Shown here: in pieces, positions 1 through 64,000 of the stretch
Layout of the letters: each line of letters opens with the position of its first letter
How positions within the stretch are numbered: position 1 is the stretch's first letter
DNA from: Acidobacteriota bacterium
GTDB lineage: Bacteria > Acidobacteriota > Vicinamibacteria > Vicinamibacterales > UBA2999
Assembly (NCBI GenBank): GCA_030650395.1
Contig: JAUSDY010000143.1
Location: forward strand, 1 to 64,000
DNA: 64,000 bases
Direction: 5' to 3'
The notes under the pieces: generated by a model
The model's database searches: none
Told to the model about the DNA's origin: nothing
Seen by the model: the letters and a program-made list of their open reading frames with translations, nothing else
Position numbers and translations under genes: made by a program

Positions 1-217
1 GGAAGTGCGACTCGAGCCACGTCCCGCGCGCCTCGCTCCGCTTCAGGTAATTCAGAATCACCGCGATGATCGACGGCCAGCCCACCAGAAAGGCTCCGAT
101 CACGGTGGCGGCGCCGAGGATCCCGGTGAGCAGGCTGAAGGCATGCAGCAGATAAATGACATGCGTCCAGGTGAGGAGGGGGTCCGGAGAGGTGCGGCCG
201 GTCGGCTCAGGTAGCAT
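1..217 (-). CDS. DUF4870-like small membrane protein, 3' end beyond window
   Basis: The frame opens at ATG 217 behind a good Shine-Dalgarno sequence (AAAGGGAG, 6 nt upstream) and runs off the left edge, so only about 72 N-terminal residues are visible. They contain a conserved-looking helix (LLHAFSLLTGILGAATVIGAF), then GWPSIIAVILNYLKR and ARGTWLESHF. This pattern resembles the short DUF4870-type transmembrane proteins common in beta- and gammaproteobacteria and elsewhere, which have two or three helices and no known activity. The family call comes from memory of that pattern, not from a search. It lies head to tail with ybiT, 13 nt downstream of the ybiT stop. Confidence 0.7.
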   Translation of the reverse strand, partial: MLPEPTGRTSPDPLLTWTHVIYLLHAFSLLTGILGAATVIGAFLVGWPSIIAVILNYLKRSEARGTWLESHF

Positions 218-230
218 CGTACACTCCCTT

Positions 231-1838
231 TCAGGCGCCACCAACCGCCAGCGAGCCGGTGTGCTCTTCGTAGCTCCCCTTGAAGTCGACGATGCGGCCG
301 TGGTCGACGTGCCACACGCGCGTGCCGACTTCTTCCATCAGGTCCTGGTCGTGCGTCACGAGCAGCACGGTGCCCTCGAACTTCTGCAGCGCGACGTTGA
401 GCGCGTTGATGGCTTCGAGGTCGAGATGGTTGGTCGGCTCGTCCAGCACCAGCACGTTCGGCTTCTGCAACATGATCCGGCAGAACATCAAACGCGCCGT
501 CTCACCGCCCGACAACGCCTCGGTCGGCTTGAGCCCTTCCTCGCCGCTGAACAGCATCTGCCCGAGCAGGCCGTGAATATCCTGGCGCGACGCGTCCGGA
601 TCGAAGCGGTGCAGCCACTCCGCCGCGGTCATCCCCTTCTCGATCAGGCCAGTGTGGTCCTGCGGGAAATAGCCGATCGAAACCTCGTGGCCCCACTTGA
701 CCTTGCCCGAATCCAGATCGCCCTTCGACGAGAAACCCGGCGCATCCGACAGCAACGCCTTCAGCATCGTCGTCTTGCCGGTGCCGTTGCGGCCGACCAG
801 CACGATCTTCTCGCCGCGGCTGATGATGGCGTCGAAGCCATCGATGATCTGCTGCGGGCCGTGCGCCTTCGAGACGTCTTCGATCTCGATCGCGGTGCGG
901 CCCGACGGCCGGTTCATCGCGAACTTGATGTAGGGCCGTTGAATGTTCGAGCGCGCCAGCTCGGTGGTCTGCAGGCGCTCCACTTCCTTGCGCCGCGACT
1001 GCACCTGGCTTGATCTGGTGCCCGCGGAGAAGCGCTGGATAAAGTCGTTCAGCTGCGCGATCTTCTTGTCGCGCTGCTCGTTCTGCGATTCGAGCCGAGA
1101 GCGGATCTGCGTCTTGGCCATCACCATCTCGTCGTAGCCGCCGGTGTAGGTGATGATGGTCTGGTAATCGATGTCGGCGGTGTGCGTGCACACCGCGTTC
1201 AGGAAATGGCGATCGTGCGAGATTACGATCAGCGTGCCGTCGTAGCGGACCAGGAAGTCTTCCAGCCAGTGGATCGAGTCGAGGTCCAGGTGGTTGGTCG
1301 GTTCGTCCAGCAACAGCGCCTGTGGATGACCGAACAGCGCCTGCGCCAGCAGCACGCGGACCTTCTGTCCGCCCTGCATCTCGCCCATGGTGCGGTGGTG
1401 AAACTCGTCCGGGATGTCGAGGCCCTGCAGCAGGATCGCGGCGTCGCTCTCGGCGGTGTAACCGTCCTCTTCGCCGACGATGCCCTCGAGCTCGCCGAGG
1501 CGCATGCCGTCTTTGTCGGTCATCTCCGGCTTGGCGTAGAGCACGTCGCGTTCTTCGAACGCGCTCCACAGCCGCTGGTTGCCCATGATCACGGTGTCGA
1601 TGACGCGGAGCTTATCGAAGGCGAACTGATCCTGCTTGAGCACGCCGAGCTTCTTCGGCCGTACCACCTCGCCCTTCTGCGGCGGCTGCTCGCCGGTGAG
1701 CAGCTTCATGAAGGTGGACTTGCCCGAGCCGTTGGGACCGGTGAGGCCATAGCGGCGGCCCGCCAGGAAACTGGTGGTGACCTCGTCGAAGAGCACCTTC
1801 GAGCCGAAGCGCATGGAGACGGTGTTTACAGCAATCAC
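231..1838 (-). CDS. ybiT: ABC-F family ATPase YbiT
   Basis: Soluble ABC-F protein of 535 residues, close to the 530 of E. coli YbiT. It has two ATP-binding domains and no membrane segment. Domain 1 has Walker A GPNGSGKST at 34-42, a degenerate signature (MQGGQKVR) and Walker B/D-loop LLLDEPTNHLD near 175-185. Domain 2 has Walker A GRNGTGKT at 349-356, signature LSGGETAR near 442 and VLDEPTNHLD. The 69-residue linker between them carries the charged ABC-F hinge. ABC-F proteins act on ribosomes, in translation factor or antibiotic-protection roles; YbiT's exact role is unsettled. The start is GTG. A TATAAT box ends 8 nt upstream and there is no clear ribosome binding site, so the mRNA may be leaderless. 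Confidence 0.95.
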   Translation of the reverse strand: MIAVNTVSMRFGSKVLFDEVTTSFLAGRRYGLTGPNGSGKSTFMKLLTGEQPPQKGEVVRPKKLGVLKQDQFAFDKLRVIDTVIMGNQRLWSAFEERDVLYAKPEMTDKDGMRLGELEGIVGEEDGYTAESDAAILLQGLDIPDEFHHRTMGEMQGGQKVRVLLAQALFGHPQALLLDEPTNHLDLDSIHWLEDFLVRYDGTLIVISHDRHFLNAVCTHTADIDYQTIITYTGGYDEMVMAKTQIRSRLESQNEQRDKKIAQLNDFIQRFSAGTRSSQVQSRRKEVERLQTTELARSNIQRPYIKFAMNRPSGRTAIEIEDVSKAHGPQQIIDGFDAIISRGEKIVLVGRNGTGKTTMLKALLSDAPGFSSKGDLDSGKVKWGHEVSIGYFPQDHTGLIEKGMTAAEWLHRFDPDASRQDIHGLLGQMLFSGEEGLKPTEALSGGETARLMFCRIMLQKPNVLVLDEPTNHLDLEAINALNVALQKFEGTVLLVTHDQDLMEEVGTRVWHVDHGRIVDFKGSYEEHTGSLAVGGA

Positions 1839-1846
1839 AACCCTTG

Positions 1847-1852
1847 ATTATA
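1847..1852 (-). promoter_or_regulatory. -10 box of ybiT, probably leaderless
   Basis: A perfect TATAAT on the minus strand ends 8 nt before the GTG start of ybiT. At that spacing transcription would begin at or within a few bases of the start codon. No convincing -35 element is visible. Confidence 0.5.
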
Positions 1853-1878
1853 GCACCGGCATCGCTACGTCGCTCAGG

Positions 1879-1898
1879 GTGACACGCAAGCGTGTCAC
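1879..1898. repeat. 20-bp palindrome, 9-2-9
   Basis: GTGACACGC-AA-GCGTGTCAC is a perfect 9-bp inverted repeat with a 2-nt centre. It sits between the stop of the membrane protein gene (1907) and the ybiT promoter, where it could act as a terminator or a spacer. It has the same geometry as the palindromes at 3366, 13287, 58894 and 59385. Confidence 0.7.
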
Positions 1899-1906
1899 GG
1901 GCCTGC

Positions 1907-3457
1907 TCAGCGTGATAGGCAGGGCTTCGCGCCGGGGCGCATGATCAAGGCCGCGCTGCCAAAGCGCGCAATCACCTCGACACGGCTAGACAGTTCGTCA
2001 GGCATCAACCGCTCGTCGATAATCGCATAGCCCATCGTTTGATCCGACGCGATCCAATGCCCCATCGCCGCGCGCGGTTCGTAACGCTCGATCTCGGCCG
2101 CCCGCGACGACGCGCGGGCGTTGCCTAACACCGCCAGATGCAGCCAGTAGGCTGTGTTGGCGTCATCCACGAGGTAGTCGACGCAGTCCGCGCCGACGTT
2201 ATCGCGCGCCCACTGACCGGCCTGATACAGATCGATGGAGACGATCGGCACGACGCGGGGTTCATGAAACGCGGGACGCACGATCGTCACCATCAGGATG
2301 GTCGCCATCACCCACCCGGCAGTCTGAGCGCGCGCACTCGTCACTGCTCGAGCGTCCGCGCCGGCCAGCAGCCTGCCGATCGCAAGCGCGCCGAGCACCG
2401 CGAGCGGATAGATCGCCAGGTAGGTCATCTTGTAAGCCAGGTACGGCGTCGAAGCGCCGTTGGCCTTGGCCGCCAGCCACAACGTCGCGGCCTGCACCCC
2501 AAGGGCGATCAACAAGCCGAGCGTGATGCGGGTGCGGCGGTCAGTAGTGGCAACCGCGAGACCGGCCACCGCGAGCACTGGAAAGGCCCAGCCGACAGTT
2601 TCGATCGAAGGCGCCAGCGCGCCGCCGCTGGCGCGAACGATTTGAACCCACTCGAGGCGTCCTGCTGCGTAGACGGCAGCCACAATCATTACGGGTGCAA
2701 GCGCCACAGCCGCATGCTGCACGCGTTCCCGTCCCGGCAGCCCGCCGCGGAGCAATGACGCGGCAAACACCAGCAGCGGCGGACCGATCCACACCGGCCA
2801 CGCCAGAAACACGCCGAGCGCCGCCAGGCCGATCACCGCCGCCATGGCACGCGACGGCTGCTCGTCCCACACGACGATGGCCCACCACATGAAGACGGCG
2901 AACAGCGACGACACGGCCTGGGCGAGGAAGCCGTCGTGTGTGAACGCACCGACGAAATAGTGCAACGGCAACAGCAGCAACATCACGCTAATGAGCGCGA
3001 ACTGTGTGGGCAACAGTCGTCGCGCGATCAGGAATACGAATCCTCCCGTGAGGGTGGCACACACAGCCAGCAGCGGATAGAAAGCGCGCAGCGCATTGGT
3101 TCCGGACCAGGCGCCGGCCAGCGCCGCGAGCAGATGCGAGCCGGGCGTGTAGTGCGCCATCTCGCCCATCACCGCGGCTAGCGCCGGGTCGTGCACCAGC
3201 CGCCAATGGCGTTCGATGTAATCGGTCAGCAGCAGGTGATGCGTCAGATCCGAACCGCGCCCCGTCGGCAGCAACGCGGGCCACGCTAGTTGCAGGGTCC
3301 AGCCAAGCAGCACCAGCACGACGCCCATCAGCACCGCGAGGTCGCCAAGCCCGCCGACAGGTGGCGACAAACCTTTAGGTTTGTCGATAGCGTGGCGGAC
3401 GAGCGGCGCCAGCGCGCGAGCCATCGCCGCGGCCGTGACGAGCGAGGCCACGAGCAC
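1907..3457 (-). CDS. Multi-pass membrane protein, possibly GT-C-like
   Basis: Large integral membrane protein of at least 516 residues with about ten hydrophobic helices. Loop 1 holds a conserved-looking stretch (GRGSDLTHHLLLTDYIERHW, then MAHYTPGSHLLAAL), and the last 120 residues are soluble. An acidic first periplasmic loop followed by many helices is the layout of GT-C glycosyltransferases and related polyprenol-linked enzymes, but no decisive motif is visible, so the function is open. The start is uncertain. GTG 3457 is the only conventional start, but the frame stays open to about 3600 and encodes another helix. A TAGAAT box near 3595 followed 9 nt later by an in-frame CTG suggests a leaderless CTG start. 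A 20-bp palindrome lies in frame at 3366-3385. Confidence 0.75.
   Translation of the reverse strand: MLVASLVTAAAMARALAPLVRHAIDKPKGLSPPVGGLGDLAVLMGVVLVLLGWTLQLAWPALLPTGRGSDLTHHLLLTDYIERHWRLVHDPALAAVMGEMAHYTPGSHLLAALAGAWSGTNALRAFYPLLAVCATLTGGFVFLIARRLLPTQFALISVMLLLLPLHYFVGAFTHDGFLAQAVSSLFAVFMWWAIVVWDEQPSRAMAAVIGLAALGVFLAWPVWIGPPLLVFAASLLRGGLPGRERVQHAAVALAPVMIVAAVYAAGRLEWVQIVRASGGALAPSIETVGWAFPVLAVAGLAVATTDRRTRITLGLLIALGVQAATLWLAAKANGASTPYLAYKMTYLAIYPLAVLGALAIGRLLAGADARAVTSARAQTAGWVMATILMVTIVRPAFHEPRVVPIVSIDLYQAGQWARDNVGADCVDYLVDDANTAYWLHLAVLGNARASSRAAEIERYEPRAAMGHWIASDQTMGYAIIDERLMPDELSSRVEVIARFGSAALIMRPGAKPCLSR
3366..3385. repeat. 20-bp palindrome inside a coding region
   Basis: GACAAACCTTTAGGTTTGTC (9-bp arms, TT centre) lies in frame within the membrane protein gene and encodes DKPKGLS in the loop after the first helix. 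Identical copies are at 13287 and 58894. Confidence 0.9.
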
Positions 3458-3660
3458 GAACGTGGGAGAGATCGTGAAGCCGGCGGCGTCCGCCAGATAC
3501 GCCCACAGCGGGACCGCTGCCAGCCCGCACGTGATGGTGGCGGCGGCGGCTTCTGCGATCGAGAGCGGTTTCTGGGCCGTCAGGTTGCAAGGATTCTACC
3601 GGCGTTCTTGACTGAGATGGCGCCGCCGCCAAGGGGTTGACCGTGACGAGGGGCGCCATT

Positions 3661-5298
3661 CTAGCTCGTCGTCTTCTTCGGCGCGGCTTTGGTCCGCTGC
3701 ACGTACCACTCGACTTCCCGCAGCAACGCCTGCGCGTCGTACACGACGCCGTCCTTGATGGTCCACTTGACCCCGCCCATCCCGGCCTGCTTGTCGCGCG
3801 CAACCGTGCCGTAGTAGCCGTAGCCGCGGCCGTACATCACCTTGACGTTTTCCCACGGGTTGCCATTCACGATCGCCAAGTCGGCGGCGCAGCCGACGCG
3901 AACACCGCAGTGCTTCTCGAAGCCGAGCACTCTGGCGGCGTTGGTCGTGGCGAGCTTGAACACATCCAGCGGCTTGACGCCCGCTTCCTGCATCAACTCC
4001 AGCTCGCGGATGACGCCGAGCCCGCCGATGTCGCCCTGGTCGCTGCCGACGGTCAGGAGCCCACCCTTCAGGTAGAACTCCCGGATGTACTTCATCCAGA
4101 TCCGGTAGAAGTCCCGCCACGCCAGCTCGTCTGCCGTGCCCCAGATGCTGTGGTACTCGCCATGCGTGCTCGGATCCGGTCCCCACTTGGCCAGCATTCC
4201 GGCGGTGTACAGCGTCTCGCGGAATGGCAGCGTCATCCCCCTGGCGAAGTCGCGGTTGTCCTCGTAGGCCGCCATCGTCGGGTTCCAGTTGGTGCCGTTC
4301 TTGATCATGGTGTCGAGCAGGGCGCTGATGCGCTCCGGGTGCAGGCGTTCGGCTTCGGTCCATAGACGCCCCGCCCACCGGAACCGTTTGTTCTCATCCC
4401 AGTAGTCGTAATCGGTGGGGAACGACTGGCTGCCCTCGAGGCCAGCCTCGGGTAACCCGTAGAAGTGCTCGATGCTCGCCACGCCCGCGTTGGACGCCAC
4501 CAGCGCGCTCGTCTCGGACACCTTCAGGTCGACCATCGTGAACATGTTCAGGGACCGGCCCTCTTCGACGGCCGCCTTGAGGACGTCTGGATAGTGGCCC
4601 GGGCTCTTGCTGATCTTGATGCAGTCGGCCCCGAGCTCCTTGAACTTCCGGACCATGGCGCGCGCCTTGTCCGGCGTGTCTCCCTCGTTCCACGTGGTGA
4701 GCGGCAGCGGCCACCGCTGACAGAGCACGAGCCGCGGGGCGACGATCTGGTGCTCGTTGCTCAGGCGGCGCTGCTCCCCCATTTCGCTGATGCCGCCCCC
4801 GGTGCCCGCATCGCGGACCGTGGTGATGCCGTGCCCCAGGTACAGGCGGTACGCGTATTCCAGCGCGCGGTCACCCAGCGGACCACCGCCCTTCGGCCCT
4901 GGCAGGTGCGCGTGCATCTCCACCAGGCCAGGAATCACGAACATGCCGGTCGCGTCGATCACCTTGTCGCCGGCCGTCTGCCCCTTGTCACCACGCGTGC
5001 GGGTGTTCACGGCATCGTTCAGGATGAGGTTCGTGATGAGGCCGTTTTCGATCACGAGATCCATTGAGCCCTCGGGCGGCATCGCACGATTCGTGCCCGG
5101 CTCTCCCCGACCGCTGATGACCGTCACGTTCCGGATGATCAGGCGCTTGTACGTGTCGCCCTTGGTTGTCCCCATCGGGATCGGACCGTCGTCGGGTCTG
5201 GCCCCGGCCTGGCCGAACACCACCGCCCCCGTCAGGCTCACCGCTGCCGCCATGAGGATCTGACGCATCGCGCGACGACCTGCCACTCTGATTCCCAT
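3661..5298 (-). CDS. Secreted amidohydrolase-superfamily protein
   Basis: Exported metal-dependent hydrolase of 545 residues related to imidazolonepropionase/prolidase-type amidohydrolases. ATG 5298 is chosen because AGGAG lies 8 nt upstream, and the next residues form a basic signal peptide ending near GQAG (30-33). Visible elements are VIPGLVEMHAHLPG (metal ligands H129 and H131), GHGITTVRDAGT, IKISKS with K228 at the usual bridging-lysine position, IEHFYG (H278), GSDQGDIGG with the catalytic Asp, and the C-terminal GCAADLAIVNGNPW strand. The histidine usually found in the VHAH-type strand before IEH is absent (MVDLKVSET instead), so metal binding or specificity may differ. The substrate cannot be inferred. 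Confidence 0.9.
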   Translation of the reverse strand: MGIRVAGRRAMRQILMAAAVSLTGAVVFGQAGARPDDGPIPMGTTKGDTYKRLIIRNVTVISGRGEPGTNRAMPPEGSMDLVIENGLITNLILNDAVNTRTRGDKGQTAGDKVIDATGMFVIPGLVEMHAHLPGPKGGGPLGDRALEYAYRLYLGHGITTVRDAGTGGGISEMGEQRRLSNEHQIVAPRLVLCQRWPLPLTTWNEGDTPDKARAMVRKFKELGADCIKISKSPGHYPDVLKAAVEEGRSLNMFTMVDLKVSETSALVASNAGVASIEHFYGLPEAGLEGSQSFPTDYDYWDENKRFRWAGRLWTEAERLHPERISALLDTMIKNGTNWNPTMAAYEDNRDFARGMTLPFRETLYTAGMLAKWGPDPSTHGEYHSIWGTADELAWRDFYRIWMKYIREFYLKGGLLTVGSDQGDIGGLGVIRELELMQEAGVKPLDVFKLATTNAARVLGFEKHCGVRVGCAADLAIVNGNPWENVKVMYGRGYGYYGTVARDKQAGMGGVKWTIKDGVVYDAQALLREVEWYVQRTKAAPKKTTS

Positions 5299-5441
5299 GA
5301 CCACTCCTTCATGCGCCGGGCCGAGGAGGCCCCGGCATTCGATCACACACGGCGTTCCTCCCTGCAGACAGGAACACCTGCAAGGCCGCCATATCCTGTT
5401 GCCTTCCGTTTGCTTTCTGCGAATCGAGGAGCCGGCTGGAT
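5299..5441. other. Non-coding upstream region of the amidohydrolase
   Basis: This 143-nt stretch, together with the fragment to 5561 and the tail to 5649, makes a gap of about 350 nt between divergent genes. It holds the AGGAG of the amidohydrolase at its left edge. Both strands have short open frames but nothing convincing. No tRNA fold was recognised. Confidence 0.5.
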
Positions 5442-5561
5442 TTGAACACGAAACTGCAACCTGCCGCAATCGAAGCGATCTCGTCCGGCGGGCTGCCCGT
5501 CTGGAACGCGCCCCGCACGTTCCTCGCCGGCATCACCATCGACATGGACTGGACGCGCTAA
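5442..5561 (+). pseudogene. Possible 3' remnant of a TonB-dependent receptor
   Basis: The 39 codons before the TAA at 5559-5561 read as a protein tail ending WNAPRTFLAGITIDMDW followed by TR. A terminal PRTFLxGIxIDxxW strand is what the last beta-strand of outer-membrane receptors looks like. There is no start, no promoter and no upstream receptor sequence, so I read it as a leftover 3' end. The match is short and the call is weak. Confidence 0.25.
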
Positions 5562-5649
5562 GTCACCCGAGGCCTGACGATGAAGGGTCTCGTCCTGGAC
5601 GATAAGCCCTTCAAGAAGCTTTCCCGGCTGGAAACGGGGGGATCTTGGC

Positions 5650-5655
5650 TAGAAT
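5650..5655 (+). promoter_or_regulatory. -10 box of the EF-hand PQQ protein gene
   Basis: TAGAAT ends 7 nt before ATG 5663, and no Shine-Dalgarno sequence fits between them. This is compatible with a leaderless transcript. Confidence 0.4.
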
Positions 5656-5662
5656 CGCTCGC

Positions 5663-7165
5663 ATGGCGATTCCGTCTCGCTCCGCCCTTGCGTTCGCCAT
5701 GCTGATCGCCGCCGGCGCCGCGGTTAGCGCCGCCGACTTGTCCGCCGTAGCCTTGGCGGAGGCGGAAAACTGGACCCGCTTCCGCGGCCCCAACGGCACC
5801 GGCGTCTCGACCGCCACCAACCTTCCAGTGGAATTCGGCCCGGGCAAGAACGTGAAGTGGAAGACGGCGCTGCCCAACGGCCACTCGTCGCCGGTGCTCA
5901 CCGACTCGCACATCTTCCTGACGGCGCACTCGGCCGAGAAGGACGCCTACAAGCTGTTCGTGATCGCGCTCGACCGCAAGACCGGCGGACAGCTCTGGCA
6001 GCACGAAGTCCCCCGCCGTCAGACCGGCCGCCGCGAGAACCTCAACGGCCCGGCCTCGCCGAGCCCGGTCACCGACGGCACGAACGTCTACGCGTTCTTC
6101 CAGGACTTCGGGTTGATCAGCTACACCGCCGGCGGCAAAGAGCGATGGCGGATGCCGCTCGGGCCGTTCAACATGTTCTACGGATTCGGCGCCTCGCCGA
6201 TCCTCGAAGACGGATTGCTGATCCTGCCGGTTGATCAGGACATCGATCCGTACTTGCTCGCGGTGGATGCCAAGACCGGCAAGCAGCGCTGGAAGGTGTC
6301 GCGCCCGCATGTGATCTCCGGCTACTCGACACCGACGATCTGGCGCCCGGCGAGCGGCGGCGCGCAGATTCTCATTCCCGAGTCGTTCCAGCTCACCGCG
6401 TACTCGGTAGCGGACGGCGCGAAACTGTGGTGGGTCCGCGGCCTGGCGTGCGAGATGAAGTCGGTAGCCAGCATCGACAGCACCACGTTGTACGTGAACG
6501 GCTGGGGCTTCGGCCAGAACCAGGCCGGCACGCAGATTCCGACCGTCGACTTCGCCACGGCCCTCAAGCGGTTCGATGCGAACAGCGACGGCTCGATCGG
6601 CCGCGATGAGGTCACCAAACCGAGTACCGATCGGATGGACCGCATGCTGCGCCCCGAGGTGGGTTTCGATGCGTTCGATGGCAATCGCGACGGCAGGATG
6701 GACGCGAAAGACTGGGACGTCTTCCGCGCCATGCTGGCCGCCGAAAACGGGCTGATGGCGATTACGCTCGGCGGATCCGGCGACATGACCGCCACGGCGG
6801 TGAAATGGAAATACCTGCGGCCGGTCCCGCAGGTGCCGTCGACGGTGCTCTACCAGGGCGTGCTCTACATGGTGAATGACAGCGGCATCCTGCTGTCGTT
6901 CGATCCGGTGACCGGCAACGTGCTCAAGCAGGGACGGCTCAAGGGCGCCATCGACAAGTATTTCGCCTCGCCGATCGGCGCCGACGGCAAGGTCTGGCTC
7001 GCCAGCCAGGACGGCACCATCTCCATCGTCACCGCCAAGGGCGACTGGGAAATGGTGCAGGTCAACACGCTGGACGACGAAGTGTTTGCGACGCCGGTGC
7101 CGGCCGACGGCGAGCTGTTCGTGCGCACGCGAAGCGCGCTCTATTCGTTTGGGATCGTACGGTAA
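5663..7165 (+). CDS. Secreted PQQ-like beta-propeller protein with EF-hand insert
   Basis: Exported protein of 500 residues. The signal peptide is MAIPSRSALAFAMLIAAGAA, and the mature part starts in the common WTRFRGPNGTGVS motif of planctomycete/acidobacterial PQQ-repeat proteins. Propeller blades are recognised by recurring G-xx-LWxx and VYAxDxxTGKQRWK motifs (VIALDRKTGGQLW, LLAVDAKTGKQRW). Two EF-hand loops interrupt the propeller (DANSDGSIGRDEV and DGNRDGRMDAKDW, about residues 305-350), so calcium binding is likely. No PQQ-dehydrogenase catalytic motif is visible, and a binding or structural role is more likely than alcohol oxidation. ATG 5663 is preferred to TTG 5645 because of the -10 box placement. 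Residues near 30-36 are encoded by a dispersed repeat (5741-5765). Confidence 0.85.
   Translation: MAIPSRSALAFAMLIAAGAAVSAADLSAVALAEAENWTRFRGPNGTGVSTATNLPVEFGPGKNVKWKTALPNGHSSPVLTDSHIFLTAHSAEKDAYKLFVIALDRKTGGQLWQHEVPRRQTGRRENLNGPASPSPVTDGTNVYAFFQDFGLISYTAGGKERWRMPLGPFNMFYGFGASPILEDGLLILPVDQDIDPYLLAVDAKTGKQRWKVSRPHVISGYSTPTIWRPASGGAQILIPESFQLTAYSVADGAKLWWVRGLACEMKSVASIDSTTLYVNGWGFGQNQAGTQIPTVDFATALKRFDANSDGSIGRDEVTKPSTDRMDRMLRPEVGFDAFDGNRDGRMDAKDWDVFRAMLAAENGLMAITLGGSGDMTATAVKWKYLRPVPQVPSTVLYQGVLYMVNDSGILLSFDPVTGNVLKQGRLKGAIDKYFASPIGADGKVWLASQDGTISIVTAKGDWEMVQVNTLDDEVFATPVPADGELFVRTRSALYSFGIVR
5741..5765. repeat. Dispersed GTAGCCTTGGCGGAGGCGG repeat in coding region
   Basis: The core CGTAGCCTTGGCGGAGGCGG recurs at 18699-18718. 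Here it encodes LSAVALAEAE at the signal-peptide/mature junction of the PQQ protein. Its opposite strand reads like the SAKATADK/RQGYGGQ peptides often seen as repeat-derived ORFs. Confidence 0.7.
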
Positions 7166-7209
7166 CGAAGCGGCGGCAACCACTTTGGCAATCGGCCATG
7201 TCTCCGCGG

Positions 7210-7464
7210 TCATCGAACACGCGGCAATGCAGCCACGGCTGCACGCCAGACGTCGGGATCACCGAGCCGCACCGCTGCATCCGCGCCGACGTTTTCGAGC
7301 AGGAGCGCGAGCAGCGTCAGGCGTTCGTCCTCCGACCAGAACAATCGCCCGTCAGACATCTCGAACTTCCCGGGCGTCATCTCGAATCGTCCGAGCGCAT
7401 CGTCCACCGACCACCGCCGGCCCTCTCGTTGAATATCCCATGGCTTCTCCACCGGCACCTCCAT
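7210..7464 (-). CDS. Small conserved-looking hypothetical protein
   Basis: A protein of 84 residues from ATG 7464; a TTG at 7518 in the same frame would add 18. It contains MTPGKFEMSDGRLFWSEDERLTLLALLLENVG and ends RLGDPDVWRAAVAAL, an amphipathic, acid-rich composition typical of small cytosolic proteins often found next to PilT/PIN or DUF genes. I do not recognise a functional domain. No strong ribosome binding site decides the start. It is convergent with the PQQ gene and lies downstream of the toxin-antitoxin pair, on the same strand. Confidence 0.6.
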   Translation of the reverse strand: MEVPVEKPWDIQREGRRWSVDDALGRFEMTPGKFEMSDGRLFWSEDERLTLLALLLENVGADAAVRLGDPDVWRAAVAALPRVR

Positions 7465-7568
7465 CGAAGATTCGACGACGATACCATCGTCATCCGAAAG
7501 GTGAGCGCGGGTCGGCAACTGAGGCGCAGCGTGTAGGGTCTCAAGGGTGGCTGGCGTCGCGAGACGCC

Positions 7569-7979
7569 TTACGGCACGATGGCGAATCGCCGCCGGCGTC
7601 CGGGCCGGTAGACCGAGAAGTGCCGTTTGTCGACGGTGAAGATGCGGCTGAGACTTGCGCGCTCGGCGACGCGCACCAGCGCGGCGTCGGCGAGATCCAT
7701 CGGCAGGTCGCGATACTTCTCCATCAATTCGCGCATCCGAGGCGCATCACGTGCGTCGAGCTCGGCGAGCGTGAGCGCATCAGTCTCCAAGCGGCTCCAC
7801 AGCGCCTTCTGCCCGCGCCACGAGCCCCCCAGCAGGTGCATGGCCTCGGTGAATGCGGGCCACACCGTGACCAACGGATCGCGAAGGGTCTTCAGGGCCG
7901 CGACGCAGACGTCGTGATGCGCATCGTCTGCGTCGATCAGGGCGACGAGCGGCCCGGCGTCAACGAGAACGCCGCGCAC
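7569..7979 (-). CDS. PIN-domain toxin, VapC-like
   Basis: PIN-domain ribonuclease of 136 residues from GTG 7979, overlapping the antitoxin gene by 20 nt. The four acidic residues of the PIN active site are present: D in VLVDAGPLVALID, E in FTEAMHLL, D in LADAALV and D in FTVDKRHF. VapC toxins cleave tRNA or rRNA when their antitoxin is degraded. The overlap and order (antitoxin first) are typical of VapBC modules. The conserved GTG gives the usual short N-terminus (VRGVLVDAGPL); a longer upstream frame lies over the antitoxin and is not needed. Confidence 0.85.
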   Translation of the reverse strand: MRGVLVDAGPLVALIDADDAHHDVCVAALKTLRDPLVTVWPAFTEAMHLLGGSWRGQKALWSRLETDALTLAELDARDAPRMRELMEKYRDLPMDLADAALVRVAERASLSRIFTVDKRHFSVYRPGRRRRFAIVP

Positions 7980-8232
7980 GCGCTTTCCGCCCCACGATTT
8001 CGCTGAACAGCTCGCCTGTCGTCTTCCGCGGATCGCGTCCGCCGGTGCGGACGATGCCGATGACGTCGGCCCACTCGCCGTACGGGCTCTGGTCACCGGC
8101 AGCGTCCGAGCGGATGGCCGTATAGTGGTCCAGCGCCTCGCGGACCACGTCAGATCGGATTTGACCGCGGCGCTTGGCGAGCGCGTTGAGCGCACGCTCG
8201 GTCGTTGGGCTCAGTCGGACGTTCAACGCCAT
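7960..8232 (-). CDS. Ribbon-helix-helix antitoxin of the VapBC-like pair
   Basis: A protein of 90 residues from ATG 8232, with GGAG five nt upstream. The N-terminus MALNVRLSPTTERALNALAK followed by RSDVVREALDHY is a CopG/Arc-type ribbon-helix-helix DNA-binding domain. The C-terminal half would wrap the toxin. The gene precedes and overlaps the PIN toxin. It is divergent from the VWA gene at 8301, so autorepression through the 68-nt shared promoter region could also affect that gene. Confidence 0.8.
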   Translation of the reverse strand: MALNVRLSPTTERALNALAKRRGQIRSDVVREALDHYTAIRSDAAGDQSPYGEWADVIGIVRTGGRDPRKTTGELFSEIVGRKARARRSR

Positions 8233-8250
8233 CGTTACTCCGTAATACAA

Positions 8251-8258
8251 ATACGTAT
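8251..8258. promoter_or_regulatory. Candidate antitoxin operator
   Basis: ATACGTAT is a perfect 8-bp palindrome 19 nt upstream of the antitoxin start, in an AT-rich patch (GTAATACAAATACGTATCAC) that stands out from the GC-rich surroundings. RHH antitoxins commonly bind such sites. There is no direct evidence here. Confidence 0.3.
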
Positions 8259-8287
8259 CACATTGCCTGTGGGCTGGTCAATTTAGG

Positions 8288-8293
8288 TATAGT
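8288..8293 (+). promoter_or_regulatory. -10 box of the VWA gene
   Basis: TATAGT ends 7 nt before GTG 8301, with no ribosome binding site between. This suggests leaderless initiation. Confidence 0.45.
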
Positions 8294-8300
8294 CCACGGA

Positions 8301-9176
8301 GTGACCGTCGCCTTATGCCTCATCCTCCCGTTGCTCGCGCAGCGGCCGATCGACCTGCGCGAGAAGGGGTTCCGCTCCTCCACCGAACTGGTGACCACCG
8401 CGGTCACGGTGCGCGACGCCGAGGGGCGCCTGGTCACCACGCTTCAGCAATCGGACTTCATCGTGGAAGAAGACGGTGTCCCGCAACCGATCACGCAGTT
8501 CACGAAAGAACGCGTGCCGGTGAGCCTGGCGCTCGCGCTCGACGTCAGCGACAGCATGCGCGGTCAGCGCATGGTCGATGCGCAGGCCGCCCTCGCGAAT
8601 TTCCTCGATCAGCTGCTCGCCCCCGAGGACGAGGCATCGCTGCTTGGCTTCAATCACGAGACGCAATTGCTCGGCGAGTGGACGATGTTGCGTCTCGGCC
8701 TGCGGACCAAGCTGGAGGCCATCCGCCCCTCTGGCGGCACCGCGCTGTTCGACGCGATCGCGAAGTCGCTGCCGCTCTTCGAGAATCGCATGCACCCCCG
8801 CGCGGCGTTGCTGCTGGTGTCGGATGGCGCGGACACCGCGAGCGACCTGACGCCGACGATCGTCAAGCAAACACTGGTGCGGAGCGACGTGTTTCTGTAT
8901 GCGATCGGCATCGACTCCACCGACGCGCGCGCGTCCACGCGCATCAACCCGTTCACGCTGAACGACCTCACCGCCCAGGGCGGCGGGTATACCGAGATCA
9001 TCAAGAGCACCGCGGAGCTCCCCGCCGCCACTGCGCGGATTGCCGAGGAGCTCAACCACCAATACATGATCGGTTACACGCCAACCACCAGCGGCGACGG
9101 CAAATATCACAGCATCCGGGTGAGGGTGAAAAACGACGCCTTCAAAGTGCGCGCACGACGTGGTGTCGTCCGATAG
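8301..9176 (+). CDS. Secreted VWA-domain protein, acidobacterial type
   Basis: A protein of 291 residues from GTG 8301, chosen because the first codons form a hydrophobic export signal (VTVALCLILPLLAQ). A beta-rich domain follows (VTTAVTVRDAEGRLVTTLQQSDFIVEEDG), then a von Willebrand A domain with an intact metal-ion site: DVSDSM (DxSxS), the threonine in GGTALFDAI and the Asp in LLLVSDGADT. The C-terminus HQYMIGYTPT...VRVKNDAFKVRARRG is shared with the VWA proteins at 17485 and 18630, marking the acidobacterial VWFA-related family. The role is unknown; such proteins are probably periplasmic or surface-bound adhesion or assembly factors. Confidence 0.85.
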   Translation: MTVALCLILPLLAQRPIDLREKGFRSSTELVTTAVTVRDAEGRLVTTLQQSDFIVEEDGVPQPITQFTKERVPVSLALALDVSDSMRGQRMVDAQAALANFLDQLLAPEDEASLLGFNHETQLLGEWTMLRLGLRTKLEAIRPSGGTALFDAIAKSLPLFENRMHPRAALLLVSDGADTASDLTPTIVKQTLVRSDVFLYAIGIDSTDARASTRINPFTLNDLTAQGGGYTEIIKSTAELPAATARIAEELNHQYMIGYTPTTSGDGKYHSIRVRVKNDAFKVRARRGVVR

Positions 9177-9177
9177 T

Positions 9178-9238
9178 TCCTCACAGGGGTTCCTTACGAG
9201 GGTTCCTTACGAGGGTTCTCGACGGGGGTTCTTCGCCG
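9178..9238 (+). repeat. Tandem array of a 12-bp GGTTCC unit, left half
   Basis: Four or five degenerate units of GGTTCCTTACGA stand in the GGTTCC orientation. They run from just after the VWA stop into the 3' end of the four-helix-bundle gene, whose last residues are repeat-encoded. The matching array at 9655-9737 is in the opposite orientation. Confidence 0.85.
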
Positions 9239-9626
9239 GTTTCTTCGGCTTGAACCGCGGATCTGATTGAGCTTTCCGCTGGTAGGCTTGCAGCCTGTTC
9301 ACGCAAATCCGGCATCGGGCGAGGAGGCGAATCAGCGGACCTACGTTCTCGGCCGGGAAGTAGTTACTCACTACCCCATCACGCAGGGAATTCTCAGTTT
9401 CGTCGAGCGAGGCGCGGGCGATCCCCAGGAAATGAGCGAACTCGCCCGGGTTGTAACGGCCAAATCCTTCTGCGATATTCCGCGGCGGCGAGCGCACTGA
9501 ATCTGACAACTGATCGCAGAATTTGAAATCTCGAACAACGGGTCCCGACTTGAGCAGCGGCAGGACTTTATCTCTGAGCTCGGCGCAGAGCTTCCACGCA
9601 TCGAGTTCCCGATAGCTGTAGACCAT
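9207..9626 (-). CDS. Four-helix-bundle protein (23S rRNA IVS-encoded type)
   Basis: A protein of 139 residues from ATG 9626 (ATG 9644 also possible). It starts MVYSYRELDAWKLCAELRDKV and continues CDQLSDSVRSPPRNIAEGFGRYNPGEFAHFLGIARASLDETENSL. This is the signature of the S23/IVP four-helix-bundle family, found in 23S rRNA intervening sequences and as free-standing genes; the Avd protein of retroelements has the same fold. It probably forms an oligomer that binds nucleic acid. No rRNA gene or reverse transcriptase is nearby. The gene lies exactly between two inverted 12-bp repeat arrays, and its basic tail (KPKKPAKNPRREPS) reads into the left one. Confidence 0.85.
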   Translation of the reverse strand: MVYSYRELDAWKLCAELRDKVLPLLKSGPVVRDFKFCDQLSDSVRSPPRNIAEGFGRYNPGEFAHFLGIARASLDETENSLRDGVVSNYFPAENVGPLIRLLARCRICVNRLQAYQRKAQSDPRFKPKKPAKNPRREPS

Positions 9627-9654
9627 GCCAGCCACTGTCAGCATGGCTCATGCC

Positions 9655-9737
9655 ATTTGGAACCTCCGTCCGGAACCTCCGTCCGGAACCTCCGTTCGGA
9701 ACCATCGTCGGGAACCCTCGTTCGGAACCCTCGTGAG
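9655..9737 (-). repeat. Tandem array of the 12-bp unit, right half (inverted)
   Basis: About seven units appear as GGAACCTCCGTC, GGAACCATCGTC and GGAACCCTCGTT, the reverse complement of the left array. The array ends about 27 nt before the M20 peptidase start. An ATG at 9657 inside the array is in frame with the peptidase but is not its natural start. Confidence 0.85.
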
Positions 9738-9764
9738 CAACGGTCGCGTGTTACCCTACGCCCT

Positions 9765-11171
9765 ATGCGTTTCACATTTCTAGCGGTGGCATTGGTATCG
9801 ACTTCTCTACTGGCGCAGGGCCCCGCGCAGCCTGACTGGGCGAAGTTGGAAGAGGAATCGATGAGGCACTTCCAGGCCATCATCAAGATGGACAGCACCG
9901 ATCCTCCCGGTGGCGAGAAGCCGGTGGTCGATTACCTCAAGCAGGTGCTCGAGGCCGAGGGCATTCCGGTGCAGATCTTCGCGCTCGAGGCGCACCGGCC
10001 CAACCTGGTGGCGCGCTTCAAGGGCAACGGCAAGAAGCGCCCGCTGCTGTTGATGGGCCACACCGACACCGTCAACGTCGACCCGAAGAAATGGACGCAT
10101 CCGCCGTTTGGCGCCGTGCGCGACGGCGGCTGGGTCTACGGCCGCGGCACGGTCGACGACAAAGACAACGTGATCGCCAGCCTGATGACCATGCTGATGC
10201 TCAAGCGGCTGAACGTGCCGCTCGACCGCGACGTCATCTTCCTGGCCGAAGCCGGCGAAGAAGGCACCTCGCGCATCGGCATCCAGTTCATGGCCAACCA
10301 GCACTTCGACGCGATCGACGCGGAGTTCTGCTACGCCGAAGGCGGCAGCGTGGCACGCACCGGCGGCGCGGTGAAGTACGCGCGAGTCCAGACTGTCGAA
10401 AAAATTCCGCGGGCCATCACCGTGACCGCGCGCGGCATTGCCGGACACGGCTCGGTGCCGCTCGAGACCAACGCGCTCGCCCACCTCGGCGAAGCGGTCG
10501 GCGCGATCGCCGCCTGGACGCCGCCGCAACGCATCAACGAAACGACCGCGGCCTATTTCAAGCGCCTGGCGTCAGTGTCGACGCCTGAAGAAGCCGCGCG
10601 CTATCGCGACGTGCTCAGTCCCGACCCGAAGATCTCGGGTCCCGCCGACGCGTACTTGCGCAAGAACGAACCGAGCCACTGGTCGATGCTGCGCACGTCG
10701 TTGTCGCCGACGATGATCGGGGGCGGCTATCGGACCAACGTCATCCCGTCCGAAGGCACCGCCAACATCGACACGCGGCTCGCACCGGATGAGGATCCGA
10801 TGAAGTTCCTCGAGCTGGTCAAGCAAGTCGTGAACGATCCGCAGGTCGAGGTCAGTTACGGCGCGCGCGACACGCGCCCGCCGACGCCGACCGCCAGGCT
10901 CGACTCCGATGCCTTCAGGGCGATCGAGGCCAACATCACCAAGCACTACAAGGCGATCACGCTGCCGACCATGAGCACCGGCGCCACCGACATGGCCTTC
11001 CTGCGCCAGAAGGGCGTGCAGTGCTACGGCATCGGCCCCGCGGCCGACACCGAAGACGGCCCGAAGGGCTTCGGCGCGCACAGCGACCAGGAGCGCATTC
11101 TCGAAGGCGAGCTGTTCCGCTTCATCCGCTTCAACTGGGACGCGGTACTCGATCTCGCTCGAACACGATGA
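9765..11171 (+). CDS. Secreted M20 family metallopeptidase
   Basis: Zinc-dependent exopeptidase or deacylase of 468 residues from ATG 9765, the first start after the repeat array, giving a clean signal peptide (MRFTFLAVALVSTSLLAQG). The M20 motifs are present: LLMGHTDTVNVD (H99, D101), GRGTVDDKDN with the bridging Asp, EAGEEGTS with the Glu pair near 165, EGGS, GHGSVPLETNAL in the dimerisation domain, TGATDMAF and the last metal ligand in GFGAHSDQE. The order matches carboxypeptidase/dipeptidase members of M20. It probably degrades peptides in the periplasm together with the S9 enzymes nearby. A TACCCT box 7 nt upstream is a weak promoter candidate. Confidence 0.9.
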   Translation: MRFTFLAVALVSTSLLAQGPAQPDWAKLEEESMRHFQAIIKMDSTDPPGGEKPVVDYLKQVLEAEGIPVQIFALEAHRPNLVARFKGNGKKRPLLLMGHTDTVNVDPKKWTHPPFGAVRDGGWVYGRGTVDDKDNVIASLMTMLMLKRLNVPLDRDVIFLAEAGEEGTSRIGIQFMANQHFDAIDAEFCYAEGGSVARTGGAVKYARVQTVEKIPRAITVTARGIAGHGSVPLETNALAHLGEAVGAIAAWTPPQRINETTAAYFKRLASVSTPEEAARYRDVLSPDPKISGPADAYLRKNEPSHWSMLRTSLSPTMIGGGYRTNVIPSEGTANIDTRLAPDEDPMKFLELVKQVVNDPQVEVSYGARDTRPPTPTARLDSDAFRAIEANITKHYKAITLPTMSTGATDMAFLRQKGVQCYGIGPAADTEDGPKGFGAHSDQERILEGELFRFIRFNWDAVLDLARTR

Positions 11172-11175
11172 AATA

Positions 11176-11238
11176 GCCGAAGGTTCCAGACAGGGGTTCC
11201 GCACGAAGGTGCCACACGAGGGTTCCGGACGAGGGTTC
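11176..11238 (+). repeat. 12-bp GGTTCC array supplying the S9A start codon
   Basis: Five degenerate units (GGTTCCAGACAG, GGTTCCGCACGA, GGTGCCACACGA, GGTTCCGGACGA, GGTTCTATCC) stand in one orientation. The GTG start of the downstream prolyl oligopeptidase is inside the third unit. Confidence 0.8.
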
Positions 11239-13299
11239 TATCCTGACTCGCGTCGGTCAGACATCGTCGACGATCATTTCGGCACTAAGGTCGCCGATCC
11301 GTTTCGGTGGATGGAGGACCTCGACTCCGCCGAAGTCGCGGAGTGGGTCGCGCAGCAAAACACGATCACGCAGGCCCACCTCCAGAGCCTGCCCCTGCGC
11401 GCCCCGCTCGAGCGGCGCCTTACCGAGCTGTGGAATTACCCGCGCACCAGCCTGCCGGTGATCGAAGGCGGACGGCTGTTCTACTCGAAGAACACCGGCC
11501 TGCAGCGCCAGTCACCGATCTTCATGAGAGCCGGACCATCGGCCGAGCCGGCCCTCGTCCTCGATCCCAACGCGCTGTTCCCCGACGGCGCGCGCGCCGT
11601 CTCGCAGTACGCGCCGTCGCCGGACGCGACGCTGCTCGCCTACGCGGTCGCCGACGGCGGCGCCGACTGGGAAACGATTTACGTCCGCGACGTGACGACA
11701 GGCGCTGACCTGCCTGACGAAATCAGGTGGATGCGCTTTTCGGACGTGTCGTGGACCAAAGACGCGGACGGCTTCTTCTATTCGAGATACCCCGAGCCGC
11801 CGAAGAACAAGGTGCTCGAGGCCGCGCTCGCCGGCCAGGCGATCTACTACCACCGCATCGGCACGCTGCAATCGGACGATGAGTTGATCTACGAGCGGCC
11901 GGACCAACCATCGTGGATCGTCGGCGGTTCGGTCACCGAAGACGGGCGCTACCTGCTGATCACGACGCACAAGGGCGCCGACAACAACAACCAGTTGTTC
12001 GTTGCGGACCTCGGCGATCCGCTGCGGCCCGACGTCCGCGCGCGGATCAGGCCGCTGGTCGAATCACAGGATGCCGAATACGCGCCCATCGGTAACGACG
12101 GCACGCGCCTCTACCTTCGCTCAGACAAAGACGCACCCCGCCGCCGCGTCATCGCCATCGATCTGAACAATCCGCAGCCCTCCGCCTGGAAGGTGGTCGT
12201 CGCCGAGCGCGCGGAGGTGATCGAAAGCGCCGCGCTCGTCGGCGGCCGCATCGTCTCGCAGTACCTGGTCGACGTGCAAAGCCGGCTGCGCGTGTTCGGA
12301 CTCGACGGCGTCGAACAGCCGGAGATCGCGCTGCCGTCCGTCGGGACGGTGTCGGGGATCGCGGGCCGATGCGACGAGCCGCGCGTGTGGTATCTGTTCA
12401 GCTCGCCCCTCGCGCCGGGCACGGTCTATCGCTACGATCCCGAGGCTAACGCCAGCGAAGCATTCGAGCCGGCCACGCCGCCCATCGATACCAGCGCCTT
12501 CGAAACGCTCGCGCTGTTTGCCTCGTCGAAAGACGGCACCCGCGTGCCGTTGTTCCTGTCGGCGAAGAAAGATCTGCCGAGAAACGCCGACAACCCGGCG
12601 ATGATCTACGGCTACGGCGGCTTTTCGATCAGCGTGCTACCGGCCTACCGGCCGGATGTGCCGGCGTGGCTCGAGCTGGGCGGCGTGTTCGTGACGGTGG
12701 CCCTGCGCGGCGGCGCCGAGTACGGCGAGGCGTGGCACAAGGCGGGCTCGCTCGAGCGCAAGCAGAACGTGTTCGACGACATGATCGCCGCCGCGGAGCT
12801 CCTGGTGAAAGAAGGCGTCAGCTCTCCAGCGCGGCTCGGGATCATGGGCGGGTCGAACGGCGGCCTGCTGGTCGGCGCGGTGATGGAACAGCGTCCCGAT
12901 CTGTTTGCCGTCGCCATGCCGGCGGTCGGCGTGATGGACATGCTGCGCTACCACAAGTTCACCGGCGGGCAGCTCTGGGCGACCGAGTACGGCTCCGCGT
13001 CGGATCCCGATCAGTTCGCGTACCTGTTGAAGTATTCGCCCCTGCACAATCTGAAGCCGGGCACGTGCTACCCGGCGACGCTCGTGACCACCGCCGATCA
13101 CGACGATCGCGTCGTGCCGAGCCACTCGTTCAAGTTTGCGGCGGCGCTGCAAGCCGCGCAGGGGTGCGACCGGCCGGTGCTGATCCGCGTGGAGACGCAG
13201 GGGTCGCACGGCTATCGTCCGACAGACAAGTTGATCGCCGAGAAGGCGGATCAGTGGGCGTTCGCAGCGGCCCATTTGCAGGTGGGGACAAACCTTTAG
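11209..13299 (+). CDS. Prolyl oligopeptidase, S9A family
   Basis: Serine peptidase of 696 residues, close to the usual S9A length, with no signal peptide and hence probably cytoplasmic. The N-terminal cap begins VDDHFGTKVADPFRWMEDLDS, a seven-bladed propeller follows, and the alpha/beta-hydrolase domain starts near 450. The triad is visible: S549 in GGSNGG, Asp in DHDDRV (about 632-633) and H667 in GSHGY. The only conventional start upstream of the conserved cap is GTG 11209 inside the 12-bp repeat array, so the first ten residues (VPHEGSGRGF) are repeat-encoded. The next ATG (11311) would cut into the cap. The stop codon lies inside a 20-bp palindrome. Confidence 0.92.
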   Translation: MPHEGSGRGFYPDSRRSDIVDDHFGTKVADPFRWMEDLDSAEVAEWVAQQNTITQAHLQSLPLRAPLERRLTELWNYPRTSLPVIEGGRLFYSKNTGLQRQSPIFMRAGPSAEPALVLDPNALFPDGARAVSQYAPSPDATLLAYAVADGGADWETIYVRDVTTGADLPDEIRWMRFSDVSWTKDADGFFYSRYPEPPKNKVLEAALAGQAIYYHRIGTLQSDDELIYERPDQPSWIVGGSVTEDGRYLLITTHKGADNNNQLFVADLGDPLRPDVRARIRPLVESQDAEYAPIGNDGTRLYLRSDKDAPRRRVIAIDLNNPQPSAWKVVVAERAEVIESAALVGGRIVSQYLVDVQSRLRVFGLDGVEQPEIALPSVGTVSGIAGRCDEPRVWYLFSSPLAPGTVYRYDPEANASEAFEPATPPIDTSAFETLALFASSKDGTRVPLFLSAKKDLPRNADNPAMIYGYGGFSISVLPAYRPDVPAWLELGGVFVTVALRGGAEYGEAWHKAGSLERKQNVFDDMIAAAELLVKEGVSSPARLGIMGGSNGGLLVGAVMEQRPDLFAVAMPAVGVMDMLRYHKFTGGQLWATEYGSASDPDQFAYLLKYSPLHNLKPGTCYPATLVTTADHDDRVVPSHSFKFAAALQAAQGCDRPVLIRVETQGSHGYRPTDKLIAEKADQWAFAAAHLQVGTNL

Positions 13300-13306
13300 G
13301 TTTGTC
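13287..13306. terminator. 20-bp palindrome spanning the S9A stop codon
   Basis: GACAAACCTTTAGGTTTGTC, the same sequence as at 3366 and 58894. The TAG stop of the S9A peptidase is within its centre, and the convergent FAD oxidoreductase gene ends at 13307. It could act as a bidirectional hairpin terminator, though no T-run follows. Confidence 0.5.
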
Positions 13307-14497
13307 CTACGTTAGCGCGAAGCCACGCATTGCGTCGAACAACCCGATGTGGGCCTCGACGACGCGCGCCTTTTCCTTCTCGTCCACCTCCGTCGACCAC
13401 ACGTCGCGCTGCGACGTGCCGCCGAGGATGATGCCGTCCGAACGCGGCATCATGTGGAGGAACCCGGACTCGGGCGTCGTCGGCCGGCCGGTGCCGCTGG
13501 TGGCGTAGGTGATCTCGGGCTGCGGAATCAGCACGACCAGCATGCCCTTGAGCGGCATCAGCTCTGGATCGTTGAAGATCGCCTTCGCGCCAAGACCCGT
13601 GCAGTTGACGATCACGTTCTCGGCGAGCGTGGCGATGTCGCGCGGCGTGTCGAACTTGCGGATCACGACCTTGCCGCCCCACAGCAGAAAATCGTTCGTC
13701 AGCGCGTCGAGATAGATCGACGGCTCGATCCGCATCTCGGTGCGCTCGATCGCGTACTTGGTGGCAAAGGGATGTTCGCCGGCCTGCAACAGCACGCGCG
13801 CATTCGGGATGCTCGCCGGCATCAACGGATTACCGCCGCCGGCAGCCTGGGGGTTACCGGTTGGGGGGTTATTCGTCGGCTGGTATTGCTGGATCCACGA
13901 GACGCCGTATGTCGGGCCGGTCAGCAGCTGCAGCCGGCGATATGCGATCTGCACCGCGTGGCGGAACTGCGCGTCCCACTCCGGCGTGCGTTTGTCGGTA
14001 TCCACGAGGCCGGAGGTCGGCGTAAAGCCGGCCAGCGACATGTTCGAGGTCGTGTCCGGAGGCACCGTGGCGGCGTAGATGGTGACCGCAAAGCCGTGGC
14101 GCTGCAGTTCCCGCGCGGAGGTCAGGCCGACGACGCCCGAGCCGAGCACCGCGGCGCGCCGCTCGGTGTGAGCCAGCGCGAGGTCGGTGGCCATCGACGC
14201 GGTGCCCCACGACAGCGACATGCCGGAACCGCCGTGGCCGTAGTTATGGATGAGGGTCTTGCCGTCGAGCTTGTCGGCTCTAAGGATAAAGCCGGACGGC
14301 CGATGCGGGCGCAGGCCGATCGTGGTGCGAATAATGCGGTCCCACCACGCGTTGACCACCAGCAGCCGCACTGGCGGCCGTCGTGGGGCGGTGATTACCG
14401 GCTTCGCGCCCGCTCTCGGGGCGCACGCCTCGGCGGCGAAACCAACCGCCGCCATTCCACCGAATTTGAGGAGAGATCGTCGATCCATCGCGGACAT
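13307..14497 (-). CDS. FAD-dependent oxidoreductase, D-amino-acid oxidase-like
   Basis: A protein of 396 residues with a Tat-like N-terminus ([22 protein letters not shown]). The dinucleotide-binding motif [21 protein letters not shown] is followed by [24 protein letters not shown] and [21 protein letters not shown], the order seen in DAO/D-aspartate-oxidase-type flavoenzymes. In that family the Arg/His near the C-terminal strand contacts FAD and substrate. It probably oxidises an amine or D-amino acid outside the cytoplasm. ATG 14497 is chosen; ATG 14488 (MDRRS) is equally plausible. Just upstream lies the cut end of an ADOP permease gene joined through a CACGAAG-type repeat, so the native promoter may have been replaced. 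Confidence 0.85.
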
Positions 14498-14508
14498 GAT
14501 ACTGCGGT

Positions 14509-14539
14509 CACGAAAAGGCAACCACGAAGAACACGAAGA
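14509..14539. repeat. CACGAAG-type repeat at a gene junction
   Basis: CACGAAAAGGC, AACCACGAAG and AACACGAAG repeat units stand between the oxidoreductase start and the truncated ADOP fragment. The same unit builds the arrays at 57089 and 63520. Confidence 0.7.
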
Positions 14540-14540
14540 T

Positions 14541-14686
14541 ATCACGCCGTTGACGATCGAAAAGATCGCGGTATTGGCGCCAATGCCGAGGGCCAGCGTC
14601 AGGATCGTGATGACGGTGAACGCCGGGGTGCGCAACAGGCTCCTGACGGCGTGCCGCAGATCCTGCCGAATGTTGTCGAAGGTCAT
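14541..14686 (-). pseudogene. 5' remnant of an ADOP-type permease gene
   Basis: From ATG 14686 the frame reads [20 protein letters not shown], then a transmembrane start ([29 protein letters not shown]). This is the N-terminus of acidobacterial orphan permeases, as in the full-length gene at 22167-24896. It stops matching after 49 residues at a CACGAAG-type repeat and then runs in frame toward the oxidoreductase. The rest of the roughly 800-residue permease is absent. Confidence 0.75.
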
Positions 14687-14732
14687 GGGGGCTTTGACGG
14701 GACAGAACGGTGAAGGGTTTGAAGTATAAGTT

Positions 14733-17360
14733 GTGGGCTTGCGTCGCCTTCCCACTGTAGCGCTGGCCGTGCTGCTCGCTGCGCGAGCGATTGCCTCTCA
14801 GGCACCCGTCCCAACGCCCGTCCCCGGTTTTTTTGATCTGCCGGTCACCGGCGGGGTCGAAGCCTACGAGGCGCTCGGGCTCGTGCCGGAAGAACGAGGC
14901 GTCGCGCTCGCGCTGCTGGCGCGGCAGCTTCATAGCCAGGGAGCCGGAACCTCCGAGCGTTTGATTGCGTTGCGGAGGCTCGCCACGGTGCCCGGCGCCG
15001 CGCCGGTCGCGCCAACGTCCGCACCCATCACGATTGCCGCGCCGCTGACGGCAGATCACTGGCGCGATTTGCTCGAGCTGCCCGATCGCGCCGAGCTGTT
15101 TCCAGCACTCGCGACCAACCGGCCCGCGCTGCTCGTGGCCGCAGGGGCGTTGTCGGCCGACCCTACGATCCGCGTGTTGCTGGAGCGCGATCGCGGCTTG
15201 CTGCGATACCTGGTGCGCACCGCGCCCGCGGCGTTCTGGGTGGCCGCGCGCAGCCTCCACATCACCGGCGATCGCATCGCCGTGCCGGGCGGCACCGCGT
15301 TCGAGCCGATCTGGGAAACGCTCGTCGCAGAGCGCGTCGCCAGACCCGCCGACTTCATTCGCGCGCTCGTCTCGCGCGACGGGGGGCGGCTGGCGTGGTT
15401 CTTCGACACCATTGCAACGATGAATGCCGATCGACTGGCGGCGGCGTTCGGTCCGGCGCCGCTCGATGCGCAGCTCGAGCAAGCCAGGGCGTTTTACTCG
15501 GCCTTCCGCGGCGCGGATCAGAACTGGAAACTCGAGGAGCATCCCTTTCTGCGCGGCGTCGCCGATCCGTGGATGGTCGCCACGCAGGTGGAGGTCACGC
15601 AGGGCCAGGTCGCCGGGCCGTCGTGGCAGTGGCTGTGGGAACAGCTGTTCGATCGCTCAGACATCTCGAGGCGGCAAGCCGGATCGATTCGGCCGGTGCC
15701 CACTTCGCCGGTGACGCTGGCATGGCTCTGCCAGAAGATCGCCGATGCGTCGCCGCAAGAACGCCGCGATCGATTCGGGATGGTGCGTTTCGCGCAAACG
15801 GTCCTTGGCGGCGCCGGTGAAGGCGACGCCGCCGATGTGCTGATCGCGCTTGGCGGCTACCGGCGTTACCAGGCGCTGCTGCTGACGCTCGATCGCATGG
15901 ACATCACCTCGCCCAGGACGTTCGCGCGCGCCATGGATGCCGCGCGCCGCGTCGACGAGCGGCCGGGCCGCGAGCAGCGCAATTCGCTGACCGCGTTGCA
16001 GGGCGCCCTCGCGATCATCGAGCACGCGCGCCTCAGCCGCGCGATCGACGCCGCCACGGCCGAGCGCCTGGTGCTGACGCTCGCCGACGCGGTGGACCGC
16101 CCCTCGACTACGCTCGGGGCGGCCCTGAGCTCGTCGAAGGGCCGGGACGAATCCGTACCGGCGGCGGTCGCGCAGTGGATCCCGACTACGTTAATCCCGG
16201 CGTTGCCGGCGCTGGTGCAGCCCGATCAATGGACCGGACCGTCCACCGCATACGAATCAAAGATCCTGCAGGCAATGGCGGGTCCGCCCGTCGAAGCCGA
16301 TCAAACAAGGGTGGAATGGGAGGGGTTGTCGTACCGCGTCGATCTCGCCGCCGGCGAGCGGCAGCGCCTGGGGCGGATCCGCGAGCAGGTCGCGTCGCCC
16401 GGGCTCGACGCGGCGCTTACGTCGGGGCAGCCGCAACAGATCGCCGACGCGTTGCTCGCGCTGGTATACACGCCCGCGCTCGGCGATCCCGAAGGCGCGG
16501 CACTCCTGAGTACCGACATCGCGACCCGGCACGAGTTCGGCCTCGACGCGCCGGCCATCGCGCGGCGTGACGCCCTGGCGTGGTCGCTGCCGCGCGACCA
16601 GGTCGGCGACGGAGGGCCGTGGCACATCCAGGGCTCCATCATCGGCCTCGACCTCGGCCTCGCACGGCTCGCGTTGCGGCGCATTGCCGACAACGAGATG
16701 CCGGCGGCGCCGACCATCAACCTCAACGACCAGATCACGCTCGCGCGCACCGTCGTTGCATTGAACCCGCGCGAGCTGCGCGATCGCGATCGCGATCGCC
16801 TCGTGCAAGCGATCGCCCGCGGCCGCGAACGCGTGGCCGCGGCCACGACCCTCCCCGCGGTACAGGCGCTGGCGGCGGAGGCGGCGCTCTCTCACACCAT
16901 GCGCCAGACACTGCCCTGGCTAGTGAGCCGCGCGCCCCACGCCGCGCCCTCGATATTTGCCCTTCGTGACTTGTTGTGGCTCGGCAAGCCCGAGCTGGAA
17001 CAGGCCGAGCTCGATCGCTGGGGGCTCTATGCCGAGGTGCTGCACGGCCGCCTGAAAACGGTGATGCCGCGGCCGGCGCCGTGGGAGGATTTCGGCGGCC
17101 GGTCGGATGGCGGCGTAATCGGCGCCCAGACGCCGGACCTCACCCTGCGCATTGCCGAGGAAACCGCACGGCTGAAGCTGCCGGCCCGGCTGGTGCCGGC
17201 GCTTCTCGCCTTTGCGACCCAGGATTACTGGCACGATGTGCAGGCGCGCTTTGCCGACGACTGGCCGGCCATGACCCGCCAGGCACTGGCGCTTTCGCCG
17301 TCGAGAGTAGAAGATTACGTAGCCGCGCTTGCTGGCGGAGGACCCTTGCGGCCCAGGTGA
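14733..17360 (+). CDS. Large secreted protein of unknown function
   Basis: An exported protein of 875 residues from GTG 14733, with signal peptide [23 protein letters not shown] recognise no catalytic motif. The mature part begins [27 protein letters not shown] and is mostly alpha-helical, with repeated Arg/Asp-rich amphipathic helices and many Leu-Ala stretches. A TATAAG box at 14725-14730 ends 8 nt before an in-frame TTG (14739), which may be the real, leaderless start. Residues about 456-472 ([15 protein letters not shown]) are encoded by a dispersed repeat at 16098-16146, probably a surface-loop insertion. It precedes two VWA proteins on the same strand but is separated from them by an inverted repeat array. 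Confidence 0.75.
16098..16146. repeat. Dispersed CCCTTCGAC-type inverted repeat inside a coding region
   Basis: CCGCCCC and GGGGCGG arms bracket CTCGACTACGCT, followed by GGCCCTGAGCTCGTCGAAGGG. In frame it encodes [15 protein letters not shown]. Related copies are at 36291, 38217 and 51066. Confidence 0.7.
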
Positions 17361-17370
17361 GACGCGGCTT

Positions 17371-17484
17371 GCTAGTTGAAAGTTGAAAGTTGACAGTTCA
17401 AAGTTGCAGTTGAGAGTTCGAGTTGCGAGTGAACCCTGAAACTTGGAACTGAAACTTTCAACTTTGAACTTTCAACTTTGAACT
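17371..17484. repeat. Inverted array of a 7-bp GTTGAAA/TTTCAAC unit
   Basis: The left half reads GTTGAAAGTTGAAAGTTGACA and so on, and the right half reads AACTTTCAACTTTGAACTTTC. The array fills the whole gap between the unknown secreted protein and the VWA gene and ends at its ATG. Related arrays are at 21534 and 25298. Confidence 0.85.
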
Positions 17485-18630
17485 ATGTACCGACTGATAT
17501 TTCTCTTCACGGCGTTGGCGTTTGTCGGCTCGGTGCAAGCGCCGCAACCCGAACTGGCGATTCGCGTCGTCTCGCCCGAGCCGGACGCGTACGTCAGCGG
17601 TGTCACACTGCTCAAAGCCGCGGTGGTGCCGGCCGTGAAGGCGCTCGAGGTCAACCAGCTGCTCTTTTACGCAGACGGCAAGCAGGTCTGCAACGTGCTG
17701 GATCCGATCGCGGCGGAGTGCACATGGGACGCCGGCGACCAACTGCGGCCGCACGTCATCCGCGTCGTCGCCAACCTGAAGAACGGCGGGCGGCTGGTCG
17801 CAAGCGCCCGCACCAAGGGCCTCGAGCAAGTTGAAAAAGTGGTCGTCGAGGTCGTGCAGATCACCGCGGTGGTCACCGACAAGGGGCGCTTCGTGCCCGG
17901 CCTGGCGCGCGGCGCGTTTAAGCTCACCGAAGACGGCGTGGCGCAAACCATCGAGCACTTCTCGTCGGAAGGCTCGCCGCTCGAGATCGTCGTCGCCATC
18001 GACGTCAGCGAAAGCATGACGCAGGCGATGCCGCAGCTCAAGAACGCGGCGAAGAAATTCCTGTCGGCGCTGGGTCCGAAGGACCAGGTCACCGTGACCG
18101 CATTCAACGACAACATGTTCACGCTGGCCAAGCGCGAAACCAGCGTGCCGCTTCGGATCCGCGCGATCGACCGGCTCTCGGCCTGGGGCGGCACGGCGCT
18201 CTACGACGTGATCATCCGCGGAGTGCAGCAGCTGGCGAAGCAGCCCGGGCGGCGCGTGCTCGTCGTCTTCAGCGACGGCGACGATCGCACCAGCCACGCC
18301 ACCATTCAGGCCGTCGAAGCGGCGGTCCGCGCCAACGACGCAACGCTGTTCATGGTGGCGCTCGGCCGCGGTGTGAAGGAAGCGCAGCTCAAGACCGGCA
18401 TCGAGCGCCTGGTGGAGTTAAGCGGCGGGCGCGCCCTCTTTGTCGAGCGTAGCGAGCAGCTCGACGAACCCTTCGCCGGGATTCTCGACGAGCTGTCGCA
18501 CCAGTACATCGTCGGCTACGAATCATCCAACCCGAAGCGCAACGGATCGTGGCGCGACGTCAAGGTCGAAGTGCCCGGCACCAAATACTCGGTTCGCGCG
18601 CGGCAGGGTTACCGCGCCCCGGGATCGTGA
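17485..18630 (+). CDS. Secreted VWA-domain protein
   Basis: A protein of 381 residues with signal peptide MYRLIFLFTALAFVGSVQA. An Ig-like N-terminal domain (LAIRVVSPEPDAYVSGVTLLKA) precedes the acidobacterial VWA module. This module has VVVEVVQITAVVTDKGRFVPGLARGAF, the metal site DVSESM near 173, GGTALYDVI and VVFSDGDDRT, and ends HQYIVGYESSNPKRNG...VRARQGYRAPGS. The intact MIDAS suggests divalent-metal-dependent ligand binding. ATG 17485 directly follows a 7-bp repeat array, so no native promoter is visible immediately upstream. The stop TGA overlaps the ATG of the next VWA gene by one base, implying translational coupling. Confidence 0.88.
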   Translation: MYRLIFLFTALAFVGSVQAPQPELAIRVVSPEPDAYVSGVTLLKAAVVPAVKALEVNQLLFYADGKQVCNVLDPIAAECTWDAGDQLRPHVIRVVANLKNGGRLVASARTKGLEQVEKVVVEVVQITAVVTDKGRFVPGLARGAFKLTEDGVAQTIEHFSSEGSPLEIVVAIDVSESMTQAMPQLKNAAKKFLSALGPKDQVTVTAFNDNMFTLAKRETSVPLRIRAIDRLSAWGGTALYDVIIRGVQQLAKQPGRRVLVVFSDGDDRTSHATIQAVEAAVRANDATLFMVALGRGVKEAQLKTGIERLVELSGGRALFVERSEQLDEPFAGILDELSHQYIVGYESSNPKRNGSWRDVKVEVPGTKYSVRARQGYRAPGS

Positions 18631-21527
18631 TGTCGACGGCTCACGGCAAAGTAGGGCACCCCTTCCGCCTTCGCGCGAAGCGCTTCGGCGAGACCACCGT
18701 AGCCTTGGCGGAGGCGGTTATGGGGTGCCTCGTGGCGGTGGCCGCTATGTGGACCGTCTCGGTCGTGGCCGGCGCGCAACAACAGCCGGCGCTGCCACGC
18801 CCGACCTTCGACGCCAAGGCCGAGCTCGTGCTGATCGACGTCAACGTGATCGACCGCGACGCGCGGCCGGTGGCGACCCTGACGACGGATGATTTCGAGC
18901 TGCAGGTCAACGGCCAGCCACGCAAGATCGACTCGCTGCAGTTTGTCTCGACGGCGCCCACCAACGCGACGCCGACCACGGCGCGGGAAGCCGCGTTCAG
19001 CTCGAACGAAATGGCGACCACGGGGCGCCTGCTGTTGTTCGTGGTCGACGAGAACAATCTGCGCACCGGATCGTCGCGCACGATCCTGCGCACAGCGCAG
19101 ACATTATTCGATCGACTGGCCCCCGGCGACATGATCGGCCTGGCGCGCTTGCCTAACGGCTCCGGCAACGTCGAGTTCACCACCAATCGCGCGCGTGTGG
19201 TCGCCGCGATGGGGCGCATCACCGGCAACGTGGGCGGGCGCACCGGCATGACCAAGGTCAACCTCAGCGAGGCCTGGGCCCACGAGTCCAACGATCTGTC
19301 GCTGTGGGAAAACGCGATCGAGCGTGAGTGCCAGGGACAAGCCGGCGCCGACCGCGAAGCGTGCATCAATGCTCTTGAAGGCGACGCGCGCGCCATGATC
19401 ATCGAAACGAGCGCCCGGACCCGCGTCACGATGTCGGCGCTCGAGGGGCTGCTCAAGGGCCTGGGCGCCCTCAAGCAGCCGATCAACATTGTGATGATCT
19501 CCGAAGGCCTGTTCGTCGCGCGCGATCGGCAAAACATGAGCGAGATCGCGCGGCGCGCGGCCGAAGCGCGCGCCACCATCCACGTGATCCGGCCAGGACA
19601 GTCGTACTTCGATATCGACGACACCGCATCGCCCGGCGTGTCGCGGTTCTATGAAGACGGGCTGCTCGCCGAGGGGCTCGAACAACTGGCCGGGCAAACC
19701 CGCGGCACCATTGCCACGGTGAGCGGATCGGCGCAGATTGCGTTCGACCGCCTGGGCCGCGAGTTGTCGGGGTACTACCTGCTCGGGTTCGAGCCGACCG
19801 CGGCCGACCGCACCGGAGGCGAGCGCCGGATTCGCGTGCAGGTGAAAACGCGCGGGCTGACCGTGCGCGCGCGTCCGACATTCGTGATTCGCGATGCGTC
19901 GACTGCCGACATCGCCAACGCCAGCGGTGCCGCCACCGCACTCGATCAGGTGAAAGAGCTGCTGAGGGCTCCGCTGCCGACGCGCGGACTGCCGATGCGC
20001 GTCGCCAGCTACACCGCCACCGACACCGGGTCATCGAAGATCCGCATCGTCATCGCCGCCGAGGTCGGCGACGATGCCACTGAGGAAGCGGAGTGGCCGG
20101 TCGGCGTGATGGTGCTCGACAAGAACGATCGCGCGGTCGTGAGCCGCGCCGGCCCGTCGAAACTCGGGCCCGCCAGCCCGCGTGGCCCGTCACCGCGGTT
20201 GATCCTGACGTCGCTGCTGCTCGACCCGGGCGAGTACACGTTGCGTCTCGCCGCTGTTGACGATGCCGGCCGCATGGGCAGCGTGCATCACACCATCAAC
20301 GCGCGGTTCTCGCCGGCAGGCGGCAAGCTGAACGTGTCGGACCTGGTGTTGATCTCGCAGCCGCTCGCGGCCGGCGGCGCGCCGCGGCCGCGGCCGTCGG
20401 GGGTGATCGACACCGAGGGTCTCTCGGCGCTGATCGAGATGGTGAGTACCGACCAGGCGCTGCTCGCGCGTGCCAGGGTCACCGTGCAGATCGTCGATGG
20501 CGAAAACGGCAGCCCGCTCGTGAACGTCGAGGCGCGCCAGGCGTCGCGCGGTGAAGGCCAGCGCGCCTTTGCGGCGCGGTTGAACCTCGGCGTGCTGCCG
20601 CCGGGCGAGTACATCGCGCGTGCCATCATCACCGCGCCCGGCCAGCCCGAGACTCGCGTCATGCGCGCGTTCGAGCTTGCGCCGATCGCGGCCCCTCCGA
20701 CCGAAGCCGTGGACCTCGGCGTGCCGCTCGATCCCGACGCGCCGCCGGCGCCGCTGGCCGCGGTGAAGATCTTCGCGCCGGTGCCGCGCTTCGTCAAAGA
20801 CACGGTGCTCGTCCCAGGCGTGCTCCGTCCGTTCCTCGACGGACTCGAAGACACGCATCCGCCGTCGCCGGCCGTCGCGGCGATCCTCGAGCAGGCACGC
20901 AACGGCAACTACGCCGCACCCAGCGAGCCGGGCGCGACGCCCGAGGATGAAACGTCGCTGGCGTTCGTGCGCGGATTGAGCGCGATGCAAAAGGGCGAGC
21001 TGCCGCAGGCGGCCGCGTGGTTCCAACAAACGCTGAAGGGCGCGTCGGATTTTCTCGGTGCCGCGTTCTACCTCGGCGCCGCGCACGCCGCGCAGGGCCG
21101 CGACAAGGAAGCCGCCGGTGCGTGGCAGATGGCGCTGCTCAGCGAGAACCCTGCGGCGGTGTATCCCGCGCTGGTCGATGCGTTACTGCGAATCGGCGAC
21201 GGCCGCCAGGCGCTCGACCTGATTGAAGAGGCGCCTGATGCGTGGCCAGACGACAACCAACGCATCCGCCGTCAGGCAACCGCGCTCGCGATGCTGGGCG
21301 ATTACAACGGCGCGCTGCCCAAGCTCGTCGAGCTGCTCGACACGAAGAACGACGATCAGCCGCTGCTCTTCATCGCGATTCAAGTGATGTACAAGATCCA
21401 CGCCGAGAAGGGCGGCCTCGACGCCAACAACAAGGCGAGGTTCGCCAACTACGTCGCGCGCCACCAGCAACTCGGCGGGCCGGATCGTGCCATTGTCGAG
21501 ACGTGGCGACGGTTTGTCATGAGATGA
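18630..21527 (+). CDS. Large VWA-domain protein with C-terminal TPR region
   Basis: A protein of 965 residues from ATG 18630, coupled to the preceding VWA gene. After a long N-terminus with a hydrophobic export segment (VMGCLVAVAAMWTVSVVAG), the acidobacterial VWA module reads KAELVLIDVNVIDRDARPVATL...LLLFVVDENNLRTGSS...YYLLGFEPT. Here the MIDAS is incomplete (VVDENN rather than DxSxS), so metal binding is doubtful. A beta-sandwich region follows (about 480-700). The last 200 residues form TPR-like helices (MQKGELPQAAAWFQQTLKG, AAHAAQGRDKEAAGAWQMALL, AMLGDYNGALPKLVELLD), probably for protein contacts. The first 33 residues overlap a repeat element (18655-18729), so the native N-terminus may have been shorter. 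Confidence 0.85.
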   Translation: MSTAHGKVGHPFRLRAKRFGETTVALAEAVMGCLVAVAAMWTVSVVAGAQQQPALPRPTFDAKAELVLIDVNVIDRDARPVATLTTDDFELQVNGQPRKIDSLQFVSTAPTNATPTTAREAAFSSNEMATTGRLLLFVVDENNLRTGSSRTILRTAQTLFDRLAPGDMIGLARLPNGSGNVEFTTNRARVVAAMGRITGNVGGRTGMTKVNLSEAWAHESNDLSLWENAIERECQGQAGADREACINALEGDARAMIIETSARTRVTMSALEGLLKGLGALKQPINIVMISEGLFVARDRQNMSEIARRAAEARATIHVIRPGQSYFDIDDTASPGVSRFYEDGLLAEGLEQLAGQTRGTIATVSGSAQIAFDRLGRELSGYYLLGFEPTAADRTGGERRIRVQVKTRGLTVRARPTFVIRDASTADIANASGAATALDQVKELLRAPLPTRGLPMRVASYTATDTGSSKIRIVIAAEVGDDATEEAEWPVGVMVLDKNDRAVVSRAGPSKLGPASPRGPSPRLILTSLLLDPGEYTLRLAAVDDAGRMGSVHHTINARFSPAGGKLNVSDLVLISQPLAAGGAPRPRPSGVIDTEGLSALIEMVSTDQALLARARVTVQIVDGENGSPLVNVEARQASRGEGQRAFAARLNLGVLPPGEYIARAIITAPGQPETRVMRAFELAPIAAPPTEAVDLGVPLDPDAPPAPLAAVKIFAPVPRFVKDTVLVPGVLRPFLDGLEDTHPPSPAVAAILEQARNGNYAAPSEPGATPEDETSLAFVRGLSAMQKGELPQAAAWFQQTLKGASDFLGAAFYLGAAHAAQGRDKEAAGAWQMALLSENPAAVYPALVDALLRIGDGRQALDLIEEAPDAWPDDNQRIRRQATALAMLGDYNGALPKLVELLDTKNDDQPLLFIAIQVMYKIHAEKGGLDANNKARFANYVARHQQLGGPDRAIVETWRRFVMR
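18655..18729. repeat. 75-bp repeat element with GGCACCCC terminal inverted repeats
   Basis: GGCACCCC at the left end pairs with GGGGTGCC at the right. The interior contains TTCGCGCGAAGCGCTTCGG hairpins and the CGTAGCCTTGGCGGAGGCGG core also found at 5741. It lies in frame within the N-terminal codons of the large VWA gene. Confidence 0.7.
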
Positions 21528-21533
21528 AAGACT

Positions 21534-21602
21534 TGTTAGTTGAAAGTTGAAAGTTGGCAGTTGAAAGTTTCAGTTGTCAGTTCAAGTTTCAAGTTTCAAG
21601 TT
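21534..21602. repeat. Inverted 7-bp array next to a four-helix-bundle gene
   Basis: GTTGAAAGTTGAAAGTTGGCA on the left is followed by TCAAGTTTCAAGTTTCAAGTT on the right. It separates the VWA gene from the four-helix-bundle gene and overlaps the 3' end of the latter. Confidence 0.85.
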
Positions 21603-22024
21603 CGTTGTCCTCTGGCTCTTGTGCGGTGGGGTTTCTTTGATTCGCGCTCGAGGCGATGGGCGACCTTGATCGCGATTGTGGCGAAGATGGCGCATAGCTC
21701 ACCGGCTTCGCGTTCCAGGTCTGCGACTTTCTGGAAGCCATTCAGCTGGCCGAGCCGAAGTTTTGCGAGACACTGTCTTGATTCCTTCGCTTCTCGAAGA
21801 GTCAGTTCGATCTTGTAGAGGAAATCCGCGTCACTCGAAGCGTCGTCGGCTTCGACGAGATTGTTCGACGTCGAATCCGCGGCCCGCACCAGTTGTCCCC
21901 AGACGGTGGCACTCGGGACGTTGGTGAACCGCTCGGGACAGGCCAGGTTTATGCCGGTAGAAAAGCGCAGGGTGCGCTCCTGGAGCGCCAGAGTACGCTT
22001 GCGAGCTTCAGATGGTGGCTTCAT
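21596..22024 (-). CDS. Second four-helix-bundle (23S rRNA IVS-type) protein
   Basis: A protein of 142 residues from ATG 22024. It contains LRFSTGINLACPERFTNVPSATVWGQLVRAADSTSNNLVEADDA and FLYKIELTLREAKESRQCLAKL, the conserved core of the IVP/S23 family, with a basic C-terminus (RLERESKKPHRTRARGQR). It differs clearly from the protein at 9207, so this is not a recent duplication. Like that gene it touches a short-repeat array. A nucleic-acid-binding oligomer is the likely form; its biological role is not known. Confidence 0.85.
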   Translation of the reverse strand: MKPPSEARKRTLALQERTLRFSTGINLACPERFTNVPSATVWGQLVRAADSTSNNLVEADDASSDADFLYKIELTLREAKESRQCLAKLRLGQLNGFQKVADLEREAGELCAIFATIAIKVAHRLERESKKPHRTRARGQRT

Positions 22025-22166
22025 GCCACTGACCAGTGCATACCGCGCACCAGCTAGGATCCCTAGGAAATCACCGGATAGGGTGACGGACGGTCGCAGT
22101 TTCTGATCGCCCGCAACGCGCTGATGGCTGCAAATTTAGCGAACAGCGAAGCGCAGCGAAACTGAA
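22025..22166. other. Short non-coding gap
   Basis: This is the upstream region of the four-helix-bundle gene and the tail of the ADOP gene. It contains CTAGGATCCCTAG-type near-palindromes but no clear gene or terminator. Confidence 0.4.
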
Positions 22167-24896
22167 CTAACGAGCCTCCCGCAACACCTGCAGCGGATCA
22201 GTGTTCGCCACTCGCCGAGCCGGCACAATGCATGCGAGACTACCGGCGACCAGCAGCAGAATCGGCCCCGCGACGAAGCTCACCCAATCGTGGGTCGAGA
22301 CTCCGTAGACAAACTGCGCGATGGTCGTCGAGAGCGCAAACGCCGATGCCAGCCCGAACGCCATCCCGGCAATCATCGCGAGGGCCGCTTGCGCCAGCAC
22401 CGTCCGCACCACATCGCCGCGCGTGGCGCCGAGCGCGGTGCGCACGGCAATCTCCCGGGATCGCTGCGTCACGCTCTGCGACAGCACGCCAAAAAGGCCG
22501 GTGCCGGCGATCAACAGCGCGAACAGCGCAAAGCCGCCCAGCAACACCGCGTAGATGCGCGGCCGCGACAGGCTCGCCGCAACCCGCTGATCCATTGTCA
22601 TCACCGCATCGAGCGCCAGGAGCGGATCCTCTTGGCGCAAGATCGTCCGCAACGTCTCGACGTATGCCGACGGATCGTCAGCGGTGCGGACCACGATGAA
22701 CGACTGAAATCCGAAGTTCGCGCCCGGCAGCTGCGCGTACGACACGAACATTTCCGGCTGCGCCGGTTCGTCGGGCCCGCTTTGCTTCACATCCTCCACC
22801 ACGCCGACGATCTGCGTCGCCGTTGGCGCCCTGCTCGAGCGCACCGCGTTGACCCCAAGCGACTGCGAGACGGCCCGCTCGACGGGAACATCATCCAGAT
22901 ACTTCCTGACGAACGATCGGTTCACCACGACGCTCGGCGAAGACGACGCCCCGTCCGCGGCGGTGAGCGGCCGGCCTGCCACCACCCGAATGCCGAGGGC
23001 GCCGAAGTAGTCGGGCGTAACGACCCGCCGAATCGCTTCGACCTCGATTTCCGCGCCGGGCCGGAACGGCGACGGGAACTTGAACGTCACGAATCCGCCG
23101 GCCGAGGCGAGCGGCAACGCGGTGCTGGTGGCGGCATGCGTCACGCCAGGCCGGCTCTTGATCCGTTCGAGAATGGCCGCCAGCGCCTGCGCGCGCCGTT
23201 CGAGAGGATACGCCGGTGGAAACGGGATGGTGCCCGTTAGCACGTTCGCGGGGTCGTAGCCGCGATCGGCTTGCATGTAGGCGATGAAACTGCGCACGAG
23301 CAGCGTCGCCCCGACCAGCAGCACACACGTCACCGCGACCTGGCTCAACACGATCACCGCGCGCGTCGCCGCCACCCGGCCTCGGCCTGCGCCGACCGAC
23401 GAGATGCCTCCCTCCGACAGCGACCTCGCGAGATCGAGGCGCCGGACCTGCATCAGCGGCAACACGCCGCACAACACGCTGGTCATGCCTGCGAGCACGA
23501 CACTGAACAGCAGCACGATCCGATCGATGGCGATCGCATCCGCCCGCGGGAACCCTTGAGGCAGGATCGACGGCAGCATGGCATGCAGCGTCGCCGCGAG
23601 CAGCAGGCCTGCGCCGCCGCCGATAGCTCCGACGATGACGTTCTCCAGCAGCAACTGCCGCGCAAGGCGGGACGTCCCGGCGCCCAGTGCCGCCCGAATG
23701 GTGAACTCGCGATGCCGCGCCGCCGTTCGTGCCAGCTGCAGATTCGCGACGTTCGCGATCGCGGTGACAAACAGCAGGCCCGCCGCGGCCAACAAAATCA
23801 GGATCGCCGGACGGACCTCCGCCGTCGCCGCGGCCTTCGCGTCGACCGCGGCAACCTGGATGGGATCGCGCGCGCCGAACAGCGCCATGGCCATCGGGCC
23901 GGCATCGGGCGCCGCCAAGGCGCGTGCCGTGCCTTCGGCCGATACCTGCGCCGCGGTCACGCCCGGACGCATCCGCGCCAGCGCGCGCATGATCACACCG
24001 CGCTTGGTGCCGTTTGCACCATCGACCGACGGGATCACCCACGGCATCCAGGCCCTGACCTCCCTCGATGGGAACTGGAAGTCCCTCGGCATCACGCCGA
24101 CAACGGTGGCTGGGGAGCCATCGAGCACGATCGTCCGCCCGAGGATATCGTCGCGGCCGCCGAAGCGCTGTTGCCAGAACCCGAACGACAGGATCACCAG
24201 GGCGGGCTGTCCGGGTTTGCCTTCGTCCGGCGCGAAGTTCCGCCCCAGCACCGGCGCGGCTTTCAGAGTGGGGAACATGCCGGGAGTCACCAGCGTGACC
24301 GACACCCGCGTGGCCTCGCCGTCGCCCGACAAGGTCATGCTCGAATCGTCGCGCCACGCGCCGATCGATTCGATGGTCTGCGGCGCCTCGCTCCACGCGA
24401 GGAAGGTGCCGTTCAGAATGGTGCTGGGAATTCGGCCTTGCCGTCCTCCGCGCGTTTCGGTGACCCGAACGAGCGCGTCCGAATCGGCCCACGGCAACGG
24501 CCGGAGCAGCACGCTGTTGGCGACACTGAACAAGGTGGTGGTGGTGCCGATGCCGAGCGCGATCGTGAGCACCGTCAGCAGCGCGTAGCCCGGCTGGGAT
24601 CGCAGCAGGCGGAGCCCATAAGAAATATCTTCCATCGCGCCAAATGCGGAACGGCTGGACGAGGAAGGCGGAGCCACGGTGGGCGCCCTCTTCGGCCGGC
24701 GGCGGAGGACTTGCGGATCCTCGTGCCATCCTGCAATCAGCGCATCGATCTGCCGCAGCGCTTCTGGACCCGGCACGTCGTCCGCGCGCAACGCCTCGTA
24801 TGCCGCTTCGGCATGCTGCGCGAGCTCCTCGACGATGTCGTCGTCGATGACGGAGGTGATGAAGGCCTGGCGAACGCGGTGTTTCCAGTCATGCAT
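22167..24896 (-). CDS. ADOP family ABC-type permease (MacB/FtsX-like)
   Basis: A protein of 909 residues. The soluble N-terminus (MHDWKHRVRQAFITS...EELAQHAEAAYEALRADG-like, about 1-85) is followed by YGLRLLRSQPGYALLTVLTIALGIGTTTTLFSVANSVLLRPLPW, the first helix of the orphan permeases. A MacB-like periplasmic domain comes next, then three helices, a second periplasmic domain and three C-terminal helices with SREIAVRTALGATRGDVVRTVL. Acidobacteria encode many such permeases without a partnered ATPase gene. They are presumed to act in export or mechanotransmission, substrate unknown. It overlaps the upstream padR gene by 8 nt, the usual pairing for this family. Confidence 0.9.
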   Translation of the reverse strand: MHDWKHRVRQAFITSVIDDDIVEELAQHAEAAYEALRADDVPGPEALRQIDALIAGWHEDPQVLRRRPKRAPTVAPPSSSSRSAFGAMEDISYGLRLLRSQPGYALLTVLTIALGIGTTTTLFSVANSVLLRPLPWADSDALVRVTETRGGRQGRIPSTILNGTFLAWSEAPQTIESIGAWRDDSSMTLSGDGEATRVSVTLVTPGMFPTLKAAPVLGRNFAPDEGKPGQPALVILSFGFWQQRFGGRDDILGRTIVLDGSPATVVGVMPRDFQFPSREVRAWMPWVIPSVDGANGTKRGVIMRALARMRPGVTAAQVSAEGTARALAAPDAGPMAMALFGARDPIQVAAVDAKAAATAEVRPAILILLAAAGLLFVTAIANVANLQLARTAARHREFTIRAALGAGTSRLARQLLLENVIVGAIGGGAGLLLAATLHAMLPSILPQGFPRADAIAIDRIVLLFSVVLAGMTSVLCGVLPLMQVRRLDLARSLSEGGISSVGAGRGRVAATRAVIVLSQVAVTCVLLVGATLLVRSFIAYMQADRGYDPANVLTGTIPFPPAYPLERRAQALAAILERIKSRPGVTHAATSTALPLASAGGFVTFKFPSPFRPGAEIEVEAIRRVVTPDYFGALGIRVVAGRPLTAADGASSSPSVVVNRSFVRKYLDDVPVERAVSQSLGVNAVRSSRAPTATQIVGVVEDVKQSGPDEPAQPEMFVSYAQLPGANFGFQSFIVVRTADDPSAYVETLRTILRQEDPLLALDAVMTMDQRVAASLSRPRIYAVLLGGFALFALLIAGTGLFGVLSQSVTQRSREIAVRTALGATRGDVVRTVLAQAALAMIAGMAFGLASAFALSTTIAQFVYGVSTHDWVSFVAGPILLLVAGSLACIVPARRVANTDPLQVLREAR

Positions 24897-25233
24897 GGCG
24901 GATTCCGGCGACGCGATCGAGCGCCGCGAAAAACGTGCCCCACACCGATCGCTGTTTGGAAAGGACGCCGCGGCCTCCCGGCGTGAGCCGGTACAAGCGG
25001 CGGCGGCGCTGGCCGGCCTTTTCGACCCACCGGCCTTCGATGAGACCTTTGTCTTCCAGTCGATAGAGCGTCGGGTAGAGTGACGTGACGTGGAAGGTGA
25101 TGGTGCCGTCCGATCGCTCGTTGATCAAGCGCCCGATCTCGTAGCCGTGCCGTTCCTGCTCTTCGAGCAGCGCCAGGACGAGCAATTCAGCGCTGCCCCG
25201 TTTCAATTCCTGCTCAAGCCTGTTCGTCGCCAT
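24889..25233 (-). CDS. PadR-family transcriptional regulator
   Basis: A winged-helix regulator of 114 residues: RGSAELLVLALLEEQERHGYEIGRLINERSDG, then FHVTSLYPTLYRLEDKGLIEGRWVEKAGQRRRRLYRLTPGGR, the diagnostic PadR recognition helix and wing. The C-terminal helix is short (PadR subfamily 2 size). It is the first gene of the operon with the ADOP permease and probably represses it, binding near its own start where an AT-rich stretch (ATATTGTTCATAGCAAAAT, 25235-25253) lies. Confidence 0.9.
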   Translation of the reverse strand: MATNRLEQELKRGSAELLVLALLEEQERHGYEIGRLINERSDGTITFHVTSLYPTLYRLEDKGLIEGRWVEKAGQRRRRLYRLTPGGRGVLSKQRSVWGTFFAALDRVAGIRHA

Positions 25234-25297
25234 ATTTTGCTATGAACAATATCACGGCTGCGGCGAACCTGTAACGAACCAGCCGAAGCCCTCCGAA

Positions 25298-25348
25298 CTT
25301 GAAACTTGAAACTGAAACTACCAACTTTCAACTTTCAACTTTCAACTA
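25298..25348. repeat. Inverted 7-bp array between divergent genes
   Basis: AACTTGAAACTTGAAACTGAA on the left is followed by CAACTTTCAACTTTCAACTTT on the right, where the unit CAACTTT is perfectly tandem. It lies between padR and the desaturase gene. Confidence 0.85.
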
Positions 25349-25448
25349 ACCCGTAAACCAGTAGAACCCTCTACGAACATGGCACTTACAGCCGGTGACA
25401 CAACTATTACAGTGCCGTCTGCCGACACCTGTTACTGTCGTCTTCCTT

Positions 25449-26312
25449 ATGGTTCCTGTCACCGAAATCTACGGCCGCAAGGCCTCGAGCGGCGAGATCA
25501 ACTGGATCACCGCTACTGCAATCATTTCCTTCCACGTCCTCGCAGTCGCGGCGCTGTTCTTCATCGACTTTGGCGCCATCGTGACGATGCTCGTGCTGTG
25601 GTGGGTGGCCGGCTCACTGGGCATCGGCATGGGCTACCACCGCCTGCTGACCCATCGCGGCTACAAGACGCCGAAGTGGGTTGAGTATTTCCTGACGCTG
25701 TGCGGCACGCTCGCGCTCGAAGGCGGGCCGATCTTCTGGGTCGCCACTCATCGCATTCACCATCAGCATTCGGATCACGAAGGCGATCCGCACACCCCGC
25801 GTGAAGGCGGCTATTGGGCGCACATGGGATGGATCATGACCGGCAAGGCGATGCATCACGACACGTCGATCCTCGCCCGCTATACGCCCGACCTCAGCAA
25901 GGATCGTTTCCACGTGTGGCTGACCACTTGGCACTGGATTCCGCAGGTGATCGTCGGCCTCGTGCTGCTCGCCTTCGGCGGCATCCCGTACGTGCTGTGG
26001 GGCACGTTCTTCCGCACCACCTACGGCCTGCACGCGACCTGGCTGGTGAACTCGGCGACGCACCTCTGGGGCTCGCGCCGCTTCCAGACCAAAGACGACT
26101 CGCGCAACAGCTGGTGGGTGGCGATGCTGACCTTCGGCGAAGGCTGGCACAACAACCATCACGCCCACCCGGTGTCGGCGCGGCACGGCCTGGCGTGGTA
26201 CGAGATCGACCTGAACTGGATCGGCATCAGCACGCTGAAGATGCTGGGCCTGGCGTGGGACGTCAAGGTCGCCAAGGTCCGCCAGGACATGGAAGAAGAA
26301 GCCGCAGCCTAA
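25449..26312 (+). CDS. Membrane fatty acid desaturase, delta-9 acyl-CoA type
   Basis: A di-iron membrane desaturase of 287 residues. The three histidine boxes are intact: HRLLTH (HX4H), HRIHHQHSDHEGDPHTPREGGYW (HX2HH with the long conserved tail) and HNNHHAHP (HX2HH). Four hydrophobic stretches surround them in the usual stearoyl-CoA-desaturase order. The reaction would introduce a cis double bond into acyl chains at the cytoplasmic face, adjusting membrane fluidity. ATG 25449 is preferred over a TTG or upstream starts because MVPVTEIYGRKASSGEINW matches the short N-terminus of bacterial members. A two-component pair follows on the same strand 85 nt downstream, with a repeat array between. 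Confidence 0.92.
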   Translation: MVPVTEIYGRKASSGEINWITATAIISFHVLAVAALFFIDFGAIVTMLVLWWVAGSLGIGMGYHRLLTHRGYKTPKWVEYFLTLCGTLALEGGPIFWVATHRIHHQHSDHEGDPHTPREGGYWAHMGWIMTGKAMHHDTSILARYTPDLSKDRFHVWLTTWHWIPQVIVGLVLLAFGGIPYVLWGTFFRTTYGLHATWLVNSATHLWGSRRFQTKDDSRNSWWVAMLTFGEGWHNNHHAHPVSARHGLAWYEIDLNWIGISTLKMLGLAWDVKVAKVRQDMEEEAAA

Positions 26313-26326
26313 GAAGCCACAGGGAC

Positions 26327-26396
26327 CAGGGATCAGGGCTCAGCGCATCGGGATCAGATATGCTGATCCCTGATTCCTGATCACTGATCCCTTCCT
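26327..26396. repeat. Inverted array of GATCAGGG/CCCTGATC units
   Basis: GGGACCAGGGATCAGGGCTCAG on the left and CTGATCCCTGATTCCTGATC on the right surround a perfect hairpin (GGGATCAG-ATATG-CTGATCCC, 26350-26370). It could attenuate read-through from the desaturase gene. Related arrays are at 28017 and 32413. Confidence 0.8.
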
Positions 26397-27317
26397 ATGA
26401 CGAGACGCCAGACGGCCTCCATAGTCTTCGTCGTCCTCTGTGTCGTCCTCGTCGCCACCGCCGTCACCCTCAACATCGGCTGGATTCTCGCCAACGGGCG
26501 CAGCGTTGCGCCGCTCGTCTTCGGCATCATCTCCTTCAGCCTGATCATCGCGGGCATCATCATTTACACGGTGTTCCTCGTCCGCGAAATGGGCATCACC
26601 GAACAGCAAGATAGCTTCCTGAACTCGGTCACGCACGAGCTCAAGACGCCGATTGCATCGATTCGCCTGTACCTCGAGACGCTGCAGTCGCGCGATGTCG
26701 GCGACGCGCAGCGCAAAGAGTTCTACCGGATCATGCTGGAGGATGCGGCGCGGCTGCAGAGCACGGTGGAGCAGGTGCTGCGGGCCGGCGCGGCGCGGCA
26801 GAAATCCAAGCTGCACCACATTGCGCCGGTCGATCTGGCATGGCTCGTCGCCGAATGCGTCGACACCGCGCGCCTGCGCCACAACCTGCCGCCCGACGCC
26901 GTGTCGATGGTGGACGTCGATCCGAATACGCCGCTCGTCGTCGACGGCGACGTCGACGATCTGCGCACCGCAATCGCCAACCTGCTCGATAACGCGGTGA
27001 AGTACTCCGCCGGTCCGCCGCGGGTCTCGGTGCAGGCCGCGGGCCCGACACCCGACACGGCGTGGGTGCGCGTCAAAGATGCCGGCGTCGGTATTCCGCG
27101 CGCGCAGCTCAATCGCATCTTCAACCGCTTCTATCGGTTCCAGGGCGGCTCGTTCAAGACCAAGGGCACCGGCCTCGGCCTCTACATCGTCCGCGCGATC
27201 GCCAAACGCCACGGCGGCCGCGTGTTTGCGGAAAGCGCCGGCGAAGGAAAGGGCGCGACCTTCACGCTCGAATTGCCGCGCGCGAAAAACAGCGCCGGAG
27301 CCCGGCAAGCGTCATGA
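26397..27317 (+). CDS. Sensor histidine kinase
   Basis: A protein of 306 residues with two membrane helices (about 8-30 and 38-62) and almost no periplasmic loop, so it probably senses a membrane or cytoplasmic signal. The H-box SVTHELKTPIASIRLY places phospho-accepting His at 80. The ATPase has N-box NLLDNAVKYS, G1 DAGVGIP, F-box FNRFYRFQGGSFKTKGTGLGLYIV (with G2) and ends GKGATFTLELP. The stop overlaps the regulator's ATG (ATGA), so the two are translated together. The neighbouring desaturase is a plausible but unproven target. Confidence 0.93.
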   Translation: MTRRQTASIVFVVLCVVLVATAVTLNIGWILANGRSVAPLVFGIISFSLIIAGIIIYTVFLVREMGITEQQDSFLNSVTHELKTPIASIRLYLETLQSRDVGDAQRKEFYRIMLEDAARLQSTVEQVLRAGAARQKSKLHHIAPVDLAWLVAECVDTARLRHNLPPDAVSMVDVDPNTPLVVDGDVDDLRTAIANLLDNAVKYSAGPPRVSVQAAGPTPDTAWVRVKDAGVGIPRAQLNRIFNRFYRFQGGSFKTKGTGLGLYIVRAIAKRHGGRVFAESAGEGKGATFTLELPRAKNSAGARQAS

Positions 27318-28009
27318 GCAGAATCCTCATCGTCGAAGACGAAGCGCACCTCGCCGAAGGCCTGCGCTTCAACCTCGAGGCCGAGGGCCACGCGGTCGAC
27401 GTCGATGGCGACGGCCAGAAGGCGCTGGAACGCCTGCTCGCCAATCGCGATGGCTACGACGCGGTCGTGCTCGACGTGATGCTGCCCGGTAAGGACGGCT
27501 TCACCGTGGCGAAGGAGCTTCGCGCCGCCGGCCACTATGTACCGGTGTTGATGCTGACCGCGCGCAGCCGGCCCGCCGATGTGCTGCAGGGATTCGAGGC
27601 GGGCGCAGACGACTACCTGCCGAAACCGTTCGAGCTGCAGATCCTGCTGGCGCGCTTGCGCGGGCTGCTGCGCCGCCGGCAGTGGATGCAGCAGGATCAG
27701 CACGAGCACGAGCAGCTGACGTTTGCCGGCAAGACACTCGATCTCGAGGCGCTCGAGCTGCACGTCGGCGAGAAGGCGTACCAGCTCACGCAAATGGAGT
27801 GCGACCTGCTTCAGTATCTGGTGAAGAACGCCGGCCGGCCGGTGTCGCGCAAGGCGATTCTCGAAGAGGTGTGGGATCTTCATGAAGACACCGACACGCG
27901 CGCGATCGACAACTTCGTGGTGCGGCTGCGCCGGTATCTCGAGAAGGATCCGACCAAGCCGAAGCATCTCGTCACGGTGCGGGGCGTGGGCTACAAGTTC
28001 GTTGAGTAG
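27314..28009 (+). CDS. OmpR-family response regulator
   Basis: A protein of 231 residues. The receiver domain has acidic pocket VEDE (8-10), phosphorylated D54 in VVLDVMLPGKDG, the switch Thr in LMLTAR and Lys in YLPKPFE. The C-terminal winged helix reads YQLTQMECDLLQYLVKNAGRPVSRKAILEEVW and RAIDNFVVRLRRYLEKDPTKPKHLVTVRGVGYKF. Start at ATG 27314 within the kinase stop. It acts as a DNA-binding transcription factor activated by the upstream kinase. Confidence 0.95.
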   Translation: MSRILIVEDEAHLAEGLRFNLEAEGHAVDVDGDGQKALERLLANRDGYDAVVLDVMLPGKDGFTVAKELRAAGHYVPVLMLTARSRPADVLQGFEAGADDYLPKPFELQILLARLRGLLRRRQWMQQDQHEHEQLTFAGKTLDLEALELHVGEKAYQLTQMECDLLQYLVKNAGRPVSRKAILEEVWDLHEDTDTRAIDNFVVRLRRYLEKDPTKPKHLVTVRGVGYKFVE

Positions 28010-28016
28010 ACGGGCC

Positions 28017-28098
28017 CAGGGATCAGGGCTCAGGGATCAGCGCGAAAAATGCTCTTGATGCGCTGAACCCTGATCCCCGATCCCTGATTACCTGATCC
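28017..28098. terminator. Inverted GATCAGGG array between convergent genes
   Basis: CAGGGATCAGGGCTCAGGGATC is followed by a 28-nt centre with TCAGCGC/GCGCTGA arms and then CCTGATCCCCGATCCCTGAT. It lies exactly between the ends of the response regulator and the convergent esterase gene, so a bidirectional terminator role is likely. It is also a member of the repeat family. Confidence 0.55.
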
Positions 28099-29218
28099 CG
28101 AACAACAGGAACGAGGTCTTCTGCGTGGCGCGGAAGTTATCGTCCGACACCACCAGCAGCGTGCGCGTGCCATTCGGCAGCGTGGGTCCGAACGCTAGCG
28201 CCTCGAAATTCTCGAGGCGGGCAATCGCGGGCGACAACTTCGGTGCCAGCTTCGCAAGATCGAGCAGCGGACGCTTGCGCGCTTCGTTGCCGATCAGTTC
28301 CACCGTGAAGAGCTGAACCGCGTTGGCGCTGTGCTCCCCTGCCGCGTCCAACAGGCAGGCGCGCTCCATCGCGACGAGCGTCGTCTCCGTGAGCGCCAGC
28401 AGATCGACCAACCCGTTCTCACCGTCGCTGCAAATTTGTGGAAACCCGTCGAGGCGCGGCGTCGGCGAAATCATGTAGCGCCACTCGATCCCGGGTTGCC
28501 ATTCCGATCCTCGCCGCTCGAAGGCGATCAGCCTGCCGGCCGCCGGTCGCGTGAACGACGTCGGCTCGCCGTCTTGCTTGAGCGGCTGTTCGAGGCCCGC
28601 GATCACCCGCCCGCTCGGCATCCGCGTCAGGCTCTCGAAACCCTGGTTGTCGCGCAAGCCGCGCCCCGGATCGTCGGTGATCGAAAAGTTGCCGGGATAT
28701 GCCGTCACGCCGAGGACCACGCCGTCGCGAGTGACATGAAGGATGGCGGGTTGCCAGACCTCGCCGTCGAGCACGTGCCCCTCTTCACCCATCAGGAATG
28801 TGCCGTCGGGCAGCGCCACGATGGCTTCGAGGTCCGATTCGCGCGCCACGCGATCGGCGACGCCCGGGCCCGGCGTCAGCGCCATCAGCCGAGTCGGCGT
28901 GACCTGCAGGCGGCCGCCGCCAAACTCGATCGTCAGCCACGCGACCCGTGTGCTGTCGCGATCGTCGATCGCGCCGATCCACTGTCCGCTGGTCGTATCG
29001 AGCGCCAATCCCGACACGCTGCCGAACCGGGCGCTATCGCTCAGTAATGGATAGACGCTGGCGGAGGGACGGGTGAACTCACCGAGCCACGTCAGCGCGA
29101 GCGGCAGGGTCGGGCCGGGCGCGGACGGCACCACCGACGGCGGGCGTGCCGGCGCGCAGGCGCCCAGCCCGAGCGTCACGAGCAGACAAATCGCGGACCC
29201 GGTCCGTGGCAGAATCAC
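28088..29218 (-). CDS. Lipoprotein with esterase-like activity of phytase domain
   Basis: A protein of 376 residues from GTG 29218. The signal VILPRTGSAICLLVTLGLGAC has a lipobox ending at Cys19. The mature part contains GEFTRPSASVYPLLSDSARFGSVSGLALDTTSGQWIGAIDDRD, ARESDLEAIVALPDGTFLMGEEG, DNQGFESLTRMPSGRVIAGLEQPL and RLENFEALAFGPTLPNGTRTLLVVSDDNF, the repeating acidic blades of the phytase-like esterase (DUF of the SdiA-regulated/phytase group). It is probably an outer-membrane or periplasmic hydrolase; the substrate is unknown. Longer in-frame starts lie inside the divergent DinB gene and are rejected. Confidence 0.8.
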   Translation of the reverse strand: MILPRTGSAICLLVTLGLGACAPARPPSVVPSAPGPTLPLALTWLGEFTRPSASVYPLLSDSARFGSVSGLALDTTSGQWIGAIDDRDSTRVAWLTIEFGGGRLQVTPTRLMALTPGPGVADRVARESDLEAIVALPDGTFLMGEEGHVLDGEVWQPAILHVTRDGVVLGVTAYPGNFSITDDPGRGLRDNQGFESLTRMPSGRVIAGLEQPLKQDGEPTSFTRPAAGRLIAFERRGSEWQPGIEWRYMISPTPRLDGFPQICSDGENGLVDLLALTETTLVAMERACLLDAAGEHSANAVQLFTVELIGNEARKRPLLDLAKLAPKLSPAIARLENFEALAFGPTLPNGTRTLLVVSDDNFRATQKTSFLLFGIR

Positions 29219-29281
29219 GTTGTTGAGAATCACCGTCCAGTTACGGTCCGCCGGAAGGCGGACCACATTGTGAGGTCCATG

Positions 29282-29818
29282 ATGACACGCTTGTTCACGG
29301 CCGTTGCGCTTGCAGCGCTTGCGCTCGTTCCCACTGCCGCCGCCGCGCAGGCCGGCGCCAACCCGTACACCGACGCCGTGATGGCGCAACTCGCGCAGGT
29401 GAAGACGCCGATTATCCGCACCGCCGAGAAAGTGCCGGAGGATCTTTATGCGTTCAAGCCGACCCCGGAGGTCCGCAGCCTCGGGCAGTTAATCGGTCAC
29501 ATCGCCGACGCCAACTTCAATATCTGCGGCGCGGGCGGCGGCGAGAAACCGCCGGCCACCGGCGGCATTGAGAAGACCACCACCGGCAAAGCCGCGCTGC
29601 AAAAGGCGCTGGCCGAGTCGTTCGCGTTTTGCGAGAAGGTGCTCGCGGGGATGGACGACAAGAAGGGCGCCGAGAGCATCAAGTTCATCACCGGCCCGAC
29701 GCCGCGGCTGATGGTGCTCGCCTTCAACAACTCGCACGACTACGAGCACTACGGCAATCTGGTTACCTACATGCGGCTGAAGGGCATCGTGCCCCCGTCG
29801 TCCGAGCCCACCAAGTAA
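29282..29818 (+). CDS. Secreted DinB-family protein
   Basis: A protein of 178 residues with signal peptide MTRLFTAVALAALALVPTAAAAQ. The DinB four-helix fold is recognised from ANPYTDAVMAQLAQVKTPIIRTAEKVPEDLYAFKPTPEVRSLGQLIGHIADANF and the C-terminal FNNSHDYEHYGNLVTYMRLKGIVPPSS. The first His (GHIADA) and the C-terminal His pair of DYEHYG/SHD provide a possible metal triad. DinB-like proteins include thiol-dependent transferases, but many acidobacterial secreted members have no known role. Two ATGs (29279, 29282) follow GAGG; 29282 has the better spacing. It is divergent from the esterase gene. Confidence 0.85.
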   Translation: MTRLFTAVALAALALVPTAAAAQAGANPYTDAVMAQLAQVKTPIIRTAEKVPEDLYAFKPTPEVRSLGQLIGHIADANFNICGAGGGEKPPATGGIEKTTTGKAALQKALAESFAFCEKVLAGMDDKKGAESIKFITGPTPRLMVLAFNNSHDYEHYGNLVTYMRLKGIVPPSSEPTK

Positions 29819-29823
29819 CGGGA

Positions 29824-30254
29824 TCGTAATATCCGGGGCGGCGCTGGACCACCGCCTCGGGTATCGTCGCGGCCGGCAATGGACTGCAGGCGGACGGCAA
29901 CCTGCCGGACCGGGCAACCGCTTCTTCACCTGCGAGCTGCGCACCTCGATTACCTACAACGCCGGTCAGCGCTTCACCTTCAAGTCGTCGGACGACCTGT
30001 TCGTCTTCATCAATCGAAGACTGGTGCAGAACATGAACCTGGGCGGCGTCCACGCGGAACGCAGCTTCACGGTAAACATGGACACAATTGCAGGCGCCAT
30101 GGGCTTCTCGCCCGGGGAAACCTACCCTCTGGATATTTTCTTTGCTCATCGCGGTTCCGCAACGCCTACCCAGCAATACGGCGATTGTGGCCCGGGGGTC
30201 GGGCGAGGCATCCCCCGAACGGCGTATTTTAGAAGAATCCTAGCGGGCCCTTAG
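29824..30254 (+). pseudogene. Remnant of a fibro-slime domain protein
   Basis: One frame, open across the whole stretch, contains RTSITYNAGQRFTFKSSDDLFVFINRRL, LGGVHAERSFTVNMDTIAG and GFSPGETYPLDIFFAHRG. These are the core motifs of the fibro-slime/PA14-like domain (FTFxGDDDxWVFINxxL, DLGGVH, GLxxGxTYPLDFFFAERH). There is no start codon, signal peptide or upstream domain: the frame begins inside the DinB gene. After the motif the sequence diverges and stops at 30254, overlapping the convergent PQQ gene by 15 nt. An internal GTG (30024) would give only 76 residues. I read it as a decayed fragment of a larger surface protein. Confidence 0.65.
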
Positions 30255-31493
30255 ATCGTGCGCATAGACATCATCCTGATCCCGGATGATCAGCAGGCCG
30301 CCCGCCACGATGGGGTGGCTCCACGTCGGCGCGCCACTCTGCTGCGGGATGGTGAACCGGCCATGCTCGCGATAGCCCGTCGGGCTGGCTTCGGCTAGCC
30401 CGACGACGCCATCCTCGCTGTAGAGGATGAGACGCTCGTCCGCGAAGATCAGTGATCCCTTGCCGACGCTGCGATCGCGCCACGCCATCTGCCCGGTGTC
30501 GAATTTCAAAGCCGTGAGAATGCTGCTCGAGAAGCCGTAGATGTGATCGCCGACCAGCACGGAGCTGGCGTGGTGGTTGCGCATCTCGCGCGTGAAATAC
30601 ACCTCGGTCGCCGACGCGATGTTGCCGGCGGCGCGGACCTCGAGCAATGCCGCGCCGGTGCCGTAGTCGGACGATACGAACACGCGGGTGCCGCGGATGA
30701 TCGGCGTCGCGATGTTCGCGGTGCCGTTGGCCGCCTTGTTGTACGACCACAGTAGCCGGCCGTCGCGCGCGTCGACGGCAAGCGTGCGCTCGCCGGTGAA
30801 GAACACCACCTGCTGCAGGCTGCCCGTGCGCAGCAGCATCGGCGATGAGTAACCGGCTTCGTCGCTGTGTTGTTGCCACAACGTGGCGCCGTCGGCCTTG
30901 GCGATCGCAACGATCGACGCGCGGGATCCGCCGGCGTTGACGAGGAGGCGGTCACCGACGATCAGGGGCGATTCGCTGTAACCCCAGTAGGGATTTCTGC
31001 CGCCGAATTTCTGGATGATGTTCACCGACCAGATTTTCTTGCCGGTCGCGTTTTCGAGGCAGGTGAGATCGCCGCTGCCGCCGAGCACGTAGAGTCGATC
31101 GCCTTCGACGGTCGGCGTGCTGCGCGGGCCGTCGCCGCGATCGTTCTCGAAGCGGCGGCCGTTGAGGTAGTCCCACACCTTCTTGCCGGTGGCGCGATCG
31201 AGCGCGGTCACATACTCATTGCCCGCGCGCGCGCCGAGCGTGTAGAGCCGGCCGCCGGATGTCGAGAAGGAGGAATATCCGTTCCCCACGCCGCCCGCGC
31301 GCCACACCTGCGGCGGCCCGCCCTTCGGCCAGTCCTTGAGCAGCCCGGTTTCGGTGGAGATGCCGTCACGGTTCGGCCCGCGCCACTGGAACCACTCAGC
31401 GGGCTCCGGCACGGGCGCAGGCGTTTGCGTCGCCGCCGATACGCTCAGCGTCATGATCCCAACAACGACGGTGATCCACTGTCTCGGTGTCAT
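30240..31493 (-). CDS. Secreted PQQ-like beta-propeller protein
   Basis: A protein of 417 residues from ATG 31493 with signal peptide MTPRQWITVVVGIMTLSVSAATQ. It begins with the WFQWRGPNRDGISTETGLLKDWPKGGPPQVWRAGGVGNGYSS pattern of PQQ-repeat proteins. Propeller blades show VTALDRATGKKVWDY, LTCLENATGKKIWSV, VAIAKADGATLWQQ and LAVDARDGRLLWSY. No EF-hand and no dehydrogenase cysteine pair are present, so catalysis is doubtful and a structural or binding propeller is likelier. It is divergent from the PEGA gene across a GAACC repeat array. Confidence 0.85.
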   Translation of the reverse strand: MTPRQWITVVVGIMTLSVSAATQTPAPVPEPAEWFQWRGPNRDGISTETGLLKDWPKGGPPQVWRAGGVGNGYSSFSTSGGRLYTLGARAGNEYVTALDRATGKKVWDYLNGRRFENDRGDGPRSTPTVEGDRLYVLGGSGDLTCLENATGKKIWSVNIIQKFGGRNPYWGYSESPLIVGDRLLVNAGGSRASIVAIAKADGATLWQQHSDEAGYSSPMLLRTGSLQQVVFFTGERTLAVDARDGRLLWSYNKAANGTANIATPIIRGTRVFVSSDYGTGAALLEVRAAGNIASATEVYFTREMRNHHASSVLVGDHIYGFSSSILTALKFDTGQMAWRDRSVGKGSLIFADERLILYSEDGVVGLAEASPTGYREHGRFTIPQQSGAPTWSHPIVAGGLLIIRDQDDVYAHDLRAR

Positions 31494-31524
31494 CTGTCTT
31501 AAAAGACTAGCCACAGATTAGCAA

Positions 31525-31622
31525 AGGTTCTGAAAGGTTCTGAAGGGTGCTGTCTGAACCCCTCAGAACCCTTCTGAACCCCTCTGAACCTGTCTGAACC
31601 TGTCTGAACCTGTCTGAACCCT
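31525..31622. repeat. Inverted array of GGTTCTGA/TCAGAACC-type units
   Basis: GGTTCTGAAAGGTTCTGAAG stands on the left, then about eight units such as CTGAACCCCT and CTGAACCTGT on the right (the last four perfectly tandem, 10 bp). It occupies the divergent promoter region of the PQQ and PEGA genes. The same unit occurs inside the amidase gene at 52258. Confidence 0.85.
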
Positions 31623-31649
31623 CTATTGAATCTGCTACCATCGTCCGCT

Positions 31650-32414
31650 GTGAATCGCGCGGTTGTCATCGGTGTGACCGTCATCGTTCTGAGCGGGATA
31701 GGGGCAGTTTTCCTGATGCGCGACGTGCCGGCTCCTGCGTCAGCGCCCGAGCCTCGTTCTGCGGCACCGGCCCCAACACCCGGCCGCGTAACAAAAGGAG
31801 CACCGCCACCATCTGCGGCCCCAGTCGCCTCAGCGCCCCGCAAAACAGTACCCAAGAAAGCCCCGGCCCCGGTCATGGCGGCGCCCGCGGCTCCGACGCT
31901 TGCGACGCTCACACTTGAATCAGACGTTCCCGGCGCAGCCGTGTTCATCGATCGCCAGTTCGTCGGCAACACGCCGCTGACGCTCGACAAGCTCGAGCCC
32001 GGCACCAGGCGCCTGCAGTTGACCGCCACCGGCTTCGACAGCGTGCAGAAGAGCATCGAGCTCGCGGCGGGTCCCAACGCCATCACCGTCCGCATCAAGG
32101 AAGTCAGCCTCAGCGCGAAGGTCCCGGTGGTGCACAAGCACGCCATGGGTTCGTGCGAGGGCACGCTCGTCGCCACGATCGACGGCTTGAAGTACGACAC
32201 CTCCAACAAGAACGATGCGTTCACGCTCCCCTACGGCCAAGCCGAGCAGTTCGCGGTCGACTACCTGCAGAAAAACCTGCGCGTGAAGCAGAAGGGCGGC
32301 AAGACCTGGAACTTCACCGACAAGAACGACAACGCCGACGCCCTCTTCGTGTTCCACCGCGAGGTCGAGGCGGCCCGGAAGAAGCTGGCTGACGGCTACA
32401 CCCCTGTGCGCTGA
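31650..32414 (+). CDS. PEGA-domain membrane-anchored protein
   Basis: A protein of 254 residues from GTG 31650 (TTG 31626 also in frame). One helix (VVIGVTVIVLSGIGAVFLM) is followed by a Pro/Ala-rich linker (about 25-85). A PEGA domain then reads LTLESDVPGAAVFIDRQFVGNTPLTLDKLEPGTRRLQLTATGFDSVQKSIEL, with the usual surface-layer motif GxxVFIDxxxxGxTP. The C-terminal 85 residues (HKHAMGSCEGTLVATIDGLKYDTSNKNDAFTLPYGQ...) are beta-rich and probably form a separate binding domain. PEGA domains sit on cell-envelope proteins and often bind glycans. TACCAT 8 nt before the GTG is a possible -10 box. Confidence 0.8.
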   Translation: MNRAVVIGVTVIVLSGIGAVFLMRDVPAPASAPEPRSAAPAPTPGRVTKGAPPPSAAPVASAPRKTVPKKAPAPVMAAPAAPTLATLTLESDVPGAAVFIDRQFVGNTPLTLDKLEPGTRRLQLTATGFDSVQKSIELAAGPNAITVRIKEVSLSAKVPVVHKHAMGSCEGTLVATIDGLKYDTSNKNDAFTLPYGQAEQFAVDYLQKNLRVKQKGGKTWNFTDKNDNADALFVFHREVEAARKKLADGYTPVR

Positions 32415-32457
32415 TCCCTGTGCGCTGATCCCTGATCCCTGATCCCCAATCCCTGGA
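32413..32457 (-). repeat. CTGATCCCT tandem array
   Basis: Four units of CTGATCCCTG stand in one orientation between the PEGA and htpX genes. It is related to the GATCAGGG arrays at 26327 and 28017. Confidence 0.75.
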
Positions 32458-32462
32458 TTTGG

Positions 32463-32468
32463 TATTCT
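32463..32468 (+). promoter_or_regulatory. -10 box of htpX
   Basis: TATTCT ends 6 nt before the htpX ATG, with only GGATCC between. A leaderless start is possible. Confidence 0.4.
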
Positions 32469-32474
32469 GGATCC

Positions 32475-33344
32475 ATGAAACGCATTCTCCTGTTCGTCGC
32501 CACCAACCTCGCCGTCATGATCACGCTGTCGATCGTGCTCAGCCTGCTGGGCGTCGGCGGCTACCTCACCCCGGATGGGCTGGACTACTCGGCGTTGATG
32601 GTGTTCTGCCTCGTCTGGGGCATGGGCGGCGCCTTCATCTCGCTGCAGATGTCGCGCTTCATGGCCAAGATGGCGATGGGCGTGCAGCTCATCAACGGCA
32701 AGAGCGGCCAGGCCGAGCTCGACTGGCTCTACCGCACCGTTGACCAGCTCGCGCAGAAGGCCGGGCTGCAGATGCCTGAAGTCGGCGTCTACGATTCGCC
32801 GGAAGTGAACGCGTTCGCAACGGGGCCGAGCAAGAAGCGCAGCCTGGTTGCGGTCTCGAGCGGCCTGATGCGCTCGATGCAGCACCAGGAAATCGAGGGC
32901 GTGCTCGCCCACGAGATCTCGCACATCCAGAACGGCGACATGGTCACCATGACCCTGATCCAGGGCGTGGTCAACGCCTTTGTGATGTTCTTCGCCCGCA
33001 TCATCGCCAACATCGTCCGGCAGATGGTCGACGAGAAGATCTCGCACCTGGTGTTCTTCGGCGTCACGCTCGTGCTCGACATCCTGCTGGGCATTCTCGG
33101 CATGATGGTGGTGGCGTGGTTCTCTCGCGCGCGCGAATTCCGCGCCGACGCGGGCGGCGCGGCGCTGGCCGGCAAGTCCAACATGATCGGCGCCCTCCAG
33201 CGCCTGATGCAGAACAAAGCGCTGGTCGACACCTCGCAGCCGCAGCTGGCCACCATGAAGATCAACGGCGGCAAGGGCTTCATGTCGCTGATCTCGACGC
33301 ATCCTCCTCTCGAGGTTCGGATTGCGGCGTTGAATGGTCTCTGA
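32475..33344 (+). CDS. htpX: Membrane zinc protease HtpX
   Basis: An M48 peptidase of 289 residues, the normal HtpX length. Two N-terminal helices (about 3-28 and 38-58) precede the catalytic HEISHIQNGD motif (HEXXH), then two helices (FVMFFARIIANIV, LVFFGVTLVLDILLGILGMMVVAWF) and REFRADAGGA with the third zinc ligand Glu. HtpX degrades misfolded membrane proteins in the inner membrane. The 3' end overlaps the next gene by 11 nt, so the two are translated from one mRNA. Confidence 0.96.
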   Translation: MKRILLFVATNLAVMITLSIVLSLLGVGGYLTPDGLDYSALMVFCLVWGMGGAFISLQMSRFMAKMAMGVQLINGKSGQAELDWLYRTVDQLAQKAGLQMPEVGVYDSPEVNAFATGPSKKRSLVAVSSGLMRSMQHQEIEGVLAHEISHIQNGDMVTMTLIQGVVNAFVMFFARIIANIVRQMVDEKISHLVFFGVTLVLDILLGILGMMVVAWFSRAREFRADAGGAALAGKSNMIGALQRLMQNKALVDTSQPQLATMKINGGKGFMSLISTHPPLEVRIAALNGL

Positions 33345-34542
33345 GACGGTCGAGGCCCAGGGCCACCTGATCGACTCCGGCAATTTCCAGTCGATCCTCA
33401 CCACCGTCGTTGAACACGGCTCCGAGTACGAGATCCTTCGCTTCGATGTCGGGCGCAAGAATGAAGAAGGCTCGTACCTTGCGCTGAAACTGACGACTGA
33501 TACGCCCGAGCGGCTGCAGGATCTGCTCTCCCGGTTGTCGGTCTTCGGCTGCTACGTCAAGGGCACGCCCGAAGCGCTGCTGCGCCCCGCCGACATGGAT
33601 GGCGCGGCGCCAGACGACTTCTACTCGTCGACCAATCACCGCACCTCGGTGTTTCTCAACGGCAAATGGGTCGCGGCCGACGAGCAGCGCATGGATGCGG
33701 CGTTGATCGTGGACGAGGGCCGCGTCAGCTGCCGCAAGCTGCGCGACATCAGGCGCGGTGATCTCGTGGTGTGCGGCATGCAGGGCGTGCGCGTCTCACC
33801 CGACGTGCAGTCGCGCGACAAGCCGAGCTTCGGCTTCATGAGCAACGAAGTCTCGTCGGAGCGCCGCGTTGAAACCGCCGTGGCGCGCGTCGCCGACATG
33901 ATGGCGCGCGTCAAGCAGGGCGGCGGCAAGATCGCGTTTGTCGCCGGCCCGGTGGTGGTGCACACCGGCGGCGGCCAGTATTTCTGCGACCTGATCCGCC
34001 TTGGCTATGTCGATGTGTTGTTATCGGGCAACGCGCTGGCCGTGCACGACATCGAGGTCGCGCTCTCCGGCACCTCGCTCGGCATCGACCTGAGCAGCGG
34101 CCACCCCGTTGAGCACGGCCATCGCAACCACATGCGCGCGATCAACACGGTGTGCCGCGCCGGCGGCATCGCGCGCGCCGTCGAGAGCGGCGTGCTCATC
34201 ACCGGCATCATGCACGCGTGCCACACGCACGGCGTGAAGTACATCCTCGCCGGATCGATCAGAGACGATGGCCCGCTGCCTGAGACGATGATGGACCTGG
34301 TGGCGGCGCAGGATGCCTACGGCAAGGCGTTGAAAGACGTCGAGGTCGTCGTGATGTTGTCGACGATGCTTCACAGCATCGGCGTCGGCAACATGCTGCC
34401 GTCGTGGGTGAAGGTGATCTGCGTCGACATCAACCCGGCGGTCGTCACGAAGTTATCGGATCGCGGATCGACGCAGACCGTCGGTATCGTCACCGACGTC
34501 GGATTGTTCCTCCACCAGCTCGCCGAGAAGCTGCGAGCCTAG
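33334..34542 (+). CDS. Archaeal-type ornithine cyclodeaminase family (LOR/SDH-like)
   Basis: A protein of 402 residues. The N-terminal half matches the LOR/SDH domain (EAQGHLIDSGNFQSILTTVVEHGSEYEILRFDVGRKNEEGSYLALKLTT...LLSRLSVFGC). The C-terminal half is a Rossmann domain (KIAFVAGPVVVHTGGGQYFCDLIRLGYVDVLLSGNALAVHDIE...HGVKYILAGSIRDDGPLPE). Known relatives are the NAD-dependent archaeal-type ornithine cyclodeaminase, making proline from ornithine, and the AgrE/ArgZ C-terminal region. A Lys-ketoglutarate reductase name is often attached wrongly. It starts inside the htpX 3' end. A link between the protease and proline metabolism is not obvious. Confidence 0.85.
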   Translation: MVSETVEAQGHLIDSGNFQSILTTVVEHGSEYEILRFDVGRKNEEGSYLALKLTTDTPERLQDLLSRLSVFGCYVKGTPEALLRPADMDGAAPDDFYSSTNHRTSVFLNGKWVAADEQRMDAALIVDEGRVSCRKLRDIRRGDLVVCGMQGVRVSPDVQSRDKPSFGFMSNEVSSERRVETAVARVADMMARVKQGGGKIAFVAGPVVVHTGGGQYFCDLIRLGYVDVLLSGNALAVHDIEVALSGTSLGIDLSSGHPVEHGHRNHMRAINTVCRAGGIARAVESGVLITGIMHACHTHGVKYILAGSIRDDGPLPETMMDLVAAQDAYGKALKDVEVVVMLSTMLHSIGVGNMLPSWVKVICVDINPAVVTKLSDRGSTQTVGIVTDVGLFLHQLAEKLRA

Positions 34543-36389
34543 TACCCCATCGCGTAGCCCGTGCGGCGGGGATCCGCTCCGGCCGTCATGGTGCCGGTCT
34601 TCGCATCGACGCGAATCACCTGCATGTGGCCCAGGCTGCCCCAACCCGGCGCGACCTCCACCGTGTGTCCCATCTTCCTGAGCGCGTCGATGGTGGCGGC
34701 CGCGACACGGCTTTCGACGTTCACGGTGATGGTGGCGCCCGGCTTGTAGAAGTTCGGGGCGGCCTCGAGCGCGAGGCGTGGCGCCTCGATCGCCTGCTGG
34801 ACCGGCATCGCGAAATCGATGAGGTTGAGCAGCACCTGGAACTGCGTCTGTCCAATCGTCTCGCCGCCCGGCGTGCCGAACACGAATGCGAGGCCGCCGT
34901 CCTTCAGTACGACCACCGGCGAATTGTTGAGGATGGGCGTCTTGCCCGCGCCGACGTAATTGGCGTCGGTCGGGTACGGCGAGGTCGAGCCGAGCCTCAT
35001 GCCGTTGTTCAGCAGCAGCCCGGTGTTGCCGACCACGACGTTAGTGCCGAACAACCCGCCTAGCGTGGGCGTGCAGCCGACCGCGTTGCCGAATCGATCG
35101 ACGATCGAGAACGAGGTGGTGTGCTGCTCCGCGTCGTAGGCGTCGGCAAACGCGGGGCCCTGCGCGCGCGGCGCGGTCGACGGCGCGCCGTCCGGTGTGC
35201 CCGCCGGCGGATAGGCGATGGCCCGTGACCGGTCGAAGAGGGCGCGGCGCGCGGTGGTGAACTCGCCCGACAGCAGTCCGGCCGCCGGCACGCGGACGAA
35301 GCGCGGGTCGGCGACGTAGCGGTAAATATCGGCCTTCGAGATCTTGATCGACTCGATCACCGCGTGCAGCGCGGCCGGCGATCCCGGGCCGGCCGCCTTG
35401 AGGTCGACCGCCTCGATCAGGTTGGCGCCCATCAGCACTTCGAATCCGCCACGAGAGGTCGCCGGATTGCTGTAGACGTCGTGGCCGCGGTACTTCGTGT
35501 GAAGCGGCTCGGTCCATGTCGGCGTGTAGGCGGCCAGGTCGGCCGCGGTCAGCACGCCGCCGTTGGCCTTGAAGAAGCGATCGAGCTCCTGCGCGATGTC
35601 GCCCTTGTAAAAGCGATCGAACGCCGCCTGGATAGCAGCGCTGCGCGACGCACCCTTGGCCCTGGCCTGCTGCTCGGCCTCGACCAGCTTGCGCAGCGTC
35701 GCCGCGTAGTCGGGGTTGCGCAACAGCTCGCCGGCCTTGAGCGGCTCGCCATTCGGCAGGAAGATCTTCGCGGTGGTCGGGTACTTGGCGAGGTTGTTTC
35801 GCCCGCGCGCGATCGACTGCGCCAGCATCGGATCGATCGGGTAGCCCTGCTCGGCGTACTCAATGGCCGGCGCGAACACGTCGGCGACGCTCATCGTGCC
35901 GAACCGATCGAGCGCATACAGGTAGCCGCCAAGGTTGCCGGGCACGACGGCCGCCTTCATCCCCGCGTTCAACGTCTCGGGCGTCATCTCACCCGGCACA
36001 ATCCTCCGCGGCGCAGCGCCCGCCATCGACAGCGACCAGACCTTGCCCGTCGCCTTGTGAAACACGGTCATGAAGCCGTTGCCGCCGATGCCGTTCATCT
36101 CGGGCTCGCCCAGCCCCGCCATCGCGCCCACCGCCGCCGCGGCATCGAAGGCGTTACCGCCCTTGATCAGGATCTGCAGTCCGGCCGCAGACGCAATGGG
36201 GTGTCCCGTCGTCACCAGCCCGTGGCGTCCTGCCACGGCGGGTCGCGTCAGGCTGGGACGACTCGAGGCGGGCGCCTCTGCGGCCTGGGCCTGCCCTGAG
36301 CGAGCGTCGTCGGGAGCCCCGGCGAGCGACGACGAGAGTCGAAGGGCGAAGGCGATGACAGACGACCAAAAGGCAGTGCGGATGTTCAT
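34539..36389 (-). CDS. ggt: Gamma-glutamyltransferase
   Basis: A secreted N-terminal-nucleophile enzyme of 616 residues. ATG 36389 has AGGAG six nt upstream and begins a signal peptide. The family core is complete: GLVTTGHPIASAAGLQILIKGGNAFDAAAAVGAMAGLGEPEMNGIGGNGFM (substrate Arg region), the self-cleavage site DAEQHTTSFSIVDRFGNAVGCTPTLGG (Thr of HTT becomes the new N-terminus), LLLNNGM and the small-subunit end GYAMGY. It cleaves or transfers the gamma-glutamyl bond of glutathione-like peptides in the periplasm. A dispersed repeat (36291-36348) encodes RLSSSLAGAPDDARSGQA right after the signal segment. It is divergent from the sulfurtransferase gene. Confidence 0.94.
   Translation of the reverse strand: MNIRTAFWSSVIAFALRLSSSLAGAPDDARSGQAQAAEAPASSRPSLTRPAVAGRHGLVTTGHPIASAAGLQILIKGGNAFDAAAAVGAMAGLGEPEMNGIGGNGFMTVFHKATGKVWSLSMAGAAPRRIVPGEMTPETLNAGMKAAVVPGNLGGYLYALDRFGTMSVADVFAPAIEYAEQGYPIDPMLAQSIARGRNNLAKYPTTAKIFLPNGEPLKAGELLRNPDYAATLRKLVEAEQQARAKGASRSAAIQAAFDRFYKGDIAQELDRFFKANGGVLTAADLAAYTPTWTEPLHTKYRGHDVYSNPATSRGGFEVLMGANLIEAVDLKAAGPGSPAALHAVIESIKISKADIYRYVADPRFVRVPAAGLLSGEFTTARRALFDRSRAIAYPPAGTPDGAPSTAPRAQGPAFADAYDAEQHTTSFSIVDRFGNAVGCTPTLGGLFGTNVVVGNTGLLLNNGMRLGSTSPYPTDANYVGAGKTPILNNSPVVVLKDGGLAFVFGTPGGETIGQTQFQVLLNLIDFAMPVQQAIEAPRLALEAAPNFYKPGATITVNVESRVAAATIDALRKMGHTVEVAPGWGSLGHMQVIRVDAKTGTMTAGADPRRTGYAMGY
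36291..36348. repeat. Dispersed CCCTTCGAC-type repeat in the ggt signal region
   Basis: CTGCCCTGAGCGAGCGTCGTCG faces CGACGACGAGAGTCGAAGGGC around a CCGGC centre. It is in frame and encodes LSSSLAGAPDDARSGQ. It belongs with the copies at 16098, 38217 and 51066. Confidence 0.75.
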
Positions 36390-36430
36390 CGGAGGCTCCT
36401 TAAGAAATGGTGTGTAGAGTATATGAGGAC

Positions 36431-37282
36431 ATGCATAAGACTCTCGTCTCCCCCTCTGTCGTCGCGCAGCATCTGAACGATCCCTCGTGGGTCGTGATCG
36501 ATTGCCGCTTCGATCTCGCCGATCCCGGCAAAGGCGAAGAGCTTTATCGCCAGGCGCACATACCAGGTGCCCGTTACGCCCATCTCGATCGCCATCTGTC
36601 GGGCGCCAAGACCGGGACCAACGGCCGGCATCCGATCCCGCCAAGCGACGAGATCATCAGGACCTTCAGCGAGTTCGGCATCGGCCCGCATATGCAGGTG
36701 ATCGCCTACGACGCCGACAGCGGCATGTACGCCGGGCGGCTGTGGTGGATGCTTCGCTGGATGGGCCACGACGGGGTCGCCGTGCTCGACGGCGGACTGG
36801 CGCGGTGGCAGCGCGACGGCCACCCCGTGCGCGGCGGCCTCGAAACGTCGACGCCGGCGACATTTCGCGGCGCGCCTCGTCCCGGTTGGCGATTGACGGC
36901 GGATGATGTCGCGGCGGGTCTTGATAACCGCGCGCGCCTGCTGGTCGATGCGCGGAGCAACGAGCGCTATCGTGGGATGAACGAGACCCTCGACAAGGTG
37001 GCCGGCCACATTCCGGGTGCGGTCAACTATTTCTTTCAGCAGAACCTGGCCGACGACAAGACCTTCAAGTCTCCCGAGGCGCTCAGGGCCCAGTGGGAGC
37101 CCGTGCTGAAAGGCCACGATGCGAAAGACGTGGTGGTGTATTGCGGGTCCGGGGTCACCGCGTGCCACAACCTGCTGGCGCTGGAGCACGCCGGCATCCA
37201 CGGCGCGAAGATTTTTCCGGGATCCTGGAGCGAATGGTCCTCCGACCCTTCAAGGCCTGTAGAAACTGAAAATAACGAATAA
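36431..37282 (+). CDS. sseA: Rhodanese-type sulfurtransferase (3-mercaptopyruvate/thiosulfate)
   Basis: A two-domain rhodanese of 283 residues. The N-domain has VVIDCRFDLADPGKGEELYRQAHIPGARYAHLDRHLSG and GRHPIPPSDE. The C-domain carries the persulfide cysteine in VVVYCGSGVTACHN, a CGSGVTA loop typical of mercaptopyruvate sulfurtransferases. It moves sulfane sulfur from 3-mercaptopyruvate or thiosulfate to acceptors. AGGA lies just before ATG 36431. It is divergent from ggt, so the two together could process cysteine released from glutathione. Confidence 0.9.
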   Translation: MHKTLVSPSVVAQHLNDPSWVVIDCRFDLADPGKGEELYRQAHIPGARYAHLDRHLSGAKTGTNGRHPIPPSDEIIRTFSEFGIGPHMQVIAYDADSGMYAGRLWWMLRWMGHDGVAVLDGGLARWQRDGHPVRGGLETSTPATFRGAPRPGWRLTADDVAAGLDNRARLLVDARSNERYRGMNETLDKVAGHIPGAVNYFFQQNLADDKTFKSPEALRAQWEPVLKGHDAKDVVVYCGSGVTACHNLLALEHAGIHGAKIFPGSWSEWSSDPSRPVETENNE

Positions 37283-37355
37283 CCAATTACGAATAACCAA
37301 AACGAGCCTGTTTTTGGACACTTTCGTTATTGGTACTTGGTTATTGGTTATTCCC
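37276..37355. repeat. Inverted array of AATAACCAA units
   Basis: AATAACCAATTACGAATAACC on the left and TTATTGGTACTTGGTTATTGG on the right flank a GCCTGTTTTTGGAC centre. It marks the point where the DUF4097 fragment begins. Confidence 0.85.
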
Positions 37356-37715
37356 GTGGTTAGGCAACCTTCGCTTCGACACCACCAACGGCGGCGTGCG
37401 GCTGGCCGATCTCGGCGGCCGCGTTAACGGCCGCACGACCAACGGCGGGCTCACCGTGAATCTCAGCGGCGACCGGTGGGACGGCGAGGGCATCGACGTC
37501 GAGACCAGCAATGGCGGCGTCACGCTGTCGCTTCCCGACAACTACAACGCCGAGCTCGAAGCGCGCACCATCAACGGCGGATTGCGTGTGGATTTCCCGA
37601 TCACGATCCAGGGCGAGCTGTCGGGACGCCGCGGCATCACGACGACGTTAGGATCCGGCGGCCCACGGTGCGTGTCCGCACGAACAACGGTGGACTGAAG
37701 ATCGAAAGGCGATAA
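37356..37715 (+). pseudogene. Truncated, frameshifted DUF4097 family beta-strand repeat gene
   Basis: The frame reads LRFDTTNGGVRLADLGGRVNGRTTNGGLTVNLSGDRWDGEGIDVETSNGGVTLSLPDNYNAELEARTINGGLRVDFPI, the repeated TxNGGV strands of DUF4097 adhesin-like proteins. The 5' part is missing: the match starts immediately after the AATAACCAA array. Near 37668 a one-base loss moves the expected ending (TVRVRTNNGGLKIERR, stop at 37713-37715) into another frame, while the current frame stops early. The gene is therefore broken at both ends. Confidence 0.75.
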
Positions 37716-37722
37716 AACAAGG

Positions 37723-37734
37723 GTGCGTACGCAC
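37723..37734. terminator. Palindromic hairpin between convergent ends
   Basis: GTGCGTACGCAC, a perfect 12-bp palindrome followed on the plus strand by TTTTGCTT, lies between the DUF4097 remnant and the end of the MOSC gene. It is a plausible short terminator. Confidence 0.4.
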
Positions 37735-37740
37735 TTTTGC

Positions 37741-38196
37741 TTAGGCGTTCGTCCCTGTCGTTATCATTTCGAACTCAACCGGGTCTCCTACAGCGATCTC
37801 ACCGTCGGTGAGCACTTCTCCGAACGCCCCCCCGCCCCACGGAACGCTCATCGCCTCTTGCAGTCCTGGCACCGCCGCTTCCATCTGCTCACACGGCCGC
37901 GTTTCGCCGTAGATGCGAATGCGGACGCGACCGATGGTCAGCACCTTGCCGTGCGCATCGGTGAAATCGATGTCCGACACGAGCAGGTTGGCGCGCCGCA
38001 GCCGCGGGTCAGGCGTGGCGCCCAGTGGCGCGGTGACGTGTTCCCAGTTCTTGCTCGAGACGATGGTGACCTGGCGCTTGCCGCCTTGATTGGCATTGCC
38101 GACGATGCCCCGGCCGGCGACAACCTTCGCGCTGGGGGCCGGATCCATCGGCCCGCGGTGCATGCGCTTGATCCAAATCTGCGTGAGTTGACTCAT
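37741..38196 (-). CDS. MOSC-domain protein
   Basis: A protein of 151 residues consisting of a single MOSC domain: MHRGPMDPAPSAKVVAGRGIVGNANQGGKRQVTIVSSKNWEHV, the strand DPRLRRANLLVSDIDFTDAHGKVLTIG and the signature IRIYGETRPCEQMEAAVPGLQEAM, whose cysteine is the conserved MOSC residue. MOSC domains bind the sulfurated molybdenum cofactor or deliver sulfur to it. This short form is usually stand-alone. It lies downstream of glnK but has its own -10 box. Confidence 0.88.
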   Translation of the reverse strand: MSQLTQIWIKRMHRGPMDPAPSAKVVAGRGIVGNANQGGKRQVTIVSSKNWEHVTAPLGATPDPRLRRANLLVSDIDFTDAHGKVLTIGRVRIRIYGETRPCEQMEAAVPGLQEAMSVPWGGGAFGEVLTDGEIAVGDPVEFEMITTGTNA

Positions 38197-38203
38197 CGAT
38201 CAG

Positions 38204-38209
38204 ATTGTA
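38204..38209 (-). promoter_or_regulatory. -10 box of the MOSC gene
   Basis: TACAAT on the minus strand ends 7 nt before ATG 38196, with no ribosome binding site. It is a leaderless candidate. Confidence 0.45.
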
Positions 38210-38216
38210 GCCGGGC

Positions 38217-38268
38217 TCCCTTCGACTCGGCGTTGGCCGCTGCACGGCCAACACCTCGCTCAGGGCAG
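38217..38268. repeat. CCCTTCGAC-type repeat with inner hairpin
   Basis: CCCTTCGACTC and CTCAGGG flank a GTTGGCCG-CTGCA-CGGCCAAC hairpin. It lies in the 3' region of the amt-glnK transcript and could terminate it. Confidence 0.65.
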
Positions 38269-38284
38269 GCCGGGCGCCGGGGGC

Positions 38285-38653
38285 TCAGACCGCGGCTTCC
38301 AGCACCGGCATCGGGGTCACCGCATCCTGATCCTGCTCGGCCGTGCGGATGCGGTAGATCTTCTCGATCGGCAGGACCATCACCTTGCCGTCGCCGACGT
38401 CTCCCGTTCGCGCCGATGCGAGAATCGCATCCACGGTGCGCTGCACGAAGTGGTTCGACACGCCGATCTCGATGCGGACTTTTTCGGCGAGGGCCATTTT
38501 GACAGTAGTGCCGCGATAGTTCTCGACGTGCTCCATCTCGCCGCCGTGTCCCTGGACGCGGCTGATCGTCAGCCCGCTTACTTCCGCATGAAAGAGCGCT
38601 TCGAGCACATTGCTCAGTTGCTCTGGCCGCACGATCGCCACAATCAATTTCAT
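38285..38653 (-). CDS. glnK: PII nitrogen signal protein GlnK, lacking Tyr51
   Basis: A PII protein of 122 residues: MKLIVAIVRPEQLSNVLEALFHAEVSGLTISRVQGHGG, T-loop EMEHVENYRGTTVKMALAEKVRIEIGVS, B-loop ASARTGDVGDGKVMVLPIEKIYRIRT. It reports 2-oxoglutarate and ATP/ADP by binding the Amt channel and other targets. Where E. coli GlnB/GlnK have the uridylylated tyrosine (GAEYMVDF) this protein has GTTVKMAL, so control by GlnD uridylylation is not possible at that site. Its start overlaps the amt stop (ATGA), and AGGGAG lies upstream. Pairing with amt identifies it as GlnK. Confidence 0.93.
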   Translation of the reverse strand: MKLIVAIVRPEQLSNVLEALFHAEVSGLTISRVQGHGGEMEHVENYRGTTVKMALAEKVRIEIGVSNHFVQRTVDAILASARTGDVGDGKVMVLPIEKIYRIRTAEQDQDAVTPMPVLEAAV

Positions 38654-39939
38654 GATCGGCTCCCTTCCTGGAACGCGGGGACCGCGACGCGGCTCCGGCC
38701 AGGCTCGGGATCGTTCGGCGAAACCAGGATGGCGCCGTCGCCGGCAGTGTAGGCCTCTTCACCATGGTCGGTCACATCCAGGCCCATGCCCTCGACGCGT
38801 CCGCTGATTCGCATCGGCAGTAGGAGTGCGACGAGCTTCAGGATGGCAAACGTCCCGGCCGCGCTGTAGGCCAGGACCGCGAGCACGCTGTAGATCTGGA
38901 TCAAGACCTGTCCCGGGTTGCCCCCGAGCAGGCCGTTCGGCCCGCCGCTCCAGGCCGCCTCCGCGAACACGCCGGTCAGAATGGCGCCGGTGGCGCCGCC
39001 CACACCGTGCGCCGCAACGACGTCGAGCGAGTCATCGAGCCTCGTCCGGGCCCTCAGAATCAACGCGAAGTAGCTCGGGACTGCACCGATCGCGCCCAGT
39101 GCGAGCGCCGATGCCGGCCCGATGTAACCAGCCGCAGGTGTGACCACGACCAGGCCGACGACGATCGCCGTGGCGGCGCCGATGGCCGTGACACGACCGC
39201 CGCGAATCAGGTCGATCGCCGCCCACATCGCCAGCGTTGCCGCGGGGGCCAGCATGGTGTTGACGAATGCCAGTGCAGCCACCGGGCTCGCGGCCAGGGC
39301 GCTGCCGGAATTGAACCCGAACCAGCCAAACCACAGCAGCCCCGCACCCAGCAGCGTAAAGGGCACGTTGTGCGGCAGCATCGCCTGACGCCCGTAGTCC
39401 TTGCGCGGACCGATTACCAGCGCCGCCACGAGCGCCCCCGCCGCGGCGTTCACATGGACGACGGCGCCGCCGGCGAAGTCGAGCGCGCCGGCCGTCGCGA
39501 GGAATCCACCACCCCAAACCCAATGCGCCACCGGCGCGTACACGCCGAGCATCCACAACACGATGAAGGCCATGTAGGCGCCGAACCGCATACGCTCAAC
39601 GACCGCACCGGAAATGAGCGCCGCGGTGACGATCGCAAACGTGCCCTGGAATGCCATGAACAACAAATGGGGAATCGTGCCCTGGGCAGACAGGCCGACG
39701 CCGCGCAGGCCGGCATAAGTCAGCGACCCCAAAACGGGCGTGCCCGGTGCAAAAGCCAGCGAATAACCCAACAGCGCCCACGCCACCGCGACCGGGCCCA
39801 GTGCGACAAAGCTCATCATCATCGTGTTGAGCGCGTTTTTCGATCGCACCATGCCGCCATAGAAAAAGCCCAACGCCGGCGTCATTAACAGCACCAGCGC
39901 CGTGGACACCAGCATCCACGCGATATCTCCGTTGTTCAT
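38650..39939 (-). CDS. amt: Ammonium transporter Amt
   Basis: An ammonium channel of 429 residues with eleven predicted helices. Features are DIAWMLVSTALVLLMTPALGFFYGGMVRSKN, the twin-His pore region (HWVWGGG and the later AAHGVGGATGAI), GGAVVHVNAAAGALVAALVIGPRKDYG and GLLWFGWFGFNSGSALAA. It conducts NH3/NH4+ into the cell and is blocked by GlnK when nitrogen is sufficient. ATG 39939 follows GGAGGA; the longer frame to 39993 lacks support. It forms an operon with glnK. A possible sigma-54 promoter and an 18-bp palindrome lie 55-180 nt upstream. Confidence 0.96.
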   Translation of the reverse strand: MNNGDIAWMLVSTALVLLMTPALGFFYGGMVRSKNALNTMMMSFVALGPVAVAWALLGYSLAFAPGTPVLGSLTYAGLRGVGLSAQGTIPHLLFMAFQGTFAIVTAALISGAVVERMRFGAYMAFIVLWMLGVYAPVAHWVWGGGFLATAGALDFAGGAVVHVNAAAGALVAALVIGPRKDYGRQAMLPHNVPFTLLGAGLLWFGWFGFNSGSALAASPVAALAFVNTMLAPAATLAMWAAIDLIRGGRVTAIGAATAIVVGLVVVTPAAGYIGPASALALGAIGAVPSYFALILRARTRLDDSLDVVAAHGVGGATGAILTGVFAEAAWSGGPNGLLGGNPGQVLIQIYSVLAVLAYSAAGTFAILKLVALLLPMRISGRVEGMGLDVTDHGEEAYTAGDGAILVSPNDPEPGRSRVAVPAFQEGSRS

Positions 39940-39993
39940 CAGCCCATTCCTCCAGATAAGACACGCCTGTCCCGTAGGCGATGCCACACGCAC

Positions 39994-40009
39994 TGCAAGA
40001 TTCGGGGCA
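39994..40009 (-). promoter_or_regulatory. Candidate sigma-54 promoter of amt-glnK
   Basis: The minus strand reads TGCCCCG-AATC-TTGCA against the consensus TGGCACG-N4-TTGCA. The -12 element is perfect, but one of the two invariant -24 guanines is replaced by C. A start site would fall about 44 nt before the amt ATG. Confidence 0.35.
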
Positions 40010-40098
40010 CGGCGTCACGCGGACCGCGCGGATCAGGTAAGCAACGCAGGCTGAAGCGGTTGGCGCGGGAACTCGAACAGAAACTCCGCCCGATCTCT

Positions 40099-40116
40099 CA
40101 CGACAATAATGTCGTG
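40099..40116. promoter_or_regulatory. Candidate activator site upstream of amt-glnK
   Basis: CACGACAATAATGTCGTG is an 18-bp palindrome with half-sites ACGAC/GTCGT spaced by 6 nt. It lies about 100 nt upstream of the candidate sigma-54 promoter, the normal distance for an enhancer site. The same half-sites and spacing occur upstream of the activator gene (41730-41747). Confidence 0.5.
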
Positions 40117-40119
40117 CGC

Positions 40120-41691
40120 CTATTTGGATTCGACAAAACTGTGGTGTTTTGCGGCGGGGCGGAAACGCGCGGGGTCGACGCCGAGGTGCCGGACCTTATA
40201 GGCCACGACGCGCTCGGTCGAATCGAGCAGGCGCGCCGCGCGCGCGACGTTGCCGCGGGCCGACTTGAGCGCATCCAGGATCAAGTCGCGCTCGAGGCTC
40301 GCGACGGCATGCTCCAGGGAGACGCGCGGCAGCGTGCCCGAGACCTCGGCGGTTTGCAGCGTCGGCGGCAAGTCGTGCGCGTGCATCACCCCGCCCGACG
40401 ACACCAGCACCGCGCGCTCGATGACGTTCTCGAGCTCGCGCACGTTCCCGGGCCAGTGATAACTCGTCATCAGGTCGATGGCCGTCGTCGCGATCCGGCG
40501 GACTTCCTTGGCATGCAGGCGCGCGTATTTCTCAACGAAGTGATCGGCGAGCAGCAGGATGTCGGATTGGCGCTCGCGCAACGGCGGTGCGTAGACGCTG
40601 AAGACGTTCAGCCGGTAATAGAGATCTTCTCGGAACGTCCGGTCCCGGATGGCGGTTTCGAGGTCGCGGTTGGTCGCGGTGATGAGGCGCACGTTCACCT
40701 TGATCGGCTGGGTGCCGCCCAGCCGTTCGATTTCTCGTTCCTGCAGCACGCGCAGCAACTTGATCTGCGTGCCGGGCGTCAATTCCCCCACTTCGTCGAG
40801 GAACAGCGTGCCGCCATTGGCCAGCTCGAACTTGCCCTTCTTGGTGGTCTTGGCGTCCGTAAACGCCCCGGGTTCGTAGCCGAATAGCTCCGACTCCACC
40901 AGCTCCTCTGGGAGGGCGCCGCAGTTCACCTTCACGTACGGTTTGTTGGCGCGCGGCGAGTGATAGTGCAGCGCGTGCGCGATCAGCTCTTTGCCTGTGC
41001 CGGACTCACCTCGGATTAGTACGGTGGTCGTGACCGCCGCGACCTGTGACATCTGCTCGTACAAAGTCTGCATCGAGCGGCTGGTTCCGACGATGTTGCG
41101 AAAGTCGTAGCGCTCCTTGAGCTCCTGCCGCAGCTGCGTATTTTCCTGCTGCAGGCGTTGCTTCTCGGACTGCACGAGCCGCTCCACTCGTACGGCTTGC
41201 CCGACCATGGTCCCGCTGACGATCAGTAGCTCGCACGCGTGCGCGAGCGAAACGTCCGCCCGGAACGGCAGCAGCACTCCCAGTGCACCCTGGGTGCGCC
41301 CACCAACGGGCACCGGCACCGAGATGAACGACGAGTCGCCGGCGGCGCGCGGACGCGCGCCGGGCAGGGCGAACAGCGGCTCCCGACTGACGTGAGGGAC
41401 GATAACGGGGCGGCCGCTCTGAACCACGCGTGCCGTGATGCCCTCGCCGAGCCGGTAGCGCGCGCGTTGCTGCCCCTGCCAGGCCACACCGGTCGCGGCG
41501 ACGACGCGAAGCTCATCGTCGGTTTCGTCCCGCAGCCAGACACCGGCGCTGCTGGCGCCGACGAGATCTTCCAGGTGTTCGACGACACGCGCGAGCGCAC
41601 TACGCAGGTTCGTGGCGGCAGCCAGCACCCGGCCCAGTTCGGCCAGTGCCACGAGCTCGCCGGTCGCCGCCGGATGGCGGATGCGTCGCAT
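40120..41691 (-). CDS. Sigma-54-dependent activator, GAF-AAA-Fis (NifA-like layout)
   Basis: An enhancer-binding protein of 523 residues. The N-terminal GAF domain (about 20-160) replaces a receiver domain, as in NifA. The sigma-54 AAA+ domain (about 200-430) has Walker A GESGTGKEL, ESELFGYEPGAFTDA, Walker B GGTLFLDEVGEL and the sensor NRDLETAIRDRTFREDLYYRLNVF. The C-terminal Fis-type helix-turn-helix reads ARGNVARAARLLDSTERVVAYKVRHLGVD. The sigma-54 contact loop reads GAFTDA instead of GAFTGA, a natural variant in some activators that may weaken sigma-54 contact. Position beside amt-glnK and a porin points to nitrogen control through small-molecule sensing by GAF or by PII. Confidence 0.92.
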   Translation of the reverse strand: MRRIRHPAATGELVALAELGRVLAAATNLRSALARVVEHLEDLVGASSAGVWLRDETDDELRVVAATGVAWQGQQRARYRLGEGITARVVQSGRPVIVPHVSREPLFALPGARPRAAGDSSFISVPVPVGGRTQGALGVLLPFRADVSLAHACELLIVSGTMVGQAVRVERLVQSEKQRLQQENTQLRQELKERYDFRNIVGTSRSMQTLYEQMSQVAAVTTTVLIRGESGTGKELIAHALHYHSPRANKPYVKVNCGALPEELVESELFGYEPGAFTDAKTTKKGKFELANGGTLFLDEVGELTPGTQIKLLRVLQEREIERLGGTQPIKVNVRLITATNRDLETAIRDRTFREDLYYRLNVFSVYAPPLRERQSDILLLADHFVEKYARLHAKEVRRIATTAIDLMTSYHWPGNVRELENVIERAVLVSSGGVMHAHDLPPTLQTAEVSGTLPRVSLEHAVASLERDLILDALKSARGNVARAARLLDSTERVVAYKVRHLGVDPARFRPAAKHHSFVESK

Positions 41692-41729
41692 GCACCCTAT
41701 TCAACAGAACTGACACCTCGCAAGTCCAA

Positions 41730-41747
41730 TACGACGATCTTGTCGTA
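41730..41747. promoter_or_regulatory. Candidate activator site 1 upstream of the sigma-54 activator gene
   Basis: TACGACGATCTTGTCGTA is an 18-bp palindrome with half-sites ACGAC/GTCGT and 6-nt spacing, identical to the site at 40099. It lies 39 nt upstream of the activator start, suggesting autoregulation. Confidence 0.5.
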
Positions 41748-41759
41748 TCCATCAGAATT

Positions 41760-41780
41760 CCGACAATCTTGTCATGACAA
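41760..41780. promoter_or_regulatory. Candidate activator site 2
   Basis: CCGACAATCTTGTCAT keeps the GAC-N6-GTC core. Its centre is 29 nt (about three helical turns) from site 1. It overlaps the palindrome TTGTCATGACAA. Confidence 0.4.
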
Positions 41781-41833
41781 TCGTTGACAAGGGCCAGGAA
41801 GGGGCGCGTTCGCCGGGCGCCCCTCAATGTCCG

Positions 41834-42775
41834 CTAGTAGGAGAATCCGATCCCGATCGACCCGATCAGTTTTGACCGGGCGCCGCCGTTGAAAGACGCC
41901 GTGGCGTCTCCGAGCTTCTGGAGCTCGACGCCACCATGCACGTTCCATCCGCCGAACTTCGTCGTTGAACCGAGCGGCACGGTCACGACGCCGGCGACGC
42001 TCAGGAAACCGAACCGGTGATCGGCGCCGGCCAGCTCGTAGTAGTTACTCAGGCTGAACCCGGCCTTGATTGGTACCGCCACGCTGGCGCGTGAGCCGGT
42101 ATAGCCTGGCGCGATCCCGACCTCGAAGTATGTGCCCGCCTTCTCGCCGCCGTCGGCCTGCCCTGAGCCGGCCGCCGTGTCCAGCTCGCGCGCGACGATC
42201 GCGTACGGTTTGATCGCGGCTTTGCCCAGACGCGCGCTGTCGTCGACCGCCAGCTTGACCATGATCTCTTTGACAGTGCTGAACGTGTTGTTGGGACTCG
42301 TGTAGGCCGTGTACGTCGTGCCGAGCGACACGCCGCCGCCAAAGCCAAAGCCGACGGTGGCGTAGAAGTCCGACTCGTACCAGAGCTTGGTGCTCGGACC
42401 ATGCATCCCGGTGTCGCCAGTGTGCTGGCTGTTCCAGCTGCCGACGTTCACGCCCACGCTCTTCAAGCCCGACTCGCCGGAGTACGCGGCGATGCCGACG
42501 TCGGCCCACGGCCATGCGGCGAGACCCGTGGAATGCTGCCTGATGCCGCGGAACATGTAGCGATTGAGGAAGTCGAACCCGCCAGACAGCGAAAGCGCAC
42601 CCGGATTCGGGTCAACCGGCTCCGGCAGAGCGGCGCTGCCTGATGGCGTGTTCTGCTCCGCACCAGCGGTGGGTGCGGACTGCGCGTGCGCCACGCCGGC
42701 GGCAGCCAGCATGGCGAGAAGAAGCAGCGTGCGGCGAGCAATGCGATCAACGGATGGGAAATGTGAGCCGATCAA
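41834..42775 (-). CDS. TorF-like putative porin
   Basis: An outer-membrane beta-barrel of 313 residues. TTG 42775 is chosen because AGGAGG lies five nt upstream and the first residues form a signal peptide (RRTLLLLAMLAAAGVAHAQ). The mature start is Pro/Ala-rich. It is followed by LSLSGGFDFLNRYMFRGIRQ, the hallmark first strand of TorF/Gcw_chp-type porins, then alternating strands ending GARSKLIGSIGIGFSY with a terminal aromatic residue. Porins of this type are often neighbours of PII-Amt genes in proteobacteria, so a role in uptake of a small nitrogen compound is a reasonable inference. Confidence 0.75.
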   Translation of the reverse strand: MIGSHFPSVDRIARRTLLLLAMLAAAGVAHAQSAPTAGAEQNTPSGSAALPEPVDPNPGALSLSGGFDFLNRYMFRGIRQHSTGLAAWPWADVGIAAYSGESGLKSVGVNVGSWNSQHTGDTGMHGPSTKLWYESDFYATVGFGFGGGVSLGTTYTAYTSPNNTFSTVKEIMVKLAVDDSARLGKAAIKPYAIVARELDTAAGSGQADGGEKAGTYFEVGIAPGYTGSRASVAVPIKAGFSLSNYYELAGADHRFGFLSVAGVVTVPLGSTTKFGGWNVHGGVELQKLGDATASFNGGARSKLIGSIGIGFSY

Positions 42776-42956
42776 GTGAGCCTCCTGTGCGAGACCCACT
42801 CCACGTCGCGTGCCAATGCCGCGCGCGCCTGTTCGCGTGGTCGCTAACCTGCCGGTATGCAGTCACTTATCCCGACACGCCGAATGCATGCGGACCGGAC
42901 ATGGCAACAACCGTGGCGCTTTCGATCGCGTTCGCCACTGTTTTGTCGGGCGGGAG
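42776..42956. promoter_or_regulatory. Upstream region of the porin gene with a -24-like element
   Basis: On the minus strand TTGGCACG (42809-42816) is a perfect sigma-54 -24 element, but the -12 position reads GTGGA instead of TTGCA, so it is a weak candidate. No ACGAC-N6-GTCGT site is present. No gene is seen on either strand. Confidence 0.25.
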
Positions 42957-43033
42957 GTCCGGGGTCTGTCCCGAGCAAGAGTTGCCGAGGGGTCCGACCC
43001 CGACGCGGAACCTCGCTCGGGGTCAGACCCTTC
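42957..43033. repeat. GGGGTCAGACCC-type repeat cluster, inverted
   Basis: GGGGTCTGTCCCGAGCAAG, GGGGTCCGACCCCG and, inverted, GGGGTCAGACCC stand between the porin promoter and the end of the TonB receptor gene. Related clusters are at 49871 and 56322. Confidence 0.7.
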
Positions 43034-43039
43034 CGAAAA

Positions 43040-46000
43040 CTAGAAGCTGAACTTCACGCCGAACTGAACGATCCGCGGATCGTAGGTCGTCGTGATCGTC
43101 CCGTACGCCGGGGAGCTTCGGTTGCCGTTCGGCGCCCGGAAGTTCGTCCGGTTGAGCAGGTTGAAGAACTCACCTCGGAACTCGAGGCCGCCGTTTCGCC
43201 ACGGCATCTGGAATCGTTTCGACGTGACCAGGTCGACCGTCCACAGCAGCGGACCGCGCACGCTGTTGCGCGGCGCGTTGCCGAACGGCTGGCTCAGGTC
43301 GGTCGGCGCTGTCACGGTCGTGCGGCTCAACCAGTTGTTGATGGTGCGCTCGCCTTCCGGCACGAGCGGGTCACCGCTGACGTTCGGGCGATAGTTGTTG
43401 GCGCCGCGGAAGTCCTGCTGAATGCCCGACACCACCTGCGCGGTGAGGGGCGTGTAGATCAACGTCACCAGTTCGCCGGGCGTCACCGTGTTGATGCCCG
43501 CGAGCTGCCAGCCGCCGAGGATCGCCTCAACCACGCCGTTGGCGTCGCTCATGTACTTGCGTCCGCGGCCGAACGGTAGGTCCATGATGAAGCTGGTCGT
43601 GCTGTTATACGGCTGGTGATACGCCGACAGGCCGTAGTCGGCGTCGAGGTTGCGGAAGTCCTGCGGCGCCGGGGAGTTGCCGAAGGAATTTTCCAGCGAC
43701 CCGGCCCCGTTGTCCTTGGTCTGCGACAGCGTCAACGAGCTCATCAGAGTCATGTTGGCGCCGATGCGCCAGTCGAACTTGGTCTGGAACGAGTGATAGC
43801 GCGACTTGCCGCCGTTGAACGAATAGGTGATGTCGGCGTATTCCGGAATCGGCCGGCGCGACTGCAGCGACAGCGACCCGGCCGCGTTGTTGGGCACTGC
43901 CTGGTTGTAATTGGCAAACAGCAGCATGCCGTTGGCGCGGTTGCCAACGTACGCCAGGTCGATCAGTGCGCCGTCCCACACTTCGCGCTGCACCGACGCG
44001 AACCAGCTGTGGACGTCGGTCGAGCGGTAGTCGCTCGGCATGTAGGTGATGTTCGACGTCAGCGGATTGAAGCGCGCCGGATCCGTCAGTCCAGCCGGAT
44101 AGCCCTGCTGCGTGGTCCGGAAATCGGGCGTCGTCAGCGTCTGCACCACGACGGCGTTGATCACCTGTGGACCGTTGATCGGCAGCACGTTGGCGCCGCC
44201 GGCGCGGTGAAAGTGCACGTAGCTGATGCCGTAGCCGCCGCGGATCACCGTGCGGGCGGCCGGCGTGAACGCCATGCCGATGCGCGGCCCGAAATTGTTC
44301 TTGTCCGGCTTGAGCGTCGAGCGATCCTGCAACGAGCCGTCCTTCGCGAGCACCATCGTCCTGGTGGCGGGATCGAAGTTCGACAGCACGTTGTTGGCCT
44401 CGGTCCACGGCGTCGCGTACTCATAGCGCAGCCCGGCGTTGAGCGTGAGGCGATCGTTCATTCGCCAGTCGTCCTGCAGGTAGATGAAGTGCATGTTCTG
44501 CTGCAGTTCGGCGATCAGGATGCTACTGAGCGCATAGGTCGAGCGCGCGCCGAACATGAAGTCGGCGAGGTTATAGAGAGGGTTTGCGACGGTTGCCGTC
44601 ACCGGGCGGGAGAACTGCCCGGCGTACGAGTCGCGCCCGTAAAGCGGATTGACATCCTGCACTTCGGTCAGCACGCGCTGGAACTCATAGCCGGTCTTGA
44701 GCGAGTGACGGCCCTGCAGCCAGGTGTAGTTGAGCTTGGGATTGAACACCGTCGGGTACTGCCACTGCGGGTTGGTCGCCTGGCGCCCGAGGTCCGAGAG
44801 GCCCGTGATCAGCTGCGTGGGGAGCCCGCCGGCGATGCGTGGGTCCGACGGCAGACCCGTGATGCCATACACCTGTTCCGCGCTCTTCTCGCCGAACACC
44901 AGCGCCGCCGGATCCTTGCCGCCCCGGGTCCTCGACCAGCCGAAACGCGCCTCGAGCAGCGACGTGCCACCGGGCGTGTAGGTGACCCCGCCGGAAAACT
45001 GCTTGTTGTTCACATACTGGCGCGCGTTACCGGACCCGCCCGAGGGCCCCGAGATCGGCGGGTTGTCGAAGATGTCGGCATCGCGCCAGCCGACGCGGCC
45101 AAACGCCGAGAGCCGCGGACTGAACTGGATGTCGACCTTGCCGCCGGCTTTCGGCGTCCGGTTGGTGAACTCCTGCAGGACCTGCAGGTTGTTCGCCGTG
45201 GCCGAATTGGTCGGCGCCGGTAGCTCGGTGAGCACCTTTCGTGCAAACGCCGTCATCGGAATCGGGCTCCCGGCCGGGAATACTTCGCCGGTGAGTGGAT
45301 TACGCACATCCACCGCGAGAATGCCGGCGCGCTGTTCCACCGTGGCGATCGAGGTGCTCGCGGTGAGGCTGCGGGTCTGATCGAACACTTCGACGTCGGC
45401 AAAAAAGAACGCCTTGTTCTTCTTGATCGGGCCGCCGAGCACGCCGCCGTACTGATCGCGATCGAAGCCGGGCTTGACGCCTGACGCCGGCCGGAACGCG
45501 CCGGTAGCGTTGAAATCGGTGCGGCGCGCAAACTCCCATACCGATCCGCGGAAGGTGTTGGTGCCGCTGGCATAGGCGACGTTGATCGTCGCGCCGGCCG
45601 AGCGGCCATACTCGGCGCTCATGTTGTTGGTCACGACCTTGAACTCGCCGATCGCATCCGGCGCCGGCTGCATCACCTGGTTCGAGAAGCCCTGGTTGCT
45701 GGTGCCGTAGGCGTTGTTGTCGACGCCGTCGATCAGGAAGTTGTTGAAGGTCGACCCAGGCCGTTGACGTTGAACGACCCTTCGCGGGGGGTGAAGCCCC
45801 CGGTGCCGATCGCCGACTGGCGAACGCCGGGCGCCAGTAGCGCCAGCGCCGAGTACTCGCGGCCGTTGAGCGGCAGCGCCCTCGTCTGTTCGCCGGTGAT
45901 CACCTGGCTGCGATCGCTCGAGTCGGGATCACCCGCGAGCTGACCGTCACCGTTTCCGTCAGCTGGCCGACCGCCATGCTGAGGTCGACGCGTTGGCGCG

Positions 46001-46289
46001 CGCCAACCGTGACCTGCACGTTGTCGACGAGCGCGATCGAAAAGCCGGTCTTCTCGGCCGTGACCACGTAGGTGCCGATGCGCACGGTAAAGAACTCGAA
46101 GTTCCCGTTCGCATCGCTATTTTTTTCGGCGGTCACGCCGGTCGCGGTGTTGGTGAGGGTGACTTTGGCGTCTGGAACAACCGCGCCGGTGGCGTCTCTG
46201 ACGGTGCCGACGACGGTGGCGGTTTCAAACTGGGCCCAGGCGGGCGCGGCCAGCGCAAGCAGTGCAACGACGAGCAGTACTCGTTTCAT
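43040..46289 (-). pseudogene. Oar-like TonB-dependent receptor with two frameshifts
   Basis: From ATG 46289 the frame encodes a signal peptide (MKRVLLVVALLALAAPAWAQ) and a carboxypeptidase-regulatory-like domain (VVGTVRDATGAVVPDAKVTLTNTATGVTAEKNSDANGNFEF). It breaks near 45930, after TETVTVSSRV. A second frame carries DRSQVITGEQTRALPLNGREYSALALLAPGVRQSAIGTGGFTPREGSFNVNGL and breaks near 45760. The third frame (to 43040) carries the plug end and full barrel (FNNFLIDGVDNNAYGTSNQGFSNQVMQPAPDAIGEFKVVTNNMSAEYGRSAG...FGVKFSF). Each break is explained by one missing base. Intact, it would be an outer-membrane receptor of about 1080 residues. It is a recent pseudogene, or the sequence has two errors. 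Confidence 0.85.
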
Positions 46290-46362
46290 CTGTTCTTTTC
46301 CTCGATGAGACGTTAACAACCAGAGGCATAGAGATGGTAAAGGTGATGTAACGACAATGTGA

Positions 46363-47031
46363 CTATAAGCCCAACACCGCCATCGGAATCCACTCTTTCA
46401 GCTTGGCGACGTGCGGCGTGACCAGGCGGATGTTCGCTTGCGGGACTTCCGGCATCGGCATGTCGGGCATGTTCATCCCGCTTCTTTTCGCGCCGCTGCG
46501 GGCGATGTCTTCAATTCGGGACATGTCGATGCCGTGCGCCAGCTGGACGCCGGCGGCTTCGTAGACGCGCCGCCGGACCCACGAGTATTCGTCGTCCGAA
46601 AACTTGTGCACGTTGAGCGCGTTGACCTGCACCCTGCGCGCCTCGATGTAGATGTTGGCGAGGTCCGAGAACACGCTCGTCAGCTCGTTCAGCGACAGGT
46701 CGGTCCTGTTGTTCTCGGTGCGGCGCTGGATCTCGGCCGCCTTGGCTTCGATCTGCCCCCAGCGATCGCCCATGTCCGAGCGCACGCGGCCCTGCACGGC
46801 GATGAACCGGTCGACCTGCGACGGGGTCAGCTCGCCGGTGACCGGTGGCACGAACGACGACTTGTTGTTGATGCGGTCGCCGATCGACACCATTTCCCGC
46901 GCGCGCGCCACGTAGTCGCCGGCGCTGTCGATCATCGGCTTCGCTGCGCGGTAGGCGTAATAGCCGGCCACGCCGAAGCCGACCATGGCGAGGGCGAGAA
47001 CGATGAGACATCCGCCGAGAATCTTCTTCAT
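46363..47031 (-). CDS. Membrane-anchored hypothetical protein in the sulfur operon
   Basis: A protein of 222 residues from ATG 47031. The single N-terminal helix (MKKILGGCLIVLALAMVGFGVAGYYAYRAAKP) is followed by a helical region (SPSQVDRFIAVQGRVRSDMG-like, IEAKAAEIQRRTENNRTDLSLNELTSVFSDLANIYIEARR) that looks like a coiled coil. The C-terminus is Met/Pro-rich (GMNMPDMPMPEVPQANI). I recognise no family. It lies 15 nt after the ArsR stop and is last in the operon. Co-transcription suggests a linked but unknown role. Confidence 0.75.
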   Translation of the reverse strand: MKKILGGCLIVLALAMVGFGVAGYYAYRAAKPMIDSAGDYVARAREMVSIGDRINNKSSFVPPVTGELTPSQVDRFIAVQGRVRSDMGDRWGQIEAKAAEIQRRTENNRTDLSLNELTSVFSDLANIYIEARRVQVNALNVHKFSDDEYSWVRRRVYEAAGVQLAHGIDMSRIEDIARSGAKRSGMNMPDMPMPEVPQANIRLVTPHVAKLKEWIPMAVLGL

Positions 47032-47045
47032 CCGATGCGTGGCGC

Positions 47046-47390
47046 CTACGCCCGAAGTCGCGTCGCCTCGGCGGCGACCCGGCGCTTCAGTTGGCCACAC
47101 ATGATGTCACAGAGCGTAAAGACGCTGGTGTCGGCCAGCTCGTAGATCACGAACAGGCCATCGCGGCGGCGGCCGACGAAGCCATGCACGTGCAAGAGCT
47201 GCAGGTGCTTCGACAGGTTGGCCTGGCTGAGGCCGGTGGCCCCGATCAGGTCGCTGACGTTCAGAGGGCCTGAGCGCAACTGGTTGAGCACGCTGAGCCG
47301 TGCAGGCTCCGCCAGCACCTTGAAGCGGGCCGCAACGGCGTCGATCGTGTCAGCTCCGAGCGGTTTGCGGCTCACGTGCGCCCCCTTCAT
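47046..47390 (-). CDS. ArsR/SmtB-family regulator
   Basis: A winged-helix repressor of 114 residues: DAVAARFKVLAEPARLSVLNQLRSGPLNVSDLIGATGLSQANLSKHLQLLHVHGFVGRRRDGLFVIYELAD. BigR/SqrR persulfide sensors in such operons use two cysteines. The first position (in the ...RLxxLC... helix) is Asn here, while the C-terminal helix has CDIMC (two Cys three residues apart), so a different thiol pair may sense sulfur. It overlaps the 3' end of the MBL-rhodanese gene by 41 nt. The palindrome at 49833-49850 is the likely operator. Confidence 0.88.
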   Translation of the reverse strand: MKGAHVSRKPLGADTIDAVAARFKVLAEPARLSVLNQLRSGPLNVSDLIGATGLSQANLSKHLQLLHVHGFVGRRRDGLFVIYELADTSVFTLCDIMCGQLKRRVAAEATRLRA

Positions 47391-48828
47391 GGCGAGCGCC
47401 TTTTGATGGGGCACCTTCGACCGGTAACCCGGCCGCACTCCACGCGGCATAGCCTCCGGTGAGATTGATGACGTCCTTCACGCCGAGCCGCTCGAGCAGG
47501 GAGGCCGCAATCGCGGAGCGGCCTCCCAACTGACACTGCACGACGATCGGCTTGCCGGCTGGGAGGCTCTGCAGCCGATCGGCCAGGTACCCAAGCGGAA
47601 CGTGGATCGCGCCGGGCAGGTGCCCGGCGGCCCATTCGTTGGCGCTGCGAACGTCGATCACCGAAACTTCGCACGATTCGAGGCGCCGTGAGAGCGCGGC
47701 GGCGGTGATCTCCGGCACCGTCGTAAACGCCGAGCCCGCCGCCTTCGCCTCGTTCAGCGCCGAGGCCGGGAAGTAACCCGTGACCGAGTCGATCCCGATG
47801 AGCGCCAGGGCCCGCACCGTTTCCTCGAGCCGTACCACCGTCGCATCATCGACGATCAGATAGACCTCCGCGGCCGCGGGCACGAGCCAGCCTGCCCAGG
47901 TGACAAACGACGAATTGAAGGGGATGTTGAGGGTGCCCGGGAGGTGTCCCGACGCATAGTCGACGGCGGGCCGCGTGTCGATGACCAGGGCCTTGGTCGC
48001 AAGGCGCGACACCAGGCCGCCATCGGGCTGACGTGGTGGCACGTGGAAGCCGCCGAGCAGCGCGGGGCCTGCCTTGTTGATCCGCTTCATGTGCGCGAAG
48101 TACTTCGGCGGCTCCGGCTGGCCCGCCAGCACGCTTTCGACGAATGCCGCCTCTGACTTGATACCGAACGCCCAATTGAAGCGCCGTTCGTAGCCGAGCG
48201 TGGACGAGGGGATCGCGCTGATGCCCTTGCCGCAGGCCGAACCGGCGCCATGGCCCGGCCAGATCTGCAACCAGTCTTCGTGGGCCGCGAACTTCTGCAG
48301 GCTCTGCCACAGCGTGCGCGCGCCCGCTTCCATGGTGCCGGCGATGCCGGCCGCGCGCTCGAGCAGGTCGGGCCGGCCGACGTCGCCGACGAAGATGAAA
48401 TCGCCGGTCACGGCGGCAATCGGCTGATCGGCGGCGGCGCCATCGGTGATCAGAAACGTCAGGTGCTCGGGCGTGTGGCCCGGCGTGTGCAGGACGTCGA
48501 CCCGGATGTTGCCGACGGTCATGCGATCGCCGTCGTGCAGCAGCCGGCCTTCTGAGGCGAACTGGTACTTCCAGTCGCGATCGCCTTCATCCGACAGGTA
48601 CAACGCGCCGCCCGTGCACGCCGCCAGCTCGCGCGAGCCGGAGACGTAGTCCGCGTGGATGTGGGTCTCGGTCACGTGCGTGATCCGCAGGCCTTCCTGC
48701 GCCGCCGCCGCGAGGTATTGATCGACGTCGCGGTTGGCGTCGATCACGATCGACTCGCCGGTGGCGTGACAGCCGATCAGGTAACTGGCCTGGGCGATTG
48801 CGGGTTCGAAGAAGCGCTTGACGAACAT
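47350..48828 (-). CDS. Persulfide dioxygenase-like MBL fused to two rhodanese domains
   Basis: A protein of 492 residues. The metallo-beta-lactamase domain (1-250) has THIHADYVSG (H56, H58, D60), HTPGHTPEH and TGDFIFVGDVGRPDLLE, the ETHE1-type persulfide dioxygenase signature with an iron-binding His/Asp set. Rhodanese domain 1 (about 275-365) lacks the catalytic cysteine (VYLIVDDATVV). Domain 2 (about 375-480) has an active loop CQLGGRSA. Such fusions oxidise glutathione or protein persulfide to sulfite and recycle thiosulfate. In this operon sulfite would leave through the TauE/SafE exporter. A stretch of about 20 C-terminal residues overlaps the ArsR gene. Confidence 0.92.
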   Translation of the reverse strand: MFVKRFFEPAIAQASYLIGCHATGESIVIDANRDVDQYLAAAAQEGLRITHVTETHIHADYVSGSRELAACTGGALYLSDEGDRDWKYQFASEGRLLHDGDRMTVGNIRVDVLHTPGHTPEHLTFLITDGAAADQPIAAVTGDFIFVGDVGRPDLLERAAGIAGTMEAGARTLWQSLQKFAAHEDWLQIWPGHGAGSACGKGISAIPSSTLGYERRFNWAFGIKSEAAFVESVLAGQPEPPKYFAHMKRINKAGPALLGGFHVPPRQPDGGLVSRLATKALVIDTRPAVDYASGHLPGTLNIPFNSSFVTWAGWLVPAAAEVYLIVDDATVVRLEETVRALALIGIDSVTGYFPASALNEAKAAGSAFTTVPEITAAALSRRLESCEVSVIDVRSANEWAAGHLPGAIHVPLGYLADRLQSLPAGKPIVVQCQLGGRSAIAASLLERLGVKDVINLTGGYAAWSAAGLPVEGAPSKGARHEGGAREPQTARS

Positions 48829-48843
48829 GAGGTCTCCCCAGCC

Positions 48844-49587
48844 TCACCCGCGAGTGAGGATGTAAACCGCGATCGTGATGACCGCGGACGCGAATATCCG
48901 TTGCAGAAGGCGGTGCGGAACGCGATGCGCCACCAGCCCGCCCGTGATGGCCCCCAGCGCCGCCACCGCGGCGAACGGCAGCACGAATCCCCACGCAACC
49001 GGCACGCGCCCCGCGTATCCGGCGAGGCCCGCGGCGGTCCCGAGCGCGATGGCCAGCAGCGAGGCGCTCGCGGCATCCCGCATCTGCAATCCGCCGGCGA
49101 TCACCAGGGCGGGCACGATCAGGAAACCGCCGCCGACCCCGACCATCCCGGTCACGACACCGAGTCCAATTCCCGCGGCGCCGAGCAGCACTGGCCTGGC
49201 GGCCACGGACGGGGCCTGGGATTCGCTCGCGCGCAGCGACTGATACGCCATGCCTGCCCCGGCGGCGATCATCACCGCGGCCAGGATCGCCATTTGTGTC
49301 GCATCCGCAAGGAGCGCACCGATGCGGGCGCCTCCGTACGAGCCGATCATCGTCGTCAATCCGACGATCACGGCGGGCAACACGGGCAAGGTGCCGCGCG
49401 AGAAGCTCGAGAGCGCGCCCGCAGCCGCGGCGAGGCCGACGACGGCGAGGCTGGTGACGACGGCGGATTTGGTCTCGAAACCCATCAGGTAGGTGAGGGC
49501 GGGCACGACAATGATGGAGCCGCCGCCGCCCAGCAGGCCCATCGTGAAGCCGATGGCCGCCGCCAGCGCGATGGCCAGCGCGGTCAT
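48844..49587 (-). CDS. TauE/SafE family sulfite/organosulfonate exporter
   Basis: A membrane protein of 247 residues with seven or eight helices. It has the duplicated TauE/SafE motif: GFTMGLLGGGGSIIVVPALTYLMGFETKSAVVTSLAVVG in the first half and GIGLGVVTGMVGVGGGFLIVPALVIAGGLQMRDAASASLLAI in the second. It exports sulfite or related anions and fits between a rhodanese and a persulfide dioxygenase. ATG 49587 overlaps the rhodanese stop by one base (TGATG). Confidence 0.92.
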   Translation of the reverse strand: MTALAIALAAAIGFTMGLLGGGGSIIVVPALTYLMGFETKSAVVTSLAVVGLAAAAGALSSFSRGTLPVLPAVIVGLTTMIGSYGGARIGALLADATQMAILAAVMIAAGAGMAYQSLRASESQAPSVAARPVLLGAAGIGLGVVTGMVGVGGGFLIVPALVIAGGLQMRDAASASLLAIALGTAAGLAGYAGRVPVAWGFVLPFAAVAALGAITGGLVAHRVPHRLLQRIFASAVITIAVYILTRG

Positions 49588-49829
49588 CACCGGCTCCCGG
49601 CGTCGCTCGACAGGAACTGGCGGACGATCGCTTCCGTGTCGCACGTCGCGGCGAACCGGTTGTACGGAAGCTTGGCCAGCAGCAGGCCCATCCCGCAGGC
49701 GAGCAGATCGAGGGGGACGTTGTAGGCGCCCTGGATGTGCGCGTTGCCGAACTCGCCGGGTGTGCGGACATCGAGGACCCGGACGGTCGGGTCCTGTCGG
49801 AGCAGGTTCGAAACGTGGAGCGCATTCAT
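49587..49829 (-). CDS. Short single-domain rhodanese
   Basis: A protein of 80 residues from ATG 49829: VSNLLRQDPTVRVLDVRTPGEFGNAHIQGAYNVPLDLLACGMGLLLAKLPYNRFAATCDTEAIVRQFLSSDA. The first half is a rhodanese fold (VLDVRTPGEFxxxHIxGAxNVPL), but the usual catalytic loop (CxxGxRS) is missing; the Cys in CDTEA is at a different place. It may be a truncated carrier or a degenerate domain. It is the first gene of the operon, right behind the palindromic operator. Confidence 0.8.
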   Translation of the reverse strand: MNALHVSNLLRQDPTVRVLDVRTPGEFGNAHIQGAYNVPLDLLACGMGLLLAKLPYNRFAATCDTEAIVRQFLSSDAGSR

Positions 49830-49832
49830 ATC

Positions 49833-49850
49833 GCTATATAACCATATAGC
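49833..49850. promoter_or_regulatory. Candidate ArsR/BigR-type operator
   Basis: GCTATAT-AACC-ATATAGC is a perfect 7-bp inverted repeat inside an AT-rich block immediately upstream of the rhodanese start. It is very unlike the GC-rich surroundings and resembles AT-rich operators of BigR/SmtB proteins. Binding would block the whole operon. Confidence 0.6.
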
Positions 49851-49861
49851 AATATAGTATG

Positions 49862-51847
49862 TCAACAGTTGGGGTCAGACCCTGGCACCCCAAAAACATC
49901 CCGATAGAACGCCAACTCCTCCTCGAGTGCCCTGATGATGTTCTCGGCCTTGCGGAAGCCGTGCTGCTCGCCCTCGAAGGTGACGTAGGCCACCTTCACC
50001 CCCTTCTTCTTGAGCGCCTCCGCCATCATCGCGGACTGGTTGGGCGGCACCACCTTGTCCTCGAGCCCCTGGAAGAGGATCAACGGGCATGACAGCCGAT
50101 CGGTGAAGTGGATCGGCGAGCGATTGACGTAGAGGTCGCGCGCGGCGGGGTACGGACCGATCAGCGAATCGAGATACCGCGACTCGAACTTGTGAGTGTC
50201 GTGCGCCAGCACCTCGATGTCGCTGATGCCGTAATAGCTCGCGCCCGCCTTGAAGGTCGAGTGGAACGTCAGCGCCGCCAGCGTGGTGTAACCGCCGGCG
50301 CTGCCGCCGCGGATCATCAGCCGCGCCGCATCCGCCTTCCCTTGCGCCACCATCGCCTCGGCGCCGCCCACCGCGTCTTCGACATCGACGATGCCCCATT
50401 GGCCTTTCAGGCGATCGCGATAGGGCCGGCCGTAACCGGTGCTGCCGCTGTAGTTGACGTCGAGCACGGCGAAGCCGCGGCTGGTCCAGAACTGCACCTC
50501 GGGATCGAGCACATCGGAGGTCGCGCCCGTCGGCCCGCCGTGCGTCAGCACCAGCAACGGCGGCCTTTCGCCATCGGGCGCCGTGACGCCGGGATTGGTC
50601 GGCGGGTAATAGAACGCATGCACGTCCCTCGGATCACCTGCGGCCTTCGGCACCACGCGGAAGGTGACGGCCTCGGGCACGGAGATCCACTCCGGCTGAA
50701 TCCGTTCGCCCGATGACGATCGGAGGATCACGGCGTTCATCGAGTCGAGCGGCACCCGCACAATCGCCGTGGCTTCGGTCGCCGAACCGCCGACGAAATA
50801 GATCGCGCGCGGATTGGCGCGGATCGACTCGGTCGGCTGAAGCGGCACCGGGGCCCCCAGCGCGGCAGCCGCGCTGGGGTGGAGGTCGATTGGCTCGAAC
50901 TTCCCGGTGCCGGTATCAACCAGCGCCATTCGCCAGCGCCCGTCTTCCACGTACGTGGCCACCAGGCGGTCGCGCGAGATGAACGCGTAGGTGACCATGC
51001 CGAACGTCCACTGCGGCTTGCCGAACTCCGCGGCCATGGCGTGGACCGGCTCGGCCGGCCCGCGCCCTGCCCTGAATGAAGTCGAAGGGCTGCGATACAG
51101 GTTCCACCAGCCGCTGCGATCCGAGACGAAGTACAGCGTGCCGTCCGGCGACCATTCCGGTTGAAAGATCGATTCGTCCGGGCCACCCGCGATCTTCTCG
51201 CGGGCCCCGAGACTGCCGTCGGCCTTCACCGCCGCGATCCACAACTCGGTGCCGTCCCACGGCATGTTCGGGTGGTTCCACTGAATCCAGGCGAGCGACT
51301 GGCCGTTGGGGCTGACGATCGGATCGGAATAGAAATCCGCGCCAGACACAAGCACCGGACCAGCCCCACCCGCCCCACCCGCCTGAATCGCCACGATGGT
51401 GTTGGGCGGTGCGGCATCGCCGCGGGTGTGATCCTCGCGCACGGCGATCAATCGCTTGTGCACCGCCTCGACGCGGTAGTCCGCGTAGAAGTAGCCCTTC
51501 GGCGTCAGCGCTTCGGGCGCCTGGCCCGGCGTCTGCCGATAGAGGCGCTGATCCTCGAAATTGGAGAAGTAGATCGTGCCGCGATCGACGGTGTAAGCGG
51601 CGCCGCCGTACTCGTGCACGCGCGAGCGGACGTTGAACCCAGCGGGCGTCACGTCGCTCATCACGCCGTCGGGCGTCATCCTCACGATCACATAGCGTCC
51701 GCCCTCGCTCGCCCTCCCTTCCACCCAATACACGTCGTTCCCATCGAGATGGATCTGATCGAGCCGCAGCGCCCCCGCCGTCACGCGGGCCGCAGTGAGC
51801 GGCGAGGCCCACGAACCGTACGGACGTTCCTCACGAAGGTTCTTCAC
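49862..51847 (-). CDS. S9C-type prolyl oligopeptidase (acylaminoacyl/dipeptidyl peptidase)
   Basis: A protein of 661 residues: an N-terminal propeller (SPLTAARVTAGALRLDQIHLDGNDVYWVEGRASEGGRYVIVR..., residues to about 400) and a C-terminal alpha/beta-hydrolase domain with GGSAGG (nucleophile Ser), Asp in GLEDKVVPP and His in GEQHGF. It has no signal peptide. The only upstream start is GTG 51847 in the 12-bp repeat array, so MKNLREERPYGS is partly repeat-encoded. The last residues (PGSDPNC) read through a GGGGTCAGACCC repeat. Residues SPSTSFRAGRGPAEP come from another dispersed repeat (51066-51092). It removes N-terminal dipeptides or acylated residues from peptides. Confidence 0.9.
   Translation of the reverse strand: MKNLREERPYGSWASPLTAARVTAGALRLDQIHLDGNDVYWVEGRASEGGRYVIVRMTPDGVMSDVTPAGFNVRSRVHEYGGAAYTVDRGTIYFSNFEDQRLYRQTPGQAPEALTPKGYFYADYRVEAVHKRLIAVREDHTRGDAAPPNTIVAIQAGGAGGAGPVLVSGADFYSDPIVSPNGQSLAWIQWNHPNMPWDGTELWIAAVKADGSLGAREKIAGGPDESIFQPEWSPDGTLYFVSDRSGWWNLYRSPSTSFRAGRGPAEPVHAMAAEFGKPQWTFGMVTYAFISRDRLVATYVEDGRWRMALVDTGTGKFEPIDLHPSAAAALGAPVPLQPTESIRANPRAIYFVGGSATEATAIVRVPLDSMNAVILRSSSGERIQPEWISVPEAVTFRVVPKAAGDPRDVHAFYYPPTNPGVTAPDGERPPLLVLTHGGPTGATSDVLDPEVQFWTSRGFAVLDVNYSGSTGYGRPYRDRLKGQWGIVDVEDAVGGAEAMVAQGKADAARLMIRGGSAGGYTTLAALTFHSTFKAGASYYGISDIEVLAHDTHKFESRYLDSLIGPYPAARDLYVNRSPIHFTDRLSCPLILFQGLEDKVVPPNQSAMMAEALKKKGVKVAYVTFEGEQHGFRKAENIIRALEEELAFYRDVFGVPGSDPNC
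49871..49882. repeat. Single GGGGTCAGACCC repeat at the S9C stop
   Basis: GGGGTCAGACCC is in frame as the penultimate codons of the S9C gene (reverse strand). It belongs with the clusters at 42957 and 56322. Confidence 0.6.
51066..51092. repeat. Dispersed CCCTTCGAC-type repeat inside the S9C gene
   Basis: CCTGCCCTGAATGAAGTCGAAGGGC is in frame and encodes SPSTSFRAGRG, at a propeller loop. Confidence 0.7.
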
Positions 51848-51992
51848 GAAGGTTCCTCACGATGGTTCCTCACGAACGTTCCTCACGATGGTTCAACACT
51901 ACCCCGAGTGAACCATCGTCGAGAACCCTCGTGGAGAACCTTCGTGGGGAACCGCCGTGGGGAACCCTCGTGCGGAACCCGCGTGAGGAACA
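51828..51992. repeat. Inverted array of the 12-bp GGTTCC unit with a 13-nt centre
   Basis: Left: six units such as GGTTCCTCACGA, ending TGGTTCA (51889-51895). Centre: 13 nt (ACACTACCCCGAG, 51896-51908). Right: TGAACCA then GGAACC units such as CGTGGGGAACC. It lies in the divergent promoter region of the S9C and amidase genes and supplies the S9C GTG start. It is the empty counterpart of the array pair at 9178/9655. Confidence 0.85.
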
Positions 51993-51993
51993 G

Positions 51994-51999
51994 TAGAAT
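51994..51999 (+). promoter_or_regulatory. -10 box of the amidase gene
   Basis: TAGAAT ends 8 nt before ATG 52008, directly after the repeat array. It is a leaderless candidate. Confidence 0.45.
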
Positions 52000-52007
52000 C
52001 CCCTTCG

Positions 52008-53438
52008 ATGACGCGTCGCGAGTTGATTACCGCCCTATTGGCAGGTCCGTTTGTCGGGATGCGGGCGGTCGGGGCGGCAAGCCAGAACACCGATATCACG
52101 TCGCTGACCGTGGCGCAGGCGATCGCGCAACTCGCCGCGCGGACCATCACGCCGCTGCAGCTCACCGACGCCTACCTCGAGCGCATCGCGACGATGAATC
52201 CGTCGCTGAACGCGTTCATCACGGTGACGGCCGATCACGCGCGCGCGCAGGCCCGCAGAACCCTTCAGAACCGATCAGAACCTCTCAGAACCCTTCTGAA
52301 CCTTTCGGGTATCCCGATTGCGCACAAAGATCTGCTCGAGACCGCCGGCATCCGCACCACCGCCGGCTCTCACCTGTTCGACGAATACATCCCGCGCACC
52401 AACGCGGCGGTCGTTCAACAGCTCGAGCGCGCCGGCGCGGTGCTGCTCGGCAAGACCAACACCCACGAGCTCGGCGGCGGCGTGACGACGATCAATCCGT
52501 TCTATGGCACCACGCGCAACCCGGTCGATCTGTCGCGCATCCCGGGAGGCTCGAGCGGCGGATCCGCGGTCGCCGTGGTGGCGCGCATGTGCGCCGCGGC
52601 CACCGGCAGCGACACCGGCGGCAGCGTCAGAATTCCTGCTGCGTTCTGCGGATGCGTCGGCTTCAAGCCAACCTACGGCCGCATCAGCACCGCGGGCCTG
52701 CTCGGCTCGTGCCCCACGTTTGATCACATCGGCTTCCTGACCCGCACGGTCGAAGACGCCGAGATTCTGTTTCGCGCCGCACTTGGCACCCAGACGACAA
52801 GCAGTTCCCTCCCGACAAGCAGTTCCCTCCCGACGAGCAGTTCCCTCCCGACAAGAAGTGCCCTCCCGTCTGACGTGCGAGTGGGCGTCGCCCGAGCGTT
52901 CTTCTTCGACGAGCTGGAAAGCAGCGTCGCAAGCAGTGTCGACGCCGCAATCGCGAGGTTTCGTTCCCGAGGCGCTGTCGTCGCGGACATCGCCTTCCCG
53001 GTAGATTCCAAAACGATGGCGCGAGTGTTTGACCCCATTGTGGTTTTTGAGATCTGGTCCCGCTTCGGCGCCGACTGGCGTGCGACGCCGTCGCTCTTCT
53101 CCAAGTCTTTCGCGGAGTTCTTCAACAGCGAGCGTCCTACCGTCCCGGAGTACGAGTCCGCGCAGGCCGCCCTCAAGTCGTATCAGGCCGAGGTCGATCG
53201 CCTGTTCGATCGCGTCGATGTCGTCCTCACGCCCACCGTGCCGATCACCGCGCCGCTCATCGCCGGACCGATCGACGGCGCCAGGATCCTGCGCAACACC
53301 TGGCCCTTCAACGCCGCCGGTACTCCCGCCATCTCCATCCCGTTGCCAAATACGAACTTACCGGTAGGTCTGCAATTGATCGGACGGCGGGGCCAGGACG
53401 AGAAGCTCCTGCGAATCGCGCGCAGCACTTTCCCTTAG
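52008..53438 (+). CDS. Amidase signature family enzyme carrying two repeat insertions
   Basis: A secreted amidase of 476 residues with Tat-like N-terminus MTRRELITALLAGPFVG. The Ser-cisSer-Lys triad is complete: K107 (AHKDLL), cis-Ser at 182-183 (GGSSGGS) and nucleophile S206 (GSDTGGS), followed by GFKPTYGRIS. The reaction is hydrolysis of a carboxamide; the substrate is unknown (GatA-like name is not implied). Residues 83-99 (RRTLQNRSEPLRTLLNL) are encoded by the GAACC repeat and residues 262-288 by four copies of an 18-bp unit (SSSLPT), both in frame. They lie in loops before the first and after the last catalytic segment, so the enzyme may still work. Confidence 0.92.
   Translation: MTRRELITALLAGPFVGMRAVGAASQNTDITSLTVAQAIAQLAARTITPLQLTDAYLERIATMNPSLNAFITVTADHARAQARRTLQNRSEPLRTLLNLSGIPIAHKDLLETAGIRTTAGSHLFDEYIPRTNAAVVQQLERAGAVLLGKTNTHELGGGVTTINPFYGTTRNPVDLSRIPGGSSGGSAVAVVARMCAAATGSDTGGSVRIPAAFCGCVGFKPTYGRISTAGLLGSCPTFDHIGFLTRTVEDAEILFRAALGTQTTSSSLPTSSSLPTSSSLPTRSALPSDVRVGVARAFFFDELESSVASSVDAAIARFRSRGAVVADIAFPVDSKTMARVFDPIVVFEIWSRFGADWRATPSLFSKSFAEFFNSERPTVPEYESAQAALKSYQAEVDRLFDRVDVVLTPTVPITAPLIAGPIDGARILRNTWPFNAAGTPAISIPLPNTNLPVGLQLIGRRGQDEKLLRIARSTFP
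52258..52310. repeat. In-frame CAGAACC array inside the amidase gene
   Basis: CAGAACCCTTCAGAACCGAT, CAGAACCTCTCAGAACCC and CTGAACC units are the same family as the array at 31525. They stand in one orientation and preserve the reading frame. Confidence 0.85.
52796..52868. repeat. 18-bp in-frame tandem repeat inside the amidase gene
   Basis: Four copies of ACAAGCAGTTCCCTCCCG (last degenerate) encode TSSSLP x4. The ending CTCCCG core also occurs at 56474-56556. Confidence 0.9.
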
Positions 53439-53477
53439 GCACGTTCGGCACCTTAGGCACTTTAGGCACCGACGGAG
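53436..53477 (+). repeat. TTAGGCAC tandem array
   Basis: CTTAGGCACGTTCGGCACC and CTTAGGCACTTTAGGCACC begin in the last codons of the amidase and extend into the M14 promoter region. The same unit occurs at 58024. Confidence 0.8.
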
Positions 53478-53487
53478 GCCAGGCGCT

Positions 53488-53493
53488 TATACT
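53488..53493 (+). promoter_or_regulatory. -10 box of the M14 peptidase gene
   Basis: TATACT ends 6 nt before ATG 53500; no ribosome binding site. Confidence 0.45.
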
Positions 53494-53499
53494 GTCCGG

Positions 53500-56322
53500 A
53501 TGACCACCCGCTCTTTGTTCGTCATCCTCGTACTGACGCTCTGCCTTGCTTCGCCGTCGGCCCAGGCGCCGGCCGCCGCTCCCAAGGTCACGACCCCTCA
53601 GCAGTTCTTCGGCCACCCGATCGGCGCCGACTACGTGCTCCCCAATTACACCAAGTTCACCGAGTACGTGCGCAAGCTCGATGCGGAATCGGATCGCATG
53701 ATCGTGCAGTCGATCGGCAAGACCGCCGAAGGCCGCGATCAGCTGATGGGCATCATCACCGCGCCCGACAATTTCAAGAAGCTCGATCGCTACAAGGACA
53801 TCTCGCGCCGCCTGTCGCAGGCTGAAGGCCTCACCGACGACACCGCGCGCGCGCTGGCCAGGGAAGGCAAGGCCGTGATCTGGATCGACGGCGGCCTCCA
53901 CGCCACCGAGGTCCTCGGCGCGCAGCAGCTGATCGAAACCATCTACCAGTTCGTCAGCAAGAACGACGAAGAGACGCTGCGCATCCTGAAGGACGTCATC
54001 ATCCTCGCGACCCATGCCAATCCCGACGGCATGGAGCTCGTCTCCGACTGGTACATGCGCAACCCGAACGAGAAGCAGCGCAGCACCGGGCAGTTGCCGC
54101 GGCTCTATCAGAAGTACGTCGGCCACGACAACAACCGCGACTTCTACATGATGAACCAGCCGGAATCCACCAACATGAACCGGATTCTGTATCGCGAGTG
54201 GTTCCCGCAAATCATGTACAACCATCACCAGAGCGGCCCGACCGGCACGGTGATGTTCTCGCCGCCCTTCCGCGATCCCTTCAACTACGTCTACGACCCG
54301 CTCGTCATCAACACCCTCGACCAGGTCGGTGCCGCCATGCACACGCGCTTCGATGCCGAAGGCAAGCCCGGTGTGACGACCAGGTCAGGATCGAATTATT
54401 CGACGTGGTGGAACGGCGGCCTGCGCACGATGGCCTACTTCCACAACCAGGTCGGCCTGCTCACCGAGAGCATCGGCAATCCCACGCCCGAAACGATTGG
54501 CTTCGTGCCCGACCGCGTCATCGCGCGCGGCGACCTGCCGTTCCCGATCATGCCGCAGGTCTGGCATTTCCGCCAGTCGATCGATTACTCGATCACCGCC
54601 AACTACGCGGTGCTCGACTTCGCGCAGCGCTATCGCGAAAGCCTGCTCTACAACATCTACCTGGCGGGCCGGAACAGCATCAAGCGCGGCACCACCGACA
54701 ACTGGACCGTTTATCCGCGCCGCATCGCCGAAGTGAAGGATGCGATCGCGAAAGACATCAAGGTCGAGGGCGGCACCGACTCTCGCATGGTGTCGGGCGG
54801 ACGCATCGCCACGGTGCCGGAGAAGTACTACTCGATCGTCCGCAAGCCCGAGTATCGCGACCCGCGCGGCTATATTCTCTCGGCCAACGAGGGCGACTTC
54901 CTCACCGCCACCAAGTTCGTCAACATCATGATCAAGAGCGGCCTCACCGCGCACCGCGCCACGGCGCCGTTCACGGTCGGCAGCAAGCAGTACCCCGCCG
55001 GCTCGTACGTGTTCAAAGGCGCGCAGGCCTTCCGTCCGCACCTGATCGACATGTTCGAGCCGCAGGATCATCCCAACGACTTCCAGTATCCCGGTGGCCC
55101 GCCGATTCCGCCGTACGACAGCGCCGGCTGGACGCTCGCGTTTCAGATGGGGCTGAAGTTCGATCGCATCCTCGAGGCGTTTGATGGTCCCTTCGAGAAG
55201 ATTCCGGATGTGATCAAGCCCGCGCCCGGCAAGGTCACCGACACCGCCGGCGCCATCGGCTATGTCGTCAATCACAAGAACAACGACGCGTTCATTGCCG
55301 TCAACCGGTTGATGAAGGCCAACGAAGAAGCGTTCTTCGTCGGCGATCGCAGCTACCAGAGCAACGACGGCACCGGCGTGATCTTCATCACAGCGAAGCC
55401 GACGACGGGTGCGGTGTTGGCGAAGGCGGCAGCGGATCTCGGTTTGAATTTCACCGCGGTGACGCAGCGTCCGGCTGGTCCGGTTTACAAGCTCACCAAG
55501 CCGCGCATTGGGTTGTGGGATCAGTATGGCGGCTCGATGCCGTCGGGCCACCTGCGCTGGCTGCTCGAGCAGTTCGAGTTCGACTTCGAGCGCGTCTTCC
55601 CGGCCGCGCTCGACGCCGGCAACCTCAAGTCGAAGTTCGATGTGATCCTGTTCCCCGACGGCGGCATTCCGGAAACAGATAACGCCACCGGCGGCTTCGG
55701 CGGGGGGCGCCAGCCGAATCCGCAGGATATTCCCGAAGAGTATCGCGCGCATCTCGGTCGCGTTTCGATCGCGAAGACGATTCCGCAACTGAAGGCGTTC
55801 GCGGAAGCCGGCGGCGTGCTGGTCGCGTTCGGCGGCTCGGCGGTGCTCGGCCATCATCTCGGCCTGCCGGTCAGCGACCACCTCGTCGAGGTCGCGCAGG
55901 ATGGCAGCGAGAAGCCGCTGCCGGGCACGAAGTTCTACATCCCCGGATCGATCCTCAGCGTGGCCGTCGACAACACCAACCCGGTGGCCTTCGGCTTCGA
56001 GAAGAAGGTCGACGTGTTTTTCGATGCGAGCCCGGTAATGGAGCTGGCGCCGAATGCATCGCTGCAGGGCGTGAAGCCGGTGGCGTGGTTTGATTCGAAG
56101 AACGCGCTGCGCTCGGGTTGGGCGTGGGGGCAGCACTATCTCGAGGGCGGCGCGGCCGCGATCGAGGCGCAGCTCGGCAAGGGCAAGGTGTTCCTGTTCG
56201 GGCCCGAGATCACCTTCCGCGCGCAGCCGCACGGCACGTTCAAGTTCCTGTTCAACAGCATCTATTACGGCGCCTCGGTGCCGGCGAGCTCGGCGGCGAC
56301 CACGACGACGATGCAACAGTAG
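53500..56322 (+). CDS. Large secreted M14 zinc carboxypeptidase-like protein
   Basis: A protein of 940 residues with signal peptide MTTRSLFVILVLTLCLASPSAQA. M14 zinc ligands are H134 and E137 in IDGGLHATEVLG and the third His in IMYNHHQSG. DGMELVSDWY and GHDNNRDFYM (substrate pocket, with the Asn-Arg pair) follow. The catalytic Glu near LTESIG completes the carboxypeptidase domain (to about 450). The remaining 490 residues contain a glutamine-amidotransferase-like region (GLWDQYGGSMPSGHLRWLLEQFEFDFERVF...FAEAGGVLVAFGGSAVL) seen in the acidobacterial M14 subfamily. It probably digests peptides in the periplasm. Its 3' end runs into a GGGGTCAGACCC repeat cluster. Confidence 0.9.
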   Translation: MTTRSLFVILVLTLCLASPSAQAPAAAPKVTTPQQFFGHPIGADYVLPNYTKFTEYVRKLDAESDRMIVQSIGKTAEGRDQLMGIITAPDNFKKLDRYKDISRRLSQAEGLTDDTARALAREGKAVIWIDGGLHATEVLGAQQLIETIYQFVSKNDEETLRILKDVIILATHANPDGMELVSDWYMRNPNEKQRSTGQLPRLYQKYVGHDNNRDFYMMNQPESTNMNRILYREWFPQIMYNHHQSGPTGTVMFSPPFRDPFNYVYDPLVINTLDQVGAAMHTRFDAEGKPGVTTRSGSNYSTWWNGGLRTMAYFHNQVGLLTESIGNPTPETIGFVPDRVIARGDLPFPIMPQVWHFRQSIDYSITANYAVLDFAQRYRESLLYNIYLAGRNSIKRGTTDNWTVYPRRIAEVKDAIAKDIKVEGGTDSRMVSGGRIATVPEKYYSIVRKPEYRDPRGYILSANEGDFLTATKFVNIMIKSGLTAHRATAPFTVGSKQYPAGSYVFKGAQAFRPHLIDMFEPQDHPNDFQYPGGPPIPPYDSAGWTLAFQMGLKFDRILEAFDGPFEKIPDVIKPAPGKVTDTAGAIGYVVNHKNNDAFIAVNRLMKANEEAFFVGDRSYQSNDGTGVIFITAKPTTGAVLAKAAADLGLNFTAVTQRPAGPVYKLTKPRIGLWDQYGGSMPSGHLRWLLEQFEFDFERVFPAALDAGNLKSKFDVILFPDGGIPETDNATGGFGGGRQPNPQDIPEEYRAHLGRVSIAKTIPQLKAFAEAGGVLVAFGGSAVLGHHLGLPVSDHLVEVAQDGSEKPLPGTKFYIPGSILSVAVDNTNPVAFGFEKKVDVFFDASPVMELAPNASLQGVKPVAWFDSKNALRSGWAWGQHYLEGGAAAIEAQLGKGKVFLFGPEITFRAQPHGTFKFLFNSIYYGASVPASSAATTTTMQQ

Positions 56323-56391
56323 GGGTCTGACCCCGAGCAAGAGGTCTGACCCCGTCGTAGTGGCAAAGGCGCGATGGGGTCAGACCCCCAT
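56322..56391. repeat. Inverted GGGGTCAGACCC cluster
   Basis: GGGGTCTGACCCC, AGGTCTGACCCC and, inverted, GGGGTCAGACCCCC follow the M14 stop. It is a hairpin cluster that may terminate transcription. Confidence 0.75.
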
Positions 56392-56564
56392 ACTTGCGCC
56401 TGCCGCGCTGATGCTGGTGTTACAAGGCCGGCCATTGCTCGCGCTATAGTTGATGCTGAATTTCACGACAGGTATCACGCTCCCGACGGGGCCTCAATGC
56501 CCTCCCGACGGAGCACTTGTCGTCTCCCGACACTTTTGTGGCTTTTCCCGACGAGGTATTTGAC
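56392..56564. other. Non-coding stretch with CTCCCGACGG repeats
   Basis: Between the M14 repeat cluster and the DinB ATG there is no gene. It contains four copies of CTCCCGAC/CCCGACGG (56474-56556) related to the CTCCCG core of the amidase 18-bp repeat, then GAGG nine nt before ATG 56565. Confidence 0.6.
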
Positions 56565-57086
56565 ATGAATTACTACGGTGCTAAAGATATGGCCGAAAGC
56601 TGGCGCACGGTCCGCAAGAACACGATCCAGGTCGCCGAAGACATTCCCGAAGACAAGTATTCCTACCGCGCCGCTCCCGAGACGATGAGCGTTGCCGAAA
56701 TTTTCTCTCACCTCGCCGTCACGCCGTACTGGGCGCAGCAGTGCCACTTCGTCGACAAGAAATCGACCGTGACGAGCGAAGACTTCGGCAAGTGGATGGG
56801 TGAGGTCGGCAAGCACGCCTCCACGCTGACGAGTAAGGCGGCGATCGTCGACGCGCTGAAGAAGAACGGCGAGCAATTCGCCAGCCAGCTCGAAGGGCTG
56901 AGCGACGACCAGCTCGGCGAGATGGTCGGCCTGCCGATGGGCACCAAGACGCGTTTCGAGATGCTGCTCGGCGTGAAGGAGCACGAGATGCACCACCGCG
57001 CGCAGCTGTTCCTGATCGAGCGCCTGCTCGGCATCGTGCCGCACCTGACCCGCGCCCGGCAGGCCGCCATGGCCGCACGCGCATAA
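56565..57086 (+). CDS. DinB-family protein, cytoplasmic
   Basis: A protein of 173 residues without a signal peptide. The four-helix DinB fold is seen from MNYYGAKDMAESWRTVRKNTIQVAEDIPEDKYSYRAAPETMSVAEIFSHLAVTPYW through GVKEHEMHHRAQLFLIERLLGIVPH. The metal triad His are in FSHLAV and EHEMHHRAQL. Members transfer thiols (bacillithiol/mycothiol transferases) or are of unknown function. It is unrelated in detail to the secreted DinB at 29282. GAGG precedes ATG 56565 by nine nt. Confidence 0.88.
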   Translation: MNYYGAKDMAESWRTVRKNTIQVAEDIPEDKYSYRAAPETMSVAEIFSHLAVTPYWAQQCHFVDKKSTVTSEDFGKWMGEVGKHASTLTSKAAIVDALKKNGEQFASQLEGLSDDQLGEMVGLPMGTKTRFEMLLGVKEHEMHHRAQLFLIERLLGIVPHLTRARQAAMAARA

Positions 57087-57088
57087 AC

Positions 57089-57158
57089 GCAACCACGAAG
57101 CACACGAAAGACACGAAGAAGAATATTCTTCGTGGTCTTCGTGACCTTCGTGGTCTAT
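57089..57158. repeat. Inverted array of CACGAAG units
   Basis: CCACGAAGCACACGAAAGACACGAAG faces TTCTTCGTGGTCTTCGTGACC around GAATATTC. It occupies the DinB-PfkB gap and ends 9 nt before the PfkB ATG. Confidence 0.85.
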
Positions 57159-57167
57159 TTGACCCGC

Positions 57168-58010
57168 ATGACATTGCTCTGCGCCGGTGAAGCGTTCGAA
57201 GATCTGATCTTCGTCGGCCTCGATCGCATCCCAGGCCCGGGCGAAGAGGTCAAGACCGACAGGTTCGAGGCCACCGTCGGCGGCGGCGCGGTGATCACCG
57301 CGGTCGCGGCGGCGCGGCTCGGCATGAAGGTCGATCTGCTGAGCGCGCTCGGGCCTTCGGCGGTGAAACGGCTGCGCAAAGAGCGCGTCCGCATCACCAA
57401 CCTGATCCGCCCGGGCGAGCAGCACGCCATCACCGCGGCGATTTCCACCACCGAGGATCGCGCGTTCGTCACCTTCAACGGCGTCAACGCCAAACTCGAA
57501 GAGCGACTCGCGAAAGCGATACCTAAGGCTGATGCTACCCACGTTCACCTCTGCTTCTATCCGCACGACTGCGGGTTGTGGACGAGGATCGTGACCCGGC
57601 TGCGAAACAAGGGCATCACGACGTCGTGGGATTTCGGCTGGAACGAGCCGCTGACGAGCGATCGCGGGCTGACCGATCTGATCGACGCGCTCGATTTCGT
57701 CTTCGTCAACGAGCTCGAGGCCCGGCTCTATGCCGGCGAGCCCACGCTCGAAGCCGCGCTGCCCCACTGGCGCGCGCGCAAGGCCATCACCATCGTCAAG
57801 CAGGGCGAGAGCGGCGCGATGTGGCTCGCGCCGGATCGTGACATCCATTTTCCCGCGCCCCGCGTGAAAGTCGTTGACACCACCGGCGCCGGCGACTCGT
57901 TCAACGCCGGCTTCCTGGTGGCGTGGCTGCGCGGCAACACCCCAGTGGAATGTTTGACCGCGGGTAATAAGGCCGGAGCCGCATCAACCCAGAGAGCCGG
58001 CGGCATATGA
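57168..58010 (+). CDS. PfkB-family carbohydrate kinase
   Basis: A kinase of 280 residues from ATG 57168. The ribokinase fold shows LCAGEAFEDLIF, the GGG lid (TVGGGAVITAVAAARLGMKVDLLSALG), the FVNELEARLY strand and the C-terminal signature KVVDTTGAGDSFNAGFLVAW with catalytic Asp. Position next to a GH4 glycosidase suggests phosphorylation of a sugar or polyol from that pathway. The first gene of a probable three-gene operon; a TTAGGCAC array follows. Confidence 0.88.
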   Translation: MTLLCAGEAFEDLIFVGLDRIPGPGEEVKTDRFEATVGGGAVITAVAAARLGMKVDLLSALGPSAVKRLRKERVRITNLIRPGEQHAITAAISTTEDRAFVTFNGVNAKLEERLAKAIPKADATHVHLCFYPHDCGLWTRIVTRLRNKGITTSWDFGWNEPLTSDRGLTDLIDALDFVFVNELEARLYAGEPTLEAALPHWRARKAITIVKQGESGAMWLAPDRDIHFPAPRVKVVDTTGAGDSFNAGFLVAWLRGNTPVECLTAGNKAGAASTQRAGGI

Positions 58011-58023
58011 AACTCGCACCAAC

Positions 58024-58064
58024 CCCTAGGCACTTTAGGCACCCTAGGCACCTTAGGCACGGAC
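58024..58064 (+). repeat. TTAGGCAC tandem array
   Basis: CTAGGCACTTTAGGCACC, CTAGGCACCTTAGGCACG in tandem, ending 1 nt before the GH4 GTG start. Confidence 0.8.
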
Positions 58065-58065
58065 A

Positions 58066-59370
58066 GTGAAGGTTGCCATCATCGGAGGAGCGGGCGTGCG
58101 AGTGCCCCTTCTGGTCGGCGGCTTGTCGCGATCGGACTTGGGAATCACTGACATCGCTCTCTACGATATCGATCGAGAGCGACTCGGCATCATCGCTGAT
58201 CTTGCGACGAAGATCGCCGACGGCGTGAAGATTACGAGCACGTCCACACCGGAGCCCGCTGTTGGCGGTGCCGATTTCGTTATTTCCAGCATTCGCGTCG
58301 GTGGCGCTGCGCAACGCGCGAAAGATGAAGCGGCGGCGATCGCGCTTGGCGCCGTCGGCCAGGAAACCGTCGGCCCGGTCGGCTTTGCCATGGCGGTCCG
58401 CACCATCCCGGCGATGGTCGAGTACGGCCGCATGGTGGCGCGGCTGGCGCCGCGGGCGTGGCTCGTCAACTTCTCCAACCCGGTGAGCCTGATCACGCAG
58501 GCGGTGCACCAGGAAACCGATGCGCGCTTGGTCGGCATCTGCGACACGCCGATGGAGATGTTCGAAGACGCCGCCCATGCGCTCGGCCTGCCTGCGTCGG
58601 TCTGCTCCTACGACTACTTCGGCCTCAACCATCTCGGCTGGCTGCGCGACGTGTTGTTCGAAGGAGAAGGACAGCTGCATCGCATCTGGAACGATGATGC
58701 GGCGTTGAAGGCGGCATATCGCTCGCCGCTGTTCGAACCCGAGCGGCTGCGCAAGCTGAGGCTGCTGCCGACCGAGTATCTCTATTACTACTACCGCCCC
58801 GAGGTCGCGCTCGAGCACATCAAGCGCGCCGGCTCCAGCCGCGGCGCCGCTGTTGCGAAACTCACTGAGGAGTTGTTCAAGGATTTGCGTGGCGACAAAC
58901 CTTTAGGTTTGTCGTCGGACCCGTTGGAGCGATATCAGCAATATCTGGCCGCCCGCGACTCGAGCTACATGCAGCTCGAGACCGGCGTCACCACTCCGCG
59001 CATCAAACCCGACTGGGCGGAGCTTTCCGGCTACGATCGCATCGCCCTCATGACCATGCGCGCGATCGTCCACAACCAGGGCGCCGTCATCCCGCTCGAC
59101 GTTGCCAACCGCGGCACCCTCCCCTTCCTCGAGGACGAGGACATCGTCGAAGTGCAGTGCCGCGTCGATGCCAGCGGCCCGCATCCACAACCGGTTGCGC
59201 CGATTCCCGATCACCCGCGCGAGCTGATCGAGCGCGTCAAGACCTACGAGCGCGCTACCGTGAAGGCGGCGCTGACGGGCAATCGCGAAGAATTGATCGA
59301 CGCGCTCGCGCTCAATCCGCTGGTGTCATCGCGAGAGCAATCCGCCAAGCTGGTCGAGGCGCTGCTGTGA
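58066..59370 (+). CDS. GH4-family glycosidase (6-phospho-glycosidase type)
   Basis: An NAD- and metal-dependent glycosidase of 434 residues. Rossmann motif MKVAIIGGAGVRVPLLVGGL, ISSIRVGGAAQRAKDE (R for phosphate/hydroxyl), NFSNPVSLITQAV, the metal Cys in GICDTPMEMF and metal His in GLNHLGW define GH4. GH4 cleaves alpha- or beta-6-phospho-glucosides by oxidation-elimination; a phosphorylated substrate would fit the upstream kinase. A 20-bp palindrome (58894-58913) is in frame and encodes DKPLGLS. The GTG start follows directly on a repeat array. The stop overlaps the permease start (GTGA). Confidence 0.92.
   Translation: MKVAIIGGAGVRVPLLVGGLSRSDLGITDIALYDIDRERLGIIADLATKIADGVKITSTSTPEPAVGGADFVISSIRVGGAAQRAKDEAAAIALGAVGQETVGPVGFAMAVRTIPAMVEYGRMVARLAPRAWLVNFSNPVSLITQAVHQETDARLVGICDTPMEMFEDAAHALGLPASVCSYDYFGLNHLGWLRDVLFEGEGQLHRIWNDDAALKAAYRSPLFEPERLRKLRLLPTEYLYYYYRPEVALEHIKRAGSSRGAAVAKLTEELFKDLRGDKPLGLSSDPLERYQQYLAARDSSYMQLETGVTTPRIKPDWAELSGYDRIALMTMRAIVHNQGAVIPLDVANRGTLPFLEDEDIVEVQCRVDASGPHPQPVAPIPDHPRELIERVKTYERATVKAALTGNREELIDALALNPLVSSREQSAKLVEALL
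58894..58913. repeat. 20-bp palindrome inside the GH4 gene
   Basis: GACAAACCTTTAGGTTTGTC in frame encodes DKPLGLS in a solvent-exposed segment between two helices. The flanks (GGC before, G after) match the copy at 3366. Confidence 0.9.
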
Positions 59371-60764
59371 GCGACGAACGTAGAGGCGGGTCTTTAGACC
59401 CGCCTGCGACTTCAAGCCCTCACGCCCTTAAGCCCTCAAGCCCTCTTGAGCGTCGCATGGGTCTTTTACAGGCCACCGCGACCAACGTCATCTCCATGGT
59501 CGGCGTCGGCCCCTTCCTCACCATCCCCTTCATGGTTGCGGCGATGAACGGCCCGCACGTGATCTACGCGTGGCTCGCCGGCCTCGTGCTCGCGCTCGCC
59601 GACGGCCTCGTCTACGCGCAGCTCGGCGCCGCGCTCCCCGGCAGCGGCGGCGGCTATCTCTACCTGCGCGAGGCGTTCAAGCCGTTCGGCCTCGGCCGCC
59701 TGATGGCGTTCCTCTTCATCTTTCAAACCATCCTGATCGCGCCGCTGTCGGTCGCCGGCGGCGCGGTCGGCTTTGCCGACTACCTGCAATTCGTCTGGAC
59801 CACGATGTCGCCGCTCGAGCACAACCTGATCGCCGCCGCCGTCTGCATCGTCTCCACGGCGCTGCTGTGGCGCAACATCGAAGACATCGGCCGCCTCGCC
59901 GTCGTCATGCTCGTGGTGGTGTTGATCACGGTCGGCTGGGTGATCGTCGTCGGCCTCGTCAAGTTCTCGCCGGCGCAGGCGTTCGCCTTCCCGCCCGAAG
60001 CGTTCACCTTCGATCGCAGCCTGTTGATGAGCGTGGGTGCCGCGTCGGTGCTCGCGATGTACAGCTACGGCGGCTACAACCAGGTCTGCAACATCGGCGA
60101 CGAAATCAAGGACCCGACCCGCACCATCCCGCGCTCGATCGTGCTGTCGACGTTCCTGGTCGCGGTGCTCTACATCCTGATGACGGTGGTGATTCTCGGG
60201 ATGATCCCGTGGCAGGAGGTCAGGGAATCGCGGACGATCGCGTCGGCGTTCATCGAGCGGACATTCGCGGATCCCGAGACCGGCCGCATCGCCGGCATCG
60301 TGATGACCGGTCTGATCCTGTTCGTGGCCGCGGCGTCGCTCTACGCCACCATCCTCGGCTACTCGCGCGTCCCCTACGCCGCCGCGCGCGACGGCGATTT
60401 CTTCAAGGCCTTCGCGCACGTCCATCCTAAAAAGCACTTTCCGGATCTGTCGCTGGTCACGATCGCGATCGTGTCAATCCCGTTCTGCTTCTTCTCGCTC
60501 GGCCAGTTGGTGAGCTGGTTGATCCAGGTGCAGGTGCTGCTGCGCTTCATCTGGCAATGCGCCGCGGTGATCCTGCTCCGCCGTTACCGGCCCGACATCC
60601 CGCAGCCGTTCACGATGTGGCTCTACCCGTGGCCGGCGATCCTCTCAGGCGCGCTGTGGCTGTTCATCTTCTTCACCGGGCCGTGGGAGGGGATCGTCTT
60701 CTCGTTCGCTTTCCTGGCGGCGGGGGTCGCGGCCTATGGGCTGTTTGTAAGAACAAAGACCTAA
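59367..60764 (+). CDS. APC-family amino acid/polyamine permease
   Basis: A protein of 465 residues from GTG 59367, overlapping the GH4 stop by 4 nt. Twelve helices; APC motifs [79 protein letters not shown] and [21 protein letters not shown]. The first 30 residues ([29 protein letters not shown]) are encoded by a palindrome and AAGCCCTC repeats; ATG 59457 may be the ancestral start. Its place in an operon with a kinase and a glycosidase is unusual for an amino-acid permease, so an amino-sugar or glycoside substrate is possible. Confidence 0.9.
59385..59452. repeat. GGCGGGTCTTTAGACCCGCC palindrome and AAGCCCTC array in a coding region
   Basis: A 20-bp palindrome with the same 9-TT-9 geometry as the GACAAACC copies (59385-59404), followed by AAGCCCTCACGCCCTTAAGC, CCTCAAGCCCTCTTGAG units (59412-59452). 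In frame with the permease start. Confidence 0.8.
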
Positions 60765-60808
60765 CACCAAGAACAAAGGGAGTCATGTCGCTCGGGCGGG
60801 TTGCGCAC

Positions 60809-60814
60809 TATAAT
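60809..60814 (+). promoter_or_regulatory. -10 box of the Ser/Thr kinase gene
   Basis: A perfect TATAAT ends 9 nt before ATG 60824, supporting that ATG over 60785 and suggesting a leaderless mRNA. Confidence 0.5.
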
Positions 60815-60823
60815 CCGCTCGCA

Positions 60824-63520
60824 ATGACCTTGTCGGCGGGCATGCGGCTCGGCCCCTATGAGATTGTCGCCCCCATCGGCGCGGGCGGCATGGGCGAGGT
60901 GTACCGCGCCCGCGACACGCGGCTCGATCGCACCGTCGCCATCAAAGTGCTGCCCGCCAACTTCTCGTCAGACGCCGTCGCGCGTGAACGGTTCGATCGC
61001 GAAGCGCGCAGCATCGCTGCCCTCAATCATCCGCACATCTGCACGCTGTACGACGTCCGGCACGAAGTTGTCAGCGGCGCTGAGAGTCCCATCGACTTCC
61101 TCGTCATGGAGTACCTGGAGGGCGAGACGCTGGCGGCACGTCTGGCACGCGGACCGTTGCCGGCGAATCTCGTTCTTCGTCACGCCATTGAGATTGCCGA
61201 AGCGCTCGACAGGGCCCATCGCCATGGCATCGTGCATCGCGACCTCAAGCCCGGCAACGTCATGCTCACGAAAGCCGGCGCGAAGCTGCTCGACTTCGGC
61301 CTCGCCAAGGCGTCGGCCGCAGGTGCCACGGGTGCAACGAGTGCGGTGACCCTCGAACCACTGACCGCTGCAGGGATGATCGTCGGCACAGTCCAGTACA
61401 TGGCGCCTGAGCAAGTCGAGGGGCGCGACACCGATGCGCGGACCGACATCTTTGCGTTCGGCACGCTCGTTCACGAGATGGCGACGGGCCGCAGAGCGTT
61501 CGAGGGGCGGAGCCAGGCCACGATCATCGCCGCTATTCTTGACGCGCAACCGCCGGCGATTTCTACATTGCAGCCGGCACTGCCTGGGGCGCTCGATCAC
61601 ATCGTCCGTCGCTGCCTTGCCAAAGACCCTGACGAGCGGTGGCAATCGGCGCACGATCTCGCGAGCGAGCTGCGATGGATCGCCGGATCCGATGGCGGAG
61701 CGACGCAGACCAGCGGCGTCACAGCACCGGCACGATCGAGTCGACGCGTGTCGCCGCTCGTGGCCGCCGCCGGTGGGCTGGCGATCGGCGCCGTGCTGGC
61801 GGCAGCGGCCGTGCTGGTGCTGCGCCCGGGACGACTTGCCTCGGCGTCCGCCGTCGTTCGTGCAGTTCTGCCGCTGCCGGCCGGCGCCGCATTCGCGCAA
61901 GTCAATGCCCGCACCACCATCGGCATTTCCCCCGATGGCAGGTTCGTCGTCTTCAGCGCCGTCGCCGATGGCGTGCAGCGTCTCTTCCTGCGGACGACGG
62001 ATCAGTTCGACGCGACGCCCATCAAAGGCACCGACGGAGCCACTGGTCCATTCTTCTCTCCCGACAGCCAGTGGCTGGGGTTTTTCGCTAATGGGCGCCT
62101 GCTGAAAGTTCCCCGCAACGGCGGTACGCCGGCCGTGATTTGCGACGTGCAAGATGTTCGGGGGGCGGCCTGGGGAGCTGACGACACCATTGTCTTTGCA
62201 CCGCGACTCGATGCTGGCCTGTGGCGGGTGTCAGCCAGTGGTGGTGGCACGCCGGTGGTGGTGACCACGCCTGACGCACAACAGCGAGAGAAGACGCACC
62301 GGTTCCCGGAGCTGCTACCTGATGGAAAGACCGTGATGTTCACAGTCGGGACTCACGACATTGCGTCGTTTGCCGAGGCACGCATCGTGGTGCAGTCATT
62401 GACCGGCGGGCCCGCGAAGACCGTCATCCAGGGCGGCACGACCGCGAAGTACCTTCCGACCGGTCACATCGTGTATGCGAGAGACGATGTGCTGATGGCC
62501 GTGCCATTCGACCTTCAGCAGCTGGCGGTCACAGGCCCGCCGGTGGAGCTGGTCGGGGACGTCTCGAACGCGATGGACTTTGCACACGCGGAATACGCCA
62601 TCAGCGATACCGGGACATTGGTCTATCTGTCAGGCGGCGACAGCTCCGTGCGCGGGACCTTGATTTCGGCCGATCGCAGCGGCACCTTCACGCCGCTCAC
62701 GCAGTTGCCACCACGATTGTTTCTGAACGTCATGTTCTCTCCCGACGGCCAAAGAATCCTCACCAAGATCGGTGGCGCGAATGACTCGGCCTGGGTCTAC
62801 GACATGCGCCGCGATTCCCTCAGCCGTTTGACGTTCAAGGGCAACCTGGTCTGGGGGTCATGGAGCGGCGACGGGCAAAAAATCGCGTACAGCATTGCGG
62901 GCGAATTAGGCTGGATGGCCGCGGATGGAAGCGGTCAGGAAGAAACGTTCTACCGGGACGAGTATCAGAAAAACGGCGTTCGGCTCACGCCAGACGGGCA
63001 GGCGCTGCTGTTCCATTCCACGCGGCCGGTCACTGGCATGGATATTTTCACGCTCTCCATCAAGACACGCCAGGTGACTGCGTGGCTCGCCACTCGATCC
63101 AATGAACAATCGCCGCGTATTTCGGCGGACGGACGTTGGGTGGCCTATCTTTCGGACGAGACCGGACGGCAGGAGGTGTATGTGCGGCCGCTGCAGGGCG
63201 CGGGCGTCAAGTGGCAGGTCTCAGATGACGGCGGAGTCTCGCCGGTGTGGTCGGCCGACGGCCATGAGTTGTTCTTCTTGCAGGGGCAGACGCTGATGTC
63301 GGCGGTGGTCAGACCCGGGTCCGCGTTCGAGACCGATCGCCCGAAGGTGCTGTTCAAACTTCGGAGTTCCCCTGTAGGCGGTGGCGATGCGTTCGACGTC
63401 ACGCCCGACGGCAAGCGCTTTGTCTTCATCGAAGGTCTGCCGAAAACGATGCCGTCGCATGCGAATCTCGTCACCAACTGGTTCACTGAGGTCAACGCCC
63501 AGGCGCCGCGGGCGCGATGA
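60824..63520 (+). CDS. Serine/threonine protein kinase with C-terminal beta-propeller
   Basis: A protein of 898 residues. The kinase domain (about 12-275) has Gly loop GAGGMGEVY (19-27), Lys41 in [14 protein letters not shown] with the catalytic Asp, DFGLAKAS and [31 protein letters not shown] linker and one helix ([27 protein letters not shown], about 300-325) lead to a periplasmic TolB/WD40-like propeller with repeated [40 protein letters not shown] blades. A common acidobacterial architecture: a sensor propeller outside, kinase inside. ATG 60785 ([13 protein letters not shown] close by) is an alternative start. Confidence 0.93.
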
Positions 63521-63552
63521 TCGTGGCCTTCGTGTCTTCGTGGCCAATCTAT
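63521..63552 (+). repeat. CTTCGTG repeat between convergent genes
   Basis: TCGTGGCCTTCGTGTCTTCGTGGCC units of the CACGAAG family occupy the gap between the kinase stop and the end of the convergent gene. Confidence 0.65.
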
Positions 63553-64000
63553 TTAGGGCTCTTACTGAGGGCCAGTAGATTCGCTGTTATCCGGAAAGCT
63601 CCTGGAACTCCGTAAGGCAGTTGCCGATGTAGCGCGTAAGCGAAGTACGTCCAGTTGCCCTTCCCTACTTTCGCTGTCACCCATCCGCCGCTCTGCGGAG
63701 CCTGGCCTTTGTCGAACGTCGAGATCATCGGCGTGTAGGCCGGGTCCCACTTGGTGAAGAACTTCGAGCCGCGCTGCTCCATCCAGCCGTCGAAATCCGC
63801 GAGCGTGATCTTGTTCGGCCACGTGAACGACTGTTGCGTGGGGGCAAGGATCGTCACCGGTGAGTCTTCCTCCGACACTTCCTCCGCGCCGCGCGGCAGA
63901 TCCGCCGGGAACGGCGCCCACTGGTTGGGCACGAATTCCTGCGTGTTGTAGAGCACGACCACGTTGCCGCCGGCTTTCGCGTAATCGATCAGCCGCTGGT
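63549..64000 (-). CDS. C-terminal part of a probable PIG-L deacetylase family protein, 5' end beyond window
   Basis: The frame enters at the right edge (QRLIDYAKAGGNVVVLYNTQEFVPNQ) and stops at 63549, giving about 150 residues. The pattern SPVTILAPTQQSFTWPNKITLADFDGWMEQRGSKFFTKWDPAYTPMISTFDKG, then VGKGNWTYFAYALHRQLPYGVPGAFRITANLLAL, matches the C-terminal beta-rich domain of large acidobacterial PIG-L (LmbE-like) proteins as I remember them. The catalytic domain is not in view, so the family call is an inference. Confidence 0.65.
   Translation of the reverse strand, partial: QRLIDYAKAGGNVVVLYNTQEFVPNQWAPFPADLPRGAEEVSEEDSPVTILAPTQQSFTWPNKITLADFDGWMEQRGSKFFTKWDPAYTPMISTFDKGQAPQSGGWVTAKVGKGNWTYFAYALHRQLPYGVPGAFRITANLLALSKSPK

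What the first reader, a model, noticed from the sequence alone, without database searches (positions are those of the whole stretch)
9178..9737. A four-helix-bundle gene sits precisely at the centre of an inverted 12-bp array
Left array (9178-9238) is in GGTTCC orientation, right array (9655-9737) in GGAACC orientation, and the only thing between them is an IVS-type four-helix-bundle gene. At 51828-51992 the same unit forms the same inverted pair with just a 13-nt centre. This looks like a filled and an empty site. The second four-helix-bundle gene (21596) also touches a repeat array. The protein family is linked to intervening sequences and retroelements (Avd), so it may be cargo of, or act on, these arrays.
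Basis: partly seen in the sequence, partly recalled or inferred. Interest (0 to 1): 0.75.

Follow-up and report, generated by a model that had tools for sequence, protein, structure and literature searches.

The report
Four-helix-bundle genes mobile inside repeat arrays
A small helical-bundle gene found in many bacterial groups usually sits between two mirror-image runs of a short repeat, and the package of repeats plus gene has moved into new DNA sites as one unit, which offers a testable explanation of how short repeat arrays spread through bacterial genomes.

Summary
The pattern is general. In this genome 14 of 15 PF05635 genes score >=30 for inverted flanks, against 26 of 337 ORFs, at least 2 of which are such genes. 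Genes or close groups have their own unit. Of 80 named loci from many phyla, 47 of 75 testable pass against 8 of 134 neighbour genes (score >=20). Array-gene-array is a mobile unit: two copies here match over 572 bp and stop at the array edges; at 8 cyanobacterial plasmid sites the element is present in one plasmid and absent from relatives, the clearest with a 5-bp target duplication. In 35 Xanthomonas genomes the abundant unit follows the gene type present, with exceptions. So this looks like an undescribed mobile-element family: the gene is 'master' of its arrays, and gene-less inverted pairs (51826-51991) are non-autonomous relatives. 'Filled and empty array' is not right: the empty plasmid sites have no array. 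Reverse transcriptase is not generally required. What cuts and joins is unknown.

The parts
9176..9238 (+). Left array, 13-bp unit in GGTTCCTCACGAG orientation; overlaps the 3' end of the fhb gene
9207..9626 (-). Four-helix-bundle gene (PF05635/TIGR02436), 139 aa; C-terminal codons and stop lie in the left array
   Evidence: model mean pLDDT 89.5, best PDB match 2GSC
9641..9655 (-). -24/-12 (sigma54-like) motif TGGCATGAGCCATGC; start codon 14 nt after it, so a leaderless mRNA is predicted
   Evidence: motif sense 45 of 121, antisense 2 of 121 fhb loci of the order; the sigma54 consensus is recalled
9659..9737 (+). Right array, 13-bp unit in GGAACCCTCGTGA orientation
51826..51991 (+). Gene-less inverted pair of the same 13-bp unit, 15 nt between the arms
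11178..11238 (+). Single 13-bp-type array
21596..22024 (-). Second four-helix-bundle gene (TIGR02436 E=1.7e-10; PF05635 29.5 bits, below its cut-off of 33.8)
21538..21598 (+). Heptamer-type (AGTTGAA) array at the 3' side of the second gene only; no inverted partner found
17374..17484 (+). Gene-less inverted pair of AGTTGAA/AACTTTC arrays, 34 nt apart

Best explanation
The array-gene-array block is a small mobile element (about 0.4-0.6 kb). It inserts as one unit; in 7 of 8 plasmid cases just after the stop codon of a neighbouring gene. Its only gene encodes an S23/Avd-fold four-helix-bundle protein. I propose that this protein, probably as a pentamer, binds the tandem unit (as DNA hairpin or transcript) and, with a host or unknown enzyme, drives copying and re-insertion of what is bounded by inverted arrays of its own unit. 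Gene-less inverted pairs are the non-autonomous members. Shown: the specific association, dispersal as a unit, precise insertion, correlation of unit with gene type. Inferred: that the protein is the cause, that it recognises the unit, and the whole chemistry.
For: Inverted-array flanks: 14 of 15 genes here, 56 of 79 in this genome and relatives (83 of the 123 hits had been fetched, 4 of 83 dropped for short flanks). With gene-end flanks: order loci 72 of 115 at >=24 (79 at >=20) against 1 of 40 (8 of 40) neighbour ORFs; named genomes 47 of 75 at >=20 (25 at >=24) against 8 of 134 (2 of 134); direct sense 10 of 115 (>=24) and 14 of 75 (>=20). Paralogues L004/L005 match at 82% over 572 bp, from the outer edge of one array to the outer edge of the other, and not beyond. 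Eight plasmid sites with the element in one record and not in co-linear relatives (read); at one, a 5-bp duplication GTAAT in 3 of 3 comparisons, relatives 97-98% identical to the query. Gene-less pairs at two of these sites in other plasmids, by reading (L387, L395). Xanthomonas: GGGACC hits 46-86 in 4 of 4 carriers of the car-locus gene, >=40 in 1 of 31 others; GGGATTC share higher with type B than type A genes (p=2.4e-4); GGGAATC lower where type A/B is absent or broken (p=1.1e-4). Window unit: only L004 and L005 of 121 fhb loci carry the 13-mer and 13-mer arrays occur in 2 of 21 genomes. Own-genome fhb units match 35 of 127 other arrays, against 8-14 with equal numbers of units from other genomes (8 draws).
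Against: No transposition was observed and no catalytic residues are known. A clear target duplication was found at only 1 of 8 sites (3 bp at one, in one of two comparisons, and 2 bp at one; none at five). For paralogues L010/L011 and L314/L315 the shared block (574 and 591 bp) includes the left side but stops short of the right array. Arrays persist without a matching gene: G060 has 46 GGGACC hits and no fhb; G001 has 33 13-mer hits and no 13-mer-flanked fhb among its 13. G061 has 90 GGGATTC hits but only the car-type gene. Other genes can lie between inverted arrays: 4 of 7 distinct long pairs in 462 kb (uppS, a lyase-like gene, a Skp-like gene, the peptidase at 9765-11168), three of them with the opposite polarity, and a kinase-like ORF in L310. 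Some fhb genes lack inverted arrays (43 of 115 order loci and 28 of 75 named loci stay below the thresholds quoted), and L374 has direct arrays. Xanthomonas genomes are related and the p-values are not phylogeny-corrected.
Confidence: 0.6

Rival explanations
1. The arrays are mobile (or grow) by an unrelated host process and the four-helix-bundle gene is a passenger that happens to be carried.
For: Array hits far outnumber gene-bearing copies (13-mer pattern 198 hits for two genes; GGGAATC 69-280 hits in type-A Xanthomonas with one such gene); other genes are sometimes enclosed; genomes with arrays but no matching gene exist (G060, G001).
Against: One gene family is enclosed far more often per gene than others, across phyla, and array unit abundance follows the gene type present.
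Confidence: 0.24
2. Arrays are landing pads: the gene inserts into the centre of existing inverted arrays.
For: Gene-bearing and gene-less pairs of one unit coexist in the window (9176-9737 and 51826-51991).
Against: Sites read as empty in plasmids carry no array; at accB-accC the gene-less pairs in G056, G060, G061 have the GGGACC unit while gene-bearing ones have GGGAATC or GGGATTC; homology of L004 and L005 includes the arrays.
Confidence: 0.05
3. Avd-like retro-mobility: the protein works with a reverse transcriptase in trans that copies the hairpin transcript.
For: Fold similarity to Avd in DGR complexes (8ub7, 4dwl; TM to the query about 0.63-0.68, E 0.08-0.34).
Against: RVT_1 found in 16 of 44 genomes tested; absent in 20 of 32 PF05635-positive Xanthomonas genomes and in G014 with 10 hits.
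Confidence: 0.05
4. A 23S-IVS-like or regulatory RNA hairpin: arrays are selected as stems around a gene, grown by local slippage, without transposition.
For: An IVS element carries a gene of this family and is cut out of the rRNA by RNase III (PMC4990558, abstract).
Against: No Rfam family at gathering score in 18 loci, the 15 own ones among them; insertions at plasmid sites and a dispersed copy with unrelated surroundings.
Confidence: 0.06

Closest known systems
REP/REPIN elements with RAYT (TnpA-REP) genes
   Same: A gene flanked by inverted copies of a short repeat, many dispersed gene-less inverted pairs, repeat type linked to gene type (papers seen as listing and start of abstract; the rest recalled).
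   Different: The protein is a four-helix bundle, not a Y1 HuH transposase; the repeats are tandem arrays of 7-18 bp units, not single palindromes.
23S rRNA intervening sequences with S23 (IVP) ORF
   Same: Same protein family (PF05635, TIGR02436); the ORF lies in an excised element (PMC4990558, abstract).
   Different: No rRNA near the loci tested; stems are tandem arrays; many dispersed copies.
Diversity-generating retroelement Avd
   Same: Same fold (TM about 0.67 to 4dwl and 8ub7).
   Different: Most genomes tested have no detectable RVT_1; template and variable repeats were not looked for.
Short tandem arrays: cyanobacterial STRR heptamers (recalled) and Xanthomonas GGGAATC repeats (PMC4692102, passages)
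   Same: Xanthomonas type-A fhb genes are flanked by the GGGAATC unit itself; that paper reports 70 and 75 convergent inverted pairs in two genomes; plasmid fhb genes of cyanobacteria have heptamer arrays.
   Different: 'Four helix' and 'S23' do not occur in that paper's main text; it proposes no gene for the spread in the passages seen.
MITEs of insertion sequences
   Same: Small gene-less relatives beside a gene-bearing element; a target duplication in one clear case.
   Different: No transposase of a known family in the gene-bearing element; ends are arrays rather than a fixed terminal repeat.

Membership tests
Four-helix bundle S23/IVP family (PF05635, TIGR02436) | Profile match over curated cut-off and S23 fold | tested here: met
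   TIGR02436 61.5 and 41.1 bits, cut-off 24; PF05635 66.4 bits for 9207-9626 but 29.5, below cut-off, for 21596; fold match 2GSC
23S rRNA IVS element | Insertion in a 23S rRNA gene | tested here: not met
   No Rfam match at gathering threshold in 18 loci
REPIN/RAYT system | Y1 HuH transposase gene | tested here: not met
   The gene between the arrays is a TIGR02436 four-helix bundle; the genome was not searched for RAYT
REPIN/RAYT system | Repeat type in genome follows the associated gene type | tested here: met
   Xanthomonas counts, not phylogeny-corrected, with exceptions G060, G061
DGR (Avd) | Reverse transcriptase in the genome | tested here: not met
   RVT_1 in 16 of 44 genomes tested
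DGR (Avd) | Template and variable repeats | not tested
   not searched
DDE-type insertion sequence/MITE | Constant-length target site duplication | tested here: inconclusive
   5 bp at one site, 3 and 2 bp at two, none at five
DDE-type insertion sequence/MITE | Catalytic transposase in the element | tested here: not met
   The ORF between the arrays is a four-helix bundle

The most novel reading that the evidence does not exclude
A class of mobile element spread over many bacterial phyla whose only protein is a pentameric four-helix bundle and whose ends are inverted tandem arrays; this protein recognises its own unit and is the missing agent that seeds short tandem repeat arrays (cyanobacterial STRRs, Xanthomonas GGGAATC and the like), by a transposition chemistry not yet known.
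Probability: 0.45. Interest if true: 0.95.

Novelty: categorically new. Interest (0 to 1): 0.86.

Why it matters
Short tandem arrays have been catalogued in cyanobacteria (recalled), Xanthomonas (PMC4692102) and others without an agent for their spread; one survey infers an unknown satellite-transposition mechanism in a few prokaryotes (PMC6749651, passages). This finding names a candidate gene, a defined element with ends, filled and empty sites, and a specificity rule (unit follows gene) that can be tested in a laboratory strain. It would also give a function to a large family annotated only as 'four helix bundle protein' or, misleadingly, 'S23 ribosomal protein', including one of solved structure deposited as a conserved hypothetical protein (2GSC, XCC0516).

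Tried and rejected
Conserved GCAG-NNN-CTGC motif upstream of the genes: seen by eye, not clearly enriched (6 of 83 against 33 of 1000). Start-codon hairpin CCATGC..GCATGG: 3 of 83 against 4 of 1000; it resolved into the -24/-12 motif, which is nearly confined to this order (45 of 121 against 1 of 80 named loci), so it is lineage-specific regulation, not part of the general element. Empty site at Xanthomonas carA-carB: in the 10 of 16 non-carriers where carB was reached the junction holds various other sequence, so no clean empty site; in 6 carB was not reached. accB-accC was not read in G065 (my pattern failed). Phage carriage: no tblastn match of one query in 50,697 phage records. First flank control for named loci contained rows with negative starts; replaced. 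An AGC-type motif just inside gene-less Xanthomonas pairs: 26 of 38 ends against 1 of 56 control windows in the set where it was noticed, 8 of 14 against 4 of 22 in 7 further pairs; suggestive, not relied on. Reverse transcriptase partner: rejected as a general requirement. By-eye target duplications TTCTA (site 3) and TTAG (site 7) were not confirmed by alignment and are not counted. Literature: searches (open PMC papers only, no preprints) found nothing linking this gene family to tandem arrays; that is not proof of absence.

Full report
1. The thing itself. The window is contig C159 of a 5.41-Mb genome. The 9.2-9.7 kb region holds a 13-bp tandem array (GGTTCC sense) at 9176-9238, a four-helix-bundle (fhb) gene on the minus strand at 9207-9626, a -24/-12 promoter-like motif at 9641-9655, and the same array in the opposite sense at 9659-9737. 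The gene's last codons run into the left array. The protein matches TIGR02436; its AlphaFold model (mean pLDDT 89.5) is closest to 2GSC, XCC0516 of Xanthomonas campestris, then 2RLD, then Avd chains of diversity-generating retroelements. 2GSC and 2RLD each have five chains; a pentamer is inferred from that.

2. It is general in this genome. There are 15 PF05635 hits (11 over the curated cut-off). TRF finds arrays on both sides of 12 of 15 and on one side of L009, L011 and L014. Units differ between genes or close groups: 18-mers (L001, L002), 10-mer (L003), 13-mer (L004, L005), 8-mer types (L006, L010, L011), 9-mers (L007, L015), 7-mers (L008, L012, L013); the match of left unit to reversed right unit was judged by eye and by score. 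A flank test (local alignment of the left 450 nt with the reverse complement of the right 450 nt) gave score >=30 for 14 of 15 here and 56 of 79 over this genome and relatives, against 26 of 337 ORFs (at least two are fhb genes themselves), 58 of 840 random positions and 28 of 778 mismatched flank pairs; medians 35 inverted, 18 direct (83 of the 123 hits had been fetched, 4 dropped for short flanks).

3. It is general among bacteria. Many show heptamer-type arrays within about 10-100 nt on one or both sides. With 250-nt flanks from the gene ends, 47 of 75 testable loci reach 20 against 8 of 134 neighbouring ORFs of the same loci (at 24: 25 of 75 against 2 of 134; Mann-Whitney 1e-20); the direct sense gives 14 of 75 at 20. 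In the window's order, 72 of 115 reach 24 against 1 of 40 neighbours (at 20: 79 against 8); direct 10 of 115 at 24 (5 of 80 and 6 of 121 loci dropped for short flanks). So a sizeable minority of genes lacks recognisable inverted arrays.

4. Arrays plus gene move together. L004 and L005, two places in this genome, match at 82% over 572 bp; the match runs from about 135 nt before to 139 nt after the domain hit, which for the window copy is 9176 to about 9746, the outer edges of the two arrays, and goes no further. L010/L011 (574 bp) and, in G001, L314/L315 (591 bp) share a block that includes the upstream side but ends 35-38 nt after the domain hit, short of the right array. In PLSDB, tblastn found fhb genes on 28 plasmids, mostly Nostocales. 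The six read first have arrays on both sides, five inverted (L370 and L371 are near-identical) and one (L374) direct. Eight plasmid sites have the element in one record and lack it in relatives co-linear on both sides: Trichormus/Scytonema against Nostoc linckia and Microchaete; Calothrix brevissima against Tolypothrix and Aulosira; two neighbouring sites in Nostoc ATCC 53789/C052 plasmids; a traM site in C052 against C057; MS1 against T. variabilis; N. edaphicum nrdB-nrdA against Calothrix NIES-4105; Aulosira plasmid 2 against Microchaete and C. brevissima (sequences read). The empty sites as read have no array. In seven of the eight the element begins just after the stop codon of the gene upstream; at nrdB-nrdA it is antisense to both neighbours. 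At the first site the alignment gives a 5-bp overlap, GTAAT, in 3 of 3 comparisons (relatives 97-98% identical to the query); at two others 3 bp (in one of two comparisons) and 2 bp; at the remaining five none, several of these with diverged flanks. At the first site Brasilonema pBOCT2 has a gene-less inverted pair with a related unit and Nostoc C052 pC052_E what looks like a decayed copy; at the traM site pNsp_c has a gene-less GGGAAC-type pair (by reading).

5. Unit follows gene. In Xanthomonas (35 genomes) PF05635 hits occur in 32. At accB-accC there are two protein types, 61-73% identical to each other and 85-100% within type (15 and 11 sequences): type A flanked by GGGAATC, type B by GGGATTC; a third type at carA-carB is flanked by GGGACC. 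Typing was by reading flank and protein start; the type-A gene of G044 has an in-frame stop, and those of G054 and G055 are broken type-B copies. Tandem GGGACC hits: 46-86 in the 4 car carriers; 20 of 31 other genomes have none and one (G060) has 46. GGGATTC: median 55 in 13 type-B genomes against 21 in 16 type-A genomes (p=0.002); GGGAATC: median 109 in A, 76 in B (p=0.007), 0-41 in the six with neither or a broken copy (p=1.1e-4). Exceptions: G061 (car type only) has 90 GGGATTC; some type-A genomes (G039, G059, G063) have 67-85; G060 has arrays but no gene. These tests ignore phylogeny. The GGGAATC array is the repeat described in PMC4692102 (passages), which counted 70 and 75 convergent pairs in two genomes. 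At accB-accC, G056, G060 and G061 carry gene-less GGGACC pairs where others carry the gene with GGGAATC or GGGATTC. For the window's unit, 13-mer arrays are found in this genome (198 pattern hits) and G001 (33) and not in 19 other relatives; of 121 fhb loci only L004 and L005 carry it, so G001 is an exception or its master lies in the missing part. In 462 kb of this genome, own fhb units match 35 of 127 arrays not next to an fhb gene; equal numbers of units from other genomes match 8-14 in 8 draws.

6. Gene-less pairs and other genes. In the same 462 kb there are 15 close inverted pairs (under 250 nt apart) and 1 direct pair. Of 7 distinct longer inverted pairs, 3 enclose fhb genes; the others enclose uppS, a lyase-like gene, a Skp-like gene (L090) and the peptidase at 9765-11168. 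Three of those four have the polarity opposite to that around fhb genes, as when arms of separate arrays face each other; the Skp-like case has the same polarity. In G001 a 13-mer pair encloses a kinase-like ORF (L310). The seven close 13-mer pairs in the capped list all have the GGTTCC arm first, the polarity seen around the gene.

7. Mechanism. Shown: association, unit dispersal, insertion, unit-gene correlation. Inferred: the bundle, probably pentameric, binds its unit as hairpin DNA or RNA and promotes copying or insertion with a host enzyme. A reverse transcriptase is not generally needed: RVT_1 is in 16 of 44 genomes tested and absent from 20 of 32 PF05635-positive Xanthomonas genomes and from G014. 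An rRNA intervening sequence is not what is seen here (no Rfam match in 18 loci). In this order the genes are probably under sigma54-type control with leaderless mRNAs (GGCA[CT]N6TGC sense 45 of 121, antisense 2 of 121; 1 of 80 in named loci; the consensus is recalled).

8. Compared with the known. It works most like REPIN/RAYT (papers seen in listing with start of abstract only), but the protein is unrelated and the repeats are tandem arrays; it does not meet the RAYT, DGR and IVS membership tests made here. The literature searches found no description; coverage is open PMC only. PMC6749651 (passages) infers an unknown satellite-transposition mechanism in a few prokaryotes, which is the kind of question this could answer.

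Noticed in passing
L372 2477-2845; L374 2483-2842; L392 1477-1833: Plasmid fhb genes sit inside CRISPR operons: between cas6 and cas4 of type I-D (Anabaena 90, Pseudanabaena) and between cas10 and cmr3 of type III-B (Picosynechococcus).
   Followed up: partly
L388 1477-1845: An fhb element lies between the two ribonucleotide reductase subunit genes of Nostoc edaphicum pNe_5, in the opposite sense to them.
   Followed up: partly
window 9641-9655 and upstream of 45 of 121 fhb loci in the order: Sigma54-like promoter placed so that the start codon is about the first transcribed base (leaderless), nearly only in this order of bacteria.
   Followed up: partly
L310 1158-1820: A 13-mer inverted pair in relative G001 encloses a protein-kinase-like ORF (by eye) instead of an fhb gene.
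   Followed up: no
L090 16846-17636: An 18-mer inverted pair encloses a Skp/OmpH-like gene (by eye).
   Followed up: no
L246, L244 (Xanthomonas carA-carB): The array begins inside the carA 3' end, so the array seems to code the last residues of CarA; the carA-carB junction holds other sequence in other species.
   Followed up: partly
L078 4016-4073, 9682-9718; L077 13785-13820: Array families TTAACTC and TGAGGGCT/GGGGCTT in this genome have no fhb gene with that unit among the 15 found.
   Followed up: no
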